A stretch of DNA of 64,000 nt. Source: Labilibaculum sp. (GTDB lineage Bacteria > Bacteroidota > Bacteroidia > Bacteroidales > Marinifilaceae). Shown piece by piece: positions 1 to 64,000 of this stretch; the stretch's first letter is position 1; every line of letters begins with the position of its first letter. The stretch lies in contig JAEINT010000015.1 in NCBI GenBank assembly GCA_016342745.1, forward strand, positions 1 to 64,000, in the 5' to 3' direction. The notes under the pieces were generated by a model that saw nothing but the letters and a program-made list of their open reading frames with translations, was not told where the DNA came from and did no database searches. Both the position numbers and the translations under genes were made by a program.

Positions 1-50
1 GTATTCACAGCCCAACAGATGATAACAGGCGGATATATTTCAAAACAAGT

Positions 51-75
51 AACGAAACATATCGCCATACCGTTG
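51..75. repeat. Upstream cassette-like repeat unit
   Basis: The unit begins AACG (51-54) and ends ACCGTTG (69-75), so AACG can pair with CGTT (71-74). The same AACG-spacer-ACCGTTG layout recurs at 638-664 just after the next gene. Position 72-81 (GTTGTAATGC) is also the exact reverse complement of 641-650. The paired units look like the ends of a mobile or recombining gene cassette. This is inferred from layout only; no known attC consensus was matched. Confidence 0.45.
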
Positions 76-96
76 TAATGCATTAAAAAAAAATAC

Positions 97-636
97 ATGA
101 GAATATTTTTAACACTATTAATTTGTTTCTGCTCTATTTCTGGCTTCAGCCAAGATCAACTTGAACAGTGTACAACACCTATCTATGATGAATACTTCCA
201 TCTTCCTCATGGGTTAAATGGGTATTTTGATTTCGAACAAGGATTAGCTTGTTCGAAAGAATCTAATAAACCTAATTTGGTTTGTTTTGTGGGACACCTT
301 TCTGTTAATTCAAGGAAAATGGAAGCTTATGTATGGTCAGATCCAGAAATCTTAAAATTATTGCGTGAAAAGTTTATAATAACAGCTCTATACACTGATG
401 ATAAATCCCAGTTACTTCAGGAAAAACAAATTAAGTCTAAGATTAATGGGAAATTGCTAAAAAGAATTGGAGACAAGGCTCTCTACTACCAAGAGTTAAA
501 GTTTAAGGGGAATTCACAACCAGCTTACTTTATTATGAACTCAAAAGAAGAATTATTGGCTGAACCTTATTTTTATGATTTATCTATTGATTCATACAAG
601 AAATTTCTAGAAAAAGGGTTGAAAAATTTTAAGTAA
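97..636 (+). CDS. Secreted thioredoxin-like protein, DsbD C-terminal-domain type, active-site Cys lost
   Basis: A 179-aa protein with an N-terminal signal peptide (residues 1-18, ending GFSQ). Residues 43-179 follow the thioredoxin-like C-terminal domain of Bacteroidota DsbD (thiol:disulfide interchange protein): YFDFEQGLA, MEAYVWSDPEIL, ALYTDDK, the cis-Pro region NSQPAYFIM (Pro142) and the C-terminal FLEKGLKNF. Where the family has CxxC (GCVNCR) this protein reads LSVNSR, so both active-site cysteines are serine (Ser69, Ser72). It cannot do dithiol exchange at that site. The DsbD membrane and N-terminal domains are absent, so it is a free-standing exported domain. Cys25, Cys52 and Cys63 remain. 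It may be a binding or decoy protein, or a decaying gene; the intact reading frame argues against simple decay. It is flanked by cassette-like repeats. Confidence 0.75.
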   Translation: MRIFLTLLICFCSISGFSQDQLEQCTTPIYDEYFHLPHGLNGYFDFEQGLACSKESNKPNLVCFVGHLSVNSRKMEAYVWSDPEILKLLREKFIITALYTDDKSQLLQEKQIKSKINGKLLKRIGDKALYYQELKFKGNSQPAYFIMNSKEELLAEPYFYDLSIDSYKKFLEKGLKNFK

Positions 637-637
637 A

Positions 638-664
638 AACGCATTACAACAAAAGTAACCGTTG
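638..664. repeat. Downstream cassette-like repeat/hairpin
   Basis: AACG (638-641) pairs with CGTT (660-663) and TTAC (644-647) with GTAA (655-658), leaving a small bulge and an AACAAAA loop. This gives an imperfect hairpin directly after the stop codon. It shares AACG...ACCGTTG with 51-75, and 641-650 is the perfect inverted copy of 72-81. It resembles recombination-site hairpins at cassette ends, but it could also act as an mRNA 3' end. Confidence 0.45.
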
Positions 665-697
665 CACAATCAACTAATATTTCTAAGAAATAAGATA

Positions 698-739
698 AAA
701 GCCTTAAATGTTTGTGGATTCACAAGCTTTTAAGGCTTT
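698..739. terminator. Long hairpin, probable bidirectional terminator
   Basis: AAAGCCTTAAA (698-708) pairs with TTTAAGGCTTT (729-739). An inner stem TTGTG/CACAA (712-716/721-725) sits around a GATT loop, and a T-rich tail follows. It lies between the plus-strand thioredoxin-like gene and the end of the minus-strand transposase remnant, so it could serve both. Confidence 0.65.
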
Positions 740-774
740 ACTTTTTCAGTTAATAAGTTGTAGATTTTGAATTA

Positions 775-1135
775 TTAAGTGCTTAAAACGGGTTTGAGTA
801 AGCCAAATATGCTTTTTAAAATAGCGAAATGACTAATCGCCTGATTGGTCATTGTTTCAGCTGTTTTACTCATAAATTTCAACATCTTTTTAAGATTATA
901 AGCAGTAGCTGACATGTGCATCACCTTGTTTGCCTGTGCAATCCCAATGGTGTTGATTTTCCGAAGTCCCATAAACTGGGTTAAAGTTCCAAAAATAGGT
1001 TCGACTGTTGATTGTCGCTTCCCTTTCATTCTCCTTCCAAATTTACTACGTACTCTTTTGTTGTTTCGCTCATAATGCTCTTTGTAAACGGTAATACCGA
1101 TCTTTTTCTCAAAACCTTTACCAATGTAATGAGTT
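775..1135 (-). pseudogene. IS1182-like transposase, C-terminal remnant
   Basis: An ATG at 1029 opens an 84-aa frame, but the same frame reads back to about 1135 as recognisable transposase (HYIGKGFEKKIGITVYKEHY, then KRVRSKFGRRMKGKRQSTVEP). An in-frame stop lies just upstream, near 1144, and homology is lost. The KRQSTVEPIFGTL and MGLRKINT segments and the TAYNLKKMLKF segment are typical of the C-terminal DDE domain of IS1182/IS4-type transposases, where the Glu of STVEP is the catalytic acid. Only about 120 of an expected 450-550 residues remain and there is no upstream catalytic region, so it is inactive. No terminal inverted repeats or target duplication were found. Confidence 0.8.
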
Positions 1136-1311
1136 GATATATTTTAATTCCGACAAACTGATCAATTGGAATAATAAACGAATTGACTTGTATTGATTAA
1201 GTTATCATACGATTTCTAACTTGTCCTTGACATTGAATCTTTAGGCGAAACTTAAGTTTGCTTACATGCTTTATAATTATTGCTTTTTTAAAACGGTCTA
1301 TTAGGATTAAC

Positions 1312-1319
1312 TATATTTG
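1312..1319 (+). promoter_or_regulatory. Bacteroidota -7 promoter box for the LytTR operon
   Basis: TATATTTG matches the Bacteroidota -7 consensus TAnnTTTG exactly. A T-run (1284-1289) sits where the -33 element would be. It places transcription start around 1326, which makes the ATG at 1347 the start and excludes an upstream in-frame start at 1317. Confidence 0.6.
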
Positions 1320-1346
1320 CAGCAGGGTATTGAAAAACCAGCGCAC

Positions 1347-2108
1347 ATGGAAGTTATAATAATAGAGGATGAAATTTTATTGGCCGAGGAGTTAAAAAAC
1401 GAACTAGAAGCCATTGATCTATCTATACGGGTTATTAAGCAATTAAGTAACGTAGCCGATAGTATTGAATGGCTTAGCCATAATAAGTGTGATTTAATTT
1501 TTTCGGATATTGAATTAACTGACGGAAATTCATTTACCATTTTTAAAACTCTTGATATAAATATTCCTGTTGTTTTTACTACAGCCTATAATCAATACGC
1601 CATTAAAGCTTTCGAAACAAATAGTATAGGTTATATACTTAAACCAATAGAAGGTAAAGATCTGCAAAAGGTTTTGAATAAATTCAATCAAAATCAGTTA
1701 AGCAATCCCATGTTAAACCAATTAATGGATCAGCTAACTGCAAATAAACCCCAAAAGCAAACCTCACCCTATTTAAACCGTTTAATTTTATCATTGGGTA
1801 ATGTTCAAAAACCGGTATCTATAGATAAAATCATCTACTTTATGGCTGATGACAGATACTTATTTGCCATAACAGAAGAAGGCAAAAAGTATTACTATGA
1901 TGCTACGCTAACACAATTAGAGAATGAATTAAATCCCGATCTATTTTTCAGAGCCAACCGACGCTATTTTATTAACAAACATTTTATTAGTGAAATTAAA
2001 ACCATTAGTCGTAGCCGATTGCTTATTAAAATGACTGAAGGTGTTAGTGACGAAATTGTGGTGAGTTATTCTAGAAGTAAAGAATTTAAAAAGTGGATTG
2101 TTAGCTGA
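1347..2108 (+). CDS. LytTR-family response regulator
   Basis: A 253-aa cytoplasmic DNA-binding regulator. Residues 1-120 are a CheY-like receiver (acidic pocket EDE near residues 7-9, phospho-acceptor Asp54 in FSDIEL, Thr in FTTAYN, Lys in ILKPIEG). Residues about 145-250 are a LytTR DNA-binding domain (RLILSLGNVQKPVSIDKIIYF, then RANRRYFINKHFI). The start at 1347 fits the receiver's first strand and the promoter box just upstream. The stop codon overlaps the ATG of the kinase gene by one base (TGATG), so the pair is translationally coupled. The kinase is its likely partner. The uptake operon downstream, on the same strand, is a plausible target; that is inference. Confidence 0.9.
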   Translation: MEVIIIEDEILLAEELKNELEAIDLSIRVIKQLSNVADSIEWLSHNKCDLIFSDIELTDGNSFTIFKTLDINIPVVFTTAYNQYAIKAFETNSIGYILKPIEGKDLQKVLNKFNQNQLSNPMLNQLMDQLTANKPQKQTSPYLNRLILSLGNVQKPVSIDKIIYFMADDRYLFAITEEGKKYYYDATLTQLENELNPDLFFRANRRYFINKHFISEIKTISRSRLLIKMTEGVSDEIVVSYSRSKEFKKWIVS

Positions 2109-3628
2109 TGTATAAAATACTATTTAATAAATGGAATACCATTGCACTACTCCTTTTGGTAATTACATTTTCCTTCGGAACATATTGGATCAGGCAAAAG
2201 GTACAACTACAGTCAAATGATGTAAGTCAATCTATCATTCAAGGCAGCACCAGAGGTTATCAAAAATTTTTGAATCATTATTTTGATAATTACAGTCATA
2301 TTTTGCAGCAATTGGATTATGTATGGCAAACCCAAAAAAAAGGAGAAACTGATATACAGGATAGACTAAATGTGCTATTAAATGGAGATAGTACCATTGT
2401 TGCCTTTGCAGTGATAGAAAATAAAAAATGGTGGAAAATTCAAAAGGACAGTTCTTTGCTTCCTTTTGATGAAATGGAGAAATTATTACGCTCTTCCAAA
2501 CCAAATGGTCAAACTACTTGTATTCTTCAGGAGCGTTTTTTATTTATTAAAGGGAAGTCCGAAAATCCTATCTATAATAGTGGTGTATTAATTGATTTGC
2601 ATCGCATGCACCAAATGTTTATTTGGGACAACATATACACATCAGTATACCAGGTCATTATCAATCAAAACCAGCAGTGTATTTATCATCCTGAAATAGA
2701 ATTGGTGGGTAAGCATTATACCTTACCCGCTTTTTTATTCACGGGAGAGAGCGATCAACATACCCCATTCGATACTCTACACATAACCCAATCTACCTAT
2801 CTGCAATTGCCCGTTTACAAAAAATATAGCCCGATGTTATATATGGGTGACCAGTGGCTTGTGTTAAGTGTATCTCCAGGATTCGAAGTCCAGGATATAA
2901 TTACCAAACAGGAACTTAATATGTTACTATTGTTCCTACTGTTTATTATCACCTTACTAGGCATATTAATTTTTGGTATTGTGCATTGGAAGAGAGAATT
3001 TTTACTTCGATCCTCTGCAGAACAAGAAACATTAAATTTGATGCTGAAACATGAAAAGCAAAAAAGCGATACCATATCTATTAAACTAGAGTTGTTACGA
3101 TCAGGCTTAAACTCTCATTTTATGTTTAACTCTTTAGGTACAGTTAAAGCATTACTAAGTAAGGATGATAAAATAGCGCGAGGAATGTTATCAAATCTTT
3201 CGCACCTATATCGTTATCAATTGCGCATTGAAGGTGAGCCAATGGTTACCTTACAAGAAGAGCTTACATTTACACAAATCTACGTTGATGTTATTAACTT
3301 ACGAATGAGTTCATCCATTCAAATGAACATCACTAACTTGCCCAATTATTTGGAGAATAAAGTACTACCTATTTCTTTGCAATTATTAATAGAAAACTGT
3401 ATAAAGCACAACATTGCTTCTGTGAAACATCCATTATTAATTACCATTGAAGTGAAAGAAGAACGAATTTTTGTAATTAATGATTTACGTCCGAAAGTGG
3501 CTATTGTTGAAACCAACGGAAAAGGCTTAATGAATTTAAATACACGTTATTCAATAATAACACAACAAGAATGTACATTCAAACAAGAAAATAATCAATT
3601 CATAGCATCTATCCCCCTAATAAACTAA
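2108..3628 (+). CDS. LytS/YehU-type sensor histidine kinase
   Basis: A 506-aa inner-membrane kinase. A first membrane helix (about residues 11-29) precedes an extracytoplasmic sensor region of about 240 residues; a second helix (about 273-293) follows. The cytoplasmic part has the His_kinase dimerisation segment with phospho-His337 in LNSHFMFNSL and an HATPase domain (LLIENCIKHNI, then GKGLMNLNTRY as the ATP-lid glycine box). This is the standard partner of LytTR regulators, and the overlap with the upstream gene supports that. The sensor region is not recognisable, so the signal is unknown. Confidence 0.9.
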   Translation: MYKILFNKWNTIALLLLVITFSFGTYWIRQKVQLQSNDVSQSIIQGSTRGYQKFLNHYFDNYSHILQQLDYVWQTQKKGETDIQDRLNVLLNGDSTIVAFAVIENKKWWKIQKDSSLLPFDEMEKLLRSSKPNGQTTCILQERFLFIKGKSENPIYNSGVLIDLHRMHQMFIWDNIYTSVYQVIINQNQQCIYHPEIELVGKHYTLPAFLFTGESDQHTPFDTLHITQSTYLQLPVYKKYSPMLYMGDQWLVLSVSPGFEVQDIITKQELNMLLLFLLFIITLLGILIFGIVHWKREFLLRSSAEQETLNLMLKHEKQKSDTISIKLELLRSGLNSHFMFNSLGTVKALLSKDDKIARGMLSNLSHLYRYQLRIEGEPMVTLQEELTFTQIYVDVINLRMSSSIQMNITNLPNYLENKVLPISLQLLIENCIKHNIASVKHPLLITIEVKEERIFVINDLRPKVAIVETNGKGLMNLNTRYSIITQQECTFKQENNQFIASIPLIN

Positions 3629-4013
3629 CAACTAACTAATACAACCTTACACCATCGCTTTTAACAAGTTAGCCTAATAACCTATCTGCTTTTTTGCTAA
3701 AATATTCTATTGATTCTCTTTCATATAAATTGTGTATATTGCGCCTCCTAAAAAAAATAGCAGTTTACATCTTAAATCAATACTTACATCCATAACCACA
3801 CTTACATCATAGCCCAGAAAAGCTTACTTATACTAACAATACAACAGGATAAATCTTAAAAAAAGTCCGTAACAGTCGAATAGCTTATCTATTACAATTC
3901 ACTTACTGAATGAATCTACATTTTCACTACACATATTTATCACTTCACTACAAAGCCTTTGTATAAGCTATTAAAAGCTAGTACACTTGTCGACAATAAA
4001 AAATATGTAATTG
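3629..4013. other. Intergenic region ahead of the uptake operon
   Basis: 385 bases with no gene. It is AT-rich and probably holds the promoter of the M16-SusCD operon. The one distinct element is the palindrome at 3949-3963. A TATATTGC near 3734 is one base off the -7 consensus. Confidence 0.5.
3949..3963. promoter_or_regulatory. Perfect 15-bp palindrome, putative operator
   Basis: TACAAAG-C-CTTTGTA has seven-base arms around one central base and lies about 50 bases before the protease ATG. It does not resemble LytTR direct-repeat sites, so another regulator, or none, may use it. Confidence 0.4.
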
Positions 4014-6818
4014 ATGAAGATTGTTTTCCAAATTATTATAAGTTGTTTGTTCTTATTACACACCATTTGTGCCAATGCACAATCCAACAAACAAACACCT
4101 ATCCCACTTAATCCCAAGGTAACCAAAAAACAGTTAGCCAATGGGTTGACTTATTACCTACAACAGAATTCCATTCCTGAAAATCAAATTCAGATGCGTA
4201 TGGTCATCAAGGCCGGATCAATTCTGGAAACAGAAGAACAACGCGGCTTTGCTCATTTCCTTGAGCATATGGTATTTAATGGTAGTACACATTTTCCTGA
4301 TAATACTTTAATTGATTATTTACAATCTATAGGTGTAGAGTTTGGTGCAGATTTAAATGCGTATACCGGCTATGACGAAACCGTCTATATGCTTCCGCTT
4401 CCTAACGGAGAAAAGCAAACACTAGATAAGGCTTTTTTATTTTTTAGCGACTTACTTTCCGGCTTAACATTAAGTACTGAAGCTATAGATAATGAGCGCA
4501 ATATAATTTTAGAAGAATGGCGCACCACAATTGGATTGAACCAGCGATTGAAGGACGCTATGTATCCATTACTTTACAACAACTCACGCTATCTTAATCG
4601 TCGTCCTATAGGATTAATGGAAGTAGTTACACAACAAGGAAATGATGAAGAATTGCGAAAATTTTATCGCTCTTGGTATCGTCCCGACTTAACCAGTTTT
4701 ATTGTTACAGGCGACTTTAATGAGGAAGAAATGGAGCAGCGAATTGAATCGATATTGGGTTCAATTGAAGTGAGTAAAGATGCACCTAAACGCAAGGACT
4801 ACTCGGTACCTTCGCACGATAAAACATTAGTGAAAATAATAAAAGACAAAGAGATTACCAGCACATCGGTAAAAATCATTCATAAGTTTCCTCATCGCGA
4901 AGAAAAAAACCTTGCCGATTTAAAACGCAGTGTGGTTAATATTATCTACACCTACATGGTTAATCAGCGACTTACTGAAATTGCTCAGCAAAAAGATGCT
5001 ACGTATATGTATGCACAATCATATGCTACAAGTGCTTCGGGTAATACAGATAGGTACATGTCTTTAGCCACAACAAAAGGCGATAAAATTATTGAAGGAT
5101 CAAAAGGGTTAATGCGTGAGCTATTTCGCATTAAAAAATTTGGTTTTAGTCAGGGAGAACTGGATAGAAAAAAGGAAATTCTATATAATGACTTTGTACA
5201 GACAGCTAAAGAGGAAGAAAAGCTAAGTTCAAAACAAATTATGGAAGCAATTTCTAACCATGTTATTTATGGCGAGGAAAACACCAGTATTTCCTTTAAA
5301 AAAGAGTTTGTACAGCAGGTTTTAAAAGAAATAACATTAGATGACATACAAACTCTGGTACATGAATATATTAACGTGTCAGAGAGTAATAGAGTAATCA
5401 TTGTAACAGCTCCTGAAAACGCCAATACTCCAAGCGAAGAAGAGATACTTACAGCATTAAAAAGTGTGGTAAATGATACCCTAACTCCGTATATCGATAT
5501 GGATGTGAATGAACCTTTGATGCATAAGGCTCCTGAAGCAGGTATAATCAAAAAAGAAACTTACTCCGATAAAATGGGCATTACTACACTTGAATTTGCC
5601 AATGGGGTAAGTGTTGCTCTGAAACCCACTGAATTTAAAAGTGATGAAATTCGCCTATCTGCTATGCGCGAAGGAGGTTACTCATTAGCACCTATCGAAA
5701 ATTTCGACAATGCATCCATGGCTTCAACATTGGTTAGCCAGGGAGGATTATCAAAATTCAATGCTTTACAAATAGAGCGACTTACTTCAGGTAAGCAAGT
5801 ATATGCGGCACCATACATAAATAGATACAACGAAGGAGTAACTGGTTTTTCATCACAAAATGATTTTGAGACCTTATTACAGTTAACTTATTTAACTTAT
5901 ACATCCCCTCGTAAGGATGTTGATAAATTTGAGCAGTTCATTGAAAATAAAAAGGAGTACAATAAGAATTCGTTAAATAACCCCGATTCTTATTTTACTG
6001 ATGGGATCAATAAAGTAATGATGCAAAATAGTCCTCGAACAGCTACATTACTAACTCCACTTGCACTTGATAAAATAAACCTTGATAAGGCCTTTGAATT
6101 TTATCAATCGCGATTTAAATCAGCTTATGGTACTCGCTTTTTTATAATCGGTAGTTTTAATGTTGATTCGATAAAGCCACTATTAGCAAAATACCTGGGT
6201 AGCTTACCTGGTGACAAAATATCAACAAAATATATCGACCATGGCATTCGTCCTCCAAAAGGTGAACACAAATACGATTTCCCAAGGAATATGGATGAAA
6301 AAACAAAGATGCTCATGCGATTTACCGGTAAGTATAAAGGAACGCAAAAGAGCCGCATTGAAATGGGCCTATTAAGTGATATTCTTACCATCAGGTTAAA
6401 CAAAAAATTACGTGAAGAAATTGGTGGCGTTTACTCTCCATATGCTGCATCAACTCTTTTACAAAGACCTTATGACAGTTATCGTATGGATGTTTATTTT
6501 ACTTGTTCTCCTATAAATTTAGATTCTTTAATTCAAGCTACATTTGGTGAAATTGACATCATGAAAAACAATATCTCAGAGGAAAATCTGAATAAAGTAA
6601 AAAAAGCTTGGCTTAAGAATCGCAAAGGCTCACTAAGGACCAATGGCTATTGGCGAAAGGTGCTCGAAAATCAATGGACACGAGGTGAAGACGCAAAGGA
6701 TTTTGAGAAATTTGAGAAACAGATACAAAATGTTACTGCCAAGCAATTAAGTAGTTTAGCGAAAAAATATTTAAACAAAAAAAATCATCTGGAATTTATA
6801 TTGAGTCCTCAAAATTAA
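4014..6818 (+). CDS. M16 family zinc metallopeptidase (pitrilysin/insulinase type)
   Basis: A 934-aa exported peptidase. A signal peptide (residues 1-22, ending CANAQ) precedes four M16-type half-domains. The inverted zinc motif HFLEH is at residues 81-85 (His81, Glu84, His85), with the downstream ligand glutamate in NERNIILEEW. The second half (about 500-934) keeps the fold but no zinc motif, as is normal in the family; GGVYSPYAA is the substrate-binding R/Y-type segment. I chose the ATG at 4014 rather than the TTG one codon earlier. It probably acts in the periplasm or at the outer membrane and trims imported oligopeptides. It is followed by SusC after only 31 bases, so it looks like the first gene of the operon. 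Confidence 0.92.
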   Translation: MKIVFQIIISCLFLLHTICANAQSNKQTPIPLNPKVTKKQLANGLTYYLQQNSIPENQIQMRMVIKAGSILETEEQRGFAHFLEHMVFNGSTHFPDNTLIDYLQSIGVEFGADLNAYTGYDETVYMLPLPNGEKQTLDKAFLFFSDLLSGLTLSTEAIDNERNIILEEWRTTIGLNQRLKDAMYPLLYNNSRYLNRRPIGLMEVVTQQGNDEELRKFYRSWYRPDLTSFIVTGDFNEEEMEQRIESILGSIEVSKDAPKRKDYSVPSHDKTLVKIIKDKEITSTSVKIIHKFPHREEKNLADLKRSVVNIIYTYMVNQRLTEIAQQKDATYMYAQSYATSASGNTDRYMSLATTKGDKIIEGSKGLMRELFRIKKFGFSQGELDRKKEILYNDFVQTAKEEEKLSSKQIMEAISNHVIYGEENTSISFKKEFVQQVLKEITLDDIQTLVHEYINVSESNRVIIVTAPENANTPSEEEILTALKSVVNDTLTPYIDMDVNEPLMHKAPEAGIIKKETYSDKMGITTLEFANGVSVALKPTEFKSDEIRLSAMREGGYSLAPIENFDNASMASTLVSQGGLSKFNALQIERLTSGKQVYAAPYINRYNEGVTGFSSQNDFETLLQLTYLTYTSPRKDVDKFEQFIENKKEYNKNSLNNPDSYFTDGINKVMMQNSPRTATLLTPLALDKINLDKAFEFYQSRFKSAYGTRFFIIGSFNVDSIKPLLAKYLGSLPGDKISTKYIDHGIRPPKGEHKYDFPRNMDEKTKMLMRFTGKYKGTQKSRIEMGLLSDILTIRLNKKLREEIGGVYSPYAASTLLQRPYDSYRMDVYFTCSPINLDSLIQATFGEIDIMKNNISEENLNKVKKAWLKNRKGSLRTNGYWRKVLENQWTRGEDAKDFEKFEKQIQNVTAKQLSSLAKKYLNKKNHLEFILSPQN

Positions 6819-6849
6819 TCCAGTAACAGAAAATAAATAGAATATAGCA

Positions 6850-9800
6850 ATGAAGTATAAACAAAAATATTTATCTCTATTTTTAATTACCTTGAGTTTG
6901 CTCTGCTTTTGTAATGGCACTGCAGAGGCGCAAGAGGTACAAACCGTAGAAGGTATTGTTACTGATGCAAAATCAGGCGAAAGCTTGATTGGAGTAACAG
7001 TGATCCTAAAAAACACTACTTCGGGAGTTATCACTAACTACGAGGGGCATTATACTTTTAGTGGTTTAGTATCCGAAAGTATTTTACAATTTTCATACAT
7101 AGGATACCAGACAAAAGAAATGCTGGTTGGTTCTAAAGCAATTATGGATATCCAATTAGAACCCGTTTCGCACGATTTGGAAGCTGTAGTTGTTTTTGGA
7201 GAGAACCAAAAAGATGTTCGCATGCTCACTGGTTCGGTAGGAAAAATAGATACTAAAGTATTTTCGTCAGGTACACCAGCCGGCTCTTTCGATCAACTAC
7301 TTCAAGGTCAGGTGGCTGGCTTAGCAATTCAATCAAGTGGAGAGCCTGGAGAAAAAGCAACCATCCGTATTCGTGGAAATAATTCACTAGGAATTAGAGC
7401 TAAAGATGATGCTGAGTTGGTTTCTGCCAATAGAGCAAATGAACCTTTATATATTTTAAATGGATCACATATTTCTTCCGATGTATTCAGTACTATCAAC
7501 CCTGATGACATTGTAGACATTCGGGTACTTAAGGATGGTCTATCGACTGTAGAATATGGAACTCGCGGGGCAAATGGAGTTATTGAAATTAAAACCAAAC
7601 GTGGTATTGTTGGAAAAACAGTATATAACATAAGATACCAGCATACTGTTAAGCCTATAGCCAATTTAGGTGGAATAGATTTGATGAAGTCGAAAGAAAA
7701 ATTGGCGCTTGAAAGAGAATTAGAAATCGTTTCGGGTTTGGGTTATATATACTCTCCAACACCAGGTGATTCAGAAGAAGAGATATTTATAAAAAACAGA
7801 AGATACAAGGCTTTAGAGTCGGTCAATACCAATTGGCAAAAAGAGTTATCACGAATTGCTCAAGTAAAAGATTTACAACTGAGCATGTCTGGTGGAGCCG
7901 ATGATACCCGTTATTATTTATCTGCTAGTTATTATAATGAACAAGGTGGATATAAAAATTCTTGGGCCAATCGTTTTACCACACGTTTTAATTTAGATCA
8001 CAACCTAAATAAAGATGTTTCAATAGGATTCGATTCTTCCGTTGGCCGTAGTAAACGATCAAAATCGAATACTACTCCAGCAAGTCTTATTTATACCTTA
8101 CAACCCTACGAAACAACTAATACTACTGATTTTATTGCTAGGAATCCTATCAACATCGGAGGGCAATATTTCGAAGATCCTTTTGAAGAGTTAGCAGGCC
8201 GCTACTCAGAATTAACTTCGTGGAGAGTAGATTTAAACACTAGATTAAATTGGATTGTTAATAAGGAATTAAACCTGAATGTAAAGCTTGGAATGACTTA
8301 TAATGATGGTGAAAACAACACTGTAAGCCTAGCGAATCGTGTAGTGGAACAAGCAGGAAAGATTAAAGGAAAAGGATCATTTGGTAAAAATGAATCTAAA
8401 TCATTAATATCTCGTGTAAATTTTAGCCTCGATTATAGTAAACACATCGGAGATCACTCCATAGCATTAAGTGCAGGATCTGAATATATACATACAAACA
8501 GTTGGGGGTTTGGATTTAATAGCACAGGAATATCGGATAAAGTAGACCCGGAAATTGGAGCAAATCCGAACGCTACAGTCTCAACTTCTAAATTTTACGA
8601 TGCCTTATTGGGATTTTATGCGCGTGGAAACTATAATTTTAATTCCAAATACAATGTAACCGGTTCATTTCGATATGATGGATCGTCAATACTACCTAAA
8701 GATAAACGCTTTGTTCCTGCATGGGGATTAGGTGCTGCGTGGAATGTTCAGAAAGAATCTTGGTTTGATGCATTTAGTATTTTCGATCAATTTAAACTTC
8801 GCGCATCCTATGGTGTAAATTATAATTCAGGAGGTATCCGACAAACATTGGGCCTACCCTTTTATGATTTTACCAATAGTAACACTTATAGAGGGAATCG
8901 TGTAATTAATTTGGTAGAATTCTGGAATTCGGATCTAAAGTTTGAACGCGCTAAGCAATGGAGTGTAGCACTCGACTTTGGTTTAAATAACCACCGTATC
9001 TATGGAACTATTGAAGGATATCTTAAAAACACAGATGACCTACTTGCCACAGTAGATATTCCAGCTTCCAATGGTTACTCTTCGTTATTGCGCAATATTG
9101 GCAAATTAAGAAATAAGGGAATTGAGATACAATTGAGTGCAGTAGCAATTCGTACAAATAGTTTTCGTTGGACTACCAGAGTAAACTTTGCTTACAACGA
9201 CAATGAAATTACTGATCTATACTTACAAGATGAAATTAAAGTAGGTAGTGAAGGATATTTCAAAGTTGGCGAACCGATAAATTCAGCTTATGTGAAACAT
9301 TGGGCCGGAGTAAATCCAGTAAACGGGATGCCATTATACTATGATGAAAATAAAAATCTAGTAACAGGTGGTGTTGCTCCTCAGGTTATTGGATTTGGGA
9401 CTTATACTCATCCTGCAACAGGAGGATTTACAAATATTTTTAACTATCACGACCTGGAAATATCAACATTATTTACCTACGCTTGGGGTGGTGTAAATTA
9501 CAACAACCTGAAAGCGCGTATGATAAGTAATGTCAAAAATGGAGAAATTCCATATGATGGGTTTATGAATGATATTTGGTTGAATCCAGGAGACGAAAAA
9601 CCACTGCCTTATCCTAAGTTCTTTTCTGACACCTCTGTAAACTCACTCTTTGTAGAGAATGCTTCATACGTAAGATGGAAGAATATTATCATCCGTTACA
9701 ACCTAAGTGATCATATAAAGATGAGAGGTATTTCAGCTTTTAAAATTACAGCTCAGGCTAATAACTTATTAACTTTTACCGGTTATGAAGGAATTGATCC

Positions 9801-9867
9801 AGAGATTACTGGAATTGGGCAACCATTACCTCGATCGTTTACATTAGGATTAGATATTACTTTTTAA
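6850..9867 (+). CDS. SusC/RagA-family TonB-dependent outer-membrane transporter
   Basis: 1005 aa. Signal peptide residues 1-28. A carboxypeptidase-D-regulatory-like domain (about 32-110; VEGIVTDAKSGESLIGVTV) is followed by the plug (about 120-260; QGQVAGLAIQSSGEPGEKAT, IRIRGNNSLG, then DIVDIRVLKDG) and a 22-strand barrel to the end (final DPEITGIGQPLPRSFTLGLDITF region, C-terminal Phe). The usual DPLYVVDG of the plug reads EPLYILNG here. It imports large substrates with its SusD partner, powered by TonB. The gene sits between an M16 protease and SusD with short gaps, which suggests peptide rather than glycan import; no glycosidase is in this operon. Confidence 0.95.
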   Translation: MKYKQKYLSLFLITLSLLCFCNGTAEAQEVQTVEGIVTDAKSGESLIGVTVILKNTTSGVITNYEGHYTFSGLVSESILQFSYIGYQTKEMLVGSKAIMDIQLEPVSHDLEAVVVFGENQKDVRMLTGSVGKIDTKVFSSGTPAGSFDQLLQGQVAGLAIQSSGEPGEKATIRIRGNNSLGIRAKDDAELVSANRANEPLYILNGSHISSDVFSTINPDDIVDIRVLKDGLSTVEYGTRGANGVIEIKTKRGIVGKTVYNIRYQHTVKPIANLGGIDLMKSKEKLALERELEIVSGLGYIYSPTPGDSEEEIFIKNRRYKALESVNTNWQKELSRIAQVKDLQLSMSGGADDTRYYLSASYYNEQGGYKNSWANRFTTRFNLDHNLNKDVSIGFDSSVGRSKRSKSNTTPASLIYTLQPYETTNTTDFIARNPINIGGQYFEDPFEELAGRYSELTSWRVDLNTRLNWIVNKELNLNVKLGMTYNDGENNTVSLANRVVEQAGKIKGKGSFGKNESKSLISRVNFSLDYSKHIGDHSIALSAGSEYIHTNSWGFGFNSTGISDKVDPEIGANPNATVSTSKFYDALLGFYARGNYNFNSKYNVTGSFRYDGSSILPKDKRFVPAWGLGAAWNVQKESWFDAFSIFDQFKLRASYGVNYNSGGIRQTLGLPFYDFTNSNTYRGNRVINLVEFWNSDLKFERAKQWSVALDFGLNNHRIYGTIEGYLKNTDDLLATVDIPASNGYSSLLRNIGKLRNKGIEIQLSAVAIRTNSFRWTTRVNFAYNDNEITDLYLQDEIKVGSEGYFKVGEPINSAYVKHWAGVNPVNGMPLYYDENKNLVTGGVAPQVIGFGTYTHPATGGFTNIFNYHDLEISTLFTYAWGGVNYNNLKARMISNVKNGEIPYDGFMNDIWLNPGDEKPLPYPKFFSDTSVNSLFVENASYVRWKNIIIRYNLSDHIKMRGISAFKITAQANNLLTFTGYEGIDPEITGIGQPLPRSFTLGLDITF

Positions 9868-9880
9868 GATTTATAAAATT

Positions 9881-11242
9881 ATGATTCGAAATATCGCAAT
9901 AATACTTTGTTGTATAATAACATTCACCAGCTGTGATTTATTAGATATCACACCTGATCATGTGGTTTCTGAGAAGAAAGCTTTTAATGATGTTGAGTCT
10001 TACGAAACGGCTTTAAACAACGTTCTTCGTAACCTTACATCTTCCGTAATGAATATGCAGACTACCGATTATGCATCCGATGATTTTGGAAATGTTATTT
10101 CAGGCTATTCATCAACCAACTACTACATCCATAATTGGAATTATCAATCTCAACCTCAGCCATACATCTGGGTTTATCAGTACCAGCTAATAGCTAACGA
10201 AAATGTATTAATTGATAATTACTCCAATGTTCCGGCCCTTGATGAAGCCGAACAAGATAAAATTGATCAGGTTTATGCTCAGGCTTTAGGCTTGCGCGCA
10301 TGGTCCTTTTTTAATATAGTTCAACTTTATGCACCTCGATACGATGGCAATAACAGAACGCAAGAAGGTATTCCACTAAAATTGCAGTTAAGCCTAGAGT
10401 ATTTATCTAAGTCTGATTTAGGAACAGTGTATGATCAGATATTTGCCGATTTAGATAAAGCAGAGACCTTGTTAATCGAAAGTGAATATGCTCCATCTTT
10501 TACAAATAAGGCTTATGAGTTTGGTTTAGATGCAGTGCGAGCATTGCGTGCCAGAGTTGCCCTATTTGTTAACGATTTGGAAATAGCAAAAAATGCTTCG
10601 TCTTATTTCATCAACACCGATTTATTAAACAAAGAAGATTACTGGATGCTTTGGGAAGATCATTTCGGCACAGCAAATAATGAAATATTATTTATGACAC
10701 ATGACTTGAGTGATACTGACGATGCTGATTTAATAGATTATCATGAGATTTATGAAAATAACAGTGTGATTTTAAGCGATGAATTGGTTAATAGCTTTAC
10801 AGAAGAAGATATACGAAAGAATAACTCGTTTATAAGTGCTAACCAAGTACCGTACAAATATATTACACCTGTAAATGAGCGCAACAATCAAATTGATCGC
10901 AACCTGCATTACAAACATTTTCGTTTAGCAGAACAATACCTGATATATGCCGAAGCCGTTTTACAAAGCGATCCTAACGAAGCTATGCGCGTGTTAAATA
11001 TATTAAGAGAAAAGCGTGGAGCTCCACTATTAACGGCAGCACCTGATAAAGCTGAGATATTAAAAGAGCGTAGAAGAGAATTATTTACAGAAGGACTTCG
11101 TTTTTATGACCTGAAGCGTTTATCAGCTGAATTAAATATAGTGGTTCAGCGTAAAGATGGAAAAGTACTCGCGCCAAATTCTCCTTTATATATTTGGGAT
11201 ATTCCCAAAGAAGAGACCAATTCTAATCCTTACATTAATTAA
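9881..11242 (+). CDS. SusD/RagB-family nutrient-binding lipoprotein
   Basis: 453 aa, starting 13 bases after SusC. The signal peptide ends in a lipobox (TFTSC, Cys19), so it is a surface-exposed lipoprotein. The TPR-rich SusD fold is shown by ALGLRAWSFFNIVQLYAPRY, the central ALRARVALFVND helix and the C-terminal ERRRELFTEGLRFYDLKR block. It captures substrate at the mouth of the SusC barrel. It is somewhat shorter than typical glycan-binding SusD proteins (500-600 aa), in the range of many peptide-type or uncharacterised SusDs. Confidence 0.95.
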   Translation: MIRNIAIILCCIITFTSCDLLDITPDHVVSEKKAFNDVESYETALNNVLRNLTSSVMNMQTTDYASDDFGNVISGYSSTNYYIHNWNYQSQPQPYIWVYQYQLIANENVLIDNYSNVPALDEAEQDKIDQVYAQALGLRAWSFFNIVQLYAPRYDGNNRTQEGIPLKLQLSLEYLSKSDLGTVYDQIFADLDKAETLLIESEYAPSFTNKAYEFGLDAVRALRARVALFVNDLEIAKNASSYFINTDLLNKEDYWMLWEDHFGTANNEILFMTHDLSDTDDADLIDYHEIYENNSVILSDELVNSFTEEDIRKNNSFISANQVPYKYITPVNERNNQIDRNLHYKHFRLAEQYLIYAEAVLQSDPNEAMRVLNILREKRGAPLLTAAPDKAEILKERRRELFTEGLRFYDLKRLSAELNIVVQRKDGKVLAPNSPLYIWDIPKEETNSNPYIN

Positions 11243-11300
11243 TTGGCAAGACCAAATTAAATCACAATTGAGTGCATTGGAATGATATGAATTTATAGAT

Positions 11301-11801
11301 ATGAAGAATATAGTTACAATAATATTATTAGTTATGATTTTTGTTTCATGCGAAAATCCATACGATGAAGTTTCAGAATCAAAGAAATATACTGGAAACC
11401 CTTTTGTTAGTTTAAGCTCAGAACAGGCTGTTGTGAACATTGGAATTAATGCCAACAATAACCATACTATAGAAGACGGTGTTTTTAAAGACAGCCTGGT
11501 ATTAAGTCATACTCTAGATTATGATATAAATATTGTATTAGAAGTTGTTGGCGAAGAAACACAGGGTGACGTTGAAACTAATTTTAGTTTTCAAGATATG
11601 GTCACTATTCCAGCAGGTAATAACTATGGAGAGTTTTATGTTAGTGCACTAACTATTCCTAATGATGAAATAAGCAAGTATAAATTAGCCATTCGAATAA
11701 AAGAAGTTGACACAGAGCTAGTGGTTGCTGGTTTATATGGAGCTAAAAAAGAAAATGAAGAACGTCAGAAGCGTTTTAAAACCTATTCTTTTCAAAATTA
11801 A
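11301..11801 (+). CDS. SusCD-associated lipoprotein, unknown function (DUF4843-like?)
   Basis: 166 aa with a lipoprotein signal (MIFVSC, lipid Cys near residue 17). The rest is predicted mostly beta strand (DSLVLSHTLDYDINIVLEV, TIPAGNNYGEFYV), as in small beta-sandwich lipoproteins that follow SusD genes. DUF4843 membership is only a guess from position and pattern. It lies 58 bases after SusD on the same strand and is probably an accessory surface component of the same uptake machine. Confidence 0.6.
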   Translation: MKNIVTIILLVMIFVSCENPYDEVSESKKYTGNPFVSLSSEQAVVNIGINANNNHTIEDGVFKDSLVLSHTLDYDINIVLEVVGEETQGDVETNFSFQDMVTIPAGNNYGEFYVSALTIPNDEISKYKLAIRIKEVDTELVVAGLYGAKKENEERQKRFKTYSFQN

Positions 11802-11859
11802 AAACCATTAAATACAAACTATAACCTGGGAAGATAATCCCCTTTTTAAAACAATTATT

Positions 11860-12567
11860 ATGAACAAATTTAATTATTTATTTGCCCTTTTATTGGGAGC
11901 CTTAGTAAGTTTTACTTCATGCGATAAAGATGATGATTTAAGCCCTGAAGAGTTAGAAGCAAAACAAACCGAAGAGTTAATTGAAACGATTACTGCAAAC
12001 TTTGATGCAGTAACAACTAAAAAATGGTCTTTTAAAGAATTTCAGCCATCTGCAGATATGTTAGCTGCTTCAACTACACAAGATGGAGTGGTTGCATTAA
12101 CAACTATAGTTAAAGCGGAACAAGCTCCAAGTTTTAATATGGTAGTATCATTTATTACTGAAGGAGATTTCAAAATGACAGATGTAGCAGTAAATGTTCC
12201 TGAAGCTGATCTAGAAGCAAAATTAATTGCATATCAAGATGCAATAGCTGGTTTTCCTGCTGGTTTTCTTTATGACACAAAAGAGTATTACTTATCAAGT
12301 GTTCGTCGTATAGTTGCTGCCCCTTTTGCTGCTGATGAAGATGCTATTGAAGATATCGTAAACGAAGATACAGGTGAGTGTATTTTAAAAATCAAAAAAT
12401 CTGATTTTTCTACACTAACTTATGAAGACGTAGTATTGGCTCAAAAGAAGATGTTCGCTGGAAATGGAGATAAAATTTACATTAACGAAGATGGTTCTCT
12501 TACTGTTGAAGTTACAAGTGAAGATTATGGAGTTTCAAAATACATCTATAACGAAGTGACTGAATAA
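11860..12567 (+). CDS. Lipoprotein of unknown function, last gene of uptake operon
   Basis: 235 aa. The lipobox is VSFTSC (Cys21), followed by an acidic linker (DKDDDLSPEELEAKQ) that may favour surface export. The mature part is acidic, with no motif I recognise; repeated TYEDV/SEDYG-type acidic strands suggest a beta-rich fold. It ends just before a strong terminator, so it closes the operon that begins with the M16 protease. Function unknown; probably an accessory binding lipoprotein. Confidence 0.7.
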   Translation: MNKFNYLFALLLGALVSFTSCDKDDDLSPEELEAKQTEELIETITANFDAVTTKKWSFKEFQPSADMLAASTTQDGVVALTTIVKAEQAPSFNMVVSFITEGDFKMTDVAVNVPEADLEAKLIAYQDAIAGFPAGFLYDTKEYYLSSVRRIVAAPFAADEDAIEDIVNEDTGECILKIKKSDFSTLTYEDVVLAQKKMFAGNGDKIYINEDGSLTVEVTSEDYGVSKYIYNEVTE

Positions 12568-12590
12568 GTCATTAAATAACGATTAAATGA

Positions 12591-12615
12591 AAGGCTGTCT
12601 TTTTAAGACAGCCTT
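12591..12615 (+). terminator. Rho-independent terminator of the M16-SusCD operon
   Basis: AAGGCTGTCTT (12591-12601) pairs with AAGACAGCCTT (12605-12615), followed by a run of T. Strong stem, short loop. Confidence 0.85.
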
Positions 12616-12886
12616 TTTTTATACAACTCAATCTTAAATTATTGAAGCCTTATTCTCTATAGGTTTACAATCTTCATGGGTAGTGATGAACAGTTTTCTA
12701 CCGCTAACAGCTCAAGCACCCTTTTTTGTATTTACGATGATCACCAATTGTAAAATTCGACCTTTAAAATAAAAACATTTTTATATATTTAAGTACGTAT
12801 CAATCTAAAAAGAATCTCAAACCTACTGCCTGTCGATTTACTAAGCCTTTAGCTCCTATTAATAATAGAATTTAAAAGATATACAA

Positions 12887-13264
12887 ATGAAAGTTACAGC
12901 CGAAAAAAATGAAAAAGTTGGCAATATGATATTTGCAATCATTTATCCACTTTACCTAAATAGATTGGAAAAAAATGGTAGAACAAAAGAAGAACTCAAC
13001 CAAGTAATAGAATGGTTTACAGGTTTTGATAAAGATGATTTACAAGCACTTATTGATGAAAAAGTAACCTTTAGAACATTTTTTCAAAAAGCTAAAATAC
13101 ATTCTAACGCACACTTGATAAAAGGAGTTGTTTGTGGTTATCGAATTGAAGAAATAGAGGATGAATTTGAATTGTATAAACAATGCAGACGTATGGAAAA
13201 GCTGATTGATGAATTGGCAAAAGGCCGTAAAATGGAGAAAATTTTACGTGAAGAAAAGAAATAA
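12887..13264 (+). CDS. DUF2200 family protein
   Basis: 125 aa, cytoplasmic (no signal). It shows the DUF2200 pattern throughout: IIYPLYLNRLEKNGRTKEE, VIEWFTGFD, TFRTFFQKA, LIKGVVCGYRIEEIEDE and the C-terminal MEKLIDELAKGRKMEKILR. The family is small, widespread and uncharacterised. It stands alone between terminators and the ACT-domain gene; no function can be inferred from its neighbours. Confidence 0.85.
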   Translation: MKVTAEKNEKVGNMIFAIIYPLYLNRLEKNGRTKEELNQVIEWFTGFDKDDLQALIDEKVTFRTFFQKAKIHSNAHLIKGVVCGYRIEEIEDEFELYKQCRRMEKLIDELAKGRKMEKILREEKK

Positions 13265-13479
13265 AAACATTGGTTTTGGCATAGATCAGTTCGAAATCTA
13301 GTTTCTTTCCACTGCCCAGCCTACCCTATACAAAACATTAAACCCACACACCCAAGCAACCAGTTTGGGCTTTTCACTGTCTAAATAAAAAAGCACCCGC
13401 CTATTTGCCATACAAGTATAGTTTGGTAGATTTGAAAGACGAAAACAAAATAAGAGAAAAACCTTTAGCAAGTATAAAA

Positions 13480-13881
13480 ATGGCAGGAGAAAGCAATATA
13501 TCAGAATTAATAAAAGGAATGACACCTAAATTAAATGCTGGAGAATATGTATTTGCAAGGGTCGAAAATTTTAACGGAATAGACCGAGACTCTACCATTT
13601 GTGAATTTAAGGAAGCAGAAGGAATTACAATTGTGATTGAAAAAAGCAAAGCCGATAAGCTGCAATTAAACTACGACTACATTGCTTCCTGGATCACTTT
13701 ACAGATTCATTCCTCTTTAGATGCGGTGGGCTTAACTGCCCTATTTTCTGCCGAACTGGCCAAAAACAACATCTCTTGCAATGTGATTGCTGCTTATTAT
13801 CACGATCATATTTTTGTAGACAAAAAAGATGCTGGCAAAGCAATTCGGGTATTAAAAAACCTATCAGATACTTATAAATAG
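13480..13881 (+). CDS. ACT domain-containing protein (DUF2241/ACT_7 type)
   Basis: 133 aa. The ATG at 13480 gives the family N-terminus (MAGESNISELIKGMTPKLNA). A longer reading from a TTG at 13405 adds 25 residues without family character and was not used. Residues 1-60 are the ACT_3-like half (GEYVFARVENF, FKEAEGITIVIEK) and 65-130 the ACT_7 half (WITLQIHSSLDAVGLTA, NVIAAYYHDHIFV). Such proteins are assumed to bind small ligands such as amino acids, but the ligand is unknown. The gene is 215 bases after DUF2200. Confidence 0.85.
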   Translation: MAGESNISELIKGMTPKLNAGEYVFARVENFNGIDRDSTICEFKEAEGITIVIEKSKADKLQLNYDYIASWITLQIHSSLDAVGLTALFSAELAKNNISCNVIAAYYHDHIFVDKKDAGKAIRVLKNLSDTYK

Positions 13882-13971
13882 AATCCCGAAATAGGTCGTA
13901 TTCTGCAAAACAAGAATAAAATAATACGTACTTAGAATGGTTCTCTCCCCAATAAAAACAACACATTAACT

Positions 13972-14142
13972 ATGAAAAAGAAAAAAATAATATTCGACTT
14001 GCTGTTTGTTTTAATATCAGCAATATTTTTAACGGTTTTAAATCATTATGGCTTGTTGGAAAAATATGTGGGCTATGCTTTAATACCATTGTTGGCGGCA
14101 TATTTTATTGGACAACAGGTTGAGAAAAAGTTTATAAACTGA
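13972..14142 (+). CDS. Small 56-aa membrane protein
   Basis: An ATG at 13972 opens a 56-codon frame ending TGA. It starts MKKKKIIFDLL, has two hydrophobic helices (about residues 6-23 and 32-47; VLISAIFLTVLNHYG, YALIPLLAAYFIGQ) and ends in a basic tail (VEKKFIN). The positive ends suggest a hairpin with both termini in the cytoplasm. The codon use and regular hydrophobic pattern look like real coding. Function unknown. It lies 90 bases after the ACT-domain gene and converges with the TPR regulator. Confidence 0.6.
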   Translation: MKKKKIIFDLLFVLISAIFLTVLNHYGLLEKYVGYALIPLLAAYFIGQQVEKKFIN

Positions 14143-14217
14143 AAACCATAAATTTAATTCAATAACTTACTAAACGGCATACAATACAGATATCCATTTC
14201 CGAATTAAATAGGCATT

Positions 14218-15834
14218 TTACACCCCATCAATAAAACTAACCAAGTTATCTTCTCTTTCTAGTTTTAACTTTTTACGAATGCGATAGCGCGATGTATTTA
14301 CACCATTCAACGAAATATTGAGCAATTGCGCCATTTCTTTCGATGAAAAGTTCAATTTAATCAAAGCACAATGCTTTAGCTCGGTAGGAGTCAATTCCGG
14401 GAAACGAGACTTTAGCGTTTCATAAAAACCTTTGTTTACATCTATAAATCGTTTATCAAACTCCTCCCACAACTTTAACCTACCAGTCGTTTTCAGCTTT
14501 ACCGATTTTAGCAAAGCCTCGTTCGCTGGCGCATATTCAGTAATTGATTCAGCCAAATCACTTATCATGGTATCTTTATCAATTAAGCGTAGAGTAAAGG
14601 AGGTCAATTCTTTATTTTTCATTTCCACCAAAACCTTACTTTTCTCTTCTTGAAGTTGGGCTTTATTCTTTTGCCTTTCTTTCTCAATTTTATGCTTTTT
14701 ACGCTGAAACTGTATGCGGAAAACGAGTAAAGCAATTACGAACAGTGCAAAAGAACCCATTAAAAACATGCGAATGCGCAAATTACTCGCCTTTTGTTCT
14801 ATCAACTCTTTGTCGCGCTCTAGAATAATTCGGTCGCGTTCATCAAGTTTTTCTTTATAGGTATTTCTAATATCAAGTACTCCTGAATTCTGAAAGCCTT
14901 TTGTACTAAACAATTCATCATTCAATTCCTTTGCTTGGCTTAAAACCTGGTAAGCCTCTTGGTATTTACCTTGTTGTTCTAAACTTTTTGCCATGCGATT
15001 TAAACACTCGGCTTTTACATCGTAATGTCTTGGTCGCACATCAACATTTTCAATTGCCTTTTCAAATGCCAGTTCAGCATTTTTATAATCTTTCAATGCA
15101 TAATAGGTATTTCCCAAATAGAAATAGATAATGGTAAGGTAACCTTGATCTATGTTTTGGAATTCTTTTTCCACCTTAATTAAGAGCTCAAGTGCTTCGC
15201 TAAGTCTCCCCTGCTTGCGAAAAATATTCCCTTTTTCGGAAGTTAAATACGCCTTTTGGCTACTTGTATACTTGTATTTATCGGCGATATAATAACATGA
15301 ATCTAAATACTGAAGCGCCATTGTATAATTTTCTTTCCTGCGGTATGAATGTACAAAATCAAAATACGCAGATATTAGTGCACCTTCAGTAAGTAATCCA
15401 CTTTGTAAGCCGTCTTTAGACAAGTCCAAAGCTTTTTGCTCATGCATAAAGGCTTCTTTGCTTTTGCCAAAAACATTATAAATCCAACCCAAGTTAGCAT
15501 GAACTTGGTGTTGCATAATGATGTTTCCGCGCAATTCTGCTAAATCCAAAGCCTCCCACAAATCGGAAATTGCAGCACCATAATTTCCTTCATTACTTTC
15601 ATCTTCCGCTCGCTCAATTAGGGTTTTAGTGAGCCAAAGCGTATCTTTTTGTTGTTGGAAATACCGATAACATGCATTCAATTCATTTGTATACGAACTA
15701 TCCTGCTTGGCAACAGAATTGTATAAGTCAATATACCAATCGGTACTATCCTTTTGAGCTGAAAAAAGGGGGGTAAATGCAAATAACAATCCCAAAAGAA
15801 TACTACACCTACCTACTATTTTGCTTACATTCAT
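14218..15834 (-). CDS. TPR-containing membrane regulator with C-terminal LuxR-type HTH
   Basis: 538 aa. A signal peptide (1-25) precedes TPR repeats (about 40-330; e.g. ALDLAELRGNIIMQHQVHAN, YFYLGNTYYALKDYKNAE). A membrane helix (about 352-372; MFLMGSFALFVIALLVF) is followed by a coiled coil (about 375-415) and a LuxR-like helix-turn-helix (about 475-535; LTPTELKHCALIKLNFSSKE, then GVNTSRYRIRKKL). The TPRs would be periplasmic and the HTH cytoplasmic, making a one-protein signal-to-DNA regulator common in Bacteroidota. It is divergent from the GH29-GH43-GH2 genes across a 239-base gap and probably controls them; this is inference. Confidence 0.85.
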   Translation of the reverse strand: MNVSKIVGRCSILLGLLFAFTPLFSAQKDSTDWYIDLYNSVAKQDSSYTNELNACYRYFQQQKDTLWLTKTLIERAEDESNEGNYGAAISDLWEALDLAELRGNIIMQHQVHANLGWIYNVFGKSKEAFMHEQKALDLSKDGLQSGLLTEGALISAYFDFVHSYRRKENYTMALQYLDSCYYIADKYKYTSSQKAYLTSEKGNIFRKQGRLSEALELLIKVEKEFQNIDQGYLTIIYFYLGNTYYALKDYKNAELAFEKAIENVDVRPRHYDVKAECLNRMAKSLEQQGKYQEAYQVLSQAKELNDELFSTKGFQNSGVLDIRNTYKEKLDERDRIILERDKELIEQKASNLRIRMFLMGSFALFVIALLVFRIQFQRKKHKIEKERQKNKAQLQEEKSKVLVEMKNKELTSFTLRLIDKDTMISDLAESITEYAPANEALLKSVKLKTTGRLKLWEEFDKRFIDVNKGFYETLKSRFPELTPTELKHCALIKLNFSSKEMAQLLNISLNGVNTSRYRIRKKLKLEREDNLVSFIDGV

Positions 15835-16073
15835 ACATTTACAGAATAATAATCTTTCTTTAAGATATTGTAAAAACAGTATACAAGTATAAGCATTTGT
15901 ATGCTAATAAAAATCGCATTGTATGATTTTTGAAGCAGTGATTTATTTTTAAATACCTGTAATAAGCTACAATTTTACGAGAGTAATTTAATTTTCGCTA
16001 ATGGGAAAGATACTGATTGGGAATCTAACTCCTATCCATTACAGATCAAGACTAAAAAATAAGCTTTACAGAT

Positions 16074-17597
16074 ATGAGGACGACTAATAAAATGATAAAA
16101 CTAAGCCTAGTTTTTATTTTACTACTATCAATTGCAGCTTGCAGCTCAAAAAAGCCTTCTGGCGAAGCCATAAAATTTGAGGAAAATTGGGAAAGCCTAA
16201 GCAAGTATGAAATTCCGCAATGGATGAAAGACGCCAAGTTTGGCATTTTTATTCATTGGGGGCCGAATTCTGTTGCCGAACTACATACCGATTGGTATCC
16301 GCGCTGGATGTATTCCGATAAAGGGCATATCAATATTCAAACAGGTGTAATCACAGAAGGTAAATCGCATCCAGCCTATGAATACCACAAAGAAAAATTT
16401 GGTGACCAAAAGATTTTTGGGTACAAAGACCTTATTCCATTGTGGACCATGGAGAATTTTAACCCTACCGAATGGGTAAGATTATTTAAAGATGCTGGTG
16501 CACAATATGTAATTCCTGTGGCTGAACATCACGATGGTTTTGCTTTGTACGAATCGAGTATTACGCCTTGGAATGCTGCTAAAATGGGACCAAAACAGGA
16601 TGTTTTTAAAGCTTTAGCAGATGAAATAAAAAAGCAAGGCTTACTATTTGGAGCGAGTTCTCACCTTGCTTTTAACTATAACTTTTACAACCAGCAAGAC
16701 TACTTCGACACTGGCAATCCTAAATATGCAGATTTATATGCGCCTCCGCATCAGCTTGGCGACTCGGTAAGTAAAGAGTGGTTAGCAGACGTATGGTGGC
16801 CGCGTACCAAAGAGATCATTGACAAATACCAACCCGATATTTTATGGTTCGATTTTTACATCGATCGACCTGAGTTTATTCCCTATCATAAGAAACTGGC
16901 TTCCTATTATTATAATTCAGGTATCGAACGTGATAAAACGGTGGTTTTACAAACCAAAAATTTCAATTTCGAATCCTATCCAGAAGGGACACACATGTTC
17001 GATTTAGAGAGAAGTAAATCAGATAAAATCCGCAAAGGATATTGGCAAACGGATACCTCAATAGGAAAAAACTCTTGGTACTATGCTAAAAACTGGATGC
17101 CTAAATCAGCTCAGGAACTCATTGCTGACCTAGTGGATATCGTAAGTAAGAACGGTTGTCTGTTGCTGAATATTGGTCCTAAAAAAGATGGAACTATCCC
17201 CGAAGATCAAAAAAAGACCTTGTTGGACATGGGCAAATGGTTAAAAGTAAATGGAGAAGCAATTTACAGTGCTACACATTGGGAAGTATTTGGCGAAGGA
17301 CCAACCAAAACAAGTACTGGACACTTGGCAGAAAGTAAAAACAAAGACTTTACACAAGAAGATATTCGTTTTACAAAAAATGGTGATACACTATATGCCT
17401 TTGTACTTGTTCCTCCAACTAGCGATGTTGAAATTAAGTACCTCAACTCTACCAAGATCGATATCAAATCGATAGAATTATTGGGCTATGACGATGAAAT
17501 AAGATTTAAGCAAACAGATGACAAACTGGTAATTAAAAAGCCAGCTGATGCTTCATTAAATTATGCTTGGGTTTTTAAGATAAATAAAGACAACTAA
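16074..17597 (+). CDS. Alpha-L-fucosidase, GH29
   Basis: 507 aa lipoprotein (lipobox SIAAC). The GH29 barrel starts WMKDAKFGIFIHWGPNSVAE and carries YVIPVAEHHDGFALYES and the nucleophile motif ILWFDFYID (Asp260). LLLNIGPKKDGTIPEDQ closes the barrel, followed by a C-terminal beta domain (about 390-507). It removes terminal alpha-L-fucose from glycans in the periplasm or at the surface. An alternative ATG six codons downstream gives a more compact signal peptide. The gene is directly followed by GH43 with no spacer. Confidence 0.9.
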   Translation: MRTTNKMIKLSLVFILLLSIAACSSKKPSGEAIKFEENWESLSKYEIPQWMKDAKFGIFIHWGPNSVAELHTDWYPRWMYSDKGHINIQTGVITEGKSHPAYEYHKEKFGDQKIFGYKDLIPLWTMENFNPTEWVRLFKDAGAQYVIPVAEHHDGFALYESSITPWNAAKMGPKQDVFKALADEIKKQGLLFGASSHLAFNYNFYNQQDYFDTGNPKYADLYAPPHQLGDSVSKEWLADVWWPRTKEIIDKYQPDILWFDFYIDRPEFIPYHKKLASYYYNSGIERDKTVVLQTKNFNFESYPEGTHMFDLERSKSDKIRKGYWQTDTSIGKNSWYYAKNWMPKSAQELIADLVDIVSKNGCLLLNIGPKKDGTIPEDQKKTLLDMGKWLKVNGEAIYSATHWEVFGEGPTKTSTGHLAESKNKDFTQEDIRFTKNGDTLYAFVLVPPTSDVEIKYLNSTKIDIKSIELLGYDDEIRFKQTDDKLVIKKPADASLNYAWVFKINKDN

Positions 17598-19250
17598 ATG
17601 AAGACTTTACGGATAAAAACAACTTTTGCATTGATGATTTGCTTGTTATTTATTTCAAGCACATACGCTCAATCAGCTCCCGAAACATTTAAAAATCCAA
17701 TTCTTTCTGGATTTTACCCCGACCCGTCCATTTGTCGTGTGGGAGACACATACTACATGGTAAATTCAAGTTTCGAATGGTATCCTGGGCTTCCGATTCA
17801 TCGCAGTAAAGATTTGGTGAATTGGGAGAAAATTGGTCACGGCCTTCATCGTCCCGATCAAATTGTGTATCAAGATGGCCTTAAGAATTCCAATGGCATA
17901 TTTGCACCAAGCATTCGGTATTACAAAGGCACCTTTTATATCATTACCACTATGGTGGGACAAAAAGGGAATTTCATAATTACTGCTAAAAATCCATCAG
18001 GCCCTTGGAGCGATCCAATGTGGATAAAAGATGCTCCGGGAATTGATCCTTCGCTTTTTTGGGATGATGATGGTCGTTGTTATTATACCGGAGCAGGTGT
18101 AATTGATGGAACTCAAAAAGATTGGCAAGGTAAAAATGGTGTTTGGATGCAGGAAATTGATCCTGACAAAGGAATTTTGATAGGAGATAAAAAACAATTG
18201 ACATATGGACATGCTTCCAACGCTCGATGGGCTGAAGGTCCACACTTGTTTAAGATAGAAGGTGAGTATATCCTATTAATTGGAGAAGGTGGTACCAGTG
18301 AATTTCATGCAGTAACTATTTTCAATAGTAAAAACCTATGGGGACCTTATGTTCCAAATCATGCAAATCCGATAATGACGCATCGCCATTTAGGATACAC
18401 CTACCCGATCATACAAACTGGTCATGCCGATTTAGTGCAAACACAAAATGGAGAATGGTGGAGCGTTATGCTGGCGAAGCGTCCTATTGATGGCTATTCC
18501 ATTCTTGCCCGTGAAACCTTTCTGGCTAAAATTGAAGTAACTCGTCAAGAAAGTGGCGTAACGCTTATTTACAATCCAGGTAAAGGCTTACTCCAAACAG
18601 AACAAAAAAGACCAAATTTACCATGGACTCCAGTACACGAGCTCATTTCAAAGGATAATTTTGATTCGGAGACTATCGATTTAGAATGGAATTGCCTCCG
18701 AACACCTCAAATACATTGGTATCGTCAGGCAAAAGGAAAAATGGAAATTGATCTGCGTCCGCAAACGATCAGTGAGTGGAAAAACCCATCTTTCTTAGCT
18801 AAGCGAGTGAAACATCACGATTATGAAGTTTCTACCAAAATGCATTTTTCATCGAAAAAAGAAAATGAACAAGCTGGGCTGGTTCTCTATCGAAAATCAT
18901 CTACACATTATCAATTGCTCCGCATAAAAAATGAAATGGTGCTTTTAAAAACCACGGCAAAAGAAGTAAATGCCGAAAAAGGAATGCTTGAAGAAATTGC
19001 AAGGATGCCCTTTAAAGGAAAAGAAGTGCATCTTAAGCTCGTAAGTAAAGGCCTTAAAGCAAGCTTTTACTTTGGTTCTTCAGAGGCCGATCTATTACAA
19101 ATTGGCGAAACACAAGACTTATCTCATTTTGGCGATGAAATCGCATGGGGATTTAATGGCACCTACATTGGAATGTATGCCACATCTTTAGGTGAAAAAA
19201 GCAAAAACAAAGCATATTTCGATTGGTTTAAGTATAAAAACCATCACTAA
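17598..19250 (+). CDS. Glycoside hydrolase GH43 (beta-xylosidase/alpha-L-arabinofuranosidase type)
   Basis: 550 aa, signal peptide 1-24. The ATG follows the fucosidase stop codon immediately. The five-bladed propeller has the three catalytic acids in expected settings: Asp42 (GFYPDPSICR, base), Asp150 (GIDPSLFWDDDG, pKa modulator) and Glu213 (WAEGPHLF, acid). Residues about 350-550 form the second beta-sandwich (NFDSETIDLEWNCLR, then EQAGLVLYRKSSTHYQLLRI) typical of xylosidase/arabinofuranosidase-type GH43 enzymes. It probably removes xylose or arabinose side groups; the exact specificity cannot be read. Confidence 0.88.
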   Translation: MKTLRIKTTFALMICLLFISSTYAQSAPETFKNPILSGFYPDPSICRVGDTYYMVNSSFEWYPGLPIHRSKDLVNWEKIGHGLHRPDQIVYQDGLKNSNGIFAPSIRYYKGTFYIITTMVGQKGNFIITAKNPSGPWSDPMWIKDAPGIDPSLFWDDDGRCYYTGAGVIDGTQKDWQGKNGVWMQEIDPDKGILIGDKKQLTYGHASNARWAEGPHLFKIEGEYILLIGEGGTSEFHAVTIFNSKNLWGPYVPNHANPIMTHRHLGYTYPIIQTGHADLVQTQNGEWWSVMLAKRPIDGYSILARETFLAKIEVTRQESGVTLIYNPGKGLLQTEQKRPNLPWTPVHELISKDNFDSETIDLEWNCLRTPQIHWYRQAKGKMEIDLRPQTISEWKNPSFLAKRVKHHDYEVSTKMHFSSKKENEQAGLVLYRKSSTHYQLLRIKNEMVLLKTTAKEVNAEKGMLEEIARMPFKGKEVHLKLVSKGLKASFYFGSSEADLLQIGETQDLSHFGDEIAWGFNGTYIGMYATSLGEKSKNKAYFDWFKYKNHH

Positions 19251-19298
19251 TAAATTGCAATACCCTTATCATTACTACAAAGAAATTAAAATAAGATC

Positions 19299-21821
19299 AT
19301 GAAAAACTCAATTTACATTCTCCTGCTATCCATTTTCGTTTTTGCTTCATGTGCGAAAGAAAACGCCCGCACAACAGAAGATTTTAACTTCAACTGGAAA
19401 TTCGCCTTAGGTGAACAAACACAAGCAGATCAGGTTTCATTCGATGATTCGGAATGGGATGCTATTCGATTACCTCATGACTGGAGTAATCTAACTGGCT
19501 ATCAAAAAGAAAATACCGCAGCCAGTACTGGTTTTGTAGAAGGAGGAATGGGCTGGTATCGTAAATCATTTCATGTTCCATCATCAGATAAAGGCAAAGC
19601 GATATGGATAGAATTTGATGGTGTTTTTTGCAATTCAGAAGTTTATTTGAATGGTAAGAAGTTAGGATTCAGGCCCAATGGTTATGCCAGTTTTTCGTAT
19701 GACTTATCCGAACACCTAAATTTTGGTGCAGACAATCTAATTGCCGTAAAAGTAGACCATTCCAACTATGCAGACACACGATGGTATACGGGTTCGGGCA
19801 TTTACCGCGATGTAAAACTGGTGAAAACTTCTAAGGTTCACATTCCTCAATGGGGCGTTCGCATTTCAACTCCCGAAGTTAATGCCGAAAAAGCTACTGT
19901 AAATATTCAAACAGAAATAGCGGGAGCAGAAAGTGATGTGGAAATTGAACTTGAAATTCTTGATGCCAATAATAAATTAGTTGCTTCAAATACAGAAAGC
20001 ACAATAGAAAACGGCAAATTAAACCAACAGTTAAGTGTGACTAATCCTCAGCTTTGGGATATTGAGACTGCTCATTTGTATTCGGCAAAGCTTGTGGTGA
20101 AGCACAAAGGAGTTGTTGTGGATGAAGTAGAACAAAAATTTGGGATTCGCACTTTTCGTTTCGATTCTAACAAAGGATTTTACCTCAATGGTAAGAATTT
20201 GAAAATTAAAGGTGTTAATATTCATCACGATGCGGGTGCTGTAGGTGCTGCTGCCGTTAAAGGCATTTGGGAATATCGTGTTGGAAAATTAAAATCCATT
20301 GGTGTTAATGCCATTCGTATGGCTCACAATCCACATGCTGCTATTTTAATGGATGTATGCGACGAACAAGGCATGTTGGTAATGAATGAATTTTTCGATG
20401 AGTGGCATATCCCCAAAGGAAAAAGTGTAAACTATTTGGGCGATGAAGCGGCTTCTGATGAAATTTCAACAGGATACAGTGAAGTATTTCATGAATGGTC
20501 TGAGCGTGATCTAAAAACATTAATAGCACGCGATTTTAATCGTCCATCAGTAATAATGTGGAGCATTGGGAACGAAATAGAATGGACCTTCCCTTATTAT
20601 TCTCAAACATACAGCGAGGTTGAAGGTAAAATTCGCGAATATAAGGATACGCCAACTTACGATACAACTAAAATTAAACCTGTTTTTGATAGAATAACTG
20701 GTGGGATTGATTCTTTATCCATTGTAGCTCACCAACTTTCGAAATGGGTAAAAGAAGAAGATACTAGCAGACCAATTATTTGTGGTAGTGTACGCCCTAC
20801 TGTTGCTTTTGCTAGTGGATATGCCGATGCCGTTGATGTTTTAGGTTTAAACTACAGAGCCATAGATTACGATGCAGCACATGCCGCATTTCCAGAAAAA
20901 TGCTTTTTAGGTTCGGAAAACTGGGTAGCTTATTCAGAATGGAAAGCCTGCATTGAGCGTGACTTTATTCCAGGAATATTTGTGTGGACAGGTTTTGCCT
21001 ATCGAGGTGAAGCAGGTCCTTGGCCTAGAAAAGGATTAGACATTTCATTATTCGATTTCGCTGGTTTTAAGACGCCAAGAGGTCATTTCTTTGAATGTTT
21101 GTGGAAGCCAGAACCTAAAGTCTATATGGTAACAACCCCAGCCTCAGAATCTGAATTTTCTTATTCTGAAAAGAATGGATGGAAATTTGATATTCAATTA
21201 ACAGCCGCACCGGTCTGGGACAAACTTCGTTTATGGGAATGGTACAAAGTTAAGGAGCATTGGAATTACAAGGAACAAGAACAAATTGTTGTACAAACTT
21301 ATACCAACTGCGAAGAAGCAGAACTTTTCTTGAATGGGAAAAGTCTGGGAAAACAGGCTTTAGCAGATGTTGAAAATGAGGATAACATTATTAAATGGCT
21401 CGTCCCTTTCCAAAAAGGAGAATTAAAGGTAGTTGGTTATAATAATGGTAAAATTGCTAACGAATACATCCTTGCATCTACAGGAAAATTAGCACGTATT
21501 GAAATAGAAAGCGATAAAAATGAACTTAAGGCCAATAATTATGACGTAGCCCATGTTTCAGTTAAACTATTTGATGATGCAGATAAAGAAATAAAAGATT
21601 TGGATACCAAGATTAAGTTTGTTGTGAACGGAGAAGCTGAATTACTAGCTGTTGATAATGGTTGGGAAATGAATGTGGATTCGCATATACTGAACAATGT
21701 AAAAACACATAAAGGAAAAGCATTGGCCATCATAAGGTCATTAGATAAGCAAGGCGTAATTACGGTCTCAGCATCTATTGGTGATATTAAGAGTAATGAA
21801 TATCAAATAGAATTAAAATAA
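19299..21821 (+). CDS. Beta-galactosidase-like glycoside hydrolase, GH2
   Basis: 840 aa lipoprotein (FASC lipobox, Cys19). Domain order: GH2 sugar-binding domain (about 30-180; WDAIRLPHDWS, GMGWYRKSFHV, YTGSGIYRDV), immunoglobulin-like domain (185-285), TIM barrel (290-600), then C-terminal beta domains. Catalytic residues are Glu426 (SIGNEIEW, acid/base) and Glu540 (LGSENW, nucleophile). NAIRMAHNPH and MNEFFDEWH are family hallmarks. It probably cleaves beta-galactosides. Forty-eight bases separate it from GH43, so the three enzymes form one exo-acting set for a fucose-, pentose- and galactose-decorated glycan. Confidence 0.9.
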   Translation: MKNSIYILLLSIFVFASCAKENARTTEDFNFNWKFALGEQTQADQVSFDDSEWDAIRLPHDWSNLTGYQKENTAASTGFVEGGMGWYRKSFHVPSSDKGKAIWIEFDGVFCNSEVYLNGKKLGFRPNGYASFSYDLSEHLNFGADNLIAVKVDHSNYADTRWYTGSGIYRDVKLVKTSKVHIPQWGVRISTPEVNAEKATVNIQTEIAGAESDVEIELEILDANNKLVASNTESTIENGKLNQQLSVTNPQLWDIETAHLYSAKLVVKHKGVVVDEVEQKFGIRTFRFDSNKGFYLNGKNLKIKGVNIHHDAGAVGAAAVKGIWEYRVGKLKSIGVNAIRMAHNPHAAILMDVCDEQGMLVMNEFFDEWHIPKGKSVNYLGDEAASDEISTGYSEVFHEWSERDLKTLIARDFNRPSVIMWSIGNEIEWTFPYYSQTYSEVEGKIREYKDTPTYDTTKIKPVFDRITGGIDSLSIVAHQLSKWVKEEDTSRPIICGSVRPTVAFASGYADAVDVLGLNYRAIDYDAAHAAFPEKCFLGSENWVAYSEWKACIERDFIPGIFVWTGFAYRGEAGPWPRKGLDISLFDFAGFKTPRGHFFECLWKPEPKVYMVTTPASESEFSYSEKNGWKFDIQLTAAPVWDKLRLWEWYKVKEHWNYKEQEQIVVQTYTNCEEAELFLNGKSLGKQALADVENEDNIIKWLVPFQKGELKVVGYNNGKIANEYILASTGKLARIEIESDKNELKANNYDVAHVSVKLFDDADKEIKDLDTKIKFVVNGEAELLAVDNGWEMNVDSHILNNVKTHKGKALAIIRSLDKQGVITVSASIGDIKSNEYQIELK

Positions 21822-22045
21822 CAATCCAACAAGAACACTACGACAAAGACAGCATTAGATTACAAGAAATGATCTTAAAATTAGATAGCTAAACAAGCTA
21901 ATGGTGGGAAATTTAAGTTTTTGTACATTTACTAAAAACAGTAAAAGTTAATCACTATAAATATTTAGGCGATGACCTAATTTAAACATTCTAACTTCTT
22001 TTTCTATTTTTAACACAGAGAGATTAGAACTAATTCAAAGAGATC

Positions 22046-22525
22046 ATGAAAAATATATTGATTTTATTATTTGGAATTTTGATTATATCCTGCAATCCAA
22101 GTAAAAAGGAAAGTTCAAATATTAAATTAACTGATAAATCGGATAATTTCGACTGGTTATTAGGAGAATGGGAAAGGTTAAATGAAGAAGAGGGAAAGAA
22201 TACTTATGAAAATTGGGAGAAAATAAGTGATGTTGAATATTCAGGGATTGGATTTACGATGCAAGGTGCTGACACCATAAAACAAGAAAAGATAGCATTA
22301 ATTAAAGCTAGTGAAAAATGGATTTTGACTGTAAAAGTTCCTGAAGAAAAGGAATCTGTCTCTTTTAAAATGATAAATCATACAGAAAATGATTTTACTT
22401 GTGAAAACAAAGAACTTGATTTTCCGAATACAATAAGATATTGGAAAAGTGGTAATCGAATGAAAGCTTCAGTATCCAATGCCGAGATGGAAATTCCGTT
22501 TGAATTTGAAAAACTGAGTAAATAA
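22046..22525 (+). CDS. DUF6265-like lipoprotein
   Basis: 159 aa with a lipobox (LIISC, Cys16). FDWLLGEWERLNEEEGKNTY and the following YSGIGFTMQGADTI match the lipocalin-like DUF6265 pattern (WLxGxW start, eight-strand barrel). It is a small periplasmic-facing lipoprotein of unknown ligand. It stands alone, with its own terminator shared with the convergent LysM gene. Confidence 0.75.
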   Translation: MKNILILLFGILIISCNPSKKESSNIKLTDKSDNFDWLLGEWERLNEEEGKNTYENWEKISDVEYSGIGFTMQGADTIKQEKIALIKASEKWILTVKVPEEKESVSFKMINHTENDFTCENKELDFPNTIRYWKSGNRMKASVSNAEMEIPFEFEKLSK

Positions 22526-22537
22526 TAATTAAAATAT

Positions 22538-22569
22538 AAAAGGCTGTTTCGATTTTAAAACAGCCTTTT
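22538..22569. terminator. Bidirectional terminator between convergent genes
   Basis: AAAAGGCTGTTT (22538-22549) pairs with AAACAGCCTTTT (22558-22569). A flanks on the left and T on the right give U-tracts for both the DUF6265 gene and the LysM gene. Confidence 0.85.
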
Positions 22570-22573
22570 ACTT

Positions 22574-23038
22574 TTAGTTTAAAGGAGGAATTACAAGAAC
22601 CTGTCCAGGATAAATCAAATTCGCATCCTTTAACATTGGTTTGTTTGCCTCAAAAATGATATCATATTTATTCGCCTTTCCATAAACCTCTTTAGCTATT
22701 TTGGATAAATAATCACCCTTTTTAACTGTATAGAATTGTTTTTCTGGTTCAGGAGGCTCAATTGAGGGAGGATTTGTAAGTACAATTTGGTCATTAACAG
22801 ATGATATACCATCTACATTTCCAGCAGTAACAATAATTTTGTTCTTATTTTCGAAGGTATCAACACTTCCTTTGAGTGTAACTTCTTCCTCATCAATCAA
22901 TACCTGTATGGTACTGGTATCAAAACCAAATTTCTTAATGTGACTCGAAATTAGCTCTGCTTTCTCTTTTTCCAAAGTTTCTTCCGATTTTCCAAAAATC
23001 TTTTCGCCCGCCCCTTTTATAAATGAAATTAGTCCCAT
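22574..23038 (-). CDS. kbp: BON-LysM protein, Kbp/YgaU-like
   Basis: 154 aa, no signal peptide. Residues about 25-90 form a BON domain (VTLKGSVDTFENKNKIIVTA, VDGISSVNDQIVL) and 100-152 a LysM domain (YTVKKGDYLSKIAKEVYG, LIYPGQVLVIP). This is the architecture and length of Escherichia coli Kbp (YgaU), a cytoplasmic potassium-binding protein. Potassium binding here is by family analogy. The dodecin gene lies 42 bases upstream on the same strand, so the two may be co-transcribed. Confidence 0.88.
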   Translation of the reverse strand: MGLISFIKGAGEKIFGKSEETLEKEKAELISSHIKKFGFDTSTIQVLIDEEEVTLKGSVDTFENKNKIIVTAGNVDGISSVNDQIVLTNPPSIEPPEPEKQFYTVKKGDYLSKIAKEVYGKANKYDIIFEANKPMLKDANLIYPGQVLVIPPLN

Positions 23039-23080
23039 TTGTGGTTGTTTTAATTTAAAAATTTCTCTTTGTATTTAGGA

Positions 23081-23284
23081 CTAATCCAACAATTGAAAGG
23101 TTATTTTAACATTTACTCTAAATTCAGTAATGTTATTTTTGTCGACAACGGCACTCATATCCTGAATATATACAGAACGAATTTCTTTCACCGTTTTAGC
23201 AGCTGTTTTCACTGCATTTTTTGTGGCATCTTCCCAACTGGTCGTTGATGAAGCCATTACTTCAAGAACTTTTAAAATACTCAT
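23081..23284 (-). CDS. Dodecin family protein
   Basis: 67 aa. The dodecin fold is shown by ILKVLEVMASSTTSWEDATK, NAVKTAAKTVKEIRSVYI and VNVKITFQL. Dodecins form hollow dodecamers that store flavin dimers. In the best-studied archaeal protein Trp36 stacks on the flavin and Gln55 binds it; the Trp position here is Tyr (SVYIQD). A Gln common just after it in bacterial relatives reads Met (QDMSA). The ligand may therefore differ. It precedes the Kbp-like gene and is probably part of the same stress-related pair. Confidence 0.88.
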   Translation of the reverse strand: MSILKVLEVMASSTTSWEDATKNAVKTAAKTVKEIRSVYIQDMSAVVDKNNITEFRVNVKITFQLLD

Positions 23285-23597
23285 AATGCTTGTTTTAAGT
23301 GAATGTATAAAATTAATTTGCTAACCAATTTGCAGATTGAATTAGCTTTTTTAGAAAGTATCCTCAATTTACTGATTTATTCACGAACTAGTAAATTTAT
23401 TTTTACAACTCACTCATGACAAGTGCCACGAATTAAACTATTTAAGGCAGGAATTTCATTTGGTAGGTTTATTGATAAAAGAATTATCCTAGAGTTTTTC
23501 AGAATAATTTTGGAGGACTCATTGCTAAAAAACTGAATCACCCAAGAAGGTAATTAATTATATATTATACGAGAAGTAAAAACATCAAATTACAAGC
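23285..23597. other. Intergenic region between MFS gene and dodecin
   Basis: 313 bases. It should hold the dodecin promoter (minus strand) and the end of the MFS gene. A TGGCAC on the minus strand near 23421 lacks a correctly spaced -12 GC and is not called as sigma-54. I see no clear operator or terminator. Confidence 0.4.
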
Positions 23598-24797
23598 CTA
23601 TTTCTTTTTTAACAGCAAAGCAAAAGGAATGGCTCCCAACGCCAAAATAGAAGAAATCAGGTATGTTTTTTCGAGACCAAGCCAATCGCCCATTACTCCA
23701 GCAAAAAAGACGGCTAAAGCAGCTGAAATAAAATTTACAGTCATGTAAATGCTGTTCATGAATACGGGAAGTTGTTTCGCTCTATCTTGCACTAAAGCGA
23801 TTAGTACAGGTCCAGGAGCAAAAACAAAAAAGCCCATAAGCACTAGAAAAATCAGTGAAAGCCAACCGTCTGTATTAATAAACAAGAACATCATAACAGG
23901 AGATATCAAGCTTATGGTTACCAATGTTGTTCTTCGTCCAATTTTATCTGAAATACTACCTGCTAAAACCGTTCCTACGGCACCTGCTAGCTGAAAAACT
24001 GCTAAAGCAGAATTTGCAAACCACAAACTTTCTCCTTTTTCAGAATAAAAGAAGGTGGGTAAAAATGCTGTTAATCCCGATTTCATAATTGCCCTAAACA
24101 AGGTAAAGCCAATTAAAACTGCGAAAAAAGGCAAGTACAATTTTAATGTTGGCAATATATCACCATTGCTGGCCTTCTTCTTTTTAAAATCATCCGATAT
24201 TTTTATATTTCGGAGCTTAAGGAATAAAATAAAGGAGGCCACCAAGCCAAAAGGAATCAATTTCCATGTTCCTTCGAGTCCCCAATATGACACTGAAGCT
24301 GTGATAATTAAAGGGCCAGCAGTTCTTGCCAATTCTCCTCCAAACATAAAATAACTCATCCCTCGTCCAGTGTGGTTTCCCGATAATCTTTTTACCATTG
24401 TTGGCGCTGGCACATGAAATACGGCACTGCTTATTCCCATTGTAAAAAGCAATATGCAGATAATTGTAAAGGAAGGAGCTACACCCAAAAGACTCATGGC
24501 AACAGCTGTTATTGCCGGTGTAAGAATAATAAAATATCTTGGTGCTGTTCGTTCAGCAATTATTCCAATTAATGGATTTAAAAACCACGGCACACGCATT
24601 ATTAAATCCCATATTGATGCTAAGGCCAGCGTTATTCCAAATTTTTCGATCAGTAAAGGACGAAGCGATGCCAAAAAAGAAGAGTAAATATCATGTAACA
24701 TGTGCGAGGCAGCGATTAAAATCACGTTCCCCGATTGAAATTCCTTAGATGATGGTTTGCTCTTTAAAGTGTGTTCGTCATTACTTAAATTAGTCAT
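23598..24797 (-). CDS. MFS transporter, fosmidomycin-resistance (Fsr) type
   Basis: 399 aa, twelve predicted membrane helices after a polar 25-residue N-terminus. The Fsr-like start ASHMLHDIYSSFLASLRPLL, the loop FHVPAPTMVKRLSG, and the second-half motif GSISDKIGRRTTLV (MFS motif A) support the family. It likely exports a small toxic compound; the fosmidomycin link is only by family. A -7 box lies 33 bases upstream. It is monocistronic and convergent with nothing nearby. Confidence 0.85.
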   Translation of the reverse strand: MTNLSNDEHTLKSKPSSKEFQSGNVILIAASHMLHDIYSSFLASLRPLLIEKFGITLALASIWDLIMRVPWFLNPLIGIIAERTAPRYFIILTPAITAVAMSLLGVAPSFTIICILLFTMGISSAVFHVPAPTMVKRLSGNHTGRGMSYFMFGGELARTAGPLIITASVSYWGLEGTWKLIPFGLVASFILFLKLRNIKISDDFKKKKASNGDILPTLKLYLPFFAVLIGFTLFRAIMKSGLTAFLPTFFYSEKGESLWFANSALAVFQLAGAVGTVLAGSISDKIGRRTTLVTISLISPVMMFLFINTDGWLSLIFLVLMGFFVFAPGPVLIALVQDRAKQLPVFMNSIYMTVNFISAALAVFFAGVMGDWLGLEKTYLISSILALGAIPFALLLKKK

Positions 24798-24829
24798 TGT
24801 ATGGTGTTAGGGTATTATATAAGGCAGAA

Positions 24830-24837
24830 CAAATTTA
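24830..24837 (-). promoter_or_regulatory. -7 promoter box for the MFS gene
   Basis: On the minus strand this reads TAAATTTG, an exact TAnnTTTG match, 33 bases upstream of the MFS ATG. Confidence 0.55.
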
Positions 24838-24864
24838 CAATCAGTTCTATCTAAAAACAAAAAA

Positions 24865-24887
24865 AGCACGAGAAGTTATCCCGTGCT
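24865..24887 (-). terminator. Terminator of the nitroreductase gene
   Basis: AGCACG (24865-24870) pairs with CGTGCT (24882-24887); the preceding plus-strand A-run is a U-tract for minus-strand transcription. Confidence 0.7.
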
Positions 24888-24909
24888 ATCCTATTTTAAA
24901 AAAAACTAT

Positions 24910-25578
24910 TTATTTAACCCATTCAACAACTTCTTCCATTGAGAAGCGAGATTGTGGAAATGGAGAATCTTCTTTTCTATAACCGAAAGCTACCATTGCA
25001 GCTACACCAAGTTTCCTCGTATCAACAACCCCTTCGGCAGCCAATATCTCTTCCACTTTTGTTCTGTCGAAACCTTCAATCGGACAAGAATCTACTCCAA
25101 TTTGCGCTGCTGCAGTCATCATGTTTGCGAATGGCAAATAAACCTGCTTACAAGCCCAGTCAAAAATCTTTCGATCGTCAGTCAAATCAAACTCATTCTC
25201 CATAAATCCTTTAAAGAACTTCAGTTTCATCTCTTCGATATCAGCTGGTAGCTTATCTACTTCTTGCGATTTGTTTTTCAAATAGTCAGAACCAACACGC
25301 ATTTCGTCGCCTTTTCTGGCTAATAGAATAACAAAATGACTTGCCGATGGCAATTGCTTTTGCGCGCCCCAACTTGGCTCCATTAACTTCTCACGCAATT
25401 CCATGTTTTGCACAACAACAAACTTCCAAGGTTCCCAACCAAACGAGCTTGGAGAACGTCTTCCAACTTCAAGAATAAACTCAAAATCCTCATCCGAAAT
25501 TTTCTGATCAACTTCGAACTCTTTAATTGCTCGTCTATATGAATGTGCTTTTAGTATTTCTTCTTTTACTGCTTTCAT
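24910..25578 (-). CDS. NAD(P)H-dependent nitroreductase family oxidoreductase
   Basis: 222 aa, flavin-dependent cytoplasmic enzyme. HSYRRAIKEF contains the FMN phosphate-binding Arg-Arg region (usually RRS); EVGRRSPSSFGWEPWKFVVV and the C-terminal LGVAAMVAFGYRKED are typical of NfsB/YdgI-type nitroreductases, as is FANMMTAAAQIGVDSCPIEGF. It reduces nitroaromatics or quinones with NAD(P)H. It is divergent from an HxlR regulator, a very common pairing, so induction by electrophiles through that regulator is likely. Confidence 0.9.
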   Translation of the reverse strand: MKAVKEEILKAHSYRRAIKEFEVDQKISDEDFEFILEVGRRSPSSFGWEPWKFVVVQNMELREKLMEPSWGAQKQLPSASHFVILLARKGDEMRVGSDYLKNKSQEVDKLPADIEEMKLKFFKGFMENEFDLTDDRKIFDWACKQVYLPFANMMTAAAQIGVDSCPIEGFDRTKVEEILAAEGVVDTRKLGVAAMVAFGYRKEDSPFPQSRFSMEEVVEWVK

Positions 25579-25702
25579 CTTTTATATTTTTAACTTTTTA
25601 TATCTTTTTTTTGCCTCTGCAAGTATAGATAAATAGGCTTTTCAATTCTGTAACAAAATGTTAAGGATATTTAATTAAGTTTATTCATCATTTTAATAGA
25701 TA

Positions 25703-25843
25703 CTATCATTTGTATAGTGACAAAAATATGTATAGTTTTAATATCTCACAATAACGGTCAAAATGGATAGTATAAATAAAATTTTATAATGCCCTATCCT
25801 ATTGATATTTAAATCAAAAATAAAACTATAAAAAGTATAGTTT
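25703..25843. promoter_or_regulatory. Repeated TATAGT operator-like sites between nitroreductase and HxlR genes
   Basis: The strongest site is AAACTATA-AAAAG-TATAGTTT (25823-25843), with eight-base perfect arms. ACTAT (25703-25707) with ATAGT (25715-25719) forms a second inverted pair. Further copies of the half-site occur at about 25731 (GTATAGTT) and 25768 (ATAGTATA). The divergent spacer of 307 bases is thus dense in one half-site, as expected for an HxlR-controlled intergenic region. Binding by the neighbouring HxlR protein is inference. Confidence 0.6.
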
Positions 25844-25885
25844 AGTATCAATAAACTGTAGAATCAGAATAAATGATATTTTGCA

Positions 25886-26275
25886 ATGGATAAAAAAGAG
25901 ATATGTAAGAAAAAACCAATGATAAAGCTCCACGAAAAATTATTTCCGTGCCCAACAAGTGCCGCCATGGAATTAATTGGAGGAAAATGGAAAAGCGTTA
26001 TTTTAATGCACTTGATGGATGGTACAAAACGGTACAACGAATTAAGAAAAGAAATACCAACAATTACAGAACGCACACTTAGCCTACAATTAAAACAATT
26101 GGAGAAGGATGATCTAATATCACGAAAGGTATACACTAAAAAGCCACCCTTAAAGGTTGAATATTCACTTACTGATTTTAGCAAGAGTTTGCTTCCTGTT
26201 CTGGAAGCAATTTCAGAGTGGGGAATTTATGCTGCAGAAGAAAAAGGAGAATTTATTTTCGAAGAAAGAGAATAA
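25886..26275 (+). CDS. HxlR-family transcriptional regulator
   Basis: 129 aa winged-helix regulator. The domain (about residues 20-115) begins with CPTSAAMELIGGKWKSVIL, has the recognition region TITERTLSLQLKQLEKDDLI and the wing KKPPLKVEYSLT. Cys19, at the start of the domain, is the position often redox- or electrophile-sensing in the family. It probably represses or activates the divergent nitroreductase and itself through the TATAGT sites. Confidence 0.92.
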   Translation: MDKKEICKKKPMIKLHEKLFPCPTSAAMELIGGKWKSVILMHLMDGTKRYNELRKEIPTITERTLSLQLKQLEKDDLISRKVYTKKPPLKVEYSLTDFSKSLLPVLEAISEWGIYAAEEKGEFIFEERE

Positions 26276-26421
26276 CAAAGTTTGATCGTAAACTTGCCAT
26301 TACTTGAGAAGGTTTTATAAGAGAAAAAATTACGCATAACAGCACATCCCATTTCTGTTTTTAATCAATTTGCGAAGAGACAAACAAAATTGGGAAGAGC
26401 TATTTTTGTGTTGTATTATTT

Positions 26422-26922
26422 TTAAATATCATCTAATACGTACACCATCGTGCGTGTCATAGTATAGTTTCGATTTTTAGAACCAGATAGACTTGCTATA
26501 CCTCTCCCTATATTACTCGCAGTTTTGCCAGTAATCAGTTCAAAGTCATCCATCGAATGAAGTATTTTACTTGCCGGCACAACAACATGAAGAGTTTCCG
26601 CTAAAAAAACAGTCAATAAAACATCAGGATCTTCTGTATCAACAACTAATAAACCGGAATCAGCTATAGCGTAATCCGCTTCTAAAAGTGCATTTTTTGC
26701 ATTGCTAATATCTAAAGAAATTCGATCGAGCTTGCATGTTTTCATTCGAATAAATTCAAACTGAATATTCCTCTTGTTTGCAGCTTCGGTAAATAGTTGG
26801 TGATCTACTTTTAAAGATTCATTGCCCAAGTTATTGGAACTCGATAAAAATGAATCCAAAAGTTCGCTTCTATTTTCTAGTAGAAGTAATTTTTTTTCTT
26901 GCGTATCAATTCTAACCTCCAT
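26422..26922 (-). CDS. LUD domain protein (LutC/YkgG-like)
   Basis: 166 aa. The LUD core is clear (ADYAIADSGLLVVDTEDPDV, then LHVVVPASKIL), but the protein is shorter than typical LutC (200-240 aa) and ends SGSKNRNYTMTRTMVYVLD instead of the usual SGPSRTADIE segment. LUD proteins work with Fe-S partners in lactate oxidation to pyruvate; no LutA or LutB gene is in view, so the role is uncertain. It lies downstream of a sensor kinase and sigma-54 activator and has its own sigma-54-like promoter. Confidence 0.75.
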   Translation of the reverse strand: MEVRIDTQEKKLLLLENRSELLDSFLSSSNNLGNESLKVDHQLFTEAANKRNIQFEFIRMKTCKLDRISLDISNAKNALLEADYAIADSGLLVVDTEDPDVLLTVFLAETLHVVVPASKILHSMDDFELITGKTASNIGRGIASLSGSKNRNYTMTRTMVYVLDDI

Positions 26923-26959
26923 ACCCCATTGATTTTAATAAAACATTGCATCATTAAAA

Positions 26960-26974
26960 ACAAAACAAGTGCCA
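26960..26974 (-). promoter_or_regulatory. Sigma-54-like -24/-12 promoter of the LUD gene
   Basis: On the minus strand the element reads TGGCAC-N5-TTGT, against a consensus TGGCAC-N5-TTGC. The GG and the -12 G are exactly spaced; the -12 C is T. Transcription would start near 26948, giving a 5' leader of about 26 bases before the ATG at 26922. The neighbouring gene encodes an NtrC-type activator, which makes this more than a chance match. Confidence 0.5.
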
Positions 26975-27071
26975 AAATACATAGGGGAAAAACTATTTTT
27001 CAAACAAAACGCTACTGCCTGATTTACAGCCTATTGAGAAACAAAGACTCACATCACAAAATCATCAGTAA

Positions 27072-27118
27072 TGTTCAATATTGAACAGTTTTTAATCAGA
27101 CTTTCGCAAAAATGAACA
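27072..27118. promoter_or_regulatory. Palindromic enhancer-like sites upstream of the LUD promoter
   Basis: TGTTCAATATTGAACA (27072-27087) is a perfect 16-base palindrome about 130 bases upstream of the predicted LUD transcription start. A second, imperfect copy (27103-27118; right half TGAACA intact) lies 31 bases further, about three helical turns. This is where an NtrC-type activator normally binds. The rest of the 327-base gap (26923-27249) shows no other element. Confidence 0.5.
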
Positions 27119-27249
27119 AGTGTCCCATTTCAACCACTTTTACAAGCAATTTGACATGGGAAAACATTACCCAAGTGTAGAAAAATACCACACCTCAAAT
27201 CTGAAAATATTCACGATAAGACGAAAGTTAAACGAGTTGTTTTTCCATC

Positions 27250-28695
27250 TTACAATTTATTCATTCTGCTTCTTAAGGCACTTCTCGTAATCCCCAAATA
27301 TTCAGCAGTTTTTGATTTATTATTATCAAATTTCTTTAAGGCCTTGCGAACAATCTCCAATTCTAATTGTTCGATTCTCAACTCATCATCAGGCAGTACA
27401 ATTCGACCAGGCACAATGGGCATTTCTTTACGTTCAAAATCACTTTCATCTGATTGTAAAAATCGCAAATGTTCTGTCTTTAATTCCAAATCGTTAAAGA
27501 GTAAAGTTGCTCTTTCAATTGAATTTTTAAGCTCTCTAATGTTACCAGGCCAGTTGTATTCTTGAAGCATGGCTTTAGCTTCTTTACTGATAAACCGAAA
27601 TTTGCGATCACGCTTGGTAGAATACTGGTCCAGAAAAATTTGAGAAAAAGATAAAATGGCCTCTCTTCGTTCTCGTAAAGGTGGAATGTATAATCTTCCG
27701 GTATTTAATCGATAATACAAGTCACTCCTAAATGTTTTTTCGGCAACCATCTGCTTCAAATTCCTATTCGTTGCAAATATTACCCTTACATCTAATTCAA
27801 TTGGTTTGCTGCCGCCAACACGATACATTTCTCGCTGTTGCAGTACGCGCAATAATTTTGGTTGCATATCCAATGGCATTTCCCCGATTTCATCTAAAAA
27901 AAGTGTGCCGCCCTGCGCCAATTCTAATTTCCCAGGTTTACCCTCTTTTCGCGCACCAGTAAAAGCACCATCATCGTATCCAAACAGTTCACTTTCAAAC
28001 AGCGTAGGTGATATTGCCGAGCAGTTAATTGAAATAAATGGTTGTGTAATATCACTATCCTTACCAAAATGCACCAAACGAGCGACTACTTCCTTTCCAG
28101 TACCTGTTTCTCCTTCTATTAAAACGGGCACAGAACGATCCTCGTGAAATTGTTCAGCCATTCGAACTACACCTCTCATTACATCCGAAAAGACTCCTAT
28201 TTTGCCTACACTGGTAATTTCACGTATAGTCGTTTCATAATATTGAATTCGCGATGCTTTTTCAATCTTAGCATTGGATACCGTTTGTTCAAAATTTTCT
28301 TTTAAATCCTGATTTTCTTCTTTTAATTGGATTTTTTCGGCCACACGCTCAATTAATATTGCTAATTCCTCAATATTAACTGGTTTAAGTAAATAATCGT
28401 AAGCTCCGCCACGTAATGCCTCAATTGAAGTTTCCATATCCCCAAAACCCGTCATGATCACAACCTCAATTTTATCACCATTGGGCAGAAGTTTAATTTT
28501 TTTCAATAAATCTAAACCTGAAATTCCAGGCATTCTCATATCAGAAATTACCATATTAAACTCTTCGCTCTTAAGCTTATTATAAGCTTCTTCAGCATTA
28601 TGGCAAAGATGAATTTGATAAGCTAATTGTTCTTCAATAAATTCTGCTACAGCAGAGCCACTGGAAACATCATCATCAACAATAAGAATTTTCAT
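27250..28695 (-). CDS. NtrC-family sigma-54-dependent response regulator
   Basis: 481 aa. Receiver domain (1-120) with phospho-Asp52 in ISDMRMPG; AAA+ domain (about 165-390) with Walker A GETGTGK (195-201), the sigma-54 contact loop GAFTGA (243-248) and Walker B TLFLDEIGEM; Fis-type HTH at the C-terminus (about 440-481; NKSKTAEYLGITRSALRSRM). It opens sigma-54 promoters when phosphorylated by its kinase, encoded 72 bases upstream. The LUD gene immediately downstream, with its -24/-12 element and palindromes, is the natural first target. Confidence 0.95.
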   Translation of the reverse strand: MKILIVDDDVSSGSAVAEFIEEQLAYQIHLCHNAEEAYNKLKSEEFNMVISDMRMPGISGLDLLKKIKLLPNGDKIEVVIMTGFGDMETSIEALRGGAYDYLLKPVNIEELAILIERVAEKIQLKEENQDLKENFEQTVSNAKIEKASRIQYYETTIREITSVGKIGVFSDVMRGVVRMAEQFHEDRSVPVLIEGETGTGKEVVARLVHFGKDSDITQPFISINCSAISPTLFESELFGYDDGAFTGARKEGKPGKLELAQGGTLFLDEIGEMPLDMQPKLLRVLQQREMYRVGGSKPIELDVRVIFATNRNLKQMVAEKTFRSDLYYRLNTGRLYIPPLRERREAILSFSQIFLDQYSTKRDRKFRFISKEAKAMLQEYNWPGNIRELKNSIERATLLFNDLELKTEHLRFLQSDESDFERKEMPIVPGRIVLPDDELRIEQLELEIVRKALKKFDNNKSKTAEYLGITRSALRSRMNKL

Positions 28696-28767
28696 ATAAT
28701 TTTCCTGATTTAAATCCTGTTAATTTTTAGATTAAGCTATTGGCACAATTACATCATTTAGATGTTT

Positions 28768-31164
28768 TTATTTTTCACACAATTTGAAACGCAATACAAA
28801 ACTAGCACCGCCATCATCATTGTTATAATCCGATATTTCTCCCTGAAATCTATCTATAAAGGATTTTACGATTGCCATGCCCAGTCCGCTGCCATTATCC
28901 TCCCCTTTGGTTGTAAATAAAGGGTCGTATATTTTCTCTCTAATACTCGATTCAATACCAGTACCATTATCATGAAGCTCCAACACTCCATATTTTGAAT
29001 CCTGATAAACCTTAAGCTTAATCTGTTTTTTATCTTTCTGAACTTTATCTAAGGAGTGTATTGAATTCACAATCAAATTCACCACAATTTGCTCAAACTG
29101 AATGTAATTGGCCAAAACGCAAATAGATTCGCCCGGTAATTCATCAAGTAATTCAATACTATGATCATACACTTGCCTTTGCACCAAGTTCAAAGAACGC
29201 TTTACTCCTTCAACCATATCAATTGTCTCATCATGAGTTAATTGAGGTTTCTCCCAAAAAGTTCTCATGTGCTTTATGATGGAATCAATTCGAGAAGTAC
29301 CCTCCGAAATGGTTTTTATCTTACGCGTAAACATTTCTGGTAATGCATCTGGATTTCGTTTTTGCCAAAACAAAACACTGTCTGCAGTAATTTTTATGGC
29401 GTTTAATGGTTGATTTATCTCATGTGTAATTCCTGCCGCCATGACTCCAATTGATGCTAATCGAGACGATTCCTCAAGCATTCTAAAGGCTTCTACATTT
29501 TTCTGTTCAGCCTCAATTCTATCGTTCATTAATGAATTACGTTCCCAGGCATTTGCAATCATGTTTACAGTAGAAAAGAAAATACTTACCTCTTCACGAG
29601 ACCAACGGTGCTTTTTATTTTGCGAAAAGCCCATCAGTCCAACCACTTTCGATTCGACTACAACAGGCAGCAAAACAACTGCACCAATATTCCTTTTTTT
29701 ATAATATTCTTGTTCTTTAGGATTCAGGTTCGACAAATCAGGAGAAACAATTGTTTTGTTCATCTTAACGCGACTGATAATCTCATCAATCTCCGAAAAA
29801 TAAAACTGATCAACATCTTTAATATTTTTCCCTTTCATGGAAACTCGACTCTTGATCTTCACAGCTGCGTCGTTCGAATCCTTTAAAGAGTACAAACTAA
29901 TTCGTGCAACATTCAATTCCTCTGTCATTAACTTTAAAACATCATCCAATACATTCTTAAAATCTTCTGATGCATTTAACAATCGTCCAATCAATCCAAT
30001 TAATCGTTCATGTTTTACCGAAGTTTTCAATCGATTCTGTTCTATTATCAAAGCTCTTTCTGCTTTTATTCTGCGAATTATGGCTTTCGAGAGTACGATA
30101 ATAATTATACTAGCTAATAAAATTATTCCCCCTAAAATATGCAGCCATTCTCTATTCTCACTATAAAATGATTTTGGAGAATTCAATAACAAGGTTCCTT
30201 TAGGAAGTACATTCTGATCAATATGAAATCTTTGAATTTCATTGTAATCTACTACAAACTGATCCAATGGTTTTCGATAAATTGGAATTGAATCTATTGG
30301 TGTTCCATTGAGTATTTTTGCAACCATACGAGCAGCCATTTGCCCATGAAAACTTCCGCTTACAACCTTACCTCCAATCACTCCACTGTTAATATAAAAT
30401 GCCCATGCAATATATATTGGCACCTTACTTTCAGGAATAAGTAGATCTAAATTATCTTGATAACTAATGAATTTACCGTACTTGTCCTTATTAAAAGTAA
30501 GCAACAAAATTGAAGTATCACCCTCAATATTTCTAACATTATCTATCAATTCATCAATTCCTAACTCTTCGTAATAAATAAACTCTAGTATATCCTGATA
30601 CTTCTTTTCAACATCAAGCATCAACAATTTATTCAGCTTTGCCGTAGTTGTTTTATTATCATTTATAACTACCAAATTCTTAGTTTCCGGTCTTGTTTTA
30701 AGAATTAAATCAATAACTCCATCCCAATCTACCTCTTCAGCAACACCAGTAATATTATCTAATCCCTCAATCATTTCATCCTTAAAATGATTGATACCAC
30801 AAAAAACAATAGGCGTATTTTGGAAATATTTCCTTCGATGATCTTTAACGAAGGATAAAGCATTATTATCTGAGACAATGATTACATCATACTTTTCTTC
30901 TTGCAATTTTAAATCGTATAGTTCAATTAATTTATTCAAATAGGCTTCTGAAGGATTTCTTTTGGTATCAAGATATTCATAATCCAATTCAACTTTACCT
31001 CCAATTGAATCCATAACCTCCTGAATACCATGATTCACATTCTCAGTCCATCGTAAACCTTGATGATAAGAATGCAGGACAAGTATTTTTTTTCGATCTA
31101 CTGCAGATGCGTGAACCGAACAAAACATAAATATTATAAAAATGATGAATTGCAAAAACCTCAT
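28768..31164 (-). CDS. Sensor histidine kinase with periplasmic ABC substrate-binding-like domain and GAF
   Basis: 798 aa. Signal/first helix (1-19) and a periplasmic region (about 20-340) resembling ABC_sub_bind proteins (ILVLHSYHQGLRWTENVN, VIIVSDNNALSFVKD, TPIVFCGINHF). A membrane helix follows (about 343-365), then a GAF domain (about 400-545), HisKA with phospho-His581 (AAGITHEINQPLNAIK) and HATPase (LIVNSIHSL, then GSGLGMAIVKSFID). It senses an extracytoplasmic small molecule, possibly plus a cytoplasmic ligand through GAF. It sits directly before the NtrC-type regulator, its probable partner. Confidence 0.92.
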   Translation of the reverse strand: MRFLQFIIFIIFMFCSVHASAVDRKKILVLHSYHQGLRWTENVNHGIQEVMDSIGGKVELDYEYLDTKRNPSEAYLNKLIELYDLKLQEEKYDVIIVSDNNALSFVKDHRRKYFQNTPIVFCGINHFKDEMIEGLDNITGVAEEVDWDGVIDLILKTRPETKNLVVINDNKTTTAKLNKLLMLDVEKKYQDILEFIYYEELGIDELIDNVRNIEGDTSILLLTFNKDKYGKFISYQDNLDLLIPESKVPIYIAWAFYINSGVIGGKVVSGSFHGQMAARMVAKILNGTPIDSIPIYRKPLDQFVVDYNEIQRFHIDQNVLPKGTLLLNSPKSFYSENREWLHILGGIILLASIIIIVLSKAIIRRIKAERALIIEQNRLKTSVKHERLIGLIGRLLNASEDFKNVLDDVLKLMTEELNVARISLYSLKDSNDAAVKIKSRVSMKGKNIKDVDQFYFSEIDEIISRVKMNKTIVSPDLSNLNPKEQEYYKKRNIGAVVLLPVVVESKVVGLMGFSQNKKHRWSREEVSIFFSTVNMIANAWERNSLMNDRIEAEQKNVEAFRMLEESSRLASIGVMAAGITHEINQPLNAIKITADSVLFWQKRNPDALPEMFTRKIKTISEGTSRIDSIIKHMRTFWEKPQLTHDETIDMVEGVKRSLNLVQRQVYDHSIELLDELPGESICVLANYIQFEQIVVNLIVNSIHSLDKVQKDKKQIKLKVYQDSKYGVLELHDNGTGIESSIREKIYDPLFTTKGEDNGSGLGMAIVKSFIDRFQGEISDYNNDDGGASFVLRFKLCEK

Positions 31165-31264
31165 ACACTAAGCTTTTTAAATTGGAAGAATTAAAACCCT
31201 AAAATAGCTTATTAAGGCTCAATACTAATATACAAAAAGATGTTACGTGAAAGGTTTTAAGAGG

Positions 31265-32452
31265 TTATTTTTTAGAGGTAGAAAAAGGGATGGTAAATTT
31301 AAAGGCACTACCAACATTTACTTCACTTTTAACACTTAATTTTCCTTTGTGTTGTTCTACAAATTCCTTGCACAAAATAAGTCCCAATCCTGTTCCTGTT
31401 TCATTTTCAGTTCCAATCCCTACAACATTCTCTCCAATTTGGAACAATTGATCTAATTTATCAGGCTTAATCCCAACACCATTATCTGTTACCGATATTT
31501 CAATAAATTTATCCGAAATTTTCGATTCTACGACAATTTTGCCTCCACGAGGTGTAAATTTAATGGCATTGGAAACCAAATTTCGAACGACAGTATTTAT
31601 CATGTTTGGATCAACAAAAGCGGTCAAATCCTCATCTATTTTTACTTCTAATTCAATTTGTTTGTTTTCCGCACTTCCAGTAAGAAGAATCACAACTTCA
31701 TGAACCAAATCCCATAAGTCTACTTGTTTTGGCTTCCATGCAATAGATCCTGTTTGCGTACGCGACCAATCTAAAAGATTTTCCAACAAACGAAAGGCTT
31801 GTCGAGCAGATTGATTAATTATTCCAGAGAAGGTCTTTACTTGTTCTTGACTTAATTCATTGGCACCATCAACAAGCAAATCGGAAGCTCCAATTAATGA
31901 AGCAAATGGATTCTTTAAATCGTGAGCAATAATTGAAAAGAATTTGTCTTTGGTAGCATTCAACAACTCAAGTTCTTTCCTTTGTTTTTCAATTGTTACC
32001 TTTTGCTTGGTCAATTCCTCCTCCAAAAGATCTTTAACAATCATTCTCTTTTTAACATTCTGTAATGGAATTAAAATGGAGTCAATAATTTTAATTCCAA
32101 ATTCCTTTTCTAACTGTTTAATATGCTCTTCGGTACATTTAAGCAAAACAGAATCGGTTTTAGCACTTGCAGAAGCCGATCTTTCCTCTGATTTTACAAA
32201 TGCAAATTCACCAAAACTTTTCCCTTCATCAAGCTCAATAAAGACATGTTCTGCATCGTGAATTTGAACAGAACCTTTCTCTATAATATAAGCGGCACCA
32301 CCTAAATCTCCTTTTGAAAATATAGTTTCACCTTTTTTTACTTTTAACTCATCAACAATATTGCTTAAAAAGCGATACCCTTCCATATCCTGCTCTACAA
32401 GAAAATCCAAACTCTTTAGTAATTCTATTTTTTTATCAAGGTTTAAAGACAT
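31265..32452 (-). CDS. Histidine kinase with N-terminal cyclic-nucleotide-binding domain
   Basis: 395 aa, soluble. The ATG at 32452 starts at MSLNLDKKIE; a longer reading to 32560 would run through the neighbouring terminator and was rejected. Residues 15-130 form a cNMP-binding domain with a good phosphate-binding cassette (FGEFAF 80-85, Arg91 in ERSASA). A coiled coil (135-170) leads to HisKA (His177 in SIIAHDLKNPF) and HATPase (GIKPDKLDQLFQIGE, then ETGTGLGLILCKEFVE). It could link cyclic nucleotide levels to phosphorylation; its response-regulator partner is not adjacent. Other cNMP genes lie at 46859-49461. Confidence 0.9.
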   Translation of the reverse strand: MSLNLDKKIELLKSLDFLVEQDMEGYRFLSNIVDELKVKKGETIFSKGDLGGAAYIIEKGSVQIHDAEHVFIELDEGKSFGEFAFVKSEERSASASAKTDSVLLKCTEEHIKQLEKEFGIKIIDSILIPLQNVKKRMIVKDLLEEELTKQKVTIEKQRKELELLNATKDKFFSIIAHDLKNPFASLIGASDLLVDGANELSQEQVKTFSGIINQSARQAFRLLENLLDWSRTQTGSIAWKPKQVDLWDLVHEVVILLTGSAENKQIELEVKIDEDLTAFVDPNMINTVVRNLVSNAIKFTPRGGKIVVESKISDKFIEISVTDNGVGIKPDKLDQLFQIGENVVGIGTENETGTGLGLILCKEFVEQHKGKLSVKSEVNVGSAFKFTIPFSTSKK

Positions 32453-32545
32453 TTCGATGAATTTGATGGTTATAGCTTTAGGTGGTAAATATACCAAATT
32501 CGAAAAAAGACTTGCAAACAATCTTATACAAGAATTTGACAAAAA

Positions 32546-32573
32546 AAAACTGCTGACCAAAATCAGCAGTTTT
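32546..32573 (-). terminator. Terminator downstream of the outer-membrane barrel gene
   Basis: AAAACTGCTGA pairs with TCAGCAGTTTT around a short loop, with an A-run on the left that gives a U-tract on the minus strand. It lies between the barrel gene and the cNMP-kinase gene. Confidence 0.8.
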
Positions 32574-32592
32574 AAATATTATTGAAATGATC

Positions 32593-33183
32593 TTAGAACA
32601 ATTTAAATCCTAAAGTCACATTTACCATTTTATTCTTTTTAAGAAATTCAGACGATACATCAGTTAATCCGAATTCATAATCTACATCTAATGTCAATTT
32701 CCAAACATCAACTCCAGCTCCAACTTTAGCATTCCATACAGCACCTTCAAAGCTAGGTTCTTTATAGGTATCTTTAAATGTACTACTAAAACTATCATCA
32801 ATTTTAAAAGAAGCAACAGGACCAGTAAAAGCTCTTAATTTAAAAGCTGGTAACTTAACTAATTTATAACCTAAAAGCATTGGAATATCCATACTCTTTG
32901 TTTTAAAATCATATCCTGTTCCATCCACTACAACTTCACCTTTTCGTGATACGTAATTCAATTCTGGTTGCAAATACCATTTATTAAGGTTTATTCTTAA
33001 AAATGCTCCCAGCATCATACCATTTTCTGCGTTTTCTTTTATTGTTGTCGCATTAGGAATTTTTGAGTCCATTTTAGTACTTACCAAACCAGCATGCAAA
33101 CCAAAGTTCACAGGAGATGACAATTGTGCAAATAGGGCGCTTGAAAACATGCAGATTACTGCAACTAAAAAAATCTTTTTCAT
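32593..33183 (-). CDS. Outer-membrane beta-barrel protein (OMP_b-brl_2 type)
   Basis: 196 aa from the ATG at 33183, which gives a clean signal peptide (MKKIFLVAVICMFSSALFAQ); seven codons upstream another ATG is possible. The mature part alternates strands (NFGLHAGLVSTKM, GMMLGAFLRINLNKWYLQPE, LDVDYEFGLTDVS) and ends in Phe, as in 8-stranded PorT-like barrels of Bacteroidota. Role unknown, probably structural or small-solute related. Confidence 0.85.
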   Translation of the reverse strand: MKKIFLVAVICMFSSALFAQLSSPVNFGLHAGLVSTKMDSKIPNATTIKENAENGMMLGAFLRINLNKWYLQPELNYVSRKGEVVVDGTGYDFKTKSMDIPMLLGYKLVKLPAFKLRAFTGPVASFKIDDSFSSTFKDTYKEPSFEGAVWNAKVGAGVDVWKLTLDVDYEFGLTDVSSEFLKKNKMVNVTLGFKLF

Positions 33184-33324
33184 AGTTAATTTCTTTACAT
33201 TCATGTTATTATAAATCCTCTAAAAAAGTGGATTTTCTTTCATTTATCGTTAAAAAACAAATACTAAGATATAGAATATTAGTATTCATATAAAATAAAT
33301 ATTCAAGAAATAATTGAAAAGCAA

Positions 33325-33349
33325 AAACCCGGCCAAACTGGCCGGGTTT
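33325..33349 (-). terminator. Strong GC-rich terminator after the C1 peptidase gene
   Basis: AAACCCGGCC (33325-33334) pairs with GGCCGGGTTT (33340-33349) around AAACT; the A-run on the left is the U-tract for minus-strand transcripts. Confidence 0.9.
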
Positions 33350-33372
33350 CATATATTTTAGTTAGTAGATAT

Positions 33373-34581
33373 TTACAAACCCAATTTCTTTTTCATTTCT
33401 TTCGACAAAGCATCCTTGTGAATCATGAATGACATGGTTTTGTAGGATACAAACGGATAAGAAGCATAAAAATATCCCTTGTAATCATTGTTACCTAATC
33501 CCCATGAATTCTTCACGATAAAATACTTATTGTCTTTCTGATCTTTTGCAATACCAACAATGTGCATTCCATGATCATCGGTTGTTGTATAGTTATCAAA
33601 TGCTTCCTGACGCAATTCCTGAGTAATTGTTTTCTCAGAACTAGGACCATCTCCATTTAATTTATCGCTTTTTTCCTTTTTTGAAAGTTTTTCCCACTTC
33701 GAAATTTCAGAATCAGACATGTTCTTTACATCAACACCAGGAACAACAGCAATACCTTTGCTAAATTTGAATCCTCTTTCACTAACATCTGATGCCCAAC
33801 CAATAGAATAACCATTCATGATTGCACCTTCCATAATTTCCATCATCTCGTTTAAAGGAACATTGTATACTTCATCCCACAACCAGTTATCAGGTACTTC
33901 AATTATGAATTTCTCGTAAAAAGGATGATGAGTATATGATGAAATCTCGATATAATCATCAGGATTAACACCAACAAAATCCTTAGCAAACGACTTAGGT
34001 GTATATTCTTTTCCTTCGTAATCGAATTTCTCTGGAAGTTCACCTAAGTAAGCATCCAATACACCATCAAAACCTTTGTGCCATACTGGTGTAATTTTTT
34101 TGTTCTTATTTTTAATAACTGCTCCTACATAGTCATTCAAAACTGCATCAAGCTCACCATGCGTATGTCCTTCTTCACCGTAGTTTAAACCTTGGTAAAC
34201 ACTTTCTGGAACAATACCATAATTCTTCATTACGTAAGTAACATCGTGAAATGCACCTCCTCCTCCGAAGTTAAATTTACCATTCATACGAACATGCTTA
34301 ATCGCTTTGTCTGAATAGCAGTTGTAAACCACAAACATCTCCGATAAATCTGTTTTTGGCTTTCCCATTCTAATCATTTCCGATTCGATAAAAGACAAAC
34401 CTGAAAATGACCAACAAGTACCTGATCTATGCTGACTTTTCACAGAAGTAGCAGGTAGTCTTTTAATATCCGTAAAAATATAACCTTCTTCCTTCTTCTC
34501 TTCTTTCTTTTTTGCTTCAACCGACGATGATAGTAACATACCAGTCGCCAAAAGCATTACGCTTAGTAATTTAATTTTCAT
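33373..34581 (-). CDS. Secreted C1-family cysteine peptidase (bleomycin hydrolase/aminopeptidase C type)
   Basis: 402 aa. Signal peptide 1-23 (ending VEA), then a lysine-rich linker. Catalytic residues are in place: oxyanion Gln and Cys in SQHRSGTCWSFS, His in DDHGMHIVGIA and Asn in FIVKNSWG. Cytoplasmic PepC lacks a signal peptide, so this is an exported version, as is common in Bacteroidota. It degrades peptides in the periplasm or outside. An exact -7 box (TACTTTTG on the minus strand) lies at 34620-34627. Confidence 0.92.
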   Translation of the reverse strand: MKIKLLSVMLLATGMLLSSSVEAKKKEEKKEEGYIFTDIKRLPATSVKSQHRSGTCWSFSGLSFIESEMIRMGKPKTDLSEMFVVYNCYSDKAIKHVRMNGKFNFGGGGAFHDVTYVMKNYGIVPESVYQGLNYGEEGHTHGELDAVLNDYVGAVIKNKNKKITPVWHKGFDGVLDAYLGELPEKFDYEGKEYTPKSFAKDFVGVNPDDYIEISSYTHHPFYEKFIIEVPDNWLWDEVYNVPLNEMMEIMEGAIMNGYSIGWASDVSERGFKFSKGIAVVPGVDVKNMSDSEISKWEKLSKKEKSDKLNGDGPSSEKTITQELRQEAFDNYTTTDDHGMHIVGIAKDQKDNKYFIVKNSWGLGNNDYKGYFYASYPFVSYKTMSFMIHKDALSKEMKKKLGL

Positions 34582-34619
34582 CTTATTTTGTTTTAATATA
34601 ATCTAATTTCAAACGGTTG

Positions 34620-34627
34620 CAAAAGTA
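34620..34627 (-). promoter_or_regulatory. -7 promoter box for the C1 peptidase gene
   Basis: Reads TACTTTTG on the minus strand, an exact TAnnTTTG match, 39 bases before the ATG at 34581. Confidence 0.6.
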
Positions 34628-34740
34628 ACAAAATCGCATATACAAGCAACCCAAATCCCCATTTTAACACATTTTTTCGACGAAATATAAGCTATAGTCG
34701 TTGTACTACTTCTAGAGCATTACATTTTAAGCATAAAAAA

Positions 34741-34769
34741 AGAGAAATCAACAATTTGTCAATTTCTCT
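34741..34769 (-). terminator. Terminator of the cytidylate-kinase-like gene
   Basis: AGAGAAAT (34741-34748) pairs with ATTTCTCT (34762-34769); a seven-base A-run on the left provides the minus-strand U-tract. Confidence 0.8.
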
Positions 34770-34791
34770 TCTCAATATTATTAGACCCTAT

Positions 34792-35502
34792 TTATCCCAT
34801 TACAATTTGCTTACCAAGAACACCTTTCAACTCCATTAAGTTAATACTAGTATCTACAATGTGTTCATCCATTAATTTTTTAGAATTATAAATAACGTCG
34901 AAAACAGTATTCGGCAATGGTTCCTTATTAAAATAATTACGCAGAATGGCCCTTTTCTTGTCAATCTCATTAGCGTATTTTATCATCTCATCGGTACTCA
35001 AATTATAAATCTTCTGCAATTGATTAGCTCTCCAGTCTAAGGGAGCTTGCAATTTTATATGAAAAGATCTTTCAATATCTTGCGTTAAAACAACACCTCC
35101 TCTACCAATAATGATACAGTTGCCTTTTGCTGCAAATCCCTGAACAACATCGGCAATGGTTTTCTTTATTTTTCGATCGCTTTGATAATATTTACTTGAA
35201 AGAGCCCCAAGGATCTCATCCCAAGTCGATTTTTCCTTCGAATTAAAAACATATTCAATTTTTACAGGATCCAAATTCAATTCTTTAGCTGATCTTTCTA
35301 AAATCTCTTTGGTTAAGCACGTCCATTTATTTCCCGTCTTTGCAGTCAATTTCTCAGCCATCATATTTGCGATGTTTAATGCCGTACAACCACATTCTCG
35401 GGAAATAGTTACAACCGGCCCCTCACAAAAAACATTTTGCTTAGGATCTAATATTTTAGACTGAAACCGATTCTCCATGTATTTTAACAGAATGTTATTC
35501 AT
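34792..35502 (-). CDS. Cytidylate kinase-like family protein
   Basis: 236 aa, cytoplasmic. PVVTISRECGCTALNIANMM is the P-loop strand of the Cytidylate_kin2 family, but the usual GSGG reads GCTA, so nucleotide binding may be altered. GNCIIIGRGGVVL and LQAPLDWRAN continue the family pattern; the LID region is ANEIDKKRAILRNYF. I chose the ATG at 35502, because the GTG two codons earlier overlaps a perfect Shine-Dalgarno. True substrate unknown. Confidence 0.82.
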   Translation of the reverse strand: MNNILLKYMENRFQSKILDPKQNVFCEGPVVTISRECGCTALNIANMMAEKLTAKTGNKWTCLTKEILERSAKELNLDPVKIEYVFNSKEKSTWDEILGALSSKYYQSDRKIKKTIADVVQGFAAKGNCIIIGRGGVVLTQDIERSFHIKLQAPLDWRANQLQKIYNLSTDEMIKYANEIDKKRAILRNYFNKEPLPNTVFDVIYNSKKLMDEHIVDTSINLMELKGVLGKQIVMG

Positions 35503-35507
35503 TTTCA

Positions 35508-35514
35508 CCTCCTT
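35508..35514 (-). promoter_or_regulatory. Perfect Shine-Dalgarno before the cytidylate-kinase-like gene
   Basis: The minus strand reads AAGGAGG followed by five bases and ATG (35502). Bacteroidota genes rarely carry such a site, and no other gene examined here does. It decides the start codon and suggests strong or specially controlled translation. Confidence 0.75.
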
Positions 35515-35626
35515 ATTAGATTAAGCTCTCTTCTTAATTTAAGCTTTTTTAAGAAAAAATGGAAATGAAATGGCTTGTTTCTTTGTTATATAGAGTCATT
35601 ATTTAAAAGAAGGAAATATAATTTCT

Positions 35627-35634
35627 TAAATTTG
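35627..35634 (+). promoter_or_regulatory. -7 promoter box for the TPR gene
   Basis: TAAATTTG matches TAnnTTTG exactly, 36 bases before the ATG at 35671. It supports that ATG over a TTG at 35575. Confidence 0.55.
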
Positions 35635-35670
35635 TATTCCGAACTAAAATTAGTCCTAAAAAAACAGCTA

Positions 35671-37647
35671 ATGCCCAAAATTAAAATACTCATAATAAGC
35701 CTATTTTCACTTATCACTTTAAATGTAAGTGGACAATTAAATACTGAGAACATATTTGACAATGGTCGAAATGCAATCTACTTTGATGATTACACCGAAG
35801 CGATTAATAAATTTAATGATATCATAAGGGTTAAACCTTACTTACCCGAACCATTCTTTTTTAGAGGATTAGCCAAATCACATTTAGAAGATTTCACGGG
35901 AGCTTGTGTTGACTATACAAAAGCACTAGAACTAAATCCAAACTATACTTTTGCCTATCTGTATCGTGGTATTTCAAAATATCAGCTAAAAGAATACGAA
36001 AGTGCTCTAATGGATTTTGAAAAGGCTCTGGAATTCAAGCCAAACAATGCTGACATCTATTTTAGTAAAGCAAACAGTTTGGCTGCACTTTCTCGATTTA
36101 AGGAATCTGAAGAAAACTATTCTAAAGCAATTCATATTAACCCAAAACTTATGGGTGCTTATTTAAATCGATCGATTGTTCGTGATAATATGAATGATAT
36201 TGAAGGTGCCATTAAAGATTGCAATAAGGCTATTCAGCTCAATGATTTTTCAGCTGATGCATTTGGTAATCGAGGCTATCTAAAATTCAAACTAAAAAAA
36301 TATGCCGAAGCAATTGAAGATTACGATAGAGCATTAAAAATTGATCCTGAGAATACACGCGTAATCATGAGTCGTGGAATGGCTAATTACGAAAATAAAG
36401 ATCCAAAAAAAGCACTTGAAGATTACAATAAGGTTTTGGAATTAGATCCTAACAATGCTCACTGTTACTACAACAGAGCTTTACTTAAGTCAGAGATTGG
36501 AGATTACAATTCAGCCATTGAAGATTTCAATAATGTTTTGGAAATGAATCCTGACAATATGCTGATTTACTTCAACCGTGGTTTTGTAAAAATGGATATT
36601 GGAGATCTAAATGGAGCTATTGCTGATTATAGTACTGCAATTAAAATTTATCCTGATTTTGCAAAAGCCTACTTGGCCAGATCATCGGCAAAACAACAAT
36701 TGAATAACATTACAGGAGCAATTCAAGATAGAAATCAAGCTCATTTAATAATTGAACGCTATAAAACAATGAAAGAAAAAGGTGCTATGTCTGCTTTTGT
36801 AGATACCACTGAAAATTTTCAAAAATTAATTGACTTAAATTCAAAAGAGTCTTTTACTGAAGAAATTGTAAAAGGTCGTGTTCAAGATAAATATGTGACA
36901 ATACAGTTGGAAAACAATTTCCATATTACACATTTAAGTATTGATACTTTAAGAGCTGGGAAAGTTCAATACTACGATCAATCGATAATGAAATACAATC
37001 AAAAGCAGAACTATAATCCTGCTTTTACCATTGACAACAGGTTTATTAAACATCCTAAAGAGCTAATAGAAGTTCAGATTAAAAGTGCTAATTACTTAAT
37101 CAAAGATGGCAACCCCAAAGGCTATTTCCATAGAGGAAATTATCATTTGTTAGATAAAAAATATAACAAAGCCATTGAAGATTTTAGTCAAGCCATAGCT
37201 ATGGATAACTCATTTGGTTTTGCATATTTCAATAGAGCAAATGCTTCTGCAGCAATGACAGATTACATTCAATCAATTGAAGAAAGCGGTGAATCTCTTC
37301 TTAGTTTGCAACCTGGAAAATCAAATAATCAGAATGAAATGGTTGTAGATTACAGCAATGCCATTGCAGATTATTCCAAAGCGATACAACTTGATCCTTC
37401 CTTTCTGTTTTCAATATACAACAGAGGAAATGTTTACGCAAAATCGAAGCAATTTAAGAAAGCAATTGCCGATTATGATTGGGTTTTGCAGTTAGATCCG
37501 AACTTTACCGAAGCCTATTACAATAGAGGTTTAATTTACTTGTTCCTAGATCAGAAAGATTTGGCCTACGAAGATTTAAGTAAAGCTGGTGAATTAGGTT
37601 TGCTTGATGCATATAATGTAATTAAAAGATACTGCAACAAAAATTAG
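35671..37647 (+). CDS. Exported tetratricopeptide repeat protein
   Basis: 658 aa with a signal peptide (MPKIKILIISLFSL, cleaved near VSGQ). About ten TPRs fill residues 25-370 (repeats such as YLYRGISKYQLKEYESALMD and YYNRALLKSEIGDYNSAIED). A non-TPR stretch (about 375-500) follows, then four more TPRs to the end (YFHRGNYHLLDKKYNKAIED, YNRGLIYLFLDQKDLAYED). Probably a periplasmic scaffold; no enzymatic motif seen. The gene ends 27 bases before rarA and may be co-transcribed with it, though the functions look unrelated. Confidence 0.88.
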   Translation: MPKIKILIISLFSLITLNVSGQLNTENIFDNGRNAIYFDDYTEAINKFNDIIRVKPYLPEPFFFRGLAKSHLEDFTGACVDYTKALELNPNYTFAYLYRGISKYQLKEYESALMDFEKALEFKPNNADIYFSKANSLAALSRFKESEENYSKAIHINPKLMGAYLNRSIVRDNMNDIEGAIKDCNKAIQLNDFSADAFGNRGYLKFKLKKYAEAIEDYDRALKIDPENTRVIMSRGMANYENKDPKKALEDYNKVLELDPNNAHCYYNRALLKSEIGDYNSAIEDFNNVLEMNPDNMLIYFNRGFVKMDIGDLNGAIADYSTAIKIYPDFAKAYLARSSAKQQLNNITGAIQDRNQAHLIIERYKTMKEKGAMSAFVDTTENFQKLIDLNSKESFTEEIVKGRVQDKYVTIQLENNFHITHLSIDTLRAGKVQYYDQSIMKYNQKQNYNPAFTIDNRFIKHPKELIEVQIKSANYLIKDGNPKGYFHRGNYHLLDKKYNKAIEDFSQAIAMDNSFGFAYFNRANASAAMTDYIQSIEESGESLLSLQPGKSNNQNEMVVDYSNAIADYSKAIQLDPSFLFSIYNRGNVYAKSKQFKKAIADYDWVLQLDPNFTEAYYNRGLIYLFLDQKDLAYEDLSKAGELGLLDAYNVIKRYCNKN

Positions 37648-37674
37648 TACTACACAAATAGAATATAACAATAG

Positions 37675-38949
37675 ATGACCGCCAATCAGCCTTTAGCAGA
37701 ACGATTACGACCAAACAATCTCGAAAATTATTTGGGCCAAAAACACTTGGTAGGAAAAAATGCAGTTCTACGCAAAATGATCGAATCGGGAAATATTTCC
37801 TCTTTCATTTTATGGGGACCTCCTGGTGTAGGGAAAACAACACTGGCAAAAATCATTGCCAATCAATTAAATAGACCGTTCTATACGCTATCAGCAATTA
37901 ATTCAGGCGTAAAAGATGTTCGAGAAGTAATTGCTAAAGCTGAAAAGCAAAAGTTTTTTTCCACTCCTAACCCTATTCTTTTTATTGATGAGATTCACCG
38001 ATTTAGTAAATCTCAACAAGATTCATTGCTTGGAGCTGTGGAGAATGGTACGGTAACACTGATTGGTGCAACTACCGAAAATCCATCTTTTGAGGTCATC
38101 TCACCACTACTTTCCAGATGTCAGGTTTACGTGTTAAAAGCACAAGAAAAAGAAGACTTGGAAGCTCTAGTCGAGTTTGCGATTAAAAATGACAGCTATT
38201 TAAAAGAAAAGGAGATTGTAACTCAGGAAAAGGATGCTCTACTAAAATTCTCTGGCGGTGATGCTCGAAAATTATTAAACATTCTGGAGCTTGTCGTAAA
38301 TTCTCAAACGACCGATTCAATTACAATAACAAATGAGCTGGTAACAAAGGAGCTTCAGGAGAATCCCTCAATGTATGATAAGGATGGTGAGCAACATTAC
38401 GATATTGCTTCAGCTCTTATAAAGTCAATTCGTGGAAGCGATCCCGATGCTGCTGTTTATTGGTTGGCAAGAATGATAGAAGGTGGAGAGCAAGCTAAAT
38501 TTATTGCTCGAAGATTGGTAATTTCAGCAAGTGAGGATATTGGCTTGGCGAATCCAAATGCTCTACTATTAGCAAATGCCTGTTTTCAATCGGTAAACGT
38601 GGTTGGAATGCCAGAGTCTAGAATAATTTTGTCTGAAACGACAATTTATTTAGCCACTTCGCCCAAAAGTAATGCCTCTTATTTAGCAATCGGAAAAGCG
38701 CAAGCACTAGTAAGAGAAACAGGAAATTTACCTGTCCCATTGCATTTGCGAAATGCTCCGACCAAGTTGATGAAAGAATTAGGCTATAAAAAAGATTACT
38801 TGTACTCACATGATTACCCAGGTAATTTTGTTGATCAACAATATCTTCCTGATCAAATTAAAAATCAAAGACTATACATTCCTCAACAAAATGCTCAAGA
38901 AGTAAAAAATTGGGAACGATTAAAAGCTTGGTGGAAGAACCGTTTTTAA
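37675..38949 (+). CDS. rarA: Replication-associated recombination protein A (AAA+ ATPase)
   Basis: 424 aa. N-terminal AAA+ domain with Walker A GPPGVGKTTLAK, Walker B ILFIDEIHRF and sensor-1 GATTENPSFE; the C-terminal tetramerisation domain has SLIKSIRGSDPDAAVYWLAR-like residues (ALIKSIRGSDPDAAVYWLA) and GEQAKFIARRLVISASEDIG. It loads at stalled forks and helps restart replication. The start LAERLRPNNLENYLGQ and length fit the family closely. Confidence 0.95.
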   Translation: MTANQPLAERLRPNNLENYLGQKHLVGKNAVLRKMIESGNISSFILWGPPGVGKTTLAKIIANQLNRPFYTLSAINSGVKDVREVIAKAEKQKFFSTPNPILFIDEIHRFSKSQQDSLLGAVENGTVTLIGATTENPSFEVISPLLSRCQVYVLKAQEKEDLEALVEFAIKNDSYLKEKEIVTQEKDALLKFSGGDARKLLNILELVVNSQTTDSITITNELVTKELQENPSMYDKDGEQHYDIASALIKSIRGSDPDAAVYWLARMIEGGEQAKFIARRLVISASEDIGLANPNALLLANACFQSVNVVGMPESRIILSETTIYLATSPKSNASYLAIGKAQALVRETGNLPVPLHLRNAPTKLMKELGYKKDYLYSHDYPGNFVDQQYLPDQIKNQRLYIPQQNAQEVKNWERLKAWWKNRF

Positions 38950-38975
38950 TTCGATTAATAAACACAAAAATTACT

Positions 38976-38983
38976 TACTTTTG
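38976..38983 (+). promoter_or_regulatory. -7 promoter box for kdsA
   Basis: TACTTTTG is an exact TAnnTTTG match, 21 bases upstream of the kdsA ATG. Confidence 0.65.
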
Positions 38984-39003
38984 CACAAAACAAACAAGAT
39001 ATC

Positions 39004-39822
39004 ATGATTAAGAACATTCCAAATATTAAACACACCGATAGCGGTAACTTTTTCTTATTAGCAGGACCTTGTGCCATTGAAGGTGAAGAAATTGCAATGA
39101 AAATTGCGGAACGAATTGTTGAAATTACCAACAAGCTTGAGATTCCATTCATTTTTAAAGGTTCTTACCGCAAAGCAAACCGATCAAGATTGGATTCTTT
39201 CGCAGGAATTGGAGATGAAAAAGCATTAAAAATATTAAAGAAAGTTAGCGATACATTTGGCGTACCAACGGTAACAGACATTCACTCTGCAGAGGAAGCT
39301 GCCATGGCTGCTGAATATGTAGATGTATTGCAAATACCTGCTTTTTTATGTCGCCAAACAGATTTATTGGTAGCTGCTGCTGAAACCGGAAAAGTAGTCA
39401 ATATCAAAAAAGGACAATTTCTTGCTGCTGAATCAATGCAATTTGCAGTGAATAAAGTTCGTGAATCGGGTAACGAGCAAATTATTTTAACCGATCGTGG
39501 AAACATGTTTGGCTACCAGGATATGATTGTTGATTTTAGAGGAATTCCTGTAATGCAAGAAAACAACTGTCCTGTTGTTTTAGACATTACGCATTCTTTA
39601 CAACAACCAAATCAAACTTCTGGTGTAACTGGTGGTCGTCCAGAATTGATTGAAACTGTTGCCAAAGCTGGTATTGCAGTTGGTGTAGATGGAATTTTCA
39701 TTGAAACTCATCCTGATCCTGCTAATGCAAAATCTGATGGTGCAAACATGTTGCAATTGGATTACTTGGAAGATCTGCTAACAAAATTAGTTGCCATCCG
39801 AAAAGTGGTTAAAAACTTTTAA
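39004..39822 (+). CDS. kdsA: 3-deoxy-8-phosphooctulonate (KDO-8-P) synthase
   Basis: 272 aa, cytoplasmic. Condenses phosphoenolpyruvate with arabinose-5-phosphate in lipopolysaccharide inner-core synthesis. Family motifs: FLLAGPCAIEGEE, FIFKGSYRKANRSRLDSFAG, TVTDIHS, and QPNQTSGVTGGRPELIETVA, with the metal-region ETHPDPANAKSDGANML. It has its own promoter and terminator. Confidence 0.96.
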   Translation: MIKNIPNIKHTDSGNFFLLAGPCAIEGEEIAMKIAERIVEITNKLEIPFIFKGSYRKANRSRLDSFAGIGDEKALKILKKVSDTFGVPTVTDIHSAEEAAMAAEYVDVLQIPAFLCRQTDLLVAAAETGKVVNIKKGQFLAAESMQFAVNKVRESGNEQIILTDRGNMFGYQDMIVDFRGIPVMQENNCPVVLDITHSLQQPNQTSGVTGGRPELIETVAKAGIAVGVDGIFIETHPDPANAKSDGANMLQLDYLEDLLTKLVAIRKVVKNF

Positions 39823-39831
39823 ATACAAAAT

Positions 39832-39860
39832 AAAAGATCCGGCTAACAACCGGATCTTTT
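39832..39860. terminator. Terminator between kdsA and hydA
   Basis: AAAAGATCCGG (39832-39842) pairs with CCGGATCTTTT (39850-39860), with T-run after it. It serves kdsA and possibly also the convergent hydrogenase operon. Confidence 0.88.
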
Positions 39861-39901
39861 TTCACTCACTAATTACCACTCTATTAGTCTTTACCTAAAC
39901 A

Positions 39902-41692
39902 CTAATATTGTTCCCTCTTCACATAAGAAGTATGAAGAAGCTTATGTGATTTATGACTTAAAGGCTCTTCCAAGAACTCTTTGTAAATCTGTACAATCTC
40001 AGGATTTTCATGAGATTTTCTAATCGGAAGATTTCTATCCTCTTCATAAATGGCCTCCATTCTCTTCATTCTAATTTCATTATCAACAGGGAATGGTTGA
40101 CCACCACCTCCAAGACATCCTCCCGGACAAGCCATAATTTCTATAAAATGATAGAATCGATCTCCATTTTTAATGGCTTCCATTAGGCGATGAGCATTTT
40201 CTAACCCGTTGGTAATGGCACACTTTAATTCAGCACCTTCTAAAAATTTCCAATCCTCAACGGCATCTTCAATTTTAATAGTGGCTTCTTTAACTCCCTC
40301 TAAACCACGAACTGCTGTAATTTCAAGATTGTCGAAAGGCACTTCGCGTCCGGTAACTATTTCGTAAGCAGTACGAAGAGCAGCCTCCATTACACCACCT
40401 GTAGCACCAAATATTACTCCAGCACCAGAACCCATTCCCATTATCGAATCAAAATTCTCATCATTTAATTTTTCAAACTCAATACCTGCTTGTCTAATCA
40501 TTACTGCAAGCTCACGAGTCGTCAAAACAAAATCGACATCCTTGTATCCACTATCTTTCATTTCAGGACGGTTTGCTTCATATTTTTTCGCCGTACATGG
40601 CATAATAGAAACAGAAATGACATTTTGCGGATCAACCTTAATATTTTTAGCGTAATATGTTTTGGCTAAAGCTCCAAACATTTGCTGTGGAGACTTACAA
40701 GTTGACAGATTTGGTAAATATTCTGGATACTTGTGTTCAATATATTTTACCCAGCCAGGAGAACACGAAGTTGCCATTGGAAGTGCAACATCAGGATCAT
40801 CATCAACCAAAGCACGCTTTAATCTGGTAAGTAACTCAGTACCTTCCTCCATAATTGTTAAATCGGCCGTAAAATCAGTATCTAAAACCGAGTCGAAACC
40901 TAATCGTCTAAGAGCCGAAACCATTTTACCAGTTACGCGAGTACCAGAGCCTAAACCTAGCTCCTCACCTAAGCCAACACGAACTGCTGGAGCCGTCTGA
41001 ACAACTACATGAGTATCTGGATCAGCAATCGCATCCCAAACTTTCTCTACATATGATTTTTCGGTTAATGCTCCTGTTGGGCAATGCACAATACACTGAC
41101 CACAATTGGTACAAACGACTTCATCTAATGATCTTTCGAAAAAAGTTGAAATTTTCATATCAGCTCCTTTATGAGCTACGGCAATTGCACCAACACTTTG
41201 AATTTCGGCACATGTGCGCACACAACGCTGACAACGAATACATTTACTATCATCCTTTTCAATAGCTGGAGATAGCCTATCAATTGTATAGTTTTTATCA
41301 GGCACTAAATCAATAAAATCCTGATTTGTAATCTGATATTCTGCCGATAAAGCTTGTAATTCACAATGACCATTACGATAACACTTGGTACATTCTTCTC
41401 TATGTTCCGTAAGTAAAAGTTCGATTATATGCTTTCTGCAATTCCGTACTTTAAGTGTATTTGTGTTAATTTCCATTCCCTCTGCAACTGGCATAGCACA
41501 AGAGGCAACCAATTTATTGTTTCCAACTTGTTCAACCACACAAACTCGGCAGTTTCCTGCCACGCAAAGATCTTTATGGTAACAAAGGGTTGGAATTTTT
41601 ATATGAAGTTTTTCTGCTGCCTCGAGTATGGTTTTGTTTTCCTCAACACTAACAGCTATTCCATTAATAGTTAAATTCACCATGTTTGACAT
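39902..41692 (-). CDS. hydA: [FeFe] hydrogenase catalytic subunit (HydA/HndD type)
   Basis: 596 aa. Order of clusters: N-terminal [2Fe-2S] (Cys37, Cys48, Cys51, Cys65), His-Cys3 [4Fe-4S] (His97, Cys101, Cys104, Cys110), two ferredoxin-type [4Fe-4S] (CIRCQRCVRTC, CTNCGQCIVHC), then the H-cluster domain with TSCSPGW, MPCTAKKYE and ACPGGCLGGGGQP. A small-subunit-like tail ends the protein. It interconverts protons and H2. It lacks the extra C-terminal [2Fe-2S] domain of Thermotoga HydA. With HydB and HydC it forms the trimeric NAD(P)-linked, possibly bifurcating enzyme. Confidence 0.95.
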   Translation of the reverse strand: MSNMVNLTINGIAVSVEENKTILEAAEKLHIKIPTLCYHKDLCVAGNCRVCVVEQVGNNKLVASCAMPVAEGMEINTNTLKVRNCRKHIIELLLTEHREECTKCYRNGHCELQALSAEYQITNQDFIDLVPDKNYTIDRLSPAIEKDDSKCIRCQRCVRTCAEIQSVGAIAVAHKGADMKISTFFERSLDEVVCTNCGQCIVHCPTGALTEKSYVEKVWDAIADPDTHVVVQTAPAVRVGLGEELGLGSGTRVTGKMVSALRRLGFDSVLDTDFTADLTIMEEGTELLTRLKRALVDDDPDVALPMATSCSPGWVKYIEHKYPEYLPNLSTCKSPQQMFGALAKTYYAKNIKVDPQNVISVSIMPCTAKKYEANRPEMKDSGYKDVDFVLTTRELAVMIRQAGIEFEKLNDENFDSIMGMGSGAGVIFGATGGVMEAALRTAYEIVTGREVPFDNLEITAVRGLEGVKEATIKIEDAVEDWKFLEGAELKCAITNGLENAHRLMEAIKNGDRFYHFIEIMACPGGCLGGGGQPFPVDNEIRMKRMEAIYEEDRNLPIRKSHENPEIVQIYKEFLEEPLSHKSHKLLHTSYVKREQY

Positions 41693-41742
41693 ATCAATTT
41701 TAGTTTAAATTGTTCAAAATTTTAGATTGGTTATTTTCTTCA

Positions 41743-42942
41743 TTAGTAAATCATCTCCTCACGGAAATTTTCAACAATAGAAGAAAACGAATTTGCAACT
41801 GATTGCCCCAATCCACATTTAGCTGTTAACTTCATGGTTTCAGTTAATTTAAGAAGTTGGTTTAGATAAGACGTTGGCTTTTCACCTCGCTTTACTGCTC
41901 GAATCCCTTTCAGTAATTGCTGACATCCTACACGACAAGGCGTGCACTGACCACATGATTCCTCCTCGAAGAAATCGAGATAATTATTTAATACATTATA
42001 CATGGATCTTGAACTGTTGAAGATCATCATGGATCCACCTGTCGGCAACGAAATTCCAGTTAATTTCCCTTGATAACCAATGGTTGTTTTTCCAAATCGC
42101 TTTCGCGGAACAAGAAAACCAGATGCTCCTCCAACCTGAACAGCTTTACAATCTCCATCTCCAAAATCATCCACAAAATCCTGAACTGTCATTCCTAATT
42201 CCAATTCATAAATCCCAGGAATTGGCGTATCACCCGAAACGGAAAACACTTTCGATCCTCGTGAGTCTTTCACTCCTAGATCCCTAAATTTTTTCGCGCC
42301 AAATTTTAAAATGGTATAAGAATGTGCTAGCGTTTCCACATTATTAACCACTGTAGGCTTTCCTTTAAATCCGTTAACACTTGGAAATGGAGGTTTGTTA
42401 CGAGGCTCTCCCCTTTTGCCTTCCATGGATTCAATTAGAGCACTTTCTTCACCACAAATGTATGCTCCACTTCCCATGAATATTTCTACACGAAAATTCA
42501 ATCCTAATTCATCAAGTATATCATGAAATTTTCTCAACTCCTTTTTCAAATCAGGAACTAAGAATTTATATTCTCCTCTTAAATAAATATATCCTTTTTG
42601 CGCTCCTATTATTTTAGCACAAACTGCCATTCCCGAAAGAACTTTATGAGGAACCCTTGTTAAGATTTCTCTATCCTTAAAGGTTCCGGGCTCTCCTTCA
42701 TCTGCATTACAGATTACATATTTTTCTTTTTCTTTGGACTCTGATGTTAATTTCCATTTTAAGCCTGTTGGAAATCCTGCTCCACCTCTTCCTTTCAGAC
42801 CAGAGTTCACCATATCATTTACAATCTCCTGATCAGATCTTGCCAATGCATTTCGAAGAATCTCTTTACAATCGTCTTCATTCTTAAAGATCAAATCGAT
42901 TCTATGAAGTTGTTTTTTAGTTGTTGTCATACCTAAGGGCAT
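41743..42942 (-). CDS. hydB: Hydrogenase NuoF-like subunit (HydB), short form
   Basis: 399 aa. The NuoF core carries the FMN/NADH site (GLKGRGGAGFPTGLKW, VICNADEGEPGTFKDR, SGAYICGEESALIESMEG) and one [4Fe-4S] (ESCGQCTPCRVGC, distal Cys in AKCGLG). Typical HydB/HndC proteins also have a C-terminal two-cluster ferredoxin domain and often an N-terminal thioredoxin-like [2Fe-2S] domain; both are absent and no reading frame for them follows. It accepts electrons from NADH for HydA. An ATG at 42930 is an alternative start. Confidence 0.9.
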   Translation of the reverse strand: MPLGMTTTKKQLHRIDLIFKNEDDCKEILRNALARSDQEIVNDMVNSGLKGRGGAGFPTGLKWKLTSESKEKEKYVICNADEGEPGTFKDREILTRVPHKVLSGMAVCAKIIGAQKGYIYLRGEYKFLVPDLKKELRKFHDILDELGLNFRVEIFMGSGAYICGEESALIESMEGKRGEPRNKPPFPSVNGFKGKPTVVNNVETLAHSYTILKFGAKKFRDLGVKDSRGSKVFSVSGDTPIPGIYELELGMTVQDFVDDFGDGDCKAVQVGGASGFLVPRKRFGKTTIGYQGKLTGISLPTGGSMMIFNSSRSMYNVLNNYLDFFEEESCGQCTPCRVGCQQLLKGIRAVKRGEKPTSYLNQLLKLTETMKLTAKCGLGQSVANSFSSIVENFREEMIY

Positions 42943-42974
42943 TTAGATGTTAGTTTTGCTTTTTGACTTTACAT

Positions 42975-43442
42975 TTAGTTTTCTTCTTTGTACTCACGAA
43001 GAATATCAACAACTGAGTCTGGGGTCAGTTCTGTATATACTTCATCGTTAATTAGCATGGCAGGCGCTTTATGACACCAACCAAGGCAATTTGTTTGAAG
43101 AATTGTAAATTTTTTGTCGATGGTAGTTTCACCAACTTTTATTTTCAAAAAACTCTCAATAGACTGAATAATTTGATTTTTCCCTTTCATTGCGCAGGTT
43201 ATCGTTTTACAAACACGAATAACATACTTCCCCCTTGGCTCAATATCCAAAAAAGAATAAAAACTTGCTGTTCCGAAAACATCTGCTGCAGGTATGCTCA
43301 TTTCTTTCGAAATCTTAAGAATTGCTTCTTCCGAAAGATATCTCTCCTCATCAATCACCCCCTGTAAAATTGGAAGTAGATTCTCTCTATCTCTCCCATG
43401 TTTCGAAACCAATTCTTGCACTAATTTTTCTTGAAAATCCAT
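42975..43442 (-). CDS. hydC: Hydrogenase NuoE-like subunit (HydC)
   Basis: 155 aa thioredoxin-like [2Fe-2S] protein. The N-terminal helices (LLPILQGVIDEERYLSEEAI) are followed by the cluster domain with Cys ligands in VCKTITCAMKG and TNCLGWCHKAPAML. It partners the NuoF-like subunit. First gene of hydCBA, with 32- and 50-base gaps between the genes, so one transcript is likely. Confidence 0.93.
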   Translation of the reverse strand: MDFQEKLVQELVSKHGRDRENLLPILQGVIDEERYLSEEAILKISKEMSIPAADVFGTASFYSFLDIEPRGKYVIRVCKTITCAMKGKNQIIQSIESFLKIKVGETTIDKKFTILQTNCLGWCHKAPAMLINDEVYTELTPDSVVDILREYKEEN

Positions 43443-43787
43443 AAAGTAATGGTTTTAGAGTTAATATTAATAGAGTTACACTCTTAAGATAAAAAAATTA
43501 AAGAAATTTTTCTCTATTAAATCAACAACACTCTATTCCAACATCTTATAAGAATATGCCAAAATACTACAATACATAACATAAGCTAATTCCTAAAAAG
43601 CCTATAAAATATAATGTTTGAAGAGATAAGAATCTATAATAAAAAATTCTTATCTTCAATAGAACATGCTCAAAAACATACTTAATTTCAATTTAGACTT
43701 CTTTTAAACTACAAAACTTAAAAATATGAGCACAAAAAAAGCCTTCGGTACATTACCAAAGGCTCTCTATAGCAAAAAGTTATATTC
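43443..43787. other. Intergenic region upstream of hydC
   Basis: 345 bases. Near the hydC start AGAGTTA occurs twice (43457-43463 and 43472-43478, 15 bases apart); the second copy begins a palindrome AGAGT-TAC-ACTCT (43472-43484), and ACTCTA recurs at about 43530. These may be operator sites for hydrogenase control. The far end carries the butyrate kinase terminator (43740-43764). No gene seen. Confidence 0.45.
43740..43764 (-). terminator. Terminator of butyrate kinase gene
   Basis: AGCCTT (43740-43745) pairs with AAGGCT (43759-43764), with inner GGTA/TACC pairing; the A-run on the left gives a minus-strand U-tract. Confidence 0.75.
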
Positions 43788-44864
43788 TTAGCAGTATTTT
43801 CTAGGCTCTATTTCGTTTCGTAGAACCATATATCCATTCATTGCTAATGCTTTCATTTCATCCTCACCTGGATAAACCACCACTGGAGCTATAAAAGAAA
43901 CCATTTCTTTGATGTAATTTACTAAATCTGGATTGTGAGCAATTCCTCCGGTTAATAAAATTCCATCTACTTGGCCTTTTAATACAGTAGCCATTGCACC
44001 AATCGATTTCCCTACCTGATAAGACATTGCATCTTGAATTAATTGCGCTTTAGCATCTCCCGCTTTAGCCTTTAATTCAACATCATAGGCATCATTTGTA
44101 CCCAAATGAGCAACCAATCCACCTTCGCCTTTAATCATCTTCTTCACATCTTCATGTGTGTAATCACCACTAAAGCATAATTTAGCTAGTGCGCCTGCTG
44201 GAAGGGTTCCTGAACGCTCTGGTGAAAAAGGTCCTTCGCCATCCAATGCGTTATTTACATCAACAACTTTTCCTTTTAAGTGTCCACCAACAGATATTCC
44301 TCCACCCAAGTGAGCAACAATCACATTAATTTCCTCATATTTTTTGTCAATTGATTGTGCAAAAGCACGTCCAATTGCTTTTTGATTTAAAGCATGAAAA
44401 ATAGAAACTCTTTGAAATTCTGGATGCCCTGAAACTCTAGCGACATCAATCATTTCATCAACCACAACAGGATCGGCAATATAAGCTTTAGCATTCGGTA
44501 GGCCTTGAGCTATATTATCCGCTATAAGACCTCCTAAATTACTTGCATGCTCACCAAGTACACCAATTCTTAAATCTTCCTTTAATCGCTCGTTTACGGT
44601 ATAAATTCCAGATTCAATTGGCTTTACTAGACCTCCACGACCAACTACAGCTTCAATTAAATCAATTTGTATTTCCGCATCAACCATTTCTTTCATAATG
44701 ATATTCTTGCGAAATTCGAACTGATCCGAAATCTTGTCAAACTGTGCTAATTCTTCGTTTGAGTGCTTAATATTCTTCAAGAAAACTGACTTGTCTCCCT
44801 GATAAACAGCTATCTTAGTAGATGTTGAGCCTGGGTTAATAGCTAATATTCTACGAGTTTCCAT
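43788..44864 (-). CDS. buk: Butyrate kinase
   Basis: 358 aa acetokinase-family enzyme. ILAINPGSTSTKIAVYQGDK is the first phosphate loop; VAHLGGGISVGGHLKGKVVD and DGILLTGGIAHN are the further ASKHA phosphate and adenosine motifs. It converts butyryl phosphate (or a branched-chain acyl phosphate) and ADP to acid and ATP. The usual partner gene ptb (phosphate butyryltransferase) is not adjacent in this window. It lies next to the hydrogenase operon on the same strand, which fits a fermentative block. Confidence 0.95.
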   Translation of the reverse strand: METRRILAINPGSTSTKIAVYQGDKSVFLKNIKHSNEELAQFDKISDQFEFRKNIIMKEMVDAEIQIDLIEAVVGRGGLVKPIESGIYTVNERLKEDLRIGVLGEHASNLGGLIADNIAQGLPNAKAYIADPVVVDEMIDVARVSGHPEFQRVSIFHALNQKAIGRAFAQSIDKKYEEINVIVAHLGGGISVGGHLKGKVVDVNNALDGEGPFSPERSGTLPAGALAKLCFSGDYTHEDVKKMIKGEGGLVAHLGTNDAYDVELKAKAGDAKAQLIQDAMSYQVGKSIGAMATVLKGQVDGILLTGGIAHNPDLVNYIKEMVSFIAPVVVYPGEDEMKALAMNGYMVLRNEIEPRKYC

Positions 44865-45156
44865 TTGTTATGTATGTTTGTTTGAGTTTGTTCAATTTGT
44901 TTGCAAAAATACCAAACTTGATTAGAATTCAATACCATTTTAAGATATTTTACTTCAATTTCTCAATTTAGTTTGATTTTTAGTAATAAATTGACACCAA
45001 CGAACGACATATCCCTTTCAAAATATAGATATCCGTTGCCTTTGCTCTAGGAAGGAAATAAAACTTGGACACAACAATTTACTCATTGCAAAAAAAATCA
45101 GCAATGAGAACACATAGTAAATGATTAAATAAATAGGAAATGAATGAATAAAGCTT

Positions 45157-46497
45157 TTAGCTCCAGTCTTCTAGGATTGGTAAATTCTCCAAGGCAATTA
45201 CCTCTCTGCGGGCTTCAAAATGATTAAACAGATCTTCTGCCGGCCATTCTTTAACAGAACGTAAGAATCGACTCATCAATACACTTAAATCTTGTGTAAA
45301 GTCAGATCCACGCCAAGTAGAACTATTCGTAACAATTACATAGCTTAATCCATTTTCCTGATGCTTCATCAAGGCTGAACTACCTGCTAATGTTCCTGTT
45401 CTCCACCAAGTTCCTTTCCCTCGAGTACCTTTCCACCCAATTGGACTATGACCATTCTTGTTTGGCGTAGTCATATATTTAATGCTCTTTTTAGACAATA
45501 CATCAGGCAAACTATCGTCCCCATCAATTGCCATCATGAATTTAATTAATTCAGCTCCAGATGCAATCCAACCACCTGCACCACCAAGTGCTTCAATATT
45601 ATTCCCTCCATTGCTTCGATAAACTGATTTACCAGAACCATTAAAAGCTGATATCTTTATCGCATTGGATTGTTCGTAATAGTTAACCTCATTAGAAAAC
45701 TGATCTTTTCGTAAACTTTTTCCCATGTGCATGTCAAAAATCCCAGCAGGCTTTAAAACGTGCGTTTGTACGTATGATTCGTAATCTTCTTTGGCTGCCT
45801 TTTCGATAACTTTCTCAAGAATTACATATCCCAAATTTGAATAACCTCCACGAGTACCGGGAGTAAAATGCAATCGTCTTGAAATCGCAAACTGAATTGT
45901 AGTTTGAGCATCAATAGGAGGTTTTACTTTCATTTTCTTAGCAATTGCTAATGGTAAAAACATTGGATCACCATATCTGCTTGTAAAACCAGCTGAATGC
46001 CTAAGAAGATGTTCAACTGTCATCCTCTTGGTTCGTTTATCACGAATGTTAGAATATACGGAATCATTTAAAATTCCATGTTCTCCGAACACATAATCAT
46101 CTAAATGCAATTTTCCTTCTTCTTGAAGTTTCATAATTGCAGTCGCAGTAATTAACTTTGAAACACTAGCAATTCGAAATAAATGAGAAGGCTGTACTTT
46201 TTCTTCATTTTCCACATCAGAATATCCGTATCCTTTTGCAAATACTAATTTACCATCCTTAACAACGGCAACTGTAGCTCCAGATACTTCCCACTTCTTT
46301 AAAAAGCGATTCATTATATAATCAGCTCTTTTAACTTGTGGTCCTTCAGAAAGGTTATTGTAAATTCTATGAGACACAGCTTCTATGCTAGTGTCAAATG
46401 GAACAGCGGGAGATTCTTGCTTAGAGAAACTAAAAGTTTGGCCTAGAAACACTAGGGCCAAAAAAATAAAAATTGATACTAATCTTCTTACAATCAT
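45157..46497 (-). CDS. Secreted serine hydrolase, class C beta-lactamase fold
   Basis: 446 aa, signal peptide 1-24 (ending TFSFS). The catalytic SxxK is SVSK in IASVSKLITA, the Tyr motif is YSN (GGYSNLGYVI), and the third box reads RTG (WWRTGTLAG) instead of KTG. The fold is that of beta-lactamase/D-Ala-D-Ala carboxypeptidase/esterase family proteins. It probably acts on cell-wall peptides or esters; a true antibiotic-hydrolysing role cannot be inferred. It stands alone. Confidence 0.9.
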   Translation of the reverse strand: MIVRRLVSIFIFLALVFLGQTFSFSKQESPAVPFDTSIEAVSHRIYNNLSEGPQVKRADYIMNRFLKKWEVSGATVAVVKDGKLVFAKGYGYSDVENEEKVQPSHLFRIASVSKLITATAIMKLQEEGKLHLDDYVFGEHGILNDSVYSNIRDKRTKRMTVEHLLRHSAGFTSRYGDPMFLPLAIAKKMKVKPPIDAQTTIQFAISRRLHFTPGTRGGYSNLGYVILEKVIEKAAKEDYESYVQTHVLKPAGIFDMHMGKSLRKDQFSNEVNYYEQSNAIKISAFNGSGKSVYRSNGGNNIEALGGAGGWIASGAELIKFMMAIDGDDSLPDVLSKKSIKYMTTPNKNGHSPIGWKGTRGKGTWWRTGTLAGSSALMKHQENGLSYVIVTNSSTWRGSDFTQDLSVLMSRFLRSVKEWPAEDLFNHFEARREVIALENLPILEDWS

Positions 46498-46858
46498 TCA
46501 ATAGTAAATTGATTTAACTTGCTTTATCCAACATCACAACTCATCCTAATAACAAGTCAGTACATTCATTCTACTGTAACGGGTACAAAAATGTTTATAT
46601 TTTTTTGAAATACCAGTCTAAATTAAGCCCAATTTAAAAACAGTAAAAATAATACCCTTTATCAAACATTAAAAGTATTTCATCTTAAAAATACACACAT
46701 TAAGCATAAATAACAATAGAATATATTCTTATTTAGAAAGATTATTCCAAATTAATTATACTAAGCAGAAATGCTTTTATGTCGAAAAAGCTAACGAAAA
46801 TAAAATAACGCTAGCTTCTGAAATTTATTTTGGGATATTAAAAAAAATTAAAATTTAG
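46498..46858. other. Intergenic region between hydrolase and cyclase
   Basis: 361 bases, very AT-rich, probably holding the hydrolase promoter (minus strand) and the end of the cyclase transcript. I see no exact -7 box, strong hairpin or repeat. Confidence 0.4.
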
Positions 46859-48166
46859 TTATTTATGACAGTAACAAAGCTCTTCTGTTACCTGAAAAAC
46901 ATTCACTTCCTCTTCAATACCTTTCACCTTAACTGATCCCAAATCAATCAGTTCCTTTTTACAATCTAATAAATTTGCAAGTTGCTTACTAAGTAAAAAT
47001 TGAGTTTTGAAATTCTTATTTAACTGTTCTATGCGAGATGCTATAATTACATTTTTACCAGCTATGGAAAACTGCTTTCTAATTTCATTGCCAATATTAC
47101 CAGTAATAACTTCGCCACAATGCAAGCCAATTCCAACGATGGTTGAATCTTCATTTTCGAATGGTCTCAAATGATTTATCGCTTCAATAATTTCCAATCC
47201 TGCATGATAAGCATCTTCTGCGTGCTTGTCGTTTTTCACAGCAATACCAAATGACGCCATAAAACCATCTCCTAATATCTGATGAATAATCCCATTATTC
47301 TTCTCAATAATCCGAATTAATGGATCGAAAATGGCATTTTGAAATTCGATTGTTTCTTCTGGGCTTTGATGATCGGCCATTACCGTAAAGTTTCTGATAT
47401 CCAAAAACATGATCGAACCAAAAACTTTTTGTCCTACCGTATCATTTCTATGCAGGATTAATTCTTGAGCAACACCTTTGGATAACTGCTGTCCTAAAAG
47501 AGATTCTATTTCATTTTGAGTATCCTTTGCTTTTAATAGATTATTCACTCTTTTCCGAATTTCAGCAGCAACTACACCAGCAATTACACCTGCCGATAAC
47601 AAACCCAAACTTCTCATCGAATAGATTTCAATCATTTGATCAATATCACCTTCTGGTTTCAAGAATTGGATTCCCCAATAAGAAACTCCGAAATACCCAA
47701 TACAAGCTAATACTCCGGCACCAACAGATATTTTCAAATCGAGATGCATTGCCGATAGCATTAAAAGCAAGAAGTAAAAAGTAAGACCATCGTACTCTAA
47801 AACCAATAACGAATTATCATACTTTACAATATTGTACAATATTATAGCAGGCAAGCCAAACTCAACCAATAAATTGAGAATCAATATTCGTTTTGGAACA
47901 GAACGAATGTTTTTTATCATCGATCTCATCCTAAGATAAACTATGAGTTCGAATAAGAAAAAAACAAGCCACCAAAAAGATACAACTATTACGAATTCTT
48001 TATTATTCAATTGATCACGCAATAAATTGGGAATCATCTGATGTAAAATCGGAATTACCAAAGTACTCACGAGAAATATTAACAAAATGATACCAACCCG
48101 TTTCCTTTCTATTTTAAGAAACTCAGGATGTAAAGGTTCATTAAATTTATGATGTCCGAATAGCAT
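46859..48166 (-). CDS. Membrane class III nucleotidyl cyclase with atypical base-binding residues
   Basis: 435 aa. Five or six membrane helices (about residues 24-200) precede a linker helix and a class III cyclase domain (about 245-430). Metal-binding Asp256 (FLDIRNFT) and Asp300 (LGDGFMASFG) and the transition-state Arg378 (ASRIEQL) are kept. The purine-recognising Lys is Gln296 (HQILGD), and the Asn of the VNxASR motif is Ile374 (VIIASR), with Ser367 at the other base-selecting position. So it may be active but with unusual base preference, or weak. It lies 18 bases downstream of a cyclic-nucleotide-gated channel gene on the same strand, its likely partner. Confidence 0.88.
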   Translation of the reverse strand: MLFGHHKFNEPLHPEFLKIERKRVGIILLIFLVSTLVIPILHQMIPNLLRDQLNNKEFVIVVSFWWLVFFLFELIVYLRMRSMIKNIRSVPKRILILNLLVEFGLPAIILYNIVKYDNSLLVLEYDGLTFYFLLLMLSAMHLDLKISVGAGVLACIGYFGVSYWGIQFLKPEGDIDQMIEIYSMRSLGLLSAGVIAGVVAAEIRKRVNNLLKAKDTQNEIESLLGQQLSKGVAQELILHRNDTVGQKVFGSIMFLDIRNFTVMADHQSPEETIEFQNAIFDPLIRIIEKNNGIIHQILGDGFMASFGIAVKNDKHAEDAYHAGLEIIEAINHLRPFENEDSTIVGIGLHCGEVITGNIGNEIRKQFSIAGKNVIIASRIEQLNKNFKTQFLLSKQLANLLDCKKELIDLGSVKVKGIEEEVNVFQVTEELCYCHK

Positions 48167-48184
48167 ACTCTTTTTTTCTACTTG

Positions 48185-49461
48185 TTAAATATATCGTTCT
48201 TCTCGTGATATTGATTTTGCCTTGATTTTCTCAGCTATTTGAGGGTAGCGTTTAAGCACTTTATGGAATTCCTTCTTTTGTAATTCGTAAACATCCGAAT
48301 AACTTATGGATTGAACTGTAGCTGTTCTAGTCTCTTTTTTAAACAAAGCTATTTCGCCCATAAAATCTCCTTTTTGCAAAATGGTTAACTGTTTGGTTTC
48401 ATCAGCCGAAAGAACTTTGATTTTCCCTTTTTGCACAAAAAACATGGAATTCGCAACATCACCAGTTCGAAATAGATAATCGTCAGGTGTTAATGTCATA
48501 GGTGTTAAATATTGCGCTACATCTCTAATAAAATGTTCATCTACACAATCAAATAAAGGAATGTCTTTAATTACATTTTTCTTAAACTCCAACTGTAATT
48601 CCATCCTTAATCCATATGGCAAAGCTTCCATAAGCTCACTCTCATCGTAGCCCAGTTTTTGTTTCCATTCGTAAGTAAAATAATCGTTTATTCTATTCTC
48701 TAGATTCTTTGAAATTTGCTGATAGTGAATTAAAGCTTTTAACTTCTCCATATTCTCAACAAAACGTTGTTCTGCTGGATTCTTTTTAGTAAAGATTCCA
48801 ACAACACTACCAACAAATAAAGCCAGCACAGCAACTCCAAGAATCTGCAAAAATATCGTAAAGATCATTTCCAAATTACCATGAGGAACAATATCCCCAT
48901 ATCCTACAGAAGTTAATGTTGTGATCACCCAATACAAAGATTGAACATAATTATCGCCATTTGTGATTCCACTTTCCAAGCCATGAATATTTAGCCAAAT
49001 GCATGTTAACCAATGGGAAAAAACAAAAAAACCTAATAGCATAAACCATAAGGATATTTTTGCTGACATGCGAATATTTCGAATTTGAAAAAAGCGAGCA
49101 GTTCTATAAACTCTTACCCATTTAAAAAGACGAAGCAATTGAAAAGCAGGATGAGAAAAAATTACTGCATAAGGTAACAACGAGAGAATGTCAGCTACAA
49201 AAAACTTCTGGGATGAATAAGAATCCCAATAGACATCTTTAGAATTGAATGATTTTTAACTTCACGGTATCTTAAAATATTTGCAATTAGATCAAGACAG
49301 AAAATCAACGAAATACTTAAATCAAGCGTACGATACCAATTCAGACTTCTTAAATTAAATAAAAAGTCTAAAGGGATTATACTTGCTTGCAACAATACTG
49401 TGAGGATAATGACTATTCTCCAGCCAGAATTGTAAATTGATTTGAGGTATTTATCAGACAT
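48185..49461 (-). pseudogene. Cyclic-nucleotide-gated K+ channel, split by a frameshift
   Basis: Two frames together make one channel. The first (49461-49195, from MSDKYLKSIY) holds helices S1-S3; the second (TTG at 49180 down to 48185) holds S4 with its arginines (LRLFKWVRVYRTARF), S5, the K+ filter TSVGYGD, S6, a C-linker and a cNMP-binding domain (FMGEIALF, Arg in TRTATV). In the second frame the sequence reads on upstream as KFFVADILSLLPYAV, a normal S3. The switch can be explained by one base lost from the T5 tract at 49253-49257 (A5 on the coding strand). It may be a real mutation, a phase-variable tract or a sequencing error. Apart from that the gene looks intact. Confidence 0.8.
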
Positions 49462-49569
49462 TAAGATTAGGTTTCGTCCAAAGTAAAACGATTTGAATAA
49501 ATTCTCCCAAATAAAATAGACAAAAGCAAGTTTTCGATCGGTAAACTGCAATTAAGCCTATATTATTCC

Positions 49570-50688
49570 TTACGAAACTTTCCGATACATTCTTACTGCA
49601 AAAAATATAGTTGAAACAGTAAACATTCCCAATATTGCGAATTCTCGTAGGATATCAGAAAAACCCGATCCTTTTAGCAATATCATTCTAATGATCTTGA
49701 TAAAATAAGCAATTGGGTTAATAACATTCAGCTTTTGTCCCCATTCTGGCATACTTTCAATCGGTGTAAAAAGTCCACTCATCAACAAAAAAATCACCAT
49801 AAAAAACCAAGCAATAAACATTGCCTGTTGTTGTGTATCTGTTTGTGTAGATATAAATAAACCAAAACCTAATATGGTTCCTAAATACATAAAGGCTACC
49901 AAATAAATCAGCCAAACAGAACCTAAAAAAGGAATTTTAAAAACAAATGCTGCGATCAATAAGCCTAATCCCAATTCAAAAAAACCGATCACTAAAAAGG
50001 GAATTAGTTTAGCCAATAAAAATTGAGACTTTCGCACTGGCGTCACATTAATTTGCTCAATGGTTCCAATCTCTTTTTCTCGCACTACATTCATTGCAGA
50101 TAGAAACAAAGCAACTACCGTAACCAACAATACTAAAATTCCTGGCAACATATATGGGATGTACTTCATCTCGGGATTAAACTGATGAGAATAGGTTGAC
50201 TGTACAATATTTTGCGAATTGTCTTTACTTACTTCTCCCATGCTTGACATTACATGCATATTATAATCTCTTATAACAGAAGTTATATAAGCATTGTACA
50301 AGCCTGCAGAACTAGCATTTATAGCATTCACTAGAATCTGAACAGATGCTTTTGTTTTTAAATCGACTGCCTTTCCAAAATCTTCATTAAAAACAAGAAT
50401 TGCATCTATATGGTCTCGAAACAACTCTTTTTCTGCTTCTTCCACCGAAAAGCCAATTTCTTTAACGGTAAAGAATGGAGAACCATTAAATTTAGCTATT
50501 AACTCTCTGGAATGACTCGAAAGATCTTTATCTACGACATACAGATTTGTATTTTTCATATCGTAAGTAGCCGCAAACGACAGCACACAAAGCTGTATAA
50601 TTGGCATTATAAATATGATTGGCAACATACCTTTGTTGCGAAAAATCTGTAAAAACTCTTTTTGTAATAAATATTTTAATACTCGCAT
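49570..50688 (-). CDS. ABC-2 type permease (YbhR/YhhJ-like), second permease
   Basis: 372 aa. One N-terminal helix (about 20-40), a periplasmic domain (about 45-175; DIKxTNLYVVDKDLSSHSRE-like region), then five helices (175-370) with the family signature VVREKEIGTIEQINVTPVRK. It forms the membrane channel with the permease encoded 18 bases upstream. It is the last gene of the efflux operon; the channel gene follows within 110 bases. Confidence 0.92.
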   Translation of the reverse strand: MRVLKYLLQKEFLQIFRNKGMLPIIFIMPIIQLCVLSFAATYDMKNTNLYVVDKDLSSHSRELIAKFNGSPFFTVKEIGFSVEEAEKELFRDHIDAILVFNEDFGKAVDLKTKASVQILVNAINASSAGLYNAYITSVIRDYNMHVMSSMGEVSKDNSQNIVQSTYSHQFNPEMKYIPYMLPGILVLLVTVVALFLSAMNVVREKEIGTIEQINVTPVRKSQFLLAKLIPFLVIGFFELGLGLLIAAFVFKIPFLGSVWLIYLVAFMYLGTILGFGLFISTQTDTQQQAMFIAWFFMVIFLLMSGLFTPIESMPEWGQKLNVINPIAYFIKIIRMILLKGSGFSDILREFAILGMFTVSTIFFAVRMYRKVS

Positions 50689-50705
50689 AACTGTTTCTTT
50701 CGAGA

Positions 50706-51812
50706 TTACTCCAACCTTGTTTTAAACTTCTTTAAGCTAAGACCTATAAAACCAATTGTCATGGCAACTAATATCAATGTTTCTTTCCATACATACTCAA
50801 AACCAACACCTTTCAGCATAATATTTTTCAAAATTACGATGAACCATTTTGGTGGAATAATATTACTGACCAATTGCAATGGAAGTGGCATGTTCCGAAT
50901 TGGGAAAATAAATCCTGAAAGGATAATGGTAGGCAGCATTAATACAAACATTGAAATCATCATTGCTACTTGTTGACTTTTGGCAACCGTTGATATAAAA
51001 ATACCTATTGATAAGGCTAGAAAAATGAAGAGAATACTTTCGGCCATTAACAATGCGAAACTACCAAGAACTGGCACTCCAAACACAAAATAGCCCATTC
51101 CGATAATTACCAATGCATTGATAAATGATAATACAAGGTAAGGCGTTACTTTACCCAATATAATTTGCAATGGGTTTAAAGGTGATACCAACAATATCTC
51201 CATGGTTCCTAATTCCTTTTCTCTGGCGATAGAGATGGAAGTCATCATCGCTGAAACCAACATTAAAATTGTTGCCATAATTCCCGGTATAAACATGAAT
51301 ACACTCTCTAAATTTGAGTTAAAATACATCCTCGATTTCGCTTGAATTAAAAACGGCATTTTCTTACCACTATTAATTTCAACATTGTAATTCTGCAATA
51401 TTCCTTGCAAATAATTCACCTCTAAATTTGCAGTATTAGGATCAGATGCATCGGTTAATATTTGAATATAACTCGTTTTATTTTTGACTAAGTTCTTTGC
51501 GAAATCGGGTTCAAAAACTAAAATTAGCTTCACATCCCCTTTCCTAAAAACAGCATCCGCTTCCTCTATGGAAGCAAGATTATTTGTTAATTCAAAATAG
51601 CCTGATGACGTTATTTTATTAATGATTTCTGCAGAATATTCATCCTTAGAATGATCTAAAACAGCCATTTTAACATCTTTCAGATCAGTACTAATAACAT
51701 ATCCAAAAAGCAAAATTTGAACAATGGGCATTCCAAACAAAATCAGCATTGACCTTTTGTCTCGAAAAATATGATAGAACTCTTTTCTTAAAAATCCGAT
51801 AAATCGATTCAT
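50706..51812 (-). CDS. ABC-2 type permease (YbhS-like), first permease
   Basis: 368 aa with the same layout as its downstream paralogue: N-terminal helix, extracytoplasmic domain (VISTDLKDVKMAVLDHSKDE), then five helices with SIAREKELGTMEILLVSPL. Together the two permeases make a heterodimeric exporter core, as in E. coli YbhS/YbhR. Confidence 0.92.
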   Translation of the reverse strand: MNRFIGFLRKEFYHIFRDKRSMLILFGMPIVQILLFGYVISTDLKDVKMAVLDHSKDEYSAEIINKITSSGYFELTNNLASIEEADAVFRKGDVKLILVFEPDFAKNLVKNKTSYIQILTDASDPNTANLEVNYLQGILQNYNVEINSGKKMPFLIQAKSRMYFNSNLESVFMFIPGIMATILMLVSAMMTSISIAREKELGTMEILLVSPLNPLQIILGKVTPYLVLSFINALVIIGMGYFVFGVPVLGSFALLMAESILFIFLALSIGIFISTVAKSQQVAMMISMFVLMLPTIILSGFIFPIRNMPLPLQLVSNIIPPKWFIVILKNIMLKGVGFEYVWKETLILVAMTIGFIGLSLKKFKTRLE

Positions 51813-51836
51813 CTGTATATTATATTTCTTTAAACT

Positions 51837-52586
51837 TTACTCGATATTCGTCGCGTGTCTGGCCAAGCTCAAAAAGACCTGATCCATATCGGATACATTA
51901 AACTGTTTCTTCAACATTTCAGGTGTATCAAGCGCCTCTATTTTCCCATCGACCATTATCGAAACCCGATCGCAATACTCTGCCTCGTCCATATAATGAG
52001 TTGTTACAAACACGGTAATTCCTGCTCGTGAAGCATCGTAAATTAAATCCCAAAACTGTCTACGGGTTACAGGATCAACTCCACCAGTTGGTTCATCGAG
52101 AAATACAATTTCCGGATTGTGAAAAATAGCAACCGAGAAAGCTAATTTTTGTTTCCATCCCAAAGGCAAACCACTTATCCTCTTATCTCTTGCATGTTGC
52201 AGATTCAACTTATCAAGCAACTCATCTGCTTTTGAAAGAATGTCAGCTTTCGACAAACCATAAATTCCACCATAAAAACGAATGTTCTCAAACACGGTTA
52301 AATCCTCATAAAGAGAGAATTTCTGACTCATGTAGCCAATGTTTCGTTTAACCAAATCGCGCTGTGTATAAACATCAAAGCCAGCCACTTTTATTTCTCC
52401 TGCTGTTGGCAAAGACAAACCGCAAAGAATTTTCATGGCCGTTGTCTTCCCCGCTCCATTAGCACCCAAAAACCCAAATATTTCACCTTTGGATACTTCG
52501 AAGGACAAATCGTCATTCGCAGTAAAATCTCCAAATTTTTTGTACATGTTTTTAACACTGATCACTTTCTCCTTCTCATTCATCAT
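51837..52586 (-). CDS. ABC transporter ATPase, second (YbhF C-half-like)
   Basis: 249 aa. Walker A GANGAGKTTAMKIL, Q-loop YMSQKFSLY, Walker B EIVFLDEPTGGVD and the H-loop VTTHYMDEAEYC. The ABC signature is degenerate: where LSGGQ is expected it reads SGLPLGWKQKLA, as I recall for the matching half of YbhF/YhiH-type proteins. Its ATG lies 11 bases inside the preceding ATPase gene; in E. coli YbhF both halves are one protein, so this is the split form. Confidence 0.92.
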   Translation of the reverse strand: MMNEKEKVISVKNMYKKFGDFTANDDLSFEVSKGEIFGFLGANGAGKTTAMKILCGLSLPTAGEIKVAGFDVYTQRDLVKRNIGYMSQKFSLYEDLTVFENIRFYGGIYGLSKADILSKADELLDKLNLQHARDKRISGLPLGWKQKLAFSVAIFHNPEIVFLDEPTGGVDPVTRRQFWDLIYDASRAGITVFVTTHYMDEAEYCDRVSIMVDGKIEALDTPEMLKKQFNVSDMDQVFLSLARHATNIE

Positions 52587-53502
52587 CTTCAGGTTTTGTG
52601 CTTAATGCCATAAAACAATCTTCTATGCTGGGTTTTATCTTTTCGATAAGAATGCCAGAGCGTCCTTTCTTTTCCAAATACTGCTTTAGATCTTCTTCCG
52701 GAACTTCATTACGTAAATCGGTGTAGTGCAAGCTCTGCCCAAAAAGAAAAACGGAATTGGTAAATTCAAACTCCCGTAAATCAAGTAGTGCTTGGTAATT
52801 GTCCTTGCTTTTTATGGAATACAATTCTTTCTCGAATTGCTCAACAATTCCTGATGGTTTCTCAACCTGTAATATTTCACCATCTTGAATCAAAGCAACC
52901 CGTTCACACAAATTAGCCTCATCCATATATGGAGTTGCCACTACAATTGTAATTCCTCTCTCTTTTAACCCCTTTAACATCTGCCAAAACTCCGATCTAG
53001 AGACAGAATCAACACCTGTTGTAGGTTCATCAAGTAAAAGAACTTTAGGTTGATGAATTAGTGCACAACAAAGAGCCAACTTTTGTTTCATTCCACCAGA
53101 CAATTTTCCTGCTAATCGATCTTTAAAAGGTTCAATTTGCACCCATATGTCCCGAATCATATCTAAATTATCCTCAATTCGAGTATTAAAAACGGTTGCA
53201 AAAAACTGCAAGTTTTCCATCACACTCAAATCCTGATAAAGTGAAAATTTACCCGGCATGTATCCAAGCAAACCTCTGATTTTCTTGTACTCTAAAACGC
53301 TATCTATTTCGCATAGTTCAGCAGAACCTTCGTCGGGTAGCAATAAAGTCGCCAACAATCGAAAAAGTGTGGTTTTACCAGCACCATCTGGGCCAATCAG
53401 CCCAAACAATTCTCCCGATTTAATATCTAAATTGATATTTTTAAGAGCCTGAACATTCCCATAACTTTTAGATAAATTATCTACCAATATACTTGCATTC
53501 AT
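52576..53502 (-). CDS. ABC transporter ATPase, first (YbhF N-half-like)
   Basis: 308 aa. Walker A GPDGAGKTTLFRLL, signature KLSGGMKQKLALCCALIH, Walker B VLLLDEPTTGVD, switch-region VVATPYMDEANLC (Pro-Tyr in place of His-H-loop context TH). A C-terminal extension of about 80 residues (EKELYSIKSKDNYQALLDLR) is typical of drug/lipid-export ATPases. It pairs with the downstream ATPase as a heterodimer. Confidence 0.92.
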   Translation of the reverse strand: MNASILVDNLSKSYGNVQALKNINLDIKSGELFGLIGPDGAGKTTLFRLLATLLLPDEGSAELCEIDSVLEYKKIRGLLGYMPGKFSLYQDLSVMENLQFFATVFNTRIEDNLDMIRDIWVQIEPFKDRLAGKLSGGMKQKLALCCALIHQPKVLLLDEPTTGVDSVSRSEFWQMLKGLKERGITIVVATPYMDEANLCERVALIQDGEILQVEKPSGIVEQFEKELYSIKSKDNYQALLDLREFEFTNSVFLFGQSLHYTDLRNEVPEEDLKQYLEKKGRSGILIEKIKPSIEDCFMALSTKPEDDE

Positions 53503-53508
53503 AGCTTC

Positions 53509-54390
53509 TTAAAATCTAATTTCACCTGGCATCCCAATTTTCAGACGGCCATCGTTGGCAACTTTTACCTTTATCGCATAAACCAATTTCACTCTTTCTT
53601 TCTTGGTTTGGATTATTTTAGGCGTAAACTCCGATTGAGATGAAATCCAAATCACCTTCCCTTTAAGCGTATGATTCTCTTCCGTATTTTTATCAACCAA
53701 GACATTTACTTCCTGACCAATTTTGACTTTTGAAAGTTGATCTCCACTGATGTACACACGTAAATCCAATGAACTTAAATCCGCCAATTTAAATAATGGT
53801 GTTCCTCCATTTACCATTTCAAAAGCTTCGTGGTATTTTTCTAGAACTGTTGCAGCCTCGGGCACGTATATCTTACTTTTCTCAATTAAATCATTTAATG
53901 CATCTACTTTTCGAGTCACATTTTCCAAGCTACCAAGCACTTTTGCATTCTCTGTTTTCACGGCTTGAATTTGTTTCTGAACAACCAATATATTTCCATT
54001 AATATCATCTACTTGCTTGCTGGTTGCAGCTCCATCTGTAAACATCTTATCAATGCGTGATTTATCCTTTTTAAGAATTGTAAGTTGCTCTTGATAAACG
54101 GCAATTCGCGAAAGAATATTTTGAACTCCAGAGGCAATTGATCTTTTTTCAGCTTTTAATTGCTCTTTTTGAAGAAATAATTGAGTTGTATCAATCAATC
54201 CAACCTGTTCTGCCTTTACAAACACATCTCCCTCATCAATATCAAGAGATAATATTTTTCCTGCATTTTCTGCTGATATCATATAATCATTTGCTTCAAA
54301 ATTACCATAAGCATCCGATTCGTTTTCGTTTTGCATACATGCCGAAGTCAAGAATACAAGGGCGATTGCTATTATTGTCGTAAATTTCAT
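53509..54390 (-). CDS. HlyD-family membrane fusion lipoprotein (YbhG-like)
   Basis: 293 aa periplasmic adaptor. The lipobox is FLTSAC (Cys18). Biotinyl-lipoyl halves (GKILSLDIDEGDVFVKAEQ and VPEAATVLEKYHEAFEMVNG) flank a long coiled-coil hairpin (about 70-175), followed by a beta-barrel domain (LDLRVYISGDQLSKVKIGQ). It links the ABC permeases to the TolC-like channel encoded just upstream. Confidence 0.93.
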   Translation of the reverse strand: MKFTTIIAIALVFLTSACMQNENESDAYGNFEANDYMISAENAGKILSLDIDEGDVFVKAEQVGLIDTTQLFLQKEQLKAEKRSIASGVQNILSRIAVYQEQLTILKKDKSRIDKMFTDGAATSKQVDDINGNILVVQKQIQAVKTENAKVLGSLENVTRKVDALNDLIEKSKIYVPEAATVLEKYHEAFEMVNGGTPLFKLADLSSLDLRVYISGDQLSKVKIGQEVNVLVDKNTEENHTLKGKVIWISSQSEFTPKIIQTKKERVKLVYAIKVKVANDGRLKIGMPGEIRF

Positions 54391-54401
54391 TTTCTTATTC
54401 T

Positions 54402-55688
54402 TTAAATTCCTTTAATTCTGTTGTATTCCGCTATAGATTGCTGTAATTGAATGGTATGATATTCCTTATTCAATTTTGCTTGAATTTCTTTATTTAAATC
54501 TTCTAGATAATCACTAGAGGTAATCACGCCATTATCTAATTGAGAAGCGGAACTTTTGCTAACAGCTGCCTGCAATTCAATTATCGCATCATCCTTTTCA
54601 AGCAAAACAGTAAACTTTCTAATTTTACTCGTTTCATTTCCCATTTCAATTAACTGATTCTGGGTAAAGCTGAGCTCTTTCGTTTCTATTAAATCTTTGC
54701 TAAACACAATCTGCTTTTGCTTTCGGCGATTTGCCTTCCAATCGAAAATATTCCATGATATCTTTGCTCCTACCATATAATAAGTGTCAAATTCATCTTT
54801 TAATTGATTGTAAGTCGGATTTCCATAACCTGCTTGTCCAAATCCAGTTATAACAGGAGATCTATCCTTTTTCAAAAGCTTTTTTTGTGCTTCGAGTAAA
54901 GATTTCTGACTTGAATAAAGAAGATATTCTGGTCTTTGCTTTACATCCATACTTGCACGATTAACAACTTCCTCTTCAAACTTGGTTTCTTCAAGTTTCA
55001 CTTCAGTATCAATTTTCCGTCCCATCAATTCAGAAAGTGTTGAAAAGAACGATTCTTCCATTGCCTTAAGCTCTAGAACTTGCTGATCTATTACTAATAT
55101 TTCCGATTGCAGTACTTTCAAATTCGCAGGTAAAATAACACCATTTTCAACTGCCGATTTAATCTGCTCTAAACGATTCGAGATTGTTTTTTGCTTATCA
55201 GCAAGTACCAATTTACTTTTTCGAACCAATTGAATACCATAAAATGCTGCATTCACTCTTGCACGCAATTGATACATCTGAATTTCAAGATCATTAATAT
55301 CAACCTCAGAGCTTTTCTTTTCAAGCTCAATTCGGCTCTTGGTCTTCCCTCCATCGTAAATTAACTGCTCAATATCAAGATTTAAAGCGTAACGATCTTT
55401 AGGTGCCTCAGGCGCATCAACTCCTGGTAAATTTATCCCAGTAACATCGGACTGGTAACTAACTTGTCCATTTGCATAAAGCCTTGGCAAGTAAGAAACC
55501 TTAAGATTTTCAATATTCAGTTCAGAAGATTTATTCAACAATGACTTTCCTTTCATTAATGGAAAGTTCGCCTGAACTTCTTTCTGGCATTGATCCAAAT
55601 TAAGAACTTCTTCTTGGCTCCAGCCTATTTGAATCTTAAAAAAGATGATCAGTAAAAAAACGTATTTACTATATTTTAAAACTCTCAT
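54402..55688 (-). CDS. TolC-like outer-membrane efflux protein
   Basis: 428 aa. Signal peptide 1-24 (ending GWSQ), then two OEP repeats made of long coiled helices and short strands (LNLDQCQKEVQANFPLMKGK, LRARVNAAFYGIQLVRKSKL, RKQKQIVFSKDLIETKELSF). It forms the outer-membrane exit duct of this exporter. It lies 12 bases before the adaptor gene. Confidence 0.92.
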   Translation of the reverse strand: MRVLKYSKYVFLLIIFFKIQIGWSQEEVLNLDQCQKEVQANFPLMKGKSLLNKSSELNIENLKVSYLPRLYANGQVSYQSDVTGINLPGVDAPEAPKDRYALNLDIEQLIYDGGKTKSRIELEKKSSEVDINDLEIQMYQLRARVNAAFYGIQLVRKSKLVLADKQKTISNRLEQIKSAVENGVILPANLKVLQSEILVIDQQVLELKAMEESFFSTLSELMGRKIDTEVKLEETKFEEEVVNRASMDVKQRPEYLLYSSQKSLLEAQKKLLKKDRSPVITGFGQAGYGNPTYNQLKDEFDTYYMVGAKISWNIFDWKANRRKQKQIVFSKDLIETKELSFTQNQLIEMGNETSKIRKFTVLLEKDDAIIELQAAVSKSSASQLDNGVITSSDYLEDLNKEIQAKLNKEYHTIQLQQSIAEYNRIKGI

Positions 55689-55698
55689 ATCTAAAATT

Positions 55699-56313
55699 TT
55701 ATATTCTTATCGATTGTATCACAAAATTGGCAACTTGATCCGCTCTTTTTTTAAGCATTTCATCCATATTAACTTCTTTAAATAACAGTTCCTTTGCTAA
55801 AGGACGAGCAACAACGGGAAAGATTGATAGACTTATAATATTTAGAATCAATTCCCGTGGATCTATTTCTCTTATAACTCCATCTTTACTTGCTTTTTTA
55901 ATTTGAACTAAAGTCTTCTCCATACCATCCATAACTCCTTCAATGTTGATTAATCTAATAATTCTTGAAGGATCCGTATTCACCTCGTTTAAAACAAAAT
56001 TTGGTATAAATGGATATTCACTTAACACCGTCTGATACAGATGACATATATTTCTTATTTTCTGGAACAATTCAGATTCATCAGCTAAGAAACTTGCCAT
56101 TGGTCTAGCCAGATTAATAAATGCCTCAGTAAAAACTTGTTCAAACAACTTTTCTTTGCTTCGATAGTAATAATGCAAAAGTGCCTTATTGATTCCAGCT
56201 GCATCCGCAATTTCCTGCATTCTTGCTCCAGCATATCCTTTTTTAGCAAAAATTTGCTTTGCTGTTTTTAATATTAGTTCCTGTGTTTCTTCTGATTTCT
56301 TATTCTCTTTCAT
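55699..56313 (-). CDS. TetR-family transcriptional repressor (CecR-like position)
   Basis: 204 aa. N-terminal TetR HTH (residues about 8-55; ILKTAKQIFAKKGYAGARM, QEIADAAGINKALLHYYYRS) and an alpha-helical ligand domain. First gene of the efflux operon, 11 bases before the TolC-like gene; E. coli CecR has the same position before YbhGFSR. Three or four similar palindromes overlap its promoter, the first only three bases from its ATG, so autorepression with ligand-induced release is likely. Confidence 0.93.
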   Translation of the reverse strand: MKENKKSEETQELILKTAKQIFAKKGYAGARMQEIADAAGINKALLHYYYRSKEKLFEQVFTEAFINLARPMASFLADESELFQKIRNICHLYQTVLSEYPFIPNFVLNEVNTDPSRIIRLINIEGVMDGMEKTLVQIKKASKDGVIREIDPRELILNIISLSIFPVVARPLAKELLFKEVNMDEMLKKRADQVANFVIQSIRI

Positions 56314-56316
56314 GCT

Positions 56317-56440
56317 TTAACCATTTGGTTAATTGATTTTCAAAAAATAAACCATCCGGTTTAACCGTTTGGTTAATGCAAATATATAGCATTTTATTTA
56401 AACACAAAACAATTTATACCTTTTTTAACCAAGTGGTTAA
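56317..56440. promoter_or_regulatory. TetR operator cluster and operon promoter
   Basis: Three palindromes share one design: TTAACCA-TT-TGGTTAA (56317-56332), TTAACC-GTTT-GGTTAA (56361-56376) and TTAACCA-AG-TGGTTAA (56425-56440). A fourth, weaker AAACC-ATCC-GGTTT (56349-56362) overlaps the second. A minus-strand -7 box (TATATTTG, 56379-56386) lies between the second and third, so bound repressor would block transcription start. Highly consistent with control by the adjacent TetR protein. Confidence 0.8.
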
Positions 56441-56455
56441 AAAAGGCATAAAAAA

Positions 56456-56480
56456 ACTCCCATCCAAACCGAATGAGAGT
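56456..56480 (-). terminator. Terminator of the FtsX/MacB-type permease gene
   Basis: ACTCCCAT (56456-56463) pairs with ATGAGAGT (56473-56480) with one mismatch; the A-run on the left is a minus-strand U-tract. Confidence 0.7.
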
Positions 56481-56503
56481 CTTCAAATAGTTATAATAAA
56501 CTA

Positions 56504-58927
56504 CTATTCATACTTTAAAGATTCTATCGGGTTTGTTCTAGCTACTTTTAAAGAATGACCACTAACTGTTAATACTGCTAACACTATTGACATCAGCAAG
56601 GCTAATAGTAAATAGAACCAAGGGAAATCTATGCGATAAATAAAATTCGATAACCAAGATTGCATTGCAAAATAGGTAAGCGGCCAAGCAAATACATTTG
56701 CAATAACAACATGCAGACAAAGCCTTTTACTCAAAATAACCATTAGGCTCAACTCTGAACTACCTAATACTTTGCGAACACCTATCTCTTTTACTCTTTG
56801 CTGCATCTCGAATGATACCAAACCTAATAATCCTAGTAAGGCAATGAAAAAAGCCAAAATGGTAAAAGCACTAAGTATGTTAGCAACCCTTTCTTCACCT
56901 TTAAACAAATTATTAAAATCACTATCTAAAAAGAAATACTCAAATGGCTGACCGGTGGTCATTTTCGACCAGTTCTTTTTTACCACTTTTACACCTTCCA
57001 TAATATTGTCTGGCTCTAACTTCACCAACATGTATCGCTTAAAATACTTTGGGTTATACGTCAATAGCATCGGCAATATTTTATCACGCATCGATTCGAA
57101 GTGAAAATCTTCTACAACCCCAATAATCTCCTGAGGAACTCGATCTTTCTGATTAAAGCTTGGCTTATAGATATACCTACCTACGGGGTTGTCTTTATAT
57201 CCCAATGCTACAATAGCCGCTTCGTTGGCTATAAAAGCTGTGGTATCAGACAACCTATTCTTATCAAATTTTCTTCCATCAAGTATATTTAAATCCAATA
57301 AATCAACAAAACTCTCATCGACATGCATCAATCGAAAATTTATCAAATCTTCATTACTTGCTCCCTCTTTATACATCGACCAACCATTGGTACCTCTCCC
57401 TGGAACCATTCCTGAAAAAGAGACATCTTCAATGCCCGAATATTGCTTTAATTTCTCCTTAATTGTCTGCTTTTGCTCATCTTCCAAAGCATATGCTCTA
57501 TCCACAACCAAAACACGTTCCTTATTAAAACCAAGCTTTTTTTCTTGCATAAAATCAACCTGCTCTTTAATAACAAATGCCGATATCAATATCCCAATAG
57601 CTACCGTAAACTGAAATACAACCAAAATTGCTCGTATTTGTTTACCAATTTTACCCTTTTGAACTTCGCCTTTCAATACACTCATTACTCTAAATCGAGA
57701 CAAGGAAATAGCTGTATAACTACCTGCAAACAATACTACGAATATCATTACACCAGCCATAAATAGAAAATACTCTCCTTGCCACAATAGTTCGGATGTT
57801 AAATTTTTTCTGGCGATAGCATTAAAATATGGCAAAATCAATTCAACCAAAAAGAAGGAAACAACTACAGCCAGCAAAGACATCAAAAAAGTCTCAGCAT
57901 AAAATTGAATCATTAACATGTTTCTACCACTGCCAAACACTTTACGTACTCCAACTTCTTTGGCTCTTGTATATGATCTTGCTGTTGTAAGATTTAAGAA
58001 GTTTACACAGGCTAATAATAGAATAAAAAAAGCGATCGCAAAAAATATATAAATGTATTTTATATCGCTAACAGGCTCAATCTGTTTTTCTGTTGTAGTT
58101 TCTAAATATATTGATTCAAGAGGTTCCAAATAATAGCGAAACTCATTTCCGTCTTTTTCCCATGCTTCGATATCAATCCCTAAAACCTCTATCAATTTTG
58201 GCCCCATATATTTCACTACAAAATCAGGAAATTTCGCCTCTAAATCCTTATAATCAATTCCAGGTTCTAGCAAAAAATAAGCTTGCATGTAATCACTAAA
58301 CCAAGCATCTTCTTCTTCAGCACTCAAATTTAGCAAACCAACTAAATCATAATGAAAATGAGAATTCTCCGGAACATCTTCAACCACACCACTAACAATA
58401 AAAAGCTTATCCTTAGGCATTTTTAAAATTTCACCAACGGGATTTTCATTACCAAAGAACCTCTGAGAAGTTGTTCTTGTCAAGACAATATTATTTTTCT
58501 CTGCGAATGCTGTTTTTGCGTCACCAAAAATAAATGGCCTTGGAAACACCTCGAAAAATGTAGAATCGGTGCGCAAATATTTATCTTCTACGAATTGTTT
58601 TTCTCCATAAGTAAATAGCACATTGTTCCAAAAATTTATTCTTGTGGCTACTTTTACTTCTGGAAAATCATTTACTGCATTAGGCGAAAAAGGAGCACAA
58701 ATTGTATTGCCATCCATTTTTCGCTCACCCATTTTTATTTTGGTGGCTACACGATAAACATTTTCAGAAGTTGGATAAAATTTATCATAGCTCAACTCAT
58801 CTCGCACAAATAGATAGATCAAAAACACACATGCCAAGCCCACAGCTAAGCCAGCAATATTAATGAACGAATAGCCTTTGTACTTTCTCATATTTCGAAA
58901 GGCAACTTTGAAGAAACTTTGAATCAT
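56504..58927 (-). CDS. ABC transporter permease, MacB/FtsX type (two FtsX modules)
   Basis: 807 aa. N-terminal helix (MRKYKGYSFINIAGLAVGLA), MacB periplasmic core domain (about 50-270), first FtsX bundle (285-415; ARSYTRAKEVGVRKVFGSGR), second periplasmic domain (450-650) and second FtsX bundle (680-807; QQRVKEIGVRKVLGSSELSL). This double-FtsX form is common in Bacteroidota, usually with a separate LolD-like ATPase; none is adjacent here. Substrate unknown. It is not part of the TetR operon, which has its own promoter downstream of this gene's terminator. Confidence 0.9.
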   Translation of the reverse strand: MIQSFFKVAFRNMRKYKGYSFINIAGLAVGLACVFLIYLFVRDELSYDKFYPTSENVYRVATKIKMGERKMDGNTICAPFSPNAVNDFPEVKVATRINFWNNVLFTYGEKQFVEDKYLRTDSTFFEVFPRPFIFGDAKTAFAEKNNIVLTRTTSQRFFGNENPVGEILKMPKDKLFIVSGVVEDVPENSHFHYDLVGLLNLSAEEEDAWFSDYMQAYFLLEPGIDYKDLEAKFPDFVVKYMGPKLIEVLGIDIEAWEKDGNEFRYYLEPLESIYLETTTEKQIEPVSDIKYIYIFFAIAFFILLLACVNFLNLTTARSYTRAKEVGVRKVFGSGRNMLMIQFYAETFLMSLLAVVVSFFLVELILPYFNAIARKNLTSELLWQGEYFLFMAGVMIFVVLFAGSYTAISLSRFRVMSVLKGEVQKGKIGKQIRAILVVFQFTVAIGILISAFVIKEQVDFMQEKKLGFNKERVLVVDRAYALEDEQKQTIKEKLKQYSGIEDVSFSGMVPGRGTNGWSMYKEGASNEDLINFRLMHVDESFVDLLDLNILDGRKFDKNRLSDTTAFIANEAAIVALGYKDNPVGRYIYKPSFNQKDRVPQEIIGVVEDFHFESMRDKILPMLLTYNPKYFKRYMLVKLEPDNIMEGVKVVKKNWSKMTTGQPFEYFFLDSDFNNLFKGEERVANILSAFTILAFFIALLGLLGLVSFEMQQRVKEIGVRKVLGSSELSLMVILSKRLCLHVVIANVFAWPLTYFAMQSWLSNFIYRIDFPWFYLLLALLMSIVLAVLTVSGHSLKVARTNPIESLKYE

Positions 58928-59067
58928 AGCAAGAGGTTAGATTTACATGGAGGATATATCAATCCACATGCCAGTACTCTCAAGCTATTAAATATCTTAC
59001 ACTTAACAAAACTAAAATTTAAAAAAAATGTTCGATAAAGCACGATCATGTACGGTTTCGAACAAAA

Positions 59068-59093
59068 AAAGGGATGCCAACTGGCATCCCTTT
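59068..59093 (-). terminator. Terminator of the DUF1015 gene
   Basis: AAAGGGATGCCA (59068-59079) pairs with TGGCATCCCTTT (59082-59093) with a two-base loop; A-run on the left gives a minus-strand U-tract. Confidence 0.88.
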
Positions 59094-59113
59094 CAACTAA
59101 TATATTTTTAGAC

Positions 59114-60364
59114 CTAGTCTAACTTGTGAATCAATAAACCTGAACGAAGTTTAGGCTCAAACCAAGTTGTTTTAGGAGGCATAATGTTTCCTGTATCAGC
59201 GATATCAATTAATTGTTGCATAGATACTGCATACAATGCAAATGCAACTTTCATGCTACCATTGTCAACACGCTTTTTCAACTCTCCTAATCCACGGATA
59301 CCTCCAACAAACTCTACGCGAGTTGTAGTACGAAGATCTTTAACATCTAAAAGGTTATCCAATACATGGCTAGAAAGAATTGTTACATCAAGAACTCCAA
59401 TAGGATCTTTATCATCGTAAGTTCCTTCTTTCGCATTTAGCTTGTACCATTTGCTATCTAAATACATTGAGAATTCGTGCAATTTAGCAGGCTTGTAAAT
59501 TTCCTCACCCATGCACTCAACTTCAAACGTATCTTCTAACTTAGCCAAAAACTCAGCTTCAGTCATTCCGTTTAAATCTTTAGCCACACGATTGTAATCG
59601 ATAATAGCTAATTGATCATCTGGAAAGTGAACTGCCATAAAGTAGTTGTACTCTTCATCACCTGTATGATTTGGATTTTTTGCAGCAAACTCATCACCAA
59701 TACGAGCAGCTGCAGCTGTTCTATGATGACCATCAGCTACGTAAGTTGAAGGTACTTTAGTTGCGAACAACTCTTCTAACTCTTTATTTGTAGCTGCATC
59801 GTTTACAGGCCAAAAATGGTGACCAAATCCGTCTTCAGCAACAAAATCGTACTCTGCTTCTTCGTTCTTCACGATGTTCGCTACGATAGCGTCAATCTCT
59901 GGAACAGCTTTGTAAGAAAAGAATACTGGCTCCAAGTTAGCCTCAGTGTAACGCGTCAAGATCATACGATCTTCCTCTTTATCTGGACGAGTTAATTCGT
60001 GCTTTTTAATAACTCCTGTCTTGTAATCTTCACAAGCAGCGTTAGCAACGATTCCGTACTGAGTACGTCCGTCCATTGTTTGAGCATAGATATAGAATTT
60101 AGCTTCTGAATCTTGCTTCAACCAACCTTTTTCTTGCCATAGCTTAAGGTTAGATACTGATTTTTCATACACTTCTTCTGAGTGAACATCTGTTCCAGCT
60201 GGACAGTCGATCTCTGCACGTGTAATGTGTAGTAAAGAACAATCTTTACCTTCAGCCATTTGAGCAGCCTCTTCCGAGTTCATTACATCATATGGTAAAC
60301 ATGCTAAATCTTTAGCAATTTCTTTTGTAGGGCGTAAGCCTCTGAATGGTTTTAAAATAGCCAT
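59114..60364 (-). CDS. DUF1015 family protein, serine-cluster member
   Basis: 416 aa, cytoplasmic. It matches the DUF1015 pattern from the start (ILKPFRGLRPTKEIAKDLAC, LPYDVMNSEEAA) through the YVADGHHRTAAAARIG motif and the C-terminal MPPKTTWFEPKLRSGLLIHK. The HHR within DGHHRTAAA looks like a catalytic or ligand site. Function not established to my knowledge. It follows serA after 118 bases and serC before that, a recurring arrangement in Bacteroidota; a role near the serine pathway is inference. No serB gene is in this window. Confidence 0.9.
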   Translation of the reverse strand: MAILKPFRGLRPTKEIAKDLACLPYDVMNSEEAAQMAEGKDCSLLHITRAEIDCPAGTDVHSEEVYEKSVSNLKLWQEKGWLKQDSEAKFYIYAQTMDGRTQYGIVANAACEDYKTGVIKKHELTRPDKEEDRMILTRYTEANLEPVFFSYKAVPEIDAIVANIVKNEEAEYDFVAEDGFGHHFWPVNDAATNKELEELFATKVPSTYVADGHHRTAAAARIGDEFAAKNPNHTGDEEYNYFMAVHFPDDQLAIIDYNRVAKDLNGMTEAEFLAKLEDTFEVECMGEEIYKPAKLHEFSMYLDSKWYKLNAKEGTYDDKDPIGVLDVTILSSHVLDNLLDVKDLRTTTRVEFVGGIRGLGELKKRVDNGSMKVAFALYAVSMQQLIDIADTGNIMPPKTTWFEPKLRSGLLIHKLD

Positions 60365-60482
60365 CGCGTTCTATGTTTTTGTTGTGTTTGTTTGTTGTTG
60401 TACTCTATTTAAATACAAATTGCATTCAAATATATAAGGTAGAAAACAAGAAGAACATGATATTCCTCTTGTTTCCCAAATA

Positions 60483-61406
60483 TTACTTATTTACTCTGTA
60501 AGTTTCATCTCCTTTTTCGATGCAGTTCACAATTTGATTTGCTCCGGCAATACCAGCATTGATATTTGCCTCAGCAGTTTGTGCACCCATTTTCTTAGGT
60601 GTAAAGAAAAATCTACCTTCAAATTTAGCAGCAATTTCATCTTTACAATCAGGAGCGATATCAGAAATGTATGCAAAATCTTTACGAGCATCCATTAACT
60701 TAATCAAACCTTCTTCATCAATCACTTCTTTACGCGCTGTATTCACAAGCACACCACCTTTAGGCATCTTGTTCAACAAATCGAAGTTGATTGATTTTTT
60801 AGTTTTATCATTTGCAGGAATATGAAGAGAAACATAGTTACAAGTACTGTACAATTCCTCAACAGAATCAACAACTTTTACGCCATCAGCTTCAATTGCC
60901 TCTTTAGCTACAAACGGATCGAAAGCATAAACTTCCATTCCAAAACCTTTAGCTATTTGTCCTACATAACGACCAACATTGCCATAAGCATGAATACCAA
61001 TTTTCTTACCACGCACCTCAACACCAGCTTTGCCGTTGAAACCGTTTCTTGCAAGAAATACCATCATTCCAAAAACCAACTCAGCAACAGCATTTGAATT
61101 CTGTCCTGGAGTGTTCATAGCAACAACACCATTTTCTGTACAAGCTTCCAAATCGATATTATCGTATCCTGCACCTGCACGAACGATTACTTTTAGATTT
61201 TTAGCAGCCTCAATTACTTCGCGTGTTGCTTTATCACTACGAATAATCATGGCATCAACATCGGCAACTGCGGCTAACAAATCTGCTTTATCAGTATAAG
61301 ATTCCAACAAAACCAGTTCGTAACCAGCACCTTCAACAACAGTTCTGATACTATCAACAGCTGCAGGAGCAAAAGGCTTATCGGTTGCAATTAATACTTT
61401 TGTCAT
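60483..61406 (-). CDS. serA: D-3-phosphoglycerate dehydrogenase, short Lys-type
   Basis: 307 aa from the ATG at 61406 (MTKVLIATDKPF); a longer start at 61445 adds residues without family character. The NAD fold is in AYGNVGRYVGQIAKGFGMEV, and the catalytic Arg and Glu lie in VNTARKEVIDEEG and around the acidic helix. The usual catalytic His motif TPHxGA is TPKKMGAQTAEANINAG, so Lys replaces His, as known for Bacteroidales and Entamoeba PGDH. No ACT domain, so no classical serine feedback site. First step of serine synthesis; partner of serC upstream. Confidence 0.93.
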   Translation of the reverse strand: MTKVLIATDKPFAPAAVDSIRTVVEGAGYELVLLESYTDKADLLAAVADVDAMIIRSDKATREVIEAAKNLKVIVRAGAGYDNIDLEACTENGVVAMNTPGQNSNAVAELVFGMMVFLARNGFNGKAGVEVRGKKIGIHAYGNVGRYVGQIAKGFGMEVYAFDPFVAKEAIEADGVKVVDSVEELYSTCNYVSLHIPANDKTKKSINFDLLNKMPKGGVLVNTARKEVIDEEGLIKLMDARKDFAYISDIAPDCKDEIAAKFEGRFFFTPKKMGAQTAEANINAGIAGANQIVNCIEKGDETYRVNK

Positions 61407-61512
61407 TTTATTTGATATTTGAATTATGAAAAAATAAAATGTCATTGCCAGCCAAATCGAAGCAATCCTAAGATTACTTTAGTCGTTCCTCGTGCACTGA
61501 ATGACAAATAAA

Positions 61513-61538
61513 CAGGAAATGGTTTTTCACCATTCCTG
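61513..61538 (-). terminator. Weak terminator or processing hairpin after serC
   Basis: CAGGAAATGGT (61513-61523) pairs with ACCATTCCTG (61529-61538) with one bulge. The minus-strand tail is TTTATTT, so termination may be partial, allowing some read-through to serA. Confidence 0.45.
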
Positions 61539-61554
61539 CCCATTTATTACTATA

Positions 61555-62631
61555 TTATTTTACGTGAATGCTTTTGAATTCTTGCATGCAATCAACTAAT
61601 GCCTGTACACTTGCTTTTGGTAAAGCATTGTATGTAGAAGCACGGAATCCACCAACTGAACGGTGTCCTTTAATTCCAGACATTCCTTTAGCAGTAGCAA
61701 ATTCGTAGAAATCTTTTTCTAATTCCTTGTATTCGTCAGACATAACAAAACAGATATTCATTAATGAACGATCTTCTTCATTAATAACTGTTCCTTTAAA
61801 CATTGGATTGCTATCAATCTCATTGTAAAGAACAGCAGCTTTGTCTTCATTCATTTTCTGCATAGCAGAAACACCACCTTGTTCTTTGATCCACTTCAAA
61901 GTTTGAAGAGCAGCAAATACAGGAACTACTGGAGGAGTATTGAACATTGACTCACCTTTGATATGAGTTTCGTAATTCAACATTGTAGGAATCTGACGAT
62001 CCATTTTACCTAACATATCATCTTTAACGATAACGAAAGTAACACCTGCAGGAGCAAGGTTCTTTTGAGCACCACCATAAATCAATGCATACTTAGAAAC
62101 ATCAACTGGACGAGAAAAGATATCTGATGACATATCAGCTACCAATGGAATATCACAATCCATATCTTCCTTAATTTCTGTTCCGTAAATGGTATTATTA
62201 GTAGTAATGTGGAAATAATCCGCATCAGCAGGAACTTCGTACCCTTTAGGAATGTAGTTGTAAATAGTTTCTTTCGAAGAAGCTACCTCTACTACCTCAC
62301 CAAAAAGCTTAGCTTCTTTTTGAGCTTTATTTGCCCATGCACCAGTATTTAAATATGCCGATTTCTTAGCCATCAAATTGTAAGGAATCATGCAAAACTG
62401 AGTTGACGCACCACCACCAACAAATAAAACTGAGTATCCTTCAGGAATACTTAATAATTCTTTAAACAAAGCAATAGCCTCATCCATTACAGCAACAAAT
62501 TCTTTGCTACGGTGAGATACTTCCATAACAGAAAGACCTGTACCAGCAAAATTTTTGATAGCTTCAGCTGTTTTTTCAACTGTAAAATCAGGAAGAATTG
62601 AAGGGCCTGCAGAAAAGTTGTGTACTTTCAT
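61555..62631 (-). CDS. serC: Phosphoserine aminotransferase
   Basis: 358 aa PLP enzyme. [14 protein letters not shown] is the family start; [17 protein letters not shown] binds cofactor phosphate, the PLP lysine is in [12 protein letters not shown] and [17 protein letters not shown] is the substrate Arg region near the C-terminus. Converts 3-phosphohydroxypyruvate and glutamate to phosphoserine. First of serC-serA-DUF1015 on the minus strand. Confidence 0.96.
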
Positions 62632-63070
62632 TTTTTCAAACGTTTTAAATTTTTGTATTATTCCATATCCTGAGGCAAATTTGCAAATAAAAATTTATTT
62701 TAAGACGCTTTTATCTGTTAAAATGTATGTTTTAAAACAAATAAATTCTCATCTCATCCCCCTTCGTATAGATTAATAATTACGTTCTGAAAAACAGAAT
62801 TTTAACCCTCGGAAATTATCTTTAATAATTCTCTCACAAGACTCGGTGTTTTCCTTTCCAACCAAATATTTGAATTGAAATGAACAATCTTTGTGAATTT
62901 AAATGGCAAAAGTTAAAAAGAAACTTAAAAAACAATCACTTTTCAACTCAAAAACCAAAGCAAATATAAGAATTTATGTTCTTTTAATTACCACAAGTTT
63001 TAAAATAGACAAAAAAAAGCAGATACATGTAAATGCATCTGCTCTAATCAATATCATAAAAAAAACACCC
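62632..63070. other. Intergenic region between gcvT and serC
   Basis: 439 bases. It contains the gcvT terminator (63019-63042) and, near serC, the palindrome GCAAATTTGC (62675-62684) and a small CTGTTTTTCAG hairpin. It should hold the serC promoter, but no exact -7 box was found. A short plus-strand frame beginning MAKVKKKLKK near 62903 runs antisense into gcvT and is not called a gene. I do not recognise a riboswitch. Confidence 0.4.
63019..63042 (-). terminator. Terminator of gcvT
   Basis: GCAGAT (63019-63024) pairs with ATCTGC (63037-63042), extended by CAT/ATG inside; the eight-base A-run on the left is the minus-strand U-tract. Confidence 0.75.
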
Positions 63071-64000
63071 TTACGCTTTGTAAAAAGGAATTTTTGTAAT
63101 TTTTGCTTTAATTGCCTTATTTCTTACTCGAATGTAAATTTCTGTATCGGCCTTGTAAAATCCTTCTTTTACATATCCCAATCCAATTGATTTTCCGACC
63201 ATAGGAGCCATAGTACCAGAAGTTACTTCTCCAATTTCGTTTCCTTCAGCATCTTCAATCTTATATCCCTGACGGGCAATACCTCTATCAACCAATTCAA
63301 AACCTTTTAAGCGACGCTTTGGCTTCTCTTCTTTTTGCTTTTCGAAAAACTCACGATCGATAAAATCATTTCCATCTACAAATTTGGTAATCCAACCTAA
63401 ACCTGCTTCAATTGGAGTATGATCATCATCAATGTCATTTCCATACAAACAGAAACCTACTTCTAAACGAAGTGTATCACGTGCTGCCAAACCAATTGGC
63501 TGCAAACCAAACTCTTTTCCTGCTTCCATTACAGCATTCCAAAGTTTCTCACCATCTTCGTTTGATACATATATTTCACATCCTCCAGAACCAGTATAAC
63601 CGGTTGTTGAGAAGATTGCATTCTCGATACCCGCAATGTTTACTTTTTGAAAAGTGTAGTATTCCATATCTTCGATAGGCACATCAACAATTTTCTGCAT
63701 TGCTTTTAACGCCAATGGTCCTTGTACAGCTAACTGACAGATTTCATCAGATGCATTGTAAAGTTCTGTTCCAACTTCCAATCCCATCTCCTCAGCATTT
63801 TTACAACACCAGTTCCAATCTTTCTCAATATTTGCTGCGTTAACAACTAAAAGATAAGTTTCTGAATCAATTTGGTAAACCAACAAATCGTCAACAATTC
63901 CACCTTTTCCATTTGGAAAACAAGAATATTGAACTTTTCCATCTGCAAGAGCTGCAACATCATTGGTTGTTAGTCTTTGAACAAAAGAGAATGCTTTAGG
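63071..64000 (-). CDS. gcvT: Aminomethyltransferase (glycine cleavage T protein), 5' end beyond window
   Basis: The frame stays open to base 64000 (reading PKAFSFVQRLTTNDVAALAD at the edge), so about 309 of roughly 360 residues are visible. Hallmarks: GKGGIVDDLLVYQ, FSTTGYTGSGGCEIYVSN, LRLEVGFCLYGNDIDDDHTP and the C-terminal GEVTSGTMAPMVGKSIGLGYV. It transfers the aminomethyl carbon from the H protein to tetrahydrofolate. An internal TTG at 63886 is not a start. It sits next to serC-serA, fitting a serine/glycine/one-carbon neighbourhood. Confidence 0.95.
   Translation of the reverse strand, partial: PKAFSFVQRLTTNDVAALADGKVQYSCFPNGKGGIVDDLLVYQIDSETYLLVVNAANIEKDWNWCCKNAEEMGLEVGTELYNASDEICQLAVQGPLALKAMQKIVDVPIEDMEYYTFQKVNIAGIENAIFSTTGYTGSGGCEIYVSNEDGEKLWNAVMEAGKEFGLQPIGLAARDTLRLEVGFCLYGNDIDDDHTPIEAGLGWITKFVDGNDFIDREFFEKQKEEKPKRRLKGFELVDRGIARQGYKIEDAEGNEIGEVTSGTMAPMVGKSIGLGYVKEGFYKADTEIYIRVRNKAIKAKITKIPFYKA

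Follow-up and report, generated by a model that had tools for sequence, protein, structure and literature searches.

The window, by which we mean the whole stretch of 64,000 nucleotides of Labilibaculum DNA analysed here, carries on its minus strand a channel gene closely followed by a cyclase gene. As judged by its open reading frame and Pfam match, the second gene of this unit (46859–48166) encodes a membrane class III nucleotide cyclase of 435 residues, and a gap of 18 bases separates it from the stop codon of the first, which encodes an SthK-like K+ channel predicted to be gated by cyclic nucleotides (cNMPs). The sequence-only reading had claimed that the two genes lie 18 bases apart on one strand, and this was confirmed by the ORFs, the Pfam matches and the reading of the gap. 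The distance from channel stop to cyclase ATG was 17–31 bases in 11 of the 12 loci read and 85 bases in the remaining one; for M. breve and for G004, a genome with the channel alone, the reading included no cyclase start. We infer that channel and cyclase are co-transcribed as one operon. Rfam, applied to the whole window at gathering scores, gave no match.

The main part of the channel gene (48185–49255, minus strand) is an open frame that spans the end of an S1–S4-like region, the pore, the C-linker and the cNMP-binding domain (CNBD), and its best solved match is SthK (E 6.4e-71). The C-terminal ORF (48185–49180) matched cNMP_binding with E 2.2e-20 and Ion_trans with E 1e-16, and the filter motif TSVGYGD is present in 12 of 12 channel rows, which bears out the earlier description of a channel with this filter and a good cNMP-binding cassette; the protein thus combines the K+ filter pore, C-linker and C-terminal CNBD that define the SthK type. 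The N-terminal part (49195–49461, minus strand, ATG at 49461) lies in a different frame, within the ORF 49195–49551, and was recognised by its homology to the N-terminal parts of the relatives' channels, the fragment alone giving no Pfam match. Since the two frames overlap at 49195–49255, the assembly contains a single interruption of the gene; the region is open in the channels of 11 of 11 relatives, whereas the genome of the window has no single intact frame. The interruption may be a sequencing error or a recent mutation. Compared with OB13, dN/dS was 0.046 for the channel part and 0.055 for the cyclase, with high dS values in both comparisons (1.3 and 0.85, respectively).

Alignment of 17 loci (L042, L046, L048, G050 and the channel-less G034 were left out) revealed, ahead of the unit, a conserved cis element (49514–49545, minus strand). 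It is made up of two 9-base boxes that resemble each other, TTTACCGAT and TTTGTCTAT, with a spacing of 21 bases from start to start. The same alignment showed a promoter-like box, TTTACTTTGG (49478–49487, minus strand), that ends 16 bases before the channel ATG and presumably acts as promoter. The element was found in 16 of the 17 loci: it precedes the channel in nine of ten channel loci, with a weaker form in A. euxinus, and it stands directly before the cyclase in all seven channel-less loci examined (seven of the eight such genomes). G004 is also without it. Of the promoter-like box, the motif TTTA[CT]TTTG was exact in 10 of the 17 aligned loci, with near forms in the others. When eight genomes were searched for the element, G000, G029, G036 and G041 matched at their own locus with 0–1 mismatch, and the matches elsewhere in the eight genomes all had three mismatches and were no commoner than in a reversed control. 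Faint protein-level matches (E 0.05–0.4), considered as channel remnants in Labilibaculum, mapped to the upstream element and are not coding remains.

Active site of the cyclase

The cyclase matched Pfam Guanylate_cyc with E 1.1e-23 over residues 251–426, its catalytic domain covers approximately residues 246–430, and about six membrane helices precede it. This domain together with the two metal-binding Asp residues, D256 and D300, which are unchanged across 28 cyclase rows, places the protein in class III. A profile of 28 relatives also aligned with the membrane parts of the solved AC5, AC8 and 7yzi, the last of which we take to be a mycobacterial Cya; residues 53–422 of the profile correspond to 65–439 of 7yzi, and residues 26–385 to 242–597 of AC5. 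The AlphaFold model, which is of low confidence (mean pLDDT 60, pTM 0.40), contains six long helices.

Class III adenylyl cyclases follow a rule in which a pair formed by Lys and Thr/Asp serves for adenine and an Asn for the transition state. Measured against OaPAC, the cyclase lacks these residues of a cAMP-making enzyme: in an alignment of 10 rows Q296, S367 and I374 are as invariant as D256, D300 and R378, and their OaPAC equivalents are Lys, Thr and Asn. The enzyme had been called atypical before, and at these three positions it is. All 19 family rows carry the Gln/Ser/Ile triad, as do 18 of 20 distant rows, the other two having Q/S/N and K/T/N. By its sequence, the cyclase is a member of a Bacteroidota subclade in which Gln/Ser/Ile is conserved in place of Lys/Thr/Asn, and its product is for this reason not predictable. 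The subclade is not alone in having Gln where Lys is expected: as judged by eye, two further cyclases of the genome of the window, L090 and L091, share this Gln but keep the Asn.

The Lys and Asn positions are important in base choice and catalysis, and their replacement by Gln and Ile, repeated as part of the triad in most of the distant homologs, would also suit a domain that has lost catalysis and works as a nucleotide-binding sensor, acting through contact with the channel or else with other partners. We consider this improbable, since both metal Asp residues and the Arg are present in every row, 20 distant and 19 from the family, and since conservation across many families is easier to reconcile with an enzyme that has changed than with one that is dead. 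The channel, moreover, retains a well-scoring CNBD.

Conservation of the pair within and outside the family

Our family draw comprised 56 genomes, the family being identified as Marinifilaceae by its named relatives. The cyclase was found in 19 of them, the channel in 12 and both in 11 (counts uncorrected for kinship), and in every one of the 11 genomes holding both, the genes are adjacent and in the same order and strand. Eight of the 19 cyclase genomes have no channel, and one genome, G004, has a channel without the cyclase. A contig end falls inside the first codons of the cyclase in OB13, and the tree leaves out G025 and G032, for which there was no rpoB match. M. breve and M. caeruleilacunae lie outside the draw and were found only through a scan with N-terminal peptide patterns.

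Much of the region is syntenic across the family, with an exporter, the pair, a beta-lactamase-like gene, a butyrate kinase gene and hydrogenase genes, and it might be argued that the two genes are chance neighbours, and that conservation of the entire chromosomal region is all that keeps them together. This seems very improbable to us. The pair is present in M. breve with nothing matching the ABC exporter genes within 8 kb upstream, and in A. euxinus with no match to the usual downstream genes within 8 kb past the pair; the gap is short, and the cis element is common to whichever gene stands first. Given the adjacency in 11 of 11 genomes holding both, chance hardly explains why the two genes are paired in this family.

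The expectation that the pair would co-occur elsewhere held inside the family; outside it, a few of the genomes sampled hold both genes, which are not neighbours there. Among 395 Bacteroidota genomes sampled, four besides that of the window have both, never on the same contig; 41 stretches around distant homologs contained no cyclase–channel pair; and when genomes were scanned with two peptide patterns from the N-terminus, only this family yielded the cyclase. Gene clustering of 21 stretches around distant cyclases (including the one from Leptospira) and 21 around distant channels gave recurring families of a housekeeping or generic kind, among them LytTR-like regulators and a Sua5/YrdC-like gene (named by eye), and no CNBD partner was seen in these stretches. 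On plasmids, 425 records had a match to the cyclase, none of which covered 80% of the query; the 15 listed cover 50–53%, corresponding to the catalytic half. The nearest plasmid cyclase among the matches listed is from Leptospira, has the canonical K/T/N residues and has no annotated channel within 5 kb. The plasmid search with the channel (E 1e-15) gave no match.

Cyclic nucleotide readers and the proposed circuit

The histidine kinase with a cNMP-binding domain reported earlier at 31265–32452 is real, with its first ATG at 32452. Of the 56 family genomes, 20 have its ortholog, and 18 of the 19 cyclase genomes are among them, but this co-distribution tracks the clade and is therefore no test of function. 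What is supported of the local cyclic-nucleotide network that had been suggested is the conserved cyclase–channel unit, with its constant adjacency, short gap and common cis element; the link to the kinase, 14 kb away and distributed with the clade, is conjectural. In the genome of the window there are 11 CNBD places (nine lie in frames of 228–261 residues) and four class III cyclase domains, so that a cNMP has many possible readers; another of its cyclases has the canonical Lys/Asp/Asn/Arg.

The reading that we favour, with a probability of roughly 0.6, is that of a two-gene chromosomal signalling unit in which a cNMP produced by the cyclase opens the channel encoded next to it. What is observed is the upstream element, the channel and the cyclase close behind it, kept together and with low dN/dS in both genes. 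The cyclase would dimerise, and its membrane domain, by analogy with what has been proposed for membrane adenylyl cyclases, would be a receptor that sets the activity of the catalytic domain. A 3',5'-cyclic nucleotide would then be produced just beneath the membrane, probably cAMP or another purine cNMP, the Gln/Ser/Ile changes leaving the choice undecided. Its binding to the CNBD of a tetrameric SthK-like channel would open the K+ pore and move the membrane potential towards the K+ equilibrium potential. Lipid sensing by a membrane domain of this kind is reported for Rv1625c (PMC12505454).

The channel would be one output of such a unit and not an obligatory one. The channel-less branch keeps the cyclase behind the upstream element, and other cNMP readers, such as CRP-like regulators, probably serve there. 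Carried further, this points to a unit with a common promoter in which the cyclase mainly serves soluble readers (the nine CRP-like proteins and the CNBD histidine kinase), while the channel is an accessory or answers to cAMP from another cyclase. We hold this to be possible, though not probable: the absence of a channel ortholog from 8 of 19 cyclase genomes, the element standing ahead of the cyclase in all seven channel-less loci examined, a cyclase dN/dS of 0.086 in the one Labilibaculum pair tested, and the many CNBD places and canonical-residue cyclase of the genome all agree with it, but the fixed order and adjacency in all 11 genomes with both genes do not. A more tentative proposal, and a rather unlikely one, is that the Gln-Ser-Ile cyclases form an old subclade within Bacteroidota that makes its own product (a cNMP other than cAMP, or a cNMP made under a different base-choice rule), and that in Marinifilaceae one operon wires this messenger to a K+ channel, as a non-defence circuit leading from a membrane receptor through an unusual cNMP to the membrane potential.

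A stress or anti-phage role through K+ efflux had also been raised. Its defence part would amount to a Pycsar-like system, in which the cyclase makes a cyclic pyrimidine upon infection and the channel drains the cell of K+. The general plan is alike, a cyclase with a membrane CNBD effector, and in a PADLOC run on 14 proteins of the window the cyclase matched a PycC model with E 5.3e-20 and the channel matched the PycTIR and TIR-effector models with E 1.1e-11, through its CNBD. These matches appear generic, however. Six control cyclases were scored against the same PycC model. Three did better than our cyclase (4.3e-33 and 4.5e-29, both with canonical Lys/Thr/Asn, and 8.3e-26, a distant homolog) and the other three less well (3.4e-15, 3e-7 and 1.3e-7), enzymes with canonical residues falling both above and below our cyclase, and the TIR-effector model was matched by the CNBD of the histidine kinase as well. 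The residue comparison covered two PycC enzymes, EaPycC and AnPycC. The base-choice residues given in PMC11224242, F100/R142/Q144 for EaPycC and F60/K104/F109 for AnPycC, are not matched by the cyclase; placed by distance from the metal Asp and not by structure, the only common residue is a Phe, also found in OaPAC, that lies two positions ahead of the first metal Asp. The locus is furthermore chromosomal and syntenic, among exporter and metabolic genes, and channel or cyclase is present singly in some genomes. With the patterns used, no relative was found on viral contigs, and the phage records gave only a distant cyclase domain from Pelagibacter phage HTVC008M (28.8%; one phage in two records). 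With a conserved chromosomal locus, no relative found on viral contigs by these patterns and apparently unspecific PycC matches, the defence role is unsupported, and we regard it as highly unlikely.

Comparison with known systems

Bacterial CNG channels such as SthK serve as structural models, but to our knowledge the source and purpose of their ligand in the cell are seldom known. For the channel in the window, the ligand probably comes from the enzyme encoded by the adjacent gene, which makes the question testable, and as this cyclase marks a subclade off the Lys/Thr/Asn pattern, its product would test base choice in class III. If the favoured reading is true, a marine bacterial family has a natural, testable circuit from receptor through messenger to membrane voltage.

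The channel resembles SthK and other CNG channels, including 5v4s, presumably the Leptospira channel LliK, in its K+ filter pore, C-linker and CNBD (316 residues aligned to SthK, with GE...RTATV in both), and differs from them in being encoded beside a class III cyclase. Our literature search found no description of a natural gene pair of an SthK-type channel and a class III cyclase. With the one-domain (6-helix) membrane cyclases of the Rv1625c type (7yzi) the cyclase has in common a membrane domain and a C-terminal catalytic domain, its profile aligning along both, but relative to OaPAC it has Gln for Lys, Ser for Thr and Ile for Asn. Pycsar (PycC with PycTM or PycTIR) likewise has a class III-like cyclase adjoining a membrane CNBD effector; the present unit has as its effector a channel carrying a K+ filter, the selective residues of EaPycC and AnPycC are unmatched, and the setting is neither mobile nor one of defence. 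SthK is described as a cAMP-gated K+ channel in PMC6218482, which also describes PAC-K, an engineered photoactivated cyclase with SthK: there the product of the cyclase opens an SthK-type channel, as is predicted here, but PAC-K is man-made and driven by light, whereas the present pair is natural. Finally, ciliates and apicomplexans have an adenylyl cyclase fused to a K+ channel domain, and in Paramecium a K+ conductance is reported to regulate cAMP formation, as stated in PMC2279260; cyclase and K+ channel are joined in both cases, there in one protein, and here as two genes in which the CNBD channel is the likely receiver.

The cyclase-channel pair and its distribution

The cyclase gene is an open frame of 435 aa on the minus strand (46859-48166), with a Pfam Guanylate_cyc match (E 1.1e-23) over residues 251-426. 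Its ATG lies 18 bases from the end of the channel gene upstream, which encodes an ion-transport domain with the filter TSVGYGD and a cNMP-binding domain (CNBD). The N-terminal part of the channel, starting with an ATG at 49461 (minus strand), is in a different frame from the C-terminal part, and the two frames cross at 49195-49255 (minus strand), the one interruption of this gene in the present assembly. Since the channel frame is open in 11 of 11 relatives (428-455 aa) and also in genome G050 of the same family, whose N-terminal channel stretch differs from that of the window by 3 mismatches and 1 gap over 582 aligned bases, and since dN/dS of the C-terminal part against the family genome OB13 is 0.046, the interruption is either a recent event or an assembly error. 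Twelve loci were read for the gap between channel stop and cyclase ATG, which measured 17-31 bases in 11 of them and 85 in the twelfth. At its C-terminus (46859-46882, minus strand) the cyclase carries a short C-x-C tail (CYC, CIC, CSC), present in the window, G050, OB13 and five Marinifilum rows (group g12), and absent from the Labilibaculum rows, A. euxinus and two other family genomes, G026 and G041.

Among 56 genomes of the family (E ≤ 1e-20), 19 contained the cyclase, 12 the channel and 11 both (Fisher's test, p = 5e-6 with genomes treated as unrelated). The two genes adjoin on one contig in 10 of these 11; in the eleventh, OB13, they are also neighbours, because the channel contig ends within the first 34 codons of the cyclase. 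The pair proposed by the sequence-only reading is therefore real and kept within the family, adjacent in all 11 genomes with both genes. It is also carried by M. breve and M. caeruleilacunae, two more genomes with names. G050 is a mosaic and does not represent an independent case. A scan of named genomes with two N-terminal peptide patterns found cyclase relatives solely in Labilibaculum, Marinifilum, Ancylomarina and one Marinifilaceae MAG (17 loci, 16 genomes).

The channel is absent from 8 of the 19 cyclase genomes, and one genome, G004, has the channel and lacks the cyclase. Seven channel-less cyclase genomes were included in an rpoB tree of 23 genomes, where they group together in a single clade (support 87) whose sisters are the pair carriers OB13 and the window's genome; this tree has a long outgroup branch and is weakly rooted. 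A single channel loss is the simplest account of this clade.

Outside the family, co-occurrence was confined to a few of the genomes sampled and never involved neighbouring genes. Besides the window's genome, a cyclase match (E ≤ 1e-40) was found in 17 of 395 sampled Bacteroidota genomes and a channel match at the same threshold in 15; four had both, always on different contigs (Fisher p = 0.002, genomes treated as unrelated). An evenly drawn set of 345 genomes from the class, overlapping the former, contained the cyclase in four others, the channel in six and both in none. No channel or CNBD profile matched in 20 stretches around distant cyclases, and no cyclase in 21 around distant channels (E ≤ 1e-3; some stretches end at contig ends). 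Since the genes co-occur rarely and never adjoin in the genomes sampled outside the family, the operon looks like a one-family trait assembled from two older parts.

Locus organisation and the upstream element

The widely kept gene order is tetR-tolC-hlyD-ABC genes-channel-cyclase-beta-lactamase-like-butyrate kinase-hydrogenase genes. The pair of M. breve had no exporter match upstream and directly follows the MacB/FtsX-like gene, and in A. euxinus the 8 kb downstream of the pair gave no match to the genes that usually follow it. Comparison of G050 (locus L062, G050:C4:202000-221900) with window positions 39000-59500 showed that this genome, listed as the same species, has tracts 99-100% identical to the window, others 100% identical to G004 (another genus, there about 80% identical to the window) and others of about 75-90%. 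Switches between tracts occur inside the channel gene, and the G050 rpoB is nearly identical to that of G004; G050 is either a hybrid assembly or the product of very recent exchange.

Upstream of the channel, a region of roughly 70 bases contains YTTACCGAT...CTTTTNTCTATTT followed by TTTA[CT]TTTG or a near form. Of 10 channel loci examined, 9 have this element ahead of the channel, with a weaker copy in A. euxinus, and it stands directly before the cyclase in all seven channel-less loci examined (7 of 8 such genomes); it was not seen before the channel of G004, which has no cyclase. This placement supports a single putative transcription unit under its own regulation, which in Labilibaculum lacks the channel at its front. 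The pattern matched once in the window against 0.02 expected, and in eight genomes searched, matches with 0-1 mismatch occurred at the locus alone (in G000, G029, G036 and G041), with none in A. euxinus. In the window, the element comprises two similar boxes (49514-49545, minus strand), TTTACCGAT and TTTGTCTAT, whose starts are 21 bases apart; in our reading, this spacing of about two DNA turns would fit paired protein sites on one face. By eye, the stretch from the last exporter gene to the cyclase contains extra sequence with copies of AAAGTCTTGACTTT in three loci (L037, L047 and L050), the copies in L047 forming an inverted repeat.

Predicted properties of the two proteins and other cNMP genes

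Compared with the photoactivated cyclase OaPAC, the cyclase has Gln296 for Lys, Ser367 for Thr and Ile374 for Asn, while the metal Asp residues (256, 300) and Arg378 are retained; the functional roles of these positions are presumed from general class III knowledge. As the triad is fixed in 19 of 19 family rows and occurs in 18 of 20 distant Bacteroidota homologs (the exceptions being L057 with Q/S/N and L191 with K/T/N), it characterises the subclade and is not a sign of decay. By eye, the Lys position is likewise Gln in two more cyclases of the window's genome, both of which retain Asn. A profile of 28 relatives aligned with the solved membrane cyclases 7yzi, AC5 and AC8, membrane part included, and a weak structure model gave six long helices, the last of which (175-227) extends into the linker. 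The membrane domain of Rv1625c is described as a lipid receptor in one report (PMC12505454).

The best solved match of the channel was SthK (E 6.4e-71), with a phosphate-binding cassette common to both; SthK is termed a small cAMP-gated K+ channel in PMC6218482. The N-terminal fragment alone gave no match in Pfam, so its putative S1-S4 nature rests on homology with the relatives' open frames.

The window's genome has 11 CNBD places, namely the channel, a histidine kinase and nine frames whose length (228-261 aa) suggests CRP-like proteins, together with four class III domains. One of these four (L088, G000:C10:151273-151827) has Lys/Asp/Asn/Arg and precedes an HD-hydrolase-like region (by eye), so that a single protein would possibly both make and break down cAMP. 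The kinase (31265-32452, minus strand) has an N-terminal CNBD retaining the GE...RSA residues and, by eye, no membrane segment after its ATG. It had been proposed to share a cyclic-nucleotide network with the pair. A CNBD kinase is indeed present, and 20 of the 56 family genomes carry an ortholog (rows with E < 1e-95; the OB13 copy is cut before the CNBD by the contig end and the G025 copy is only 43% identical), including 18 of the 19 cyclase genomes, but this distribution follows the clade, and a shared pathway with the cyclase does not follow from it.

Defence and comparison with known systems

A stress or anti-phage role had also been suggested and found no support. In a PADLOC run covering 14 window proteins, the cyclase matched a PycC model (E 5.3e-20), but three of six control cyclases matched it better: a Leptospira cyclase with canonical residues gave 4.3e-33, L191 (canonical residues) 4.5e-29 and L177 8.3e-26, with weaker values for the genome's own canonical cyclase (3.4e-15) and two others (3e-7 and 1.3e-7). 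TIR-effector models matched both channel and kinase via the CNBD. The neighbouring ABC ATPase gave matches to mad3 (about 100 residues, E 4.6e-26) and to AriA (5e-11), which we take to be generic ATPase matches. Viral contigs contained no relative by the patterns used, and nothing found points to defence.

The pair is probably one operon, and a mechanism in which a messenger made by the cyclase would act on the channel is the best explanation. Among top-ranked results of the open-access literature, no bacterial operon naturally joining a class III cyclase to a CNG channel was described, which is weak evidence of absence. The nearest systems among those results are PAC-K, an engineered pair (PMC6218482), and a cyclase fused to a K+ channel in ciliates and malaria parasites (PMC2279260).
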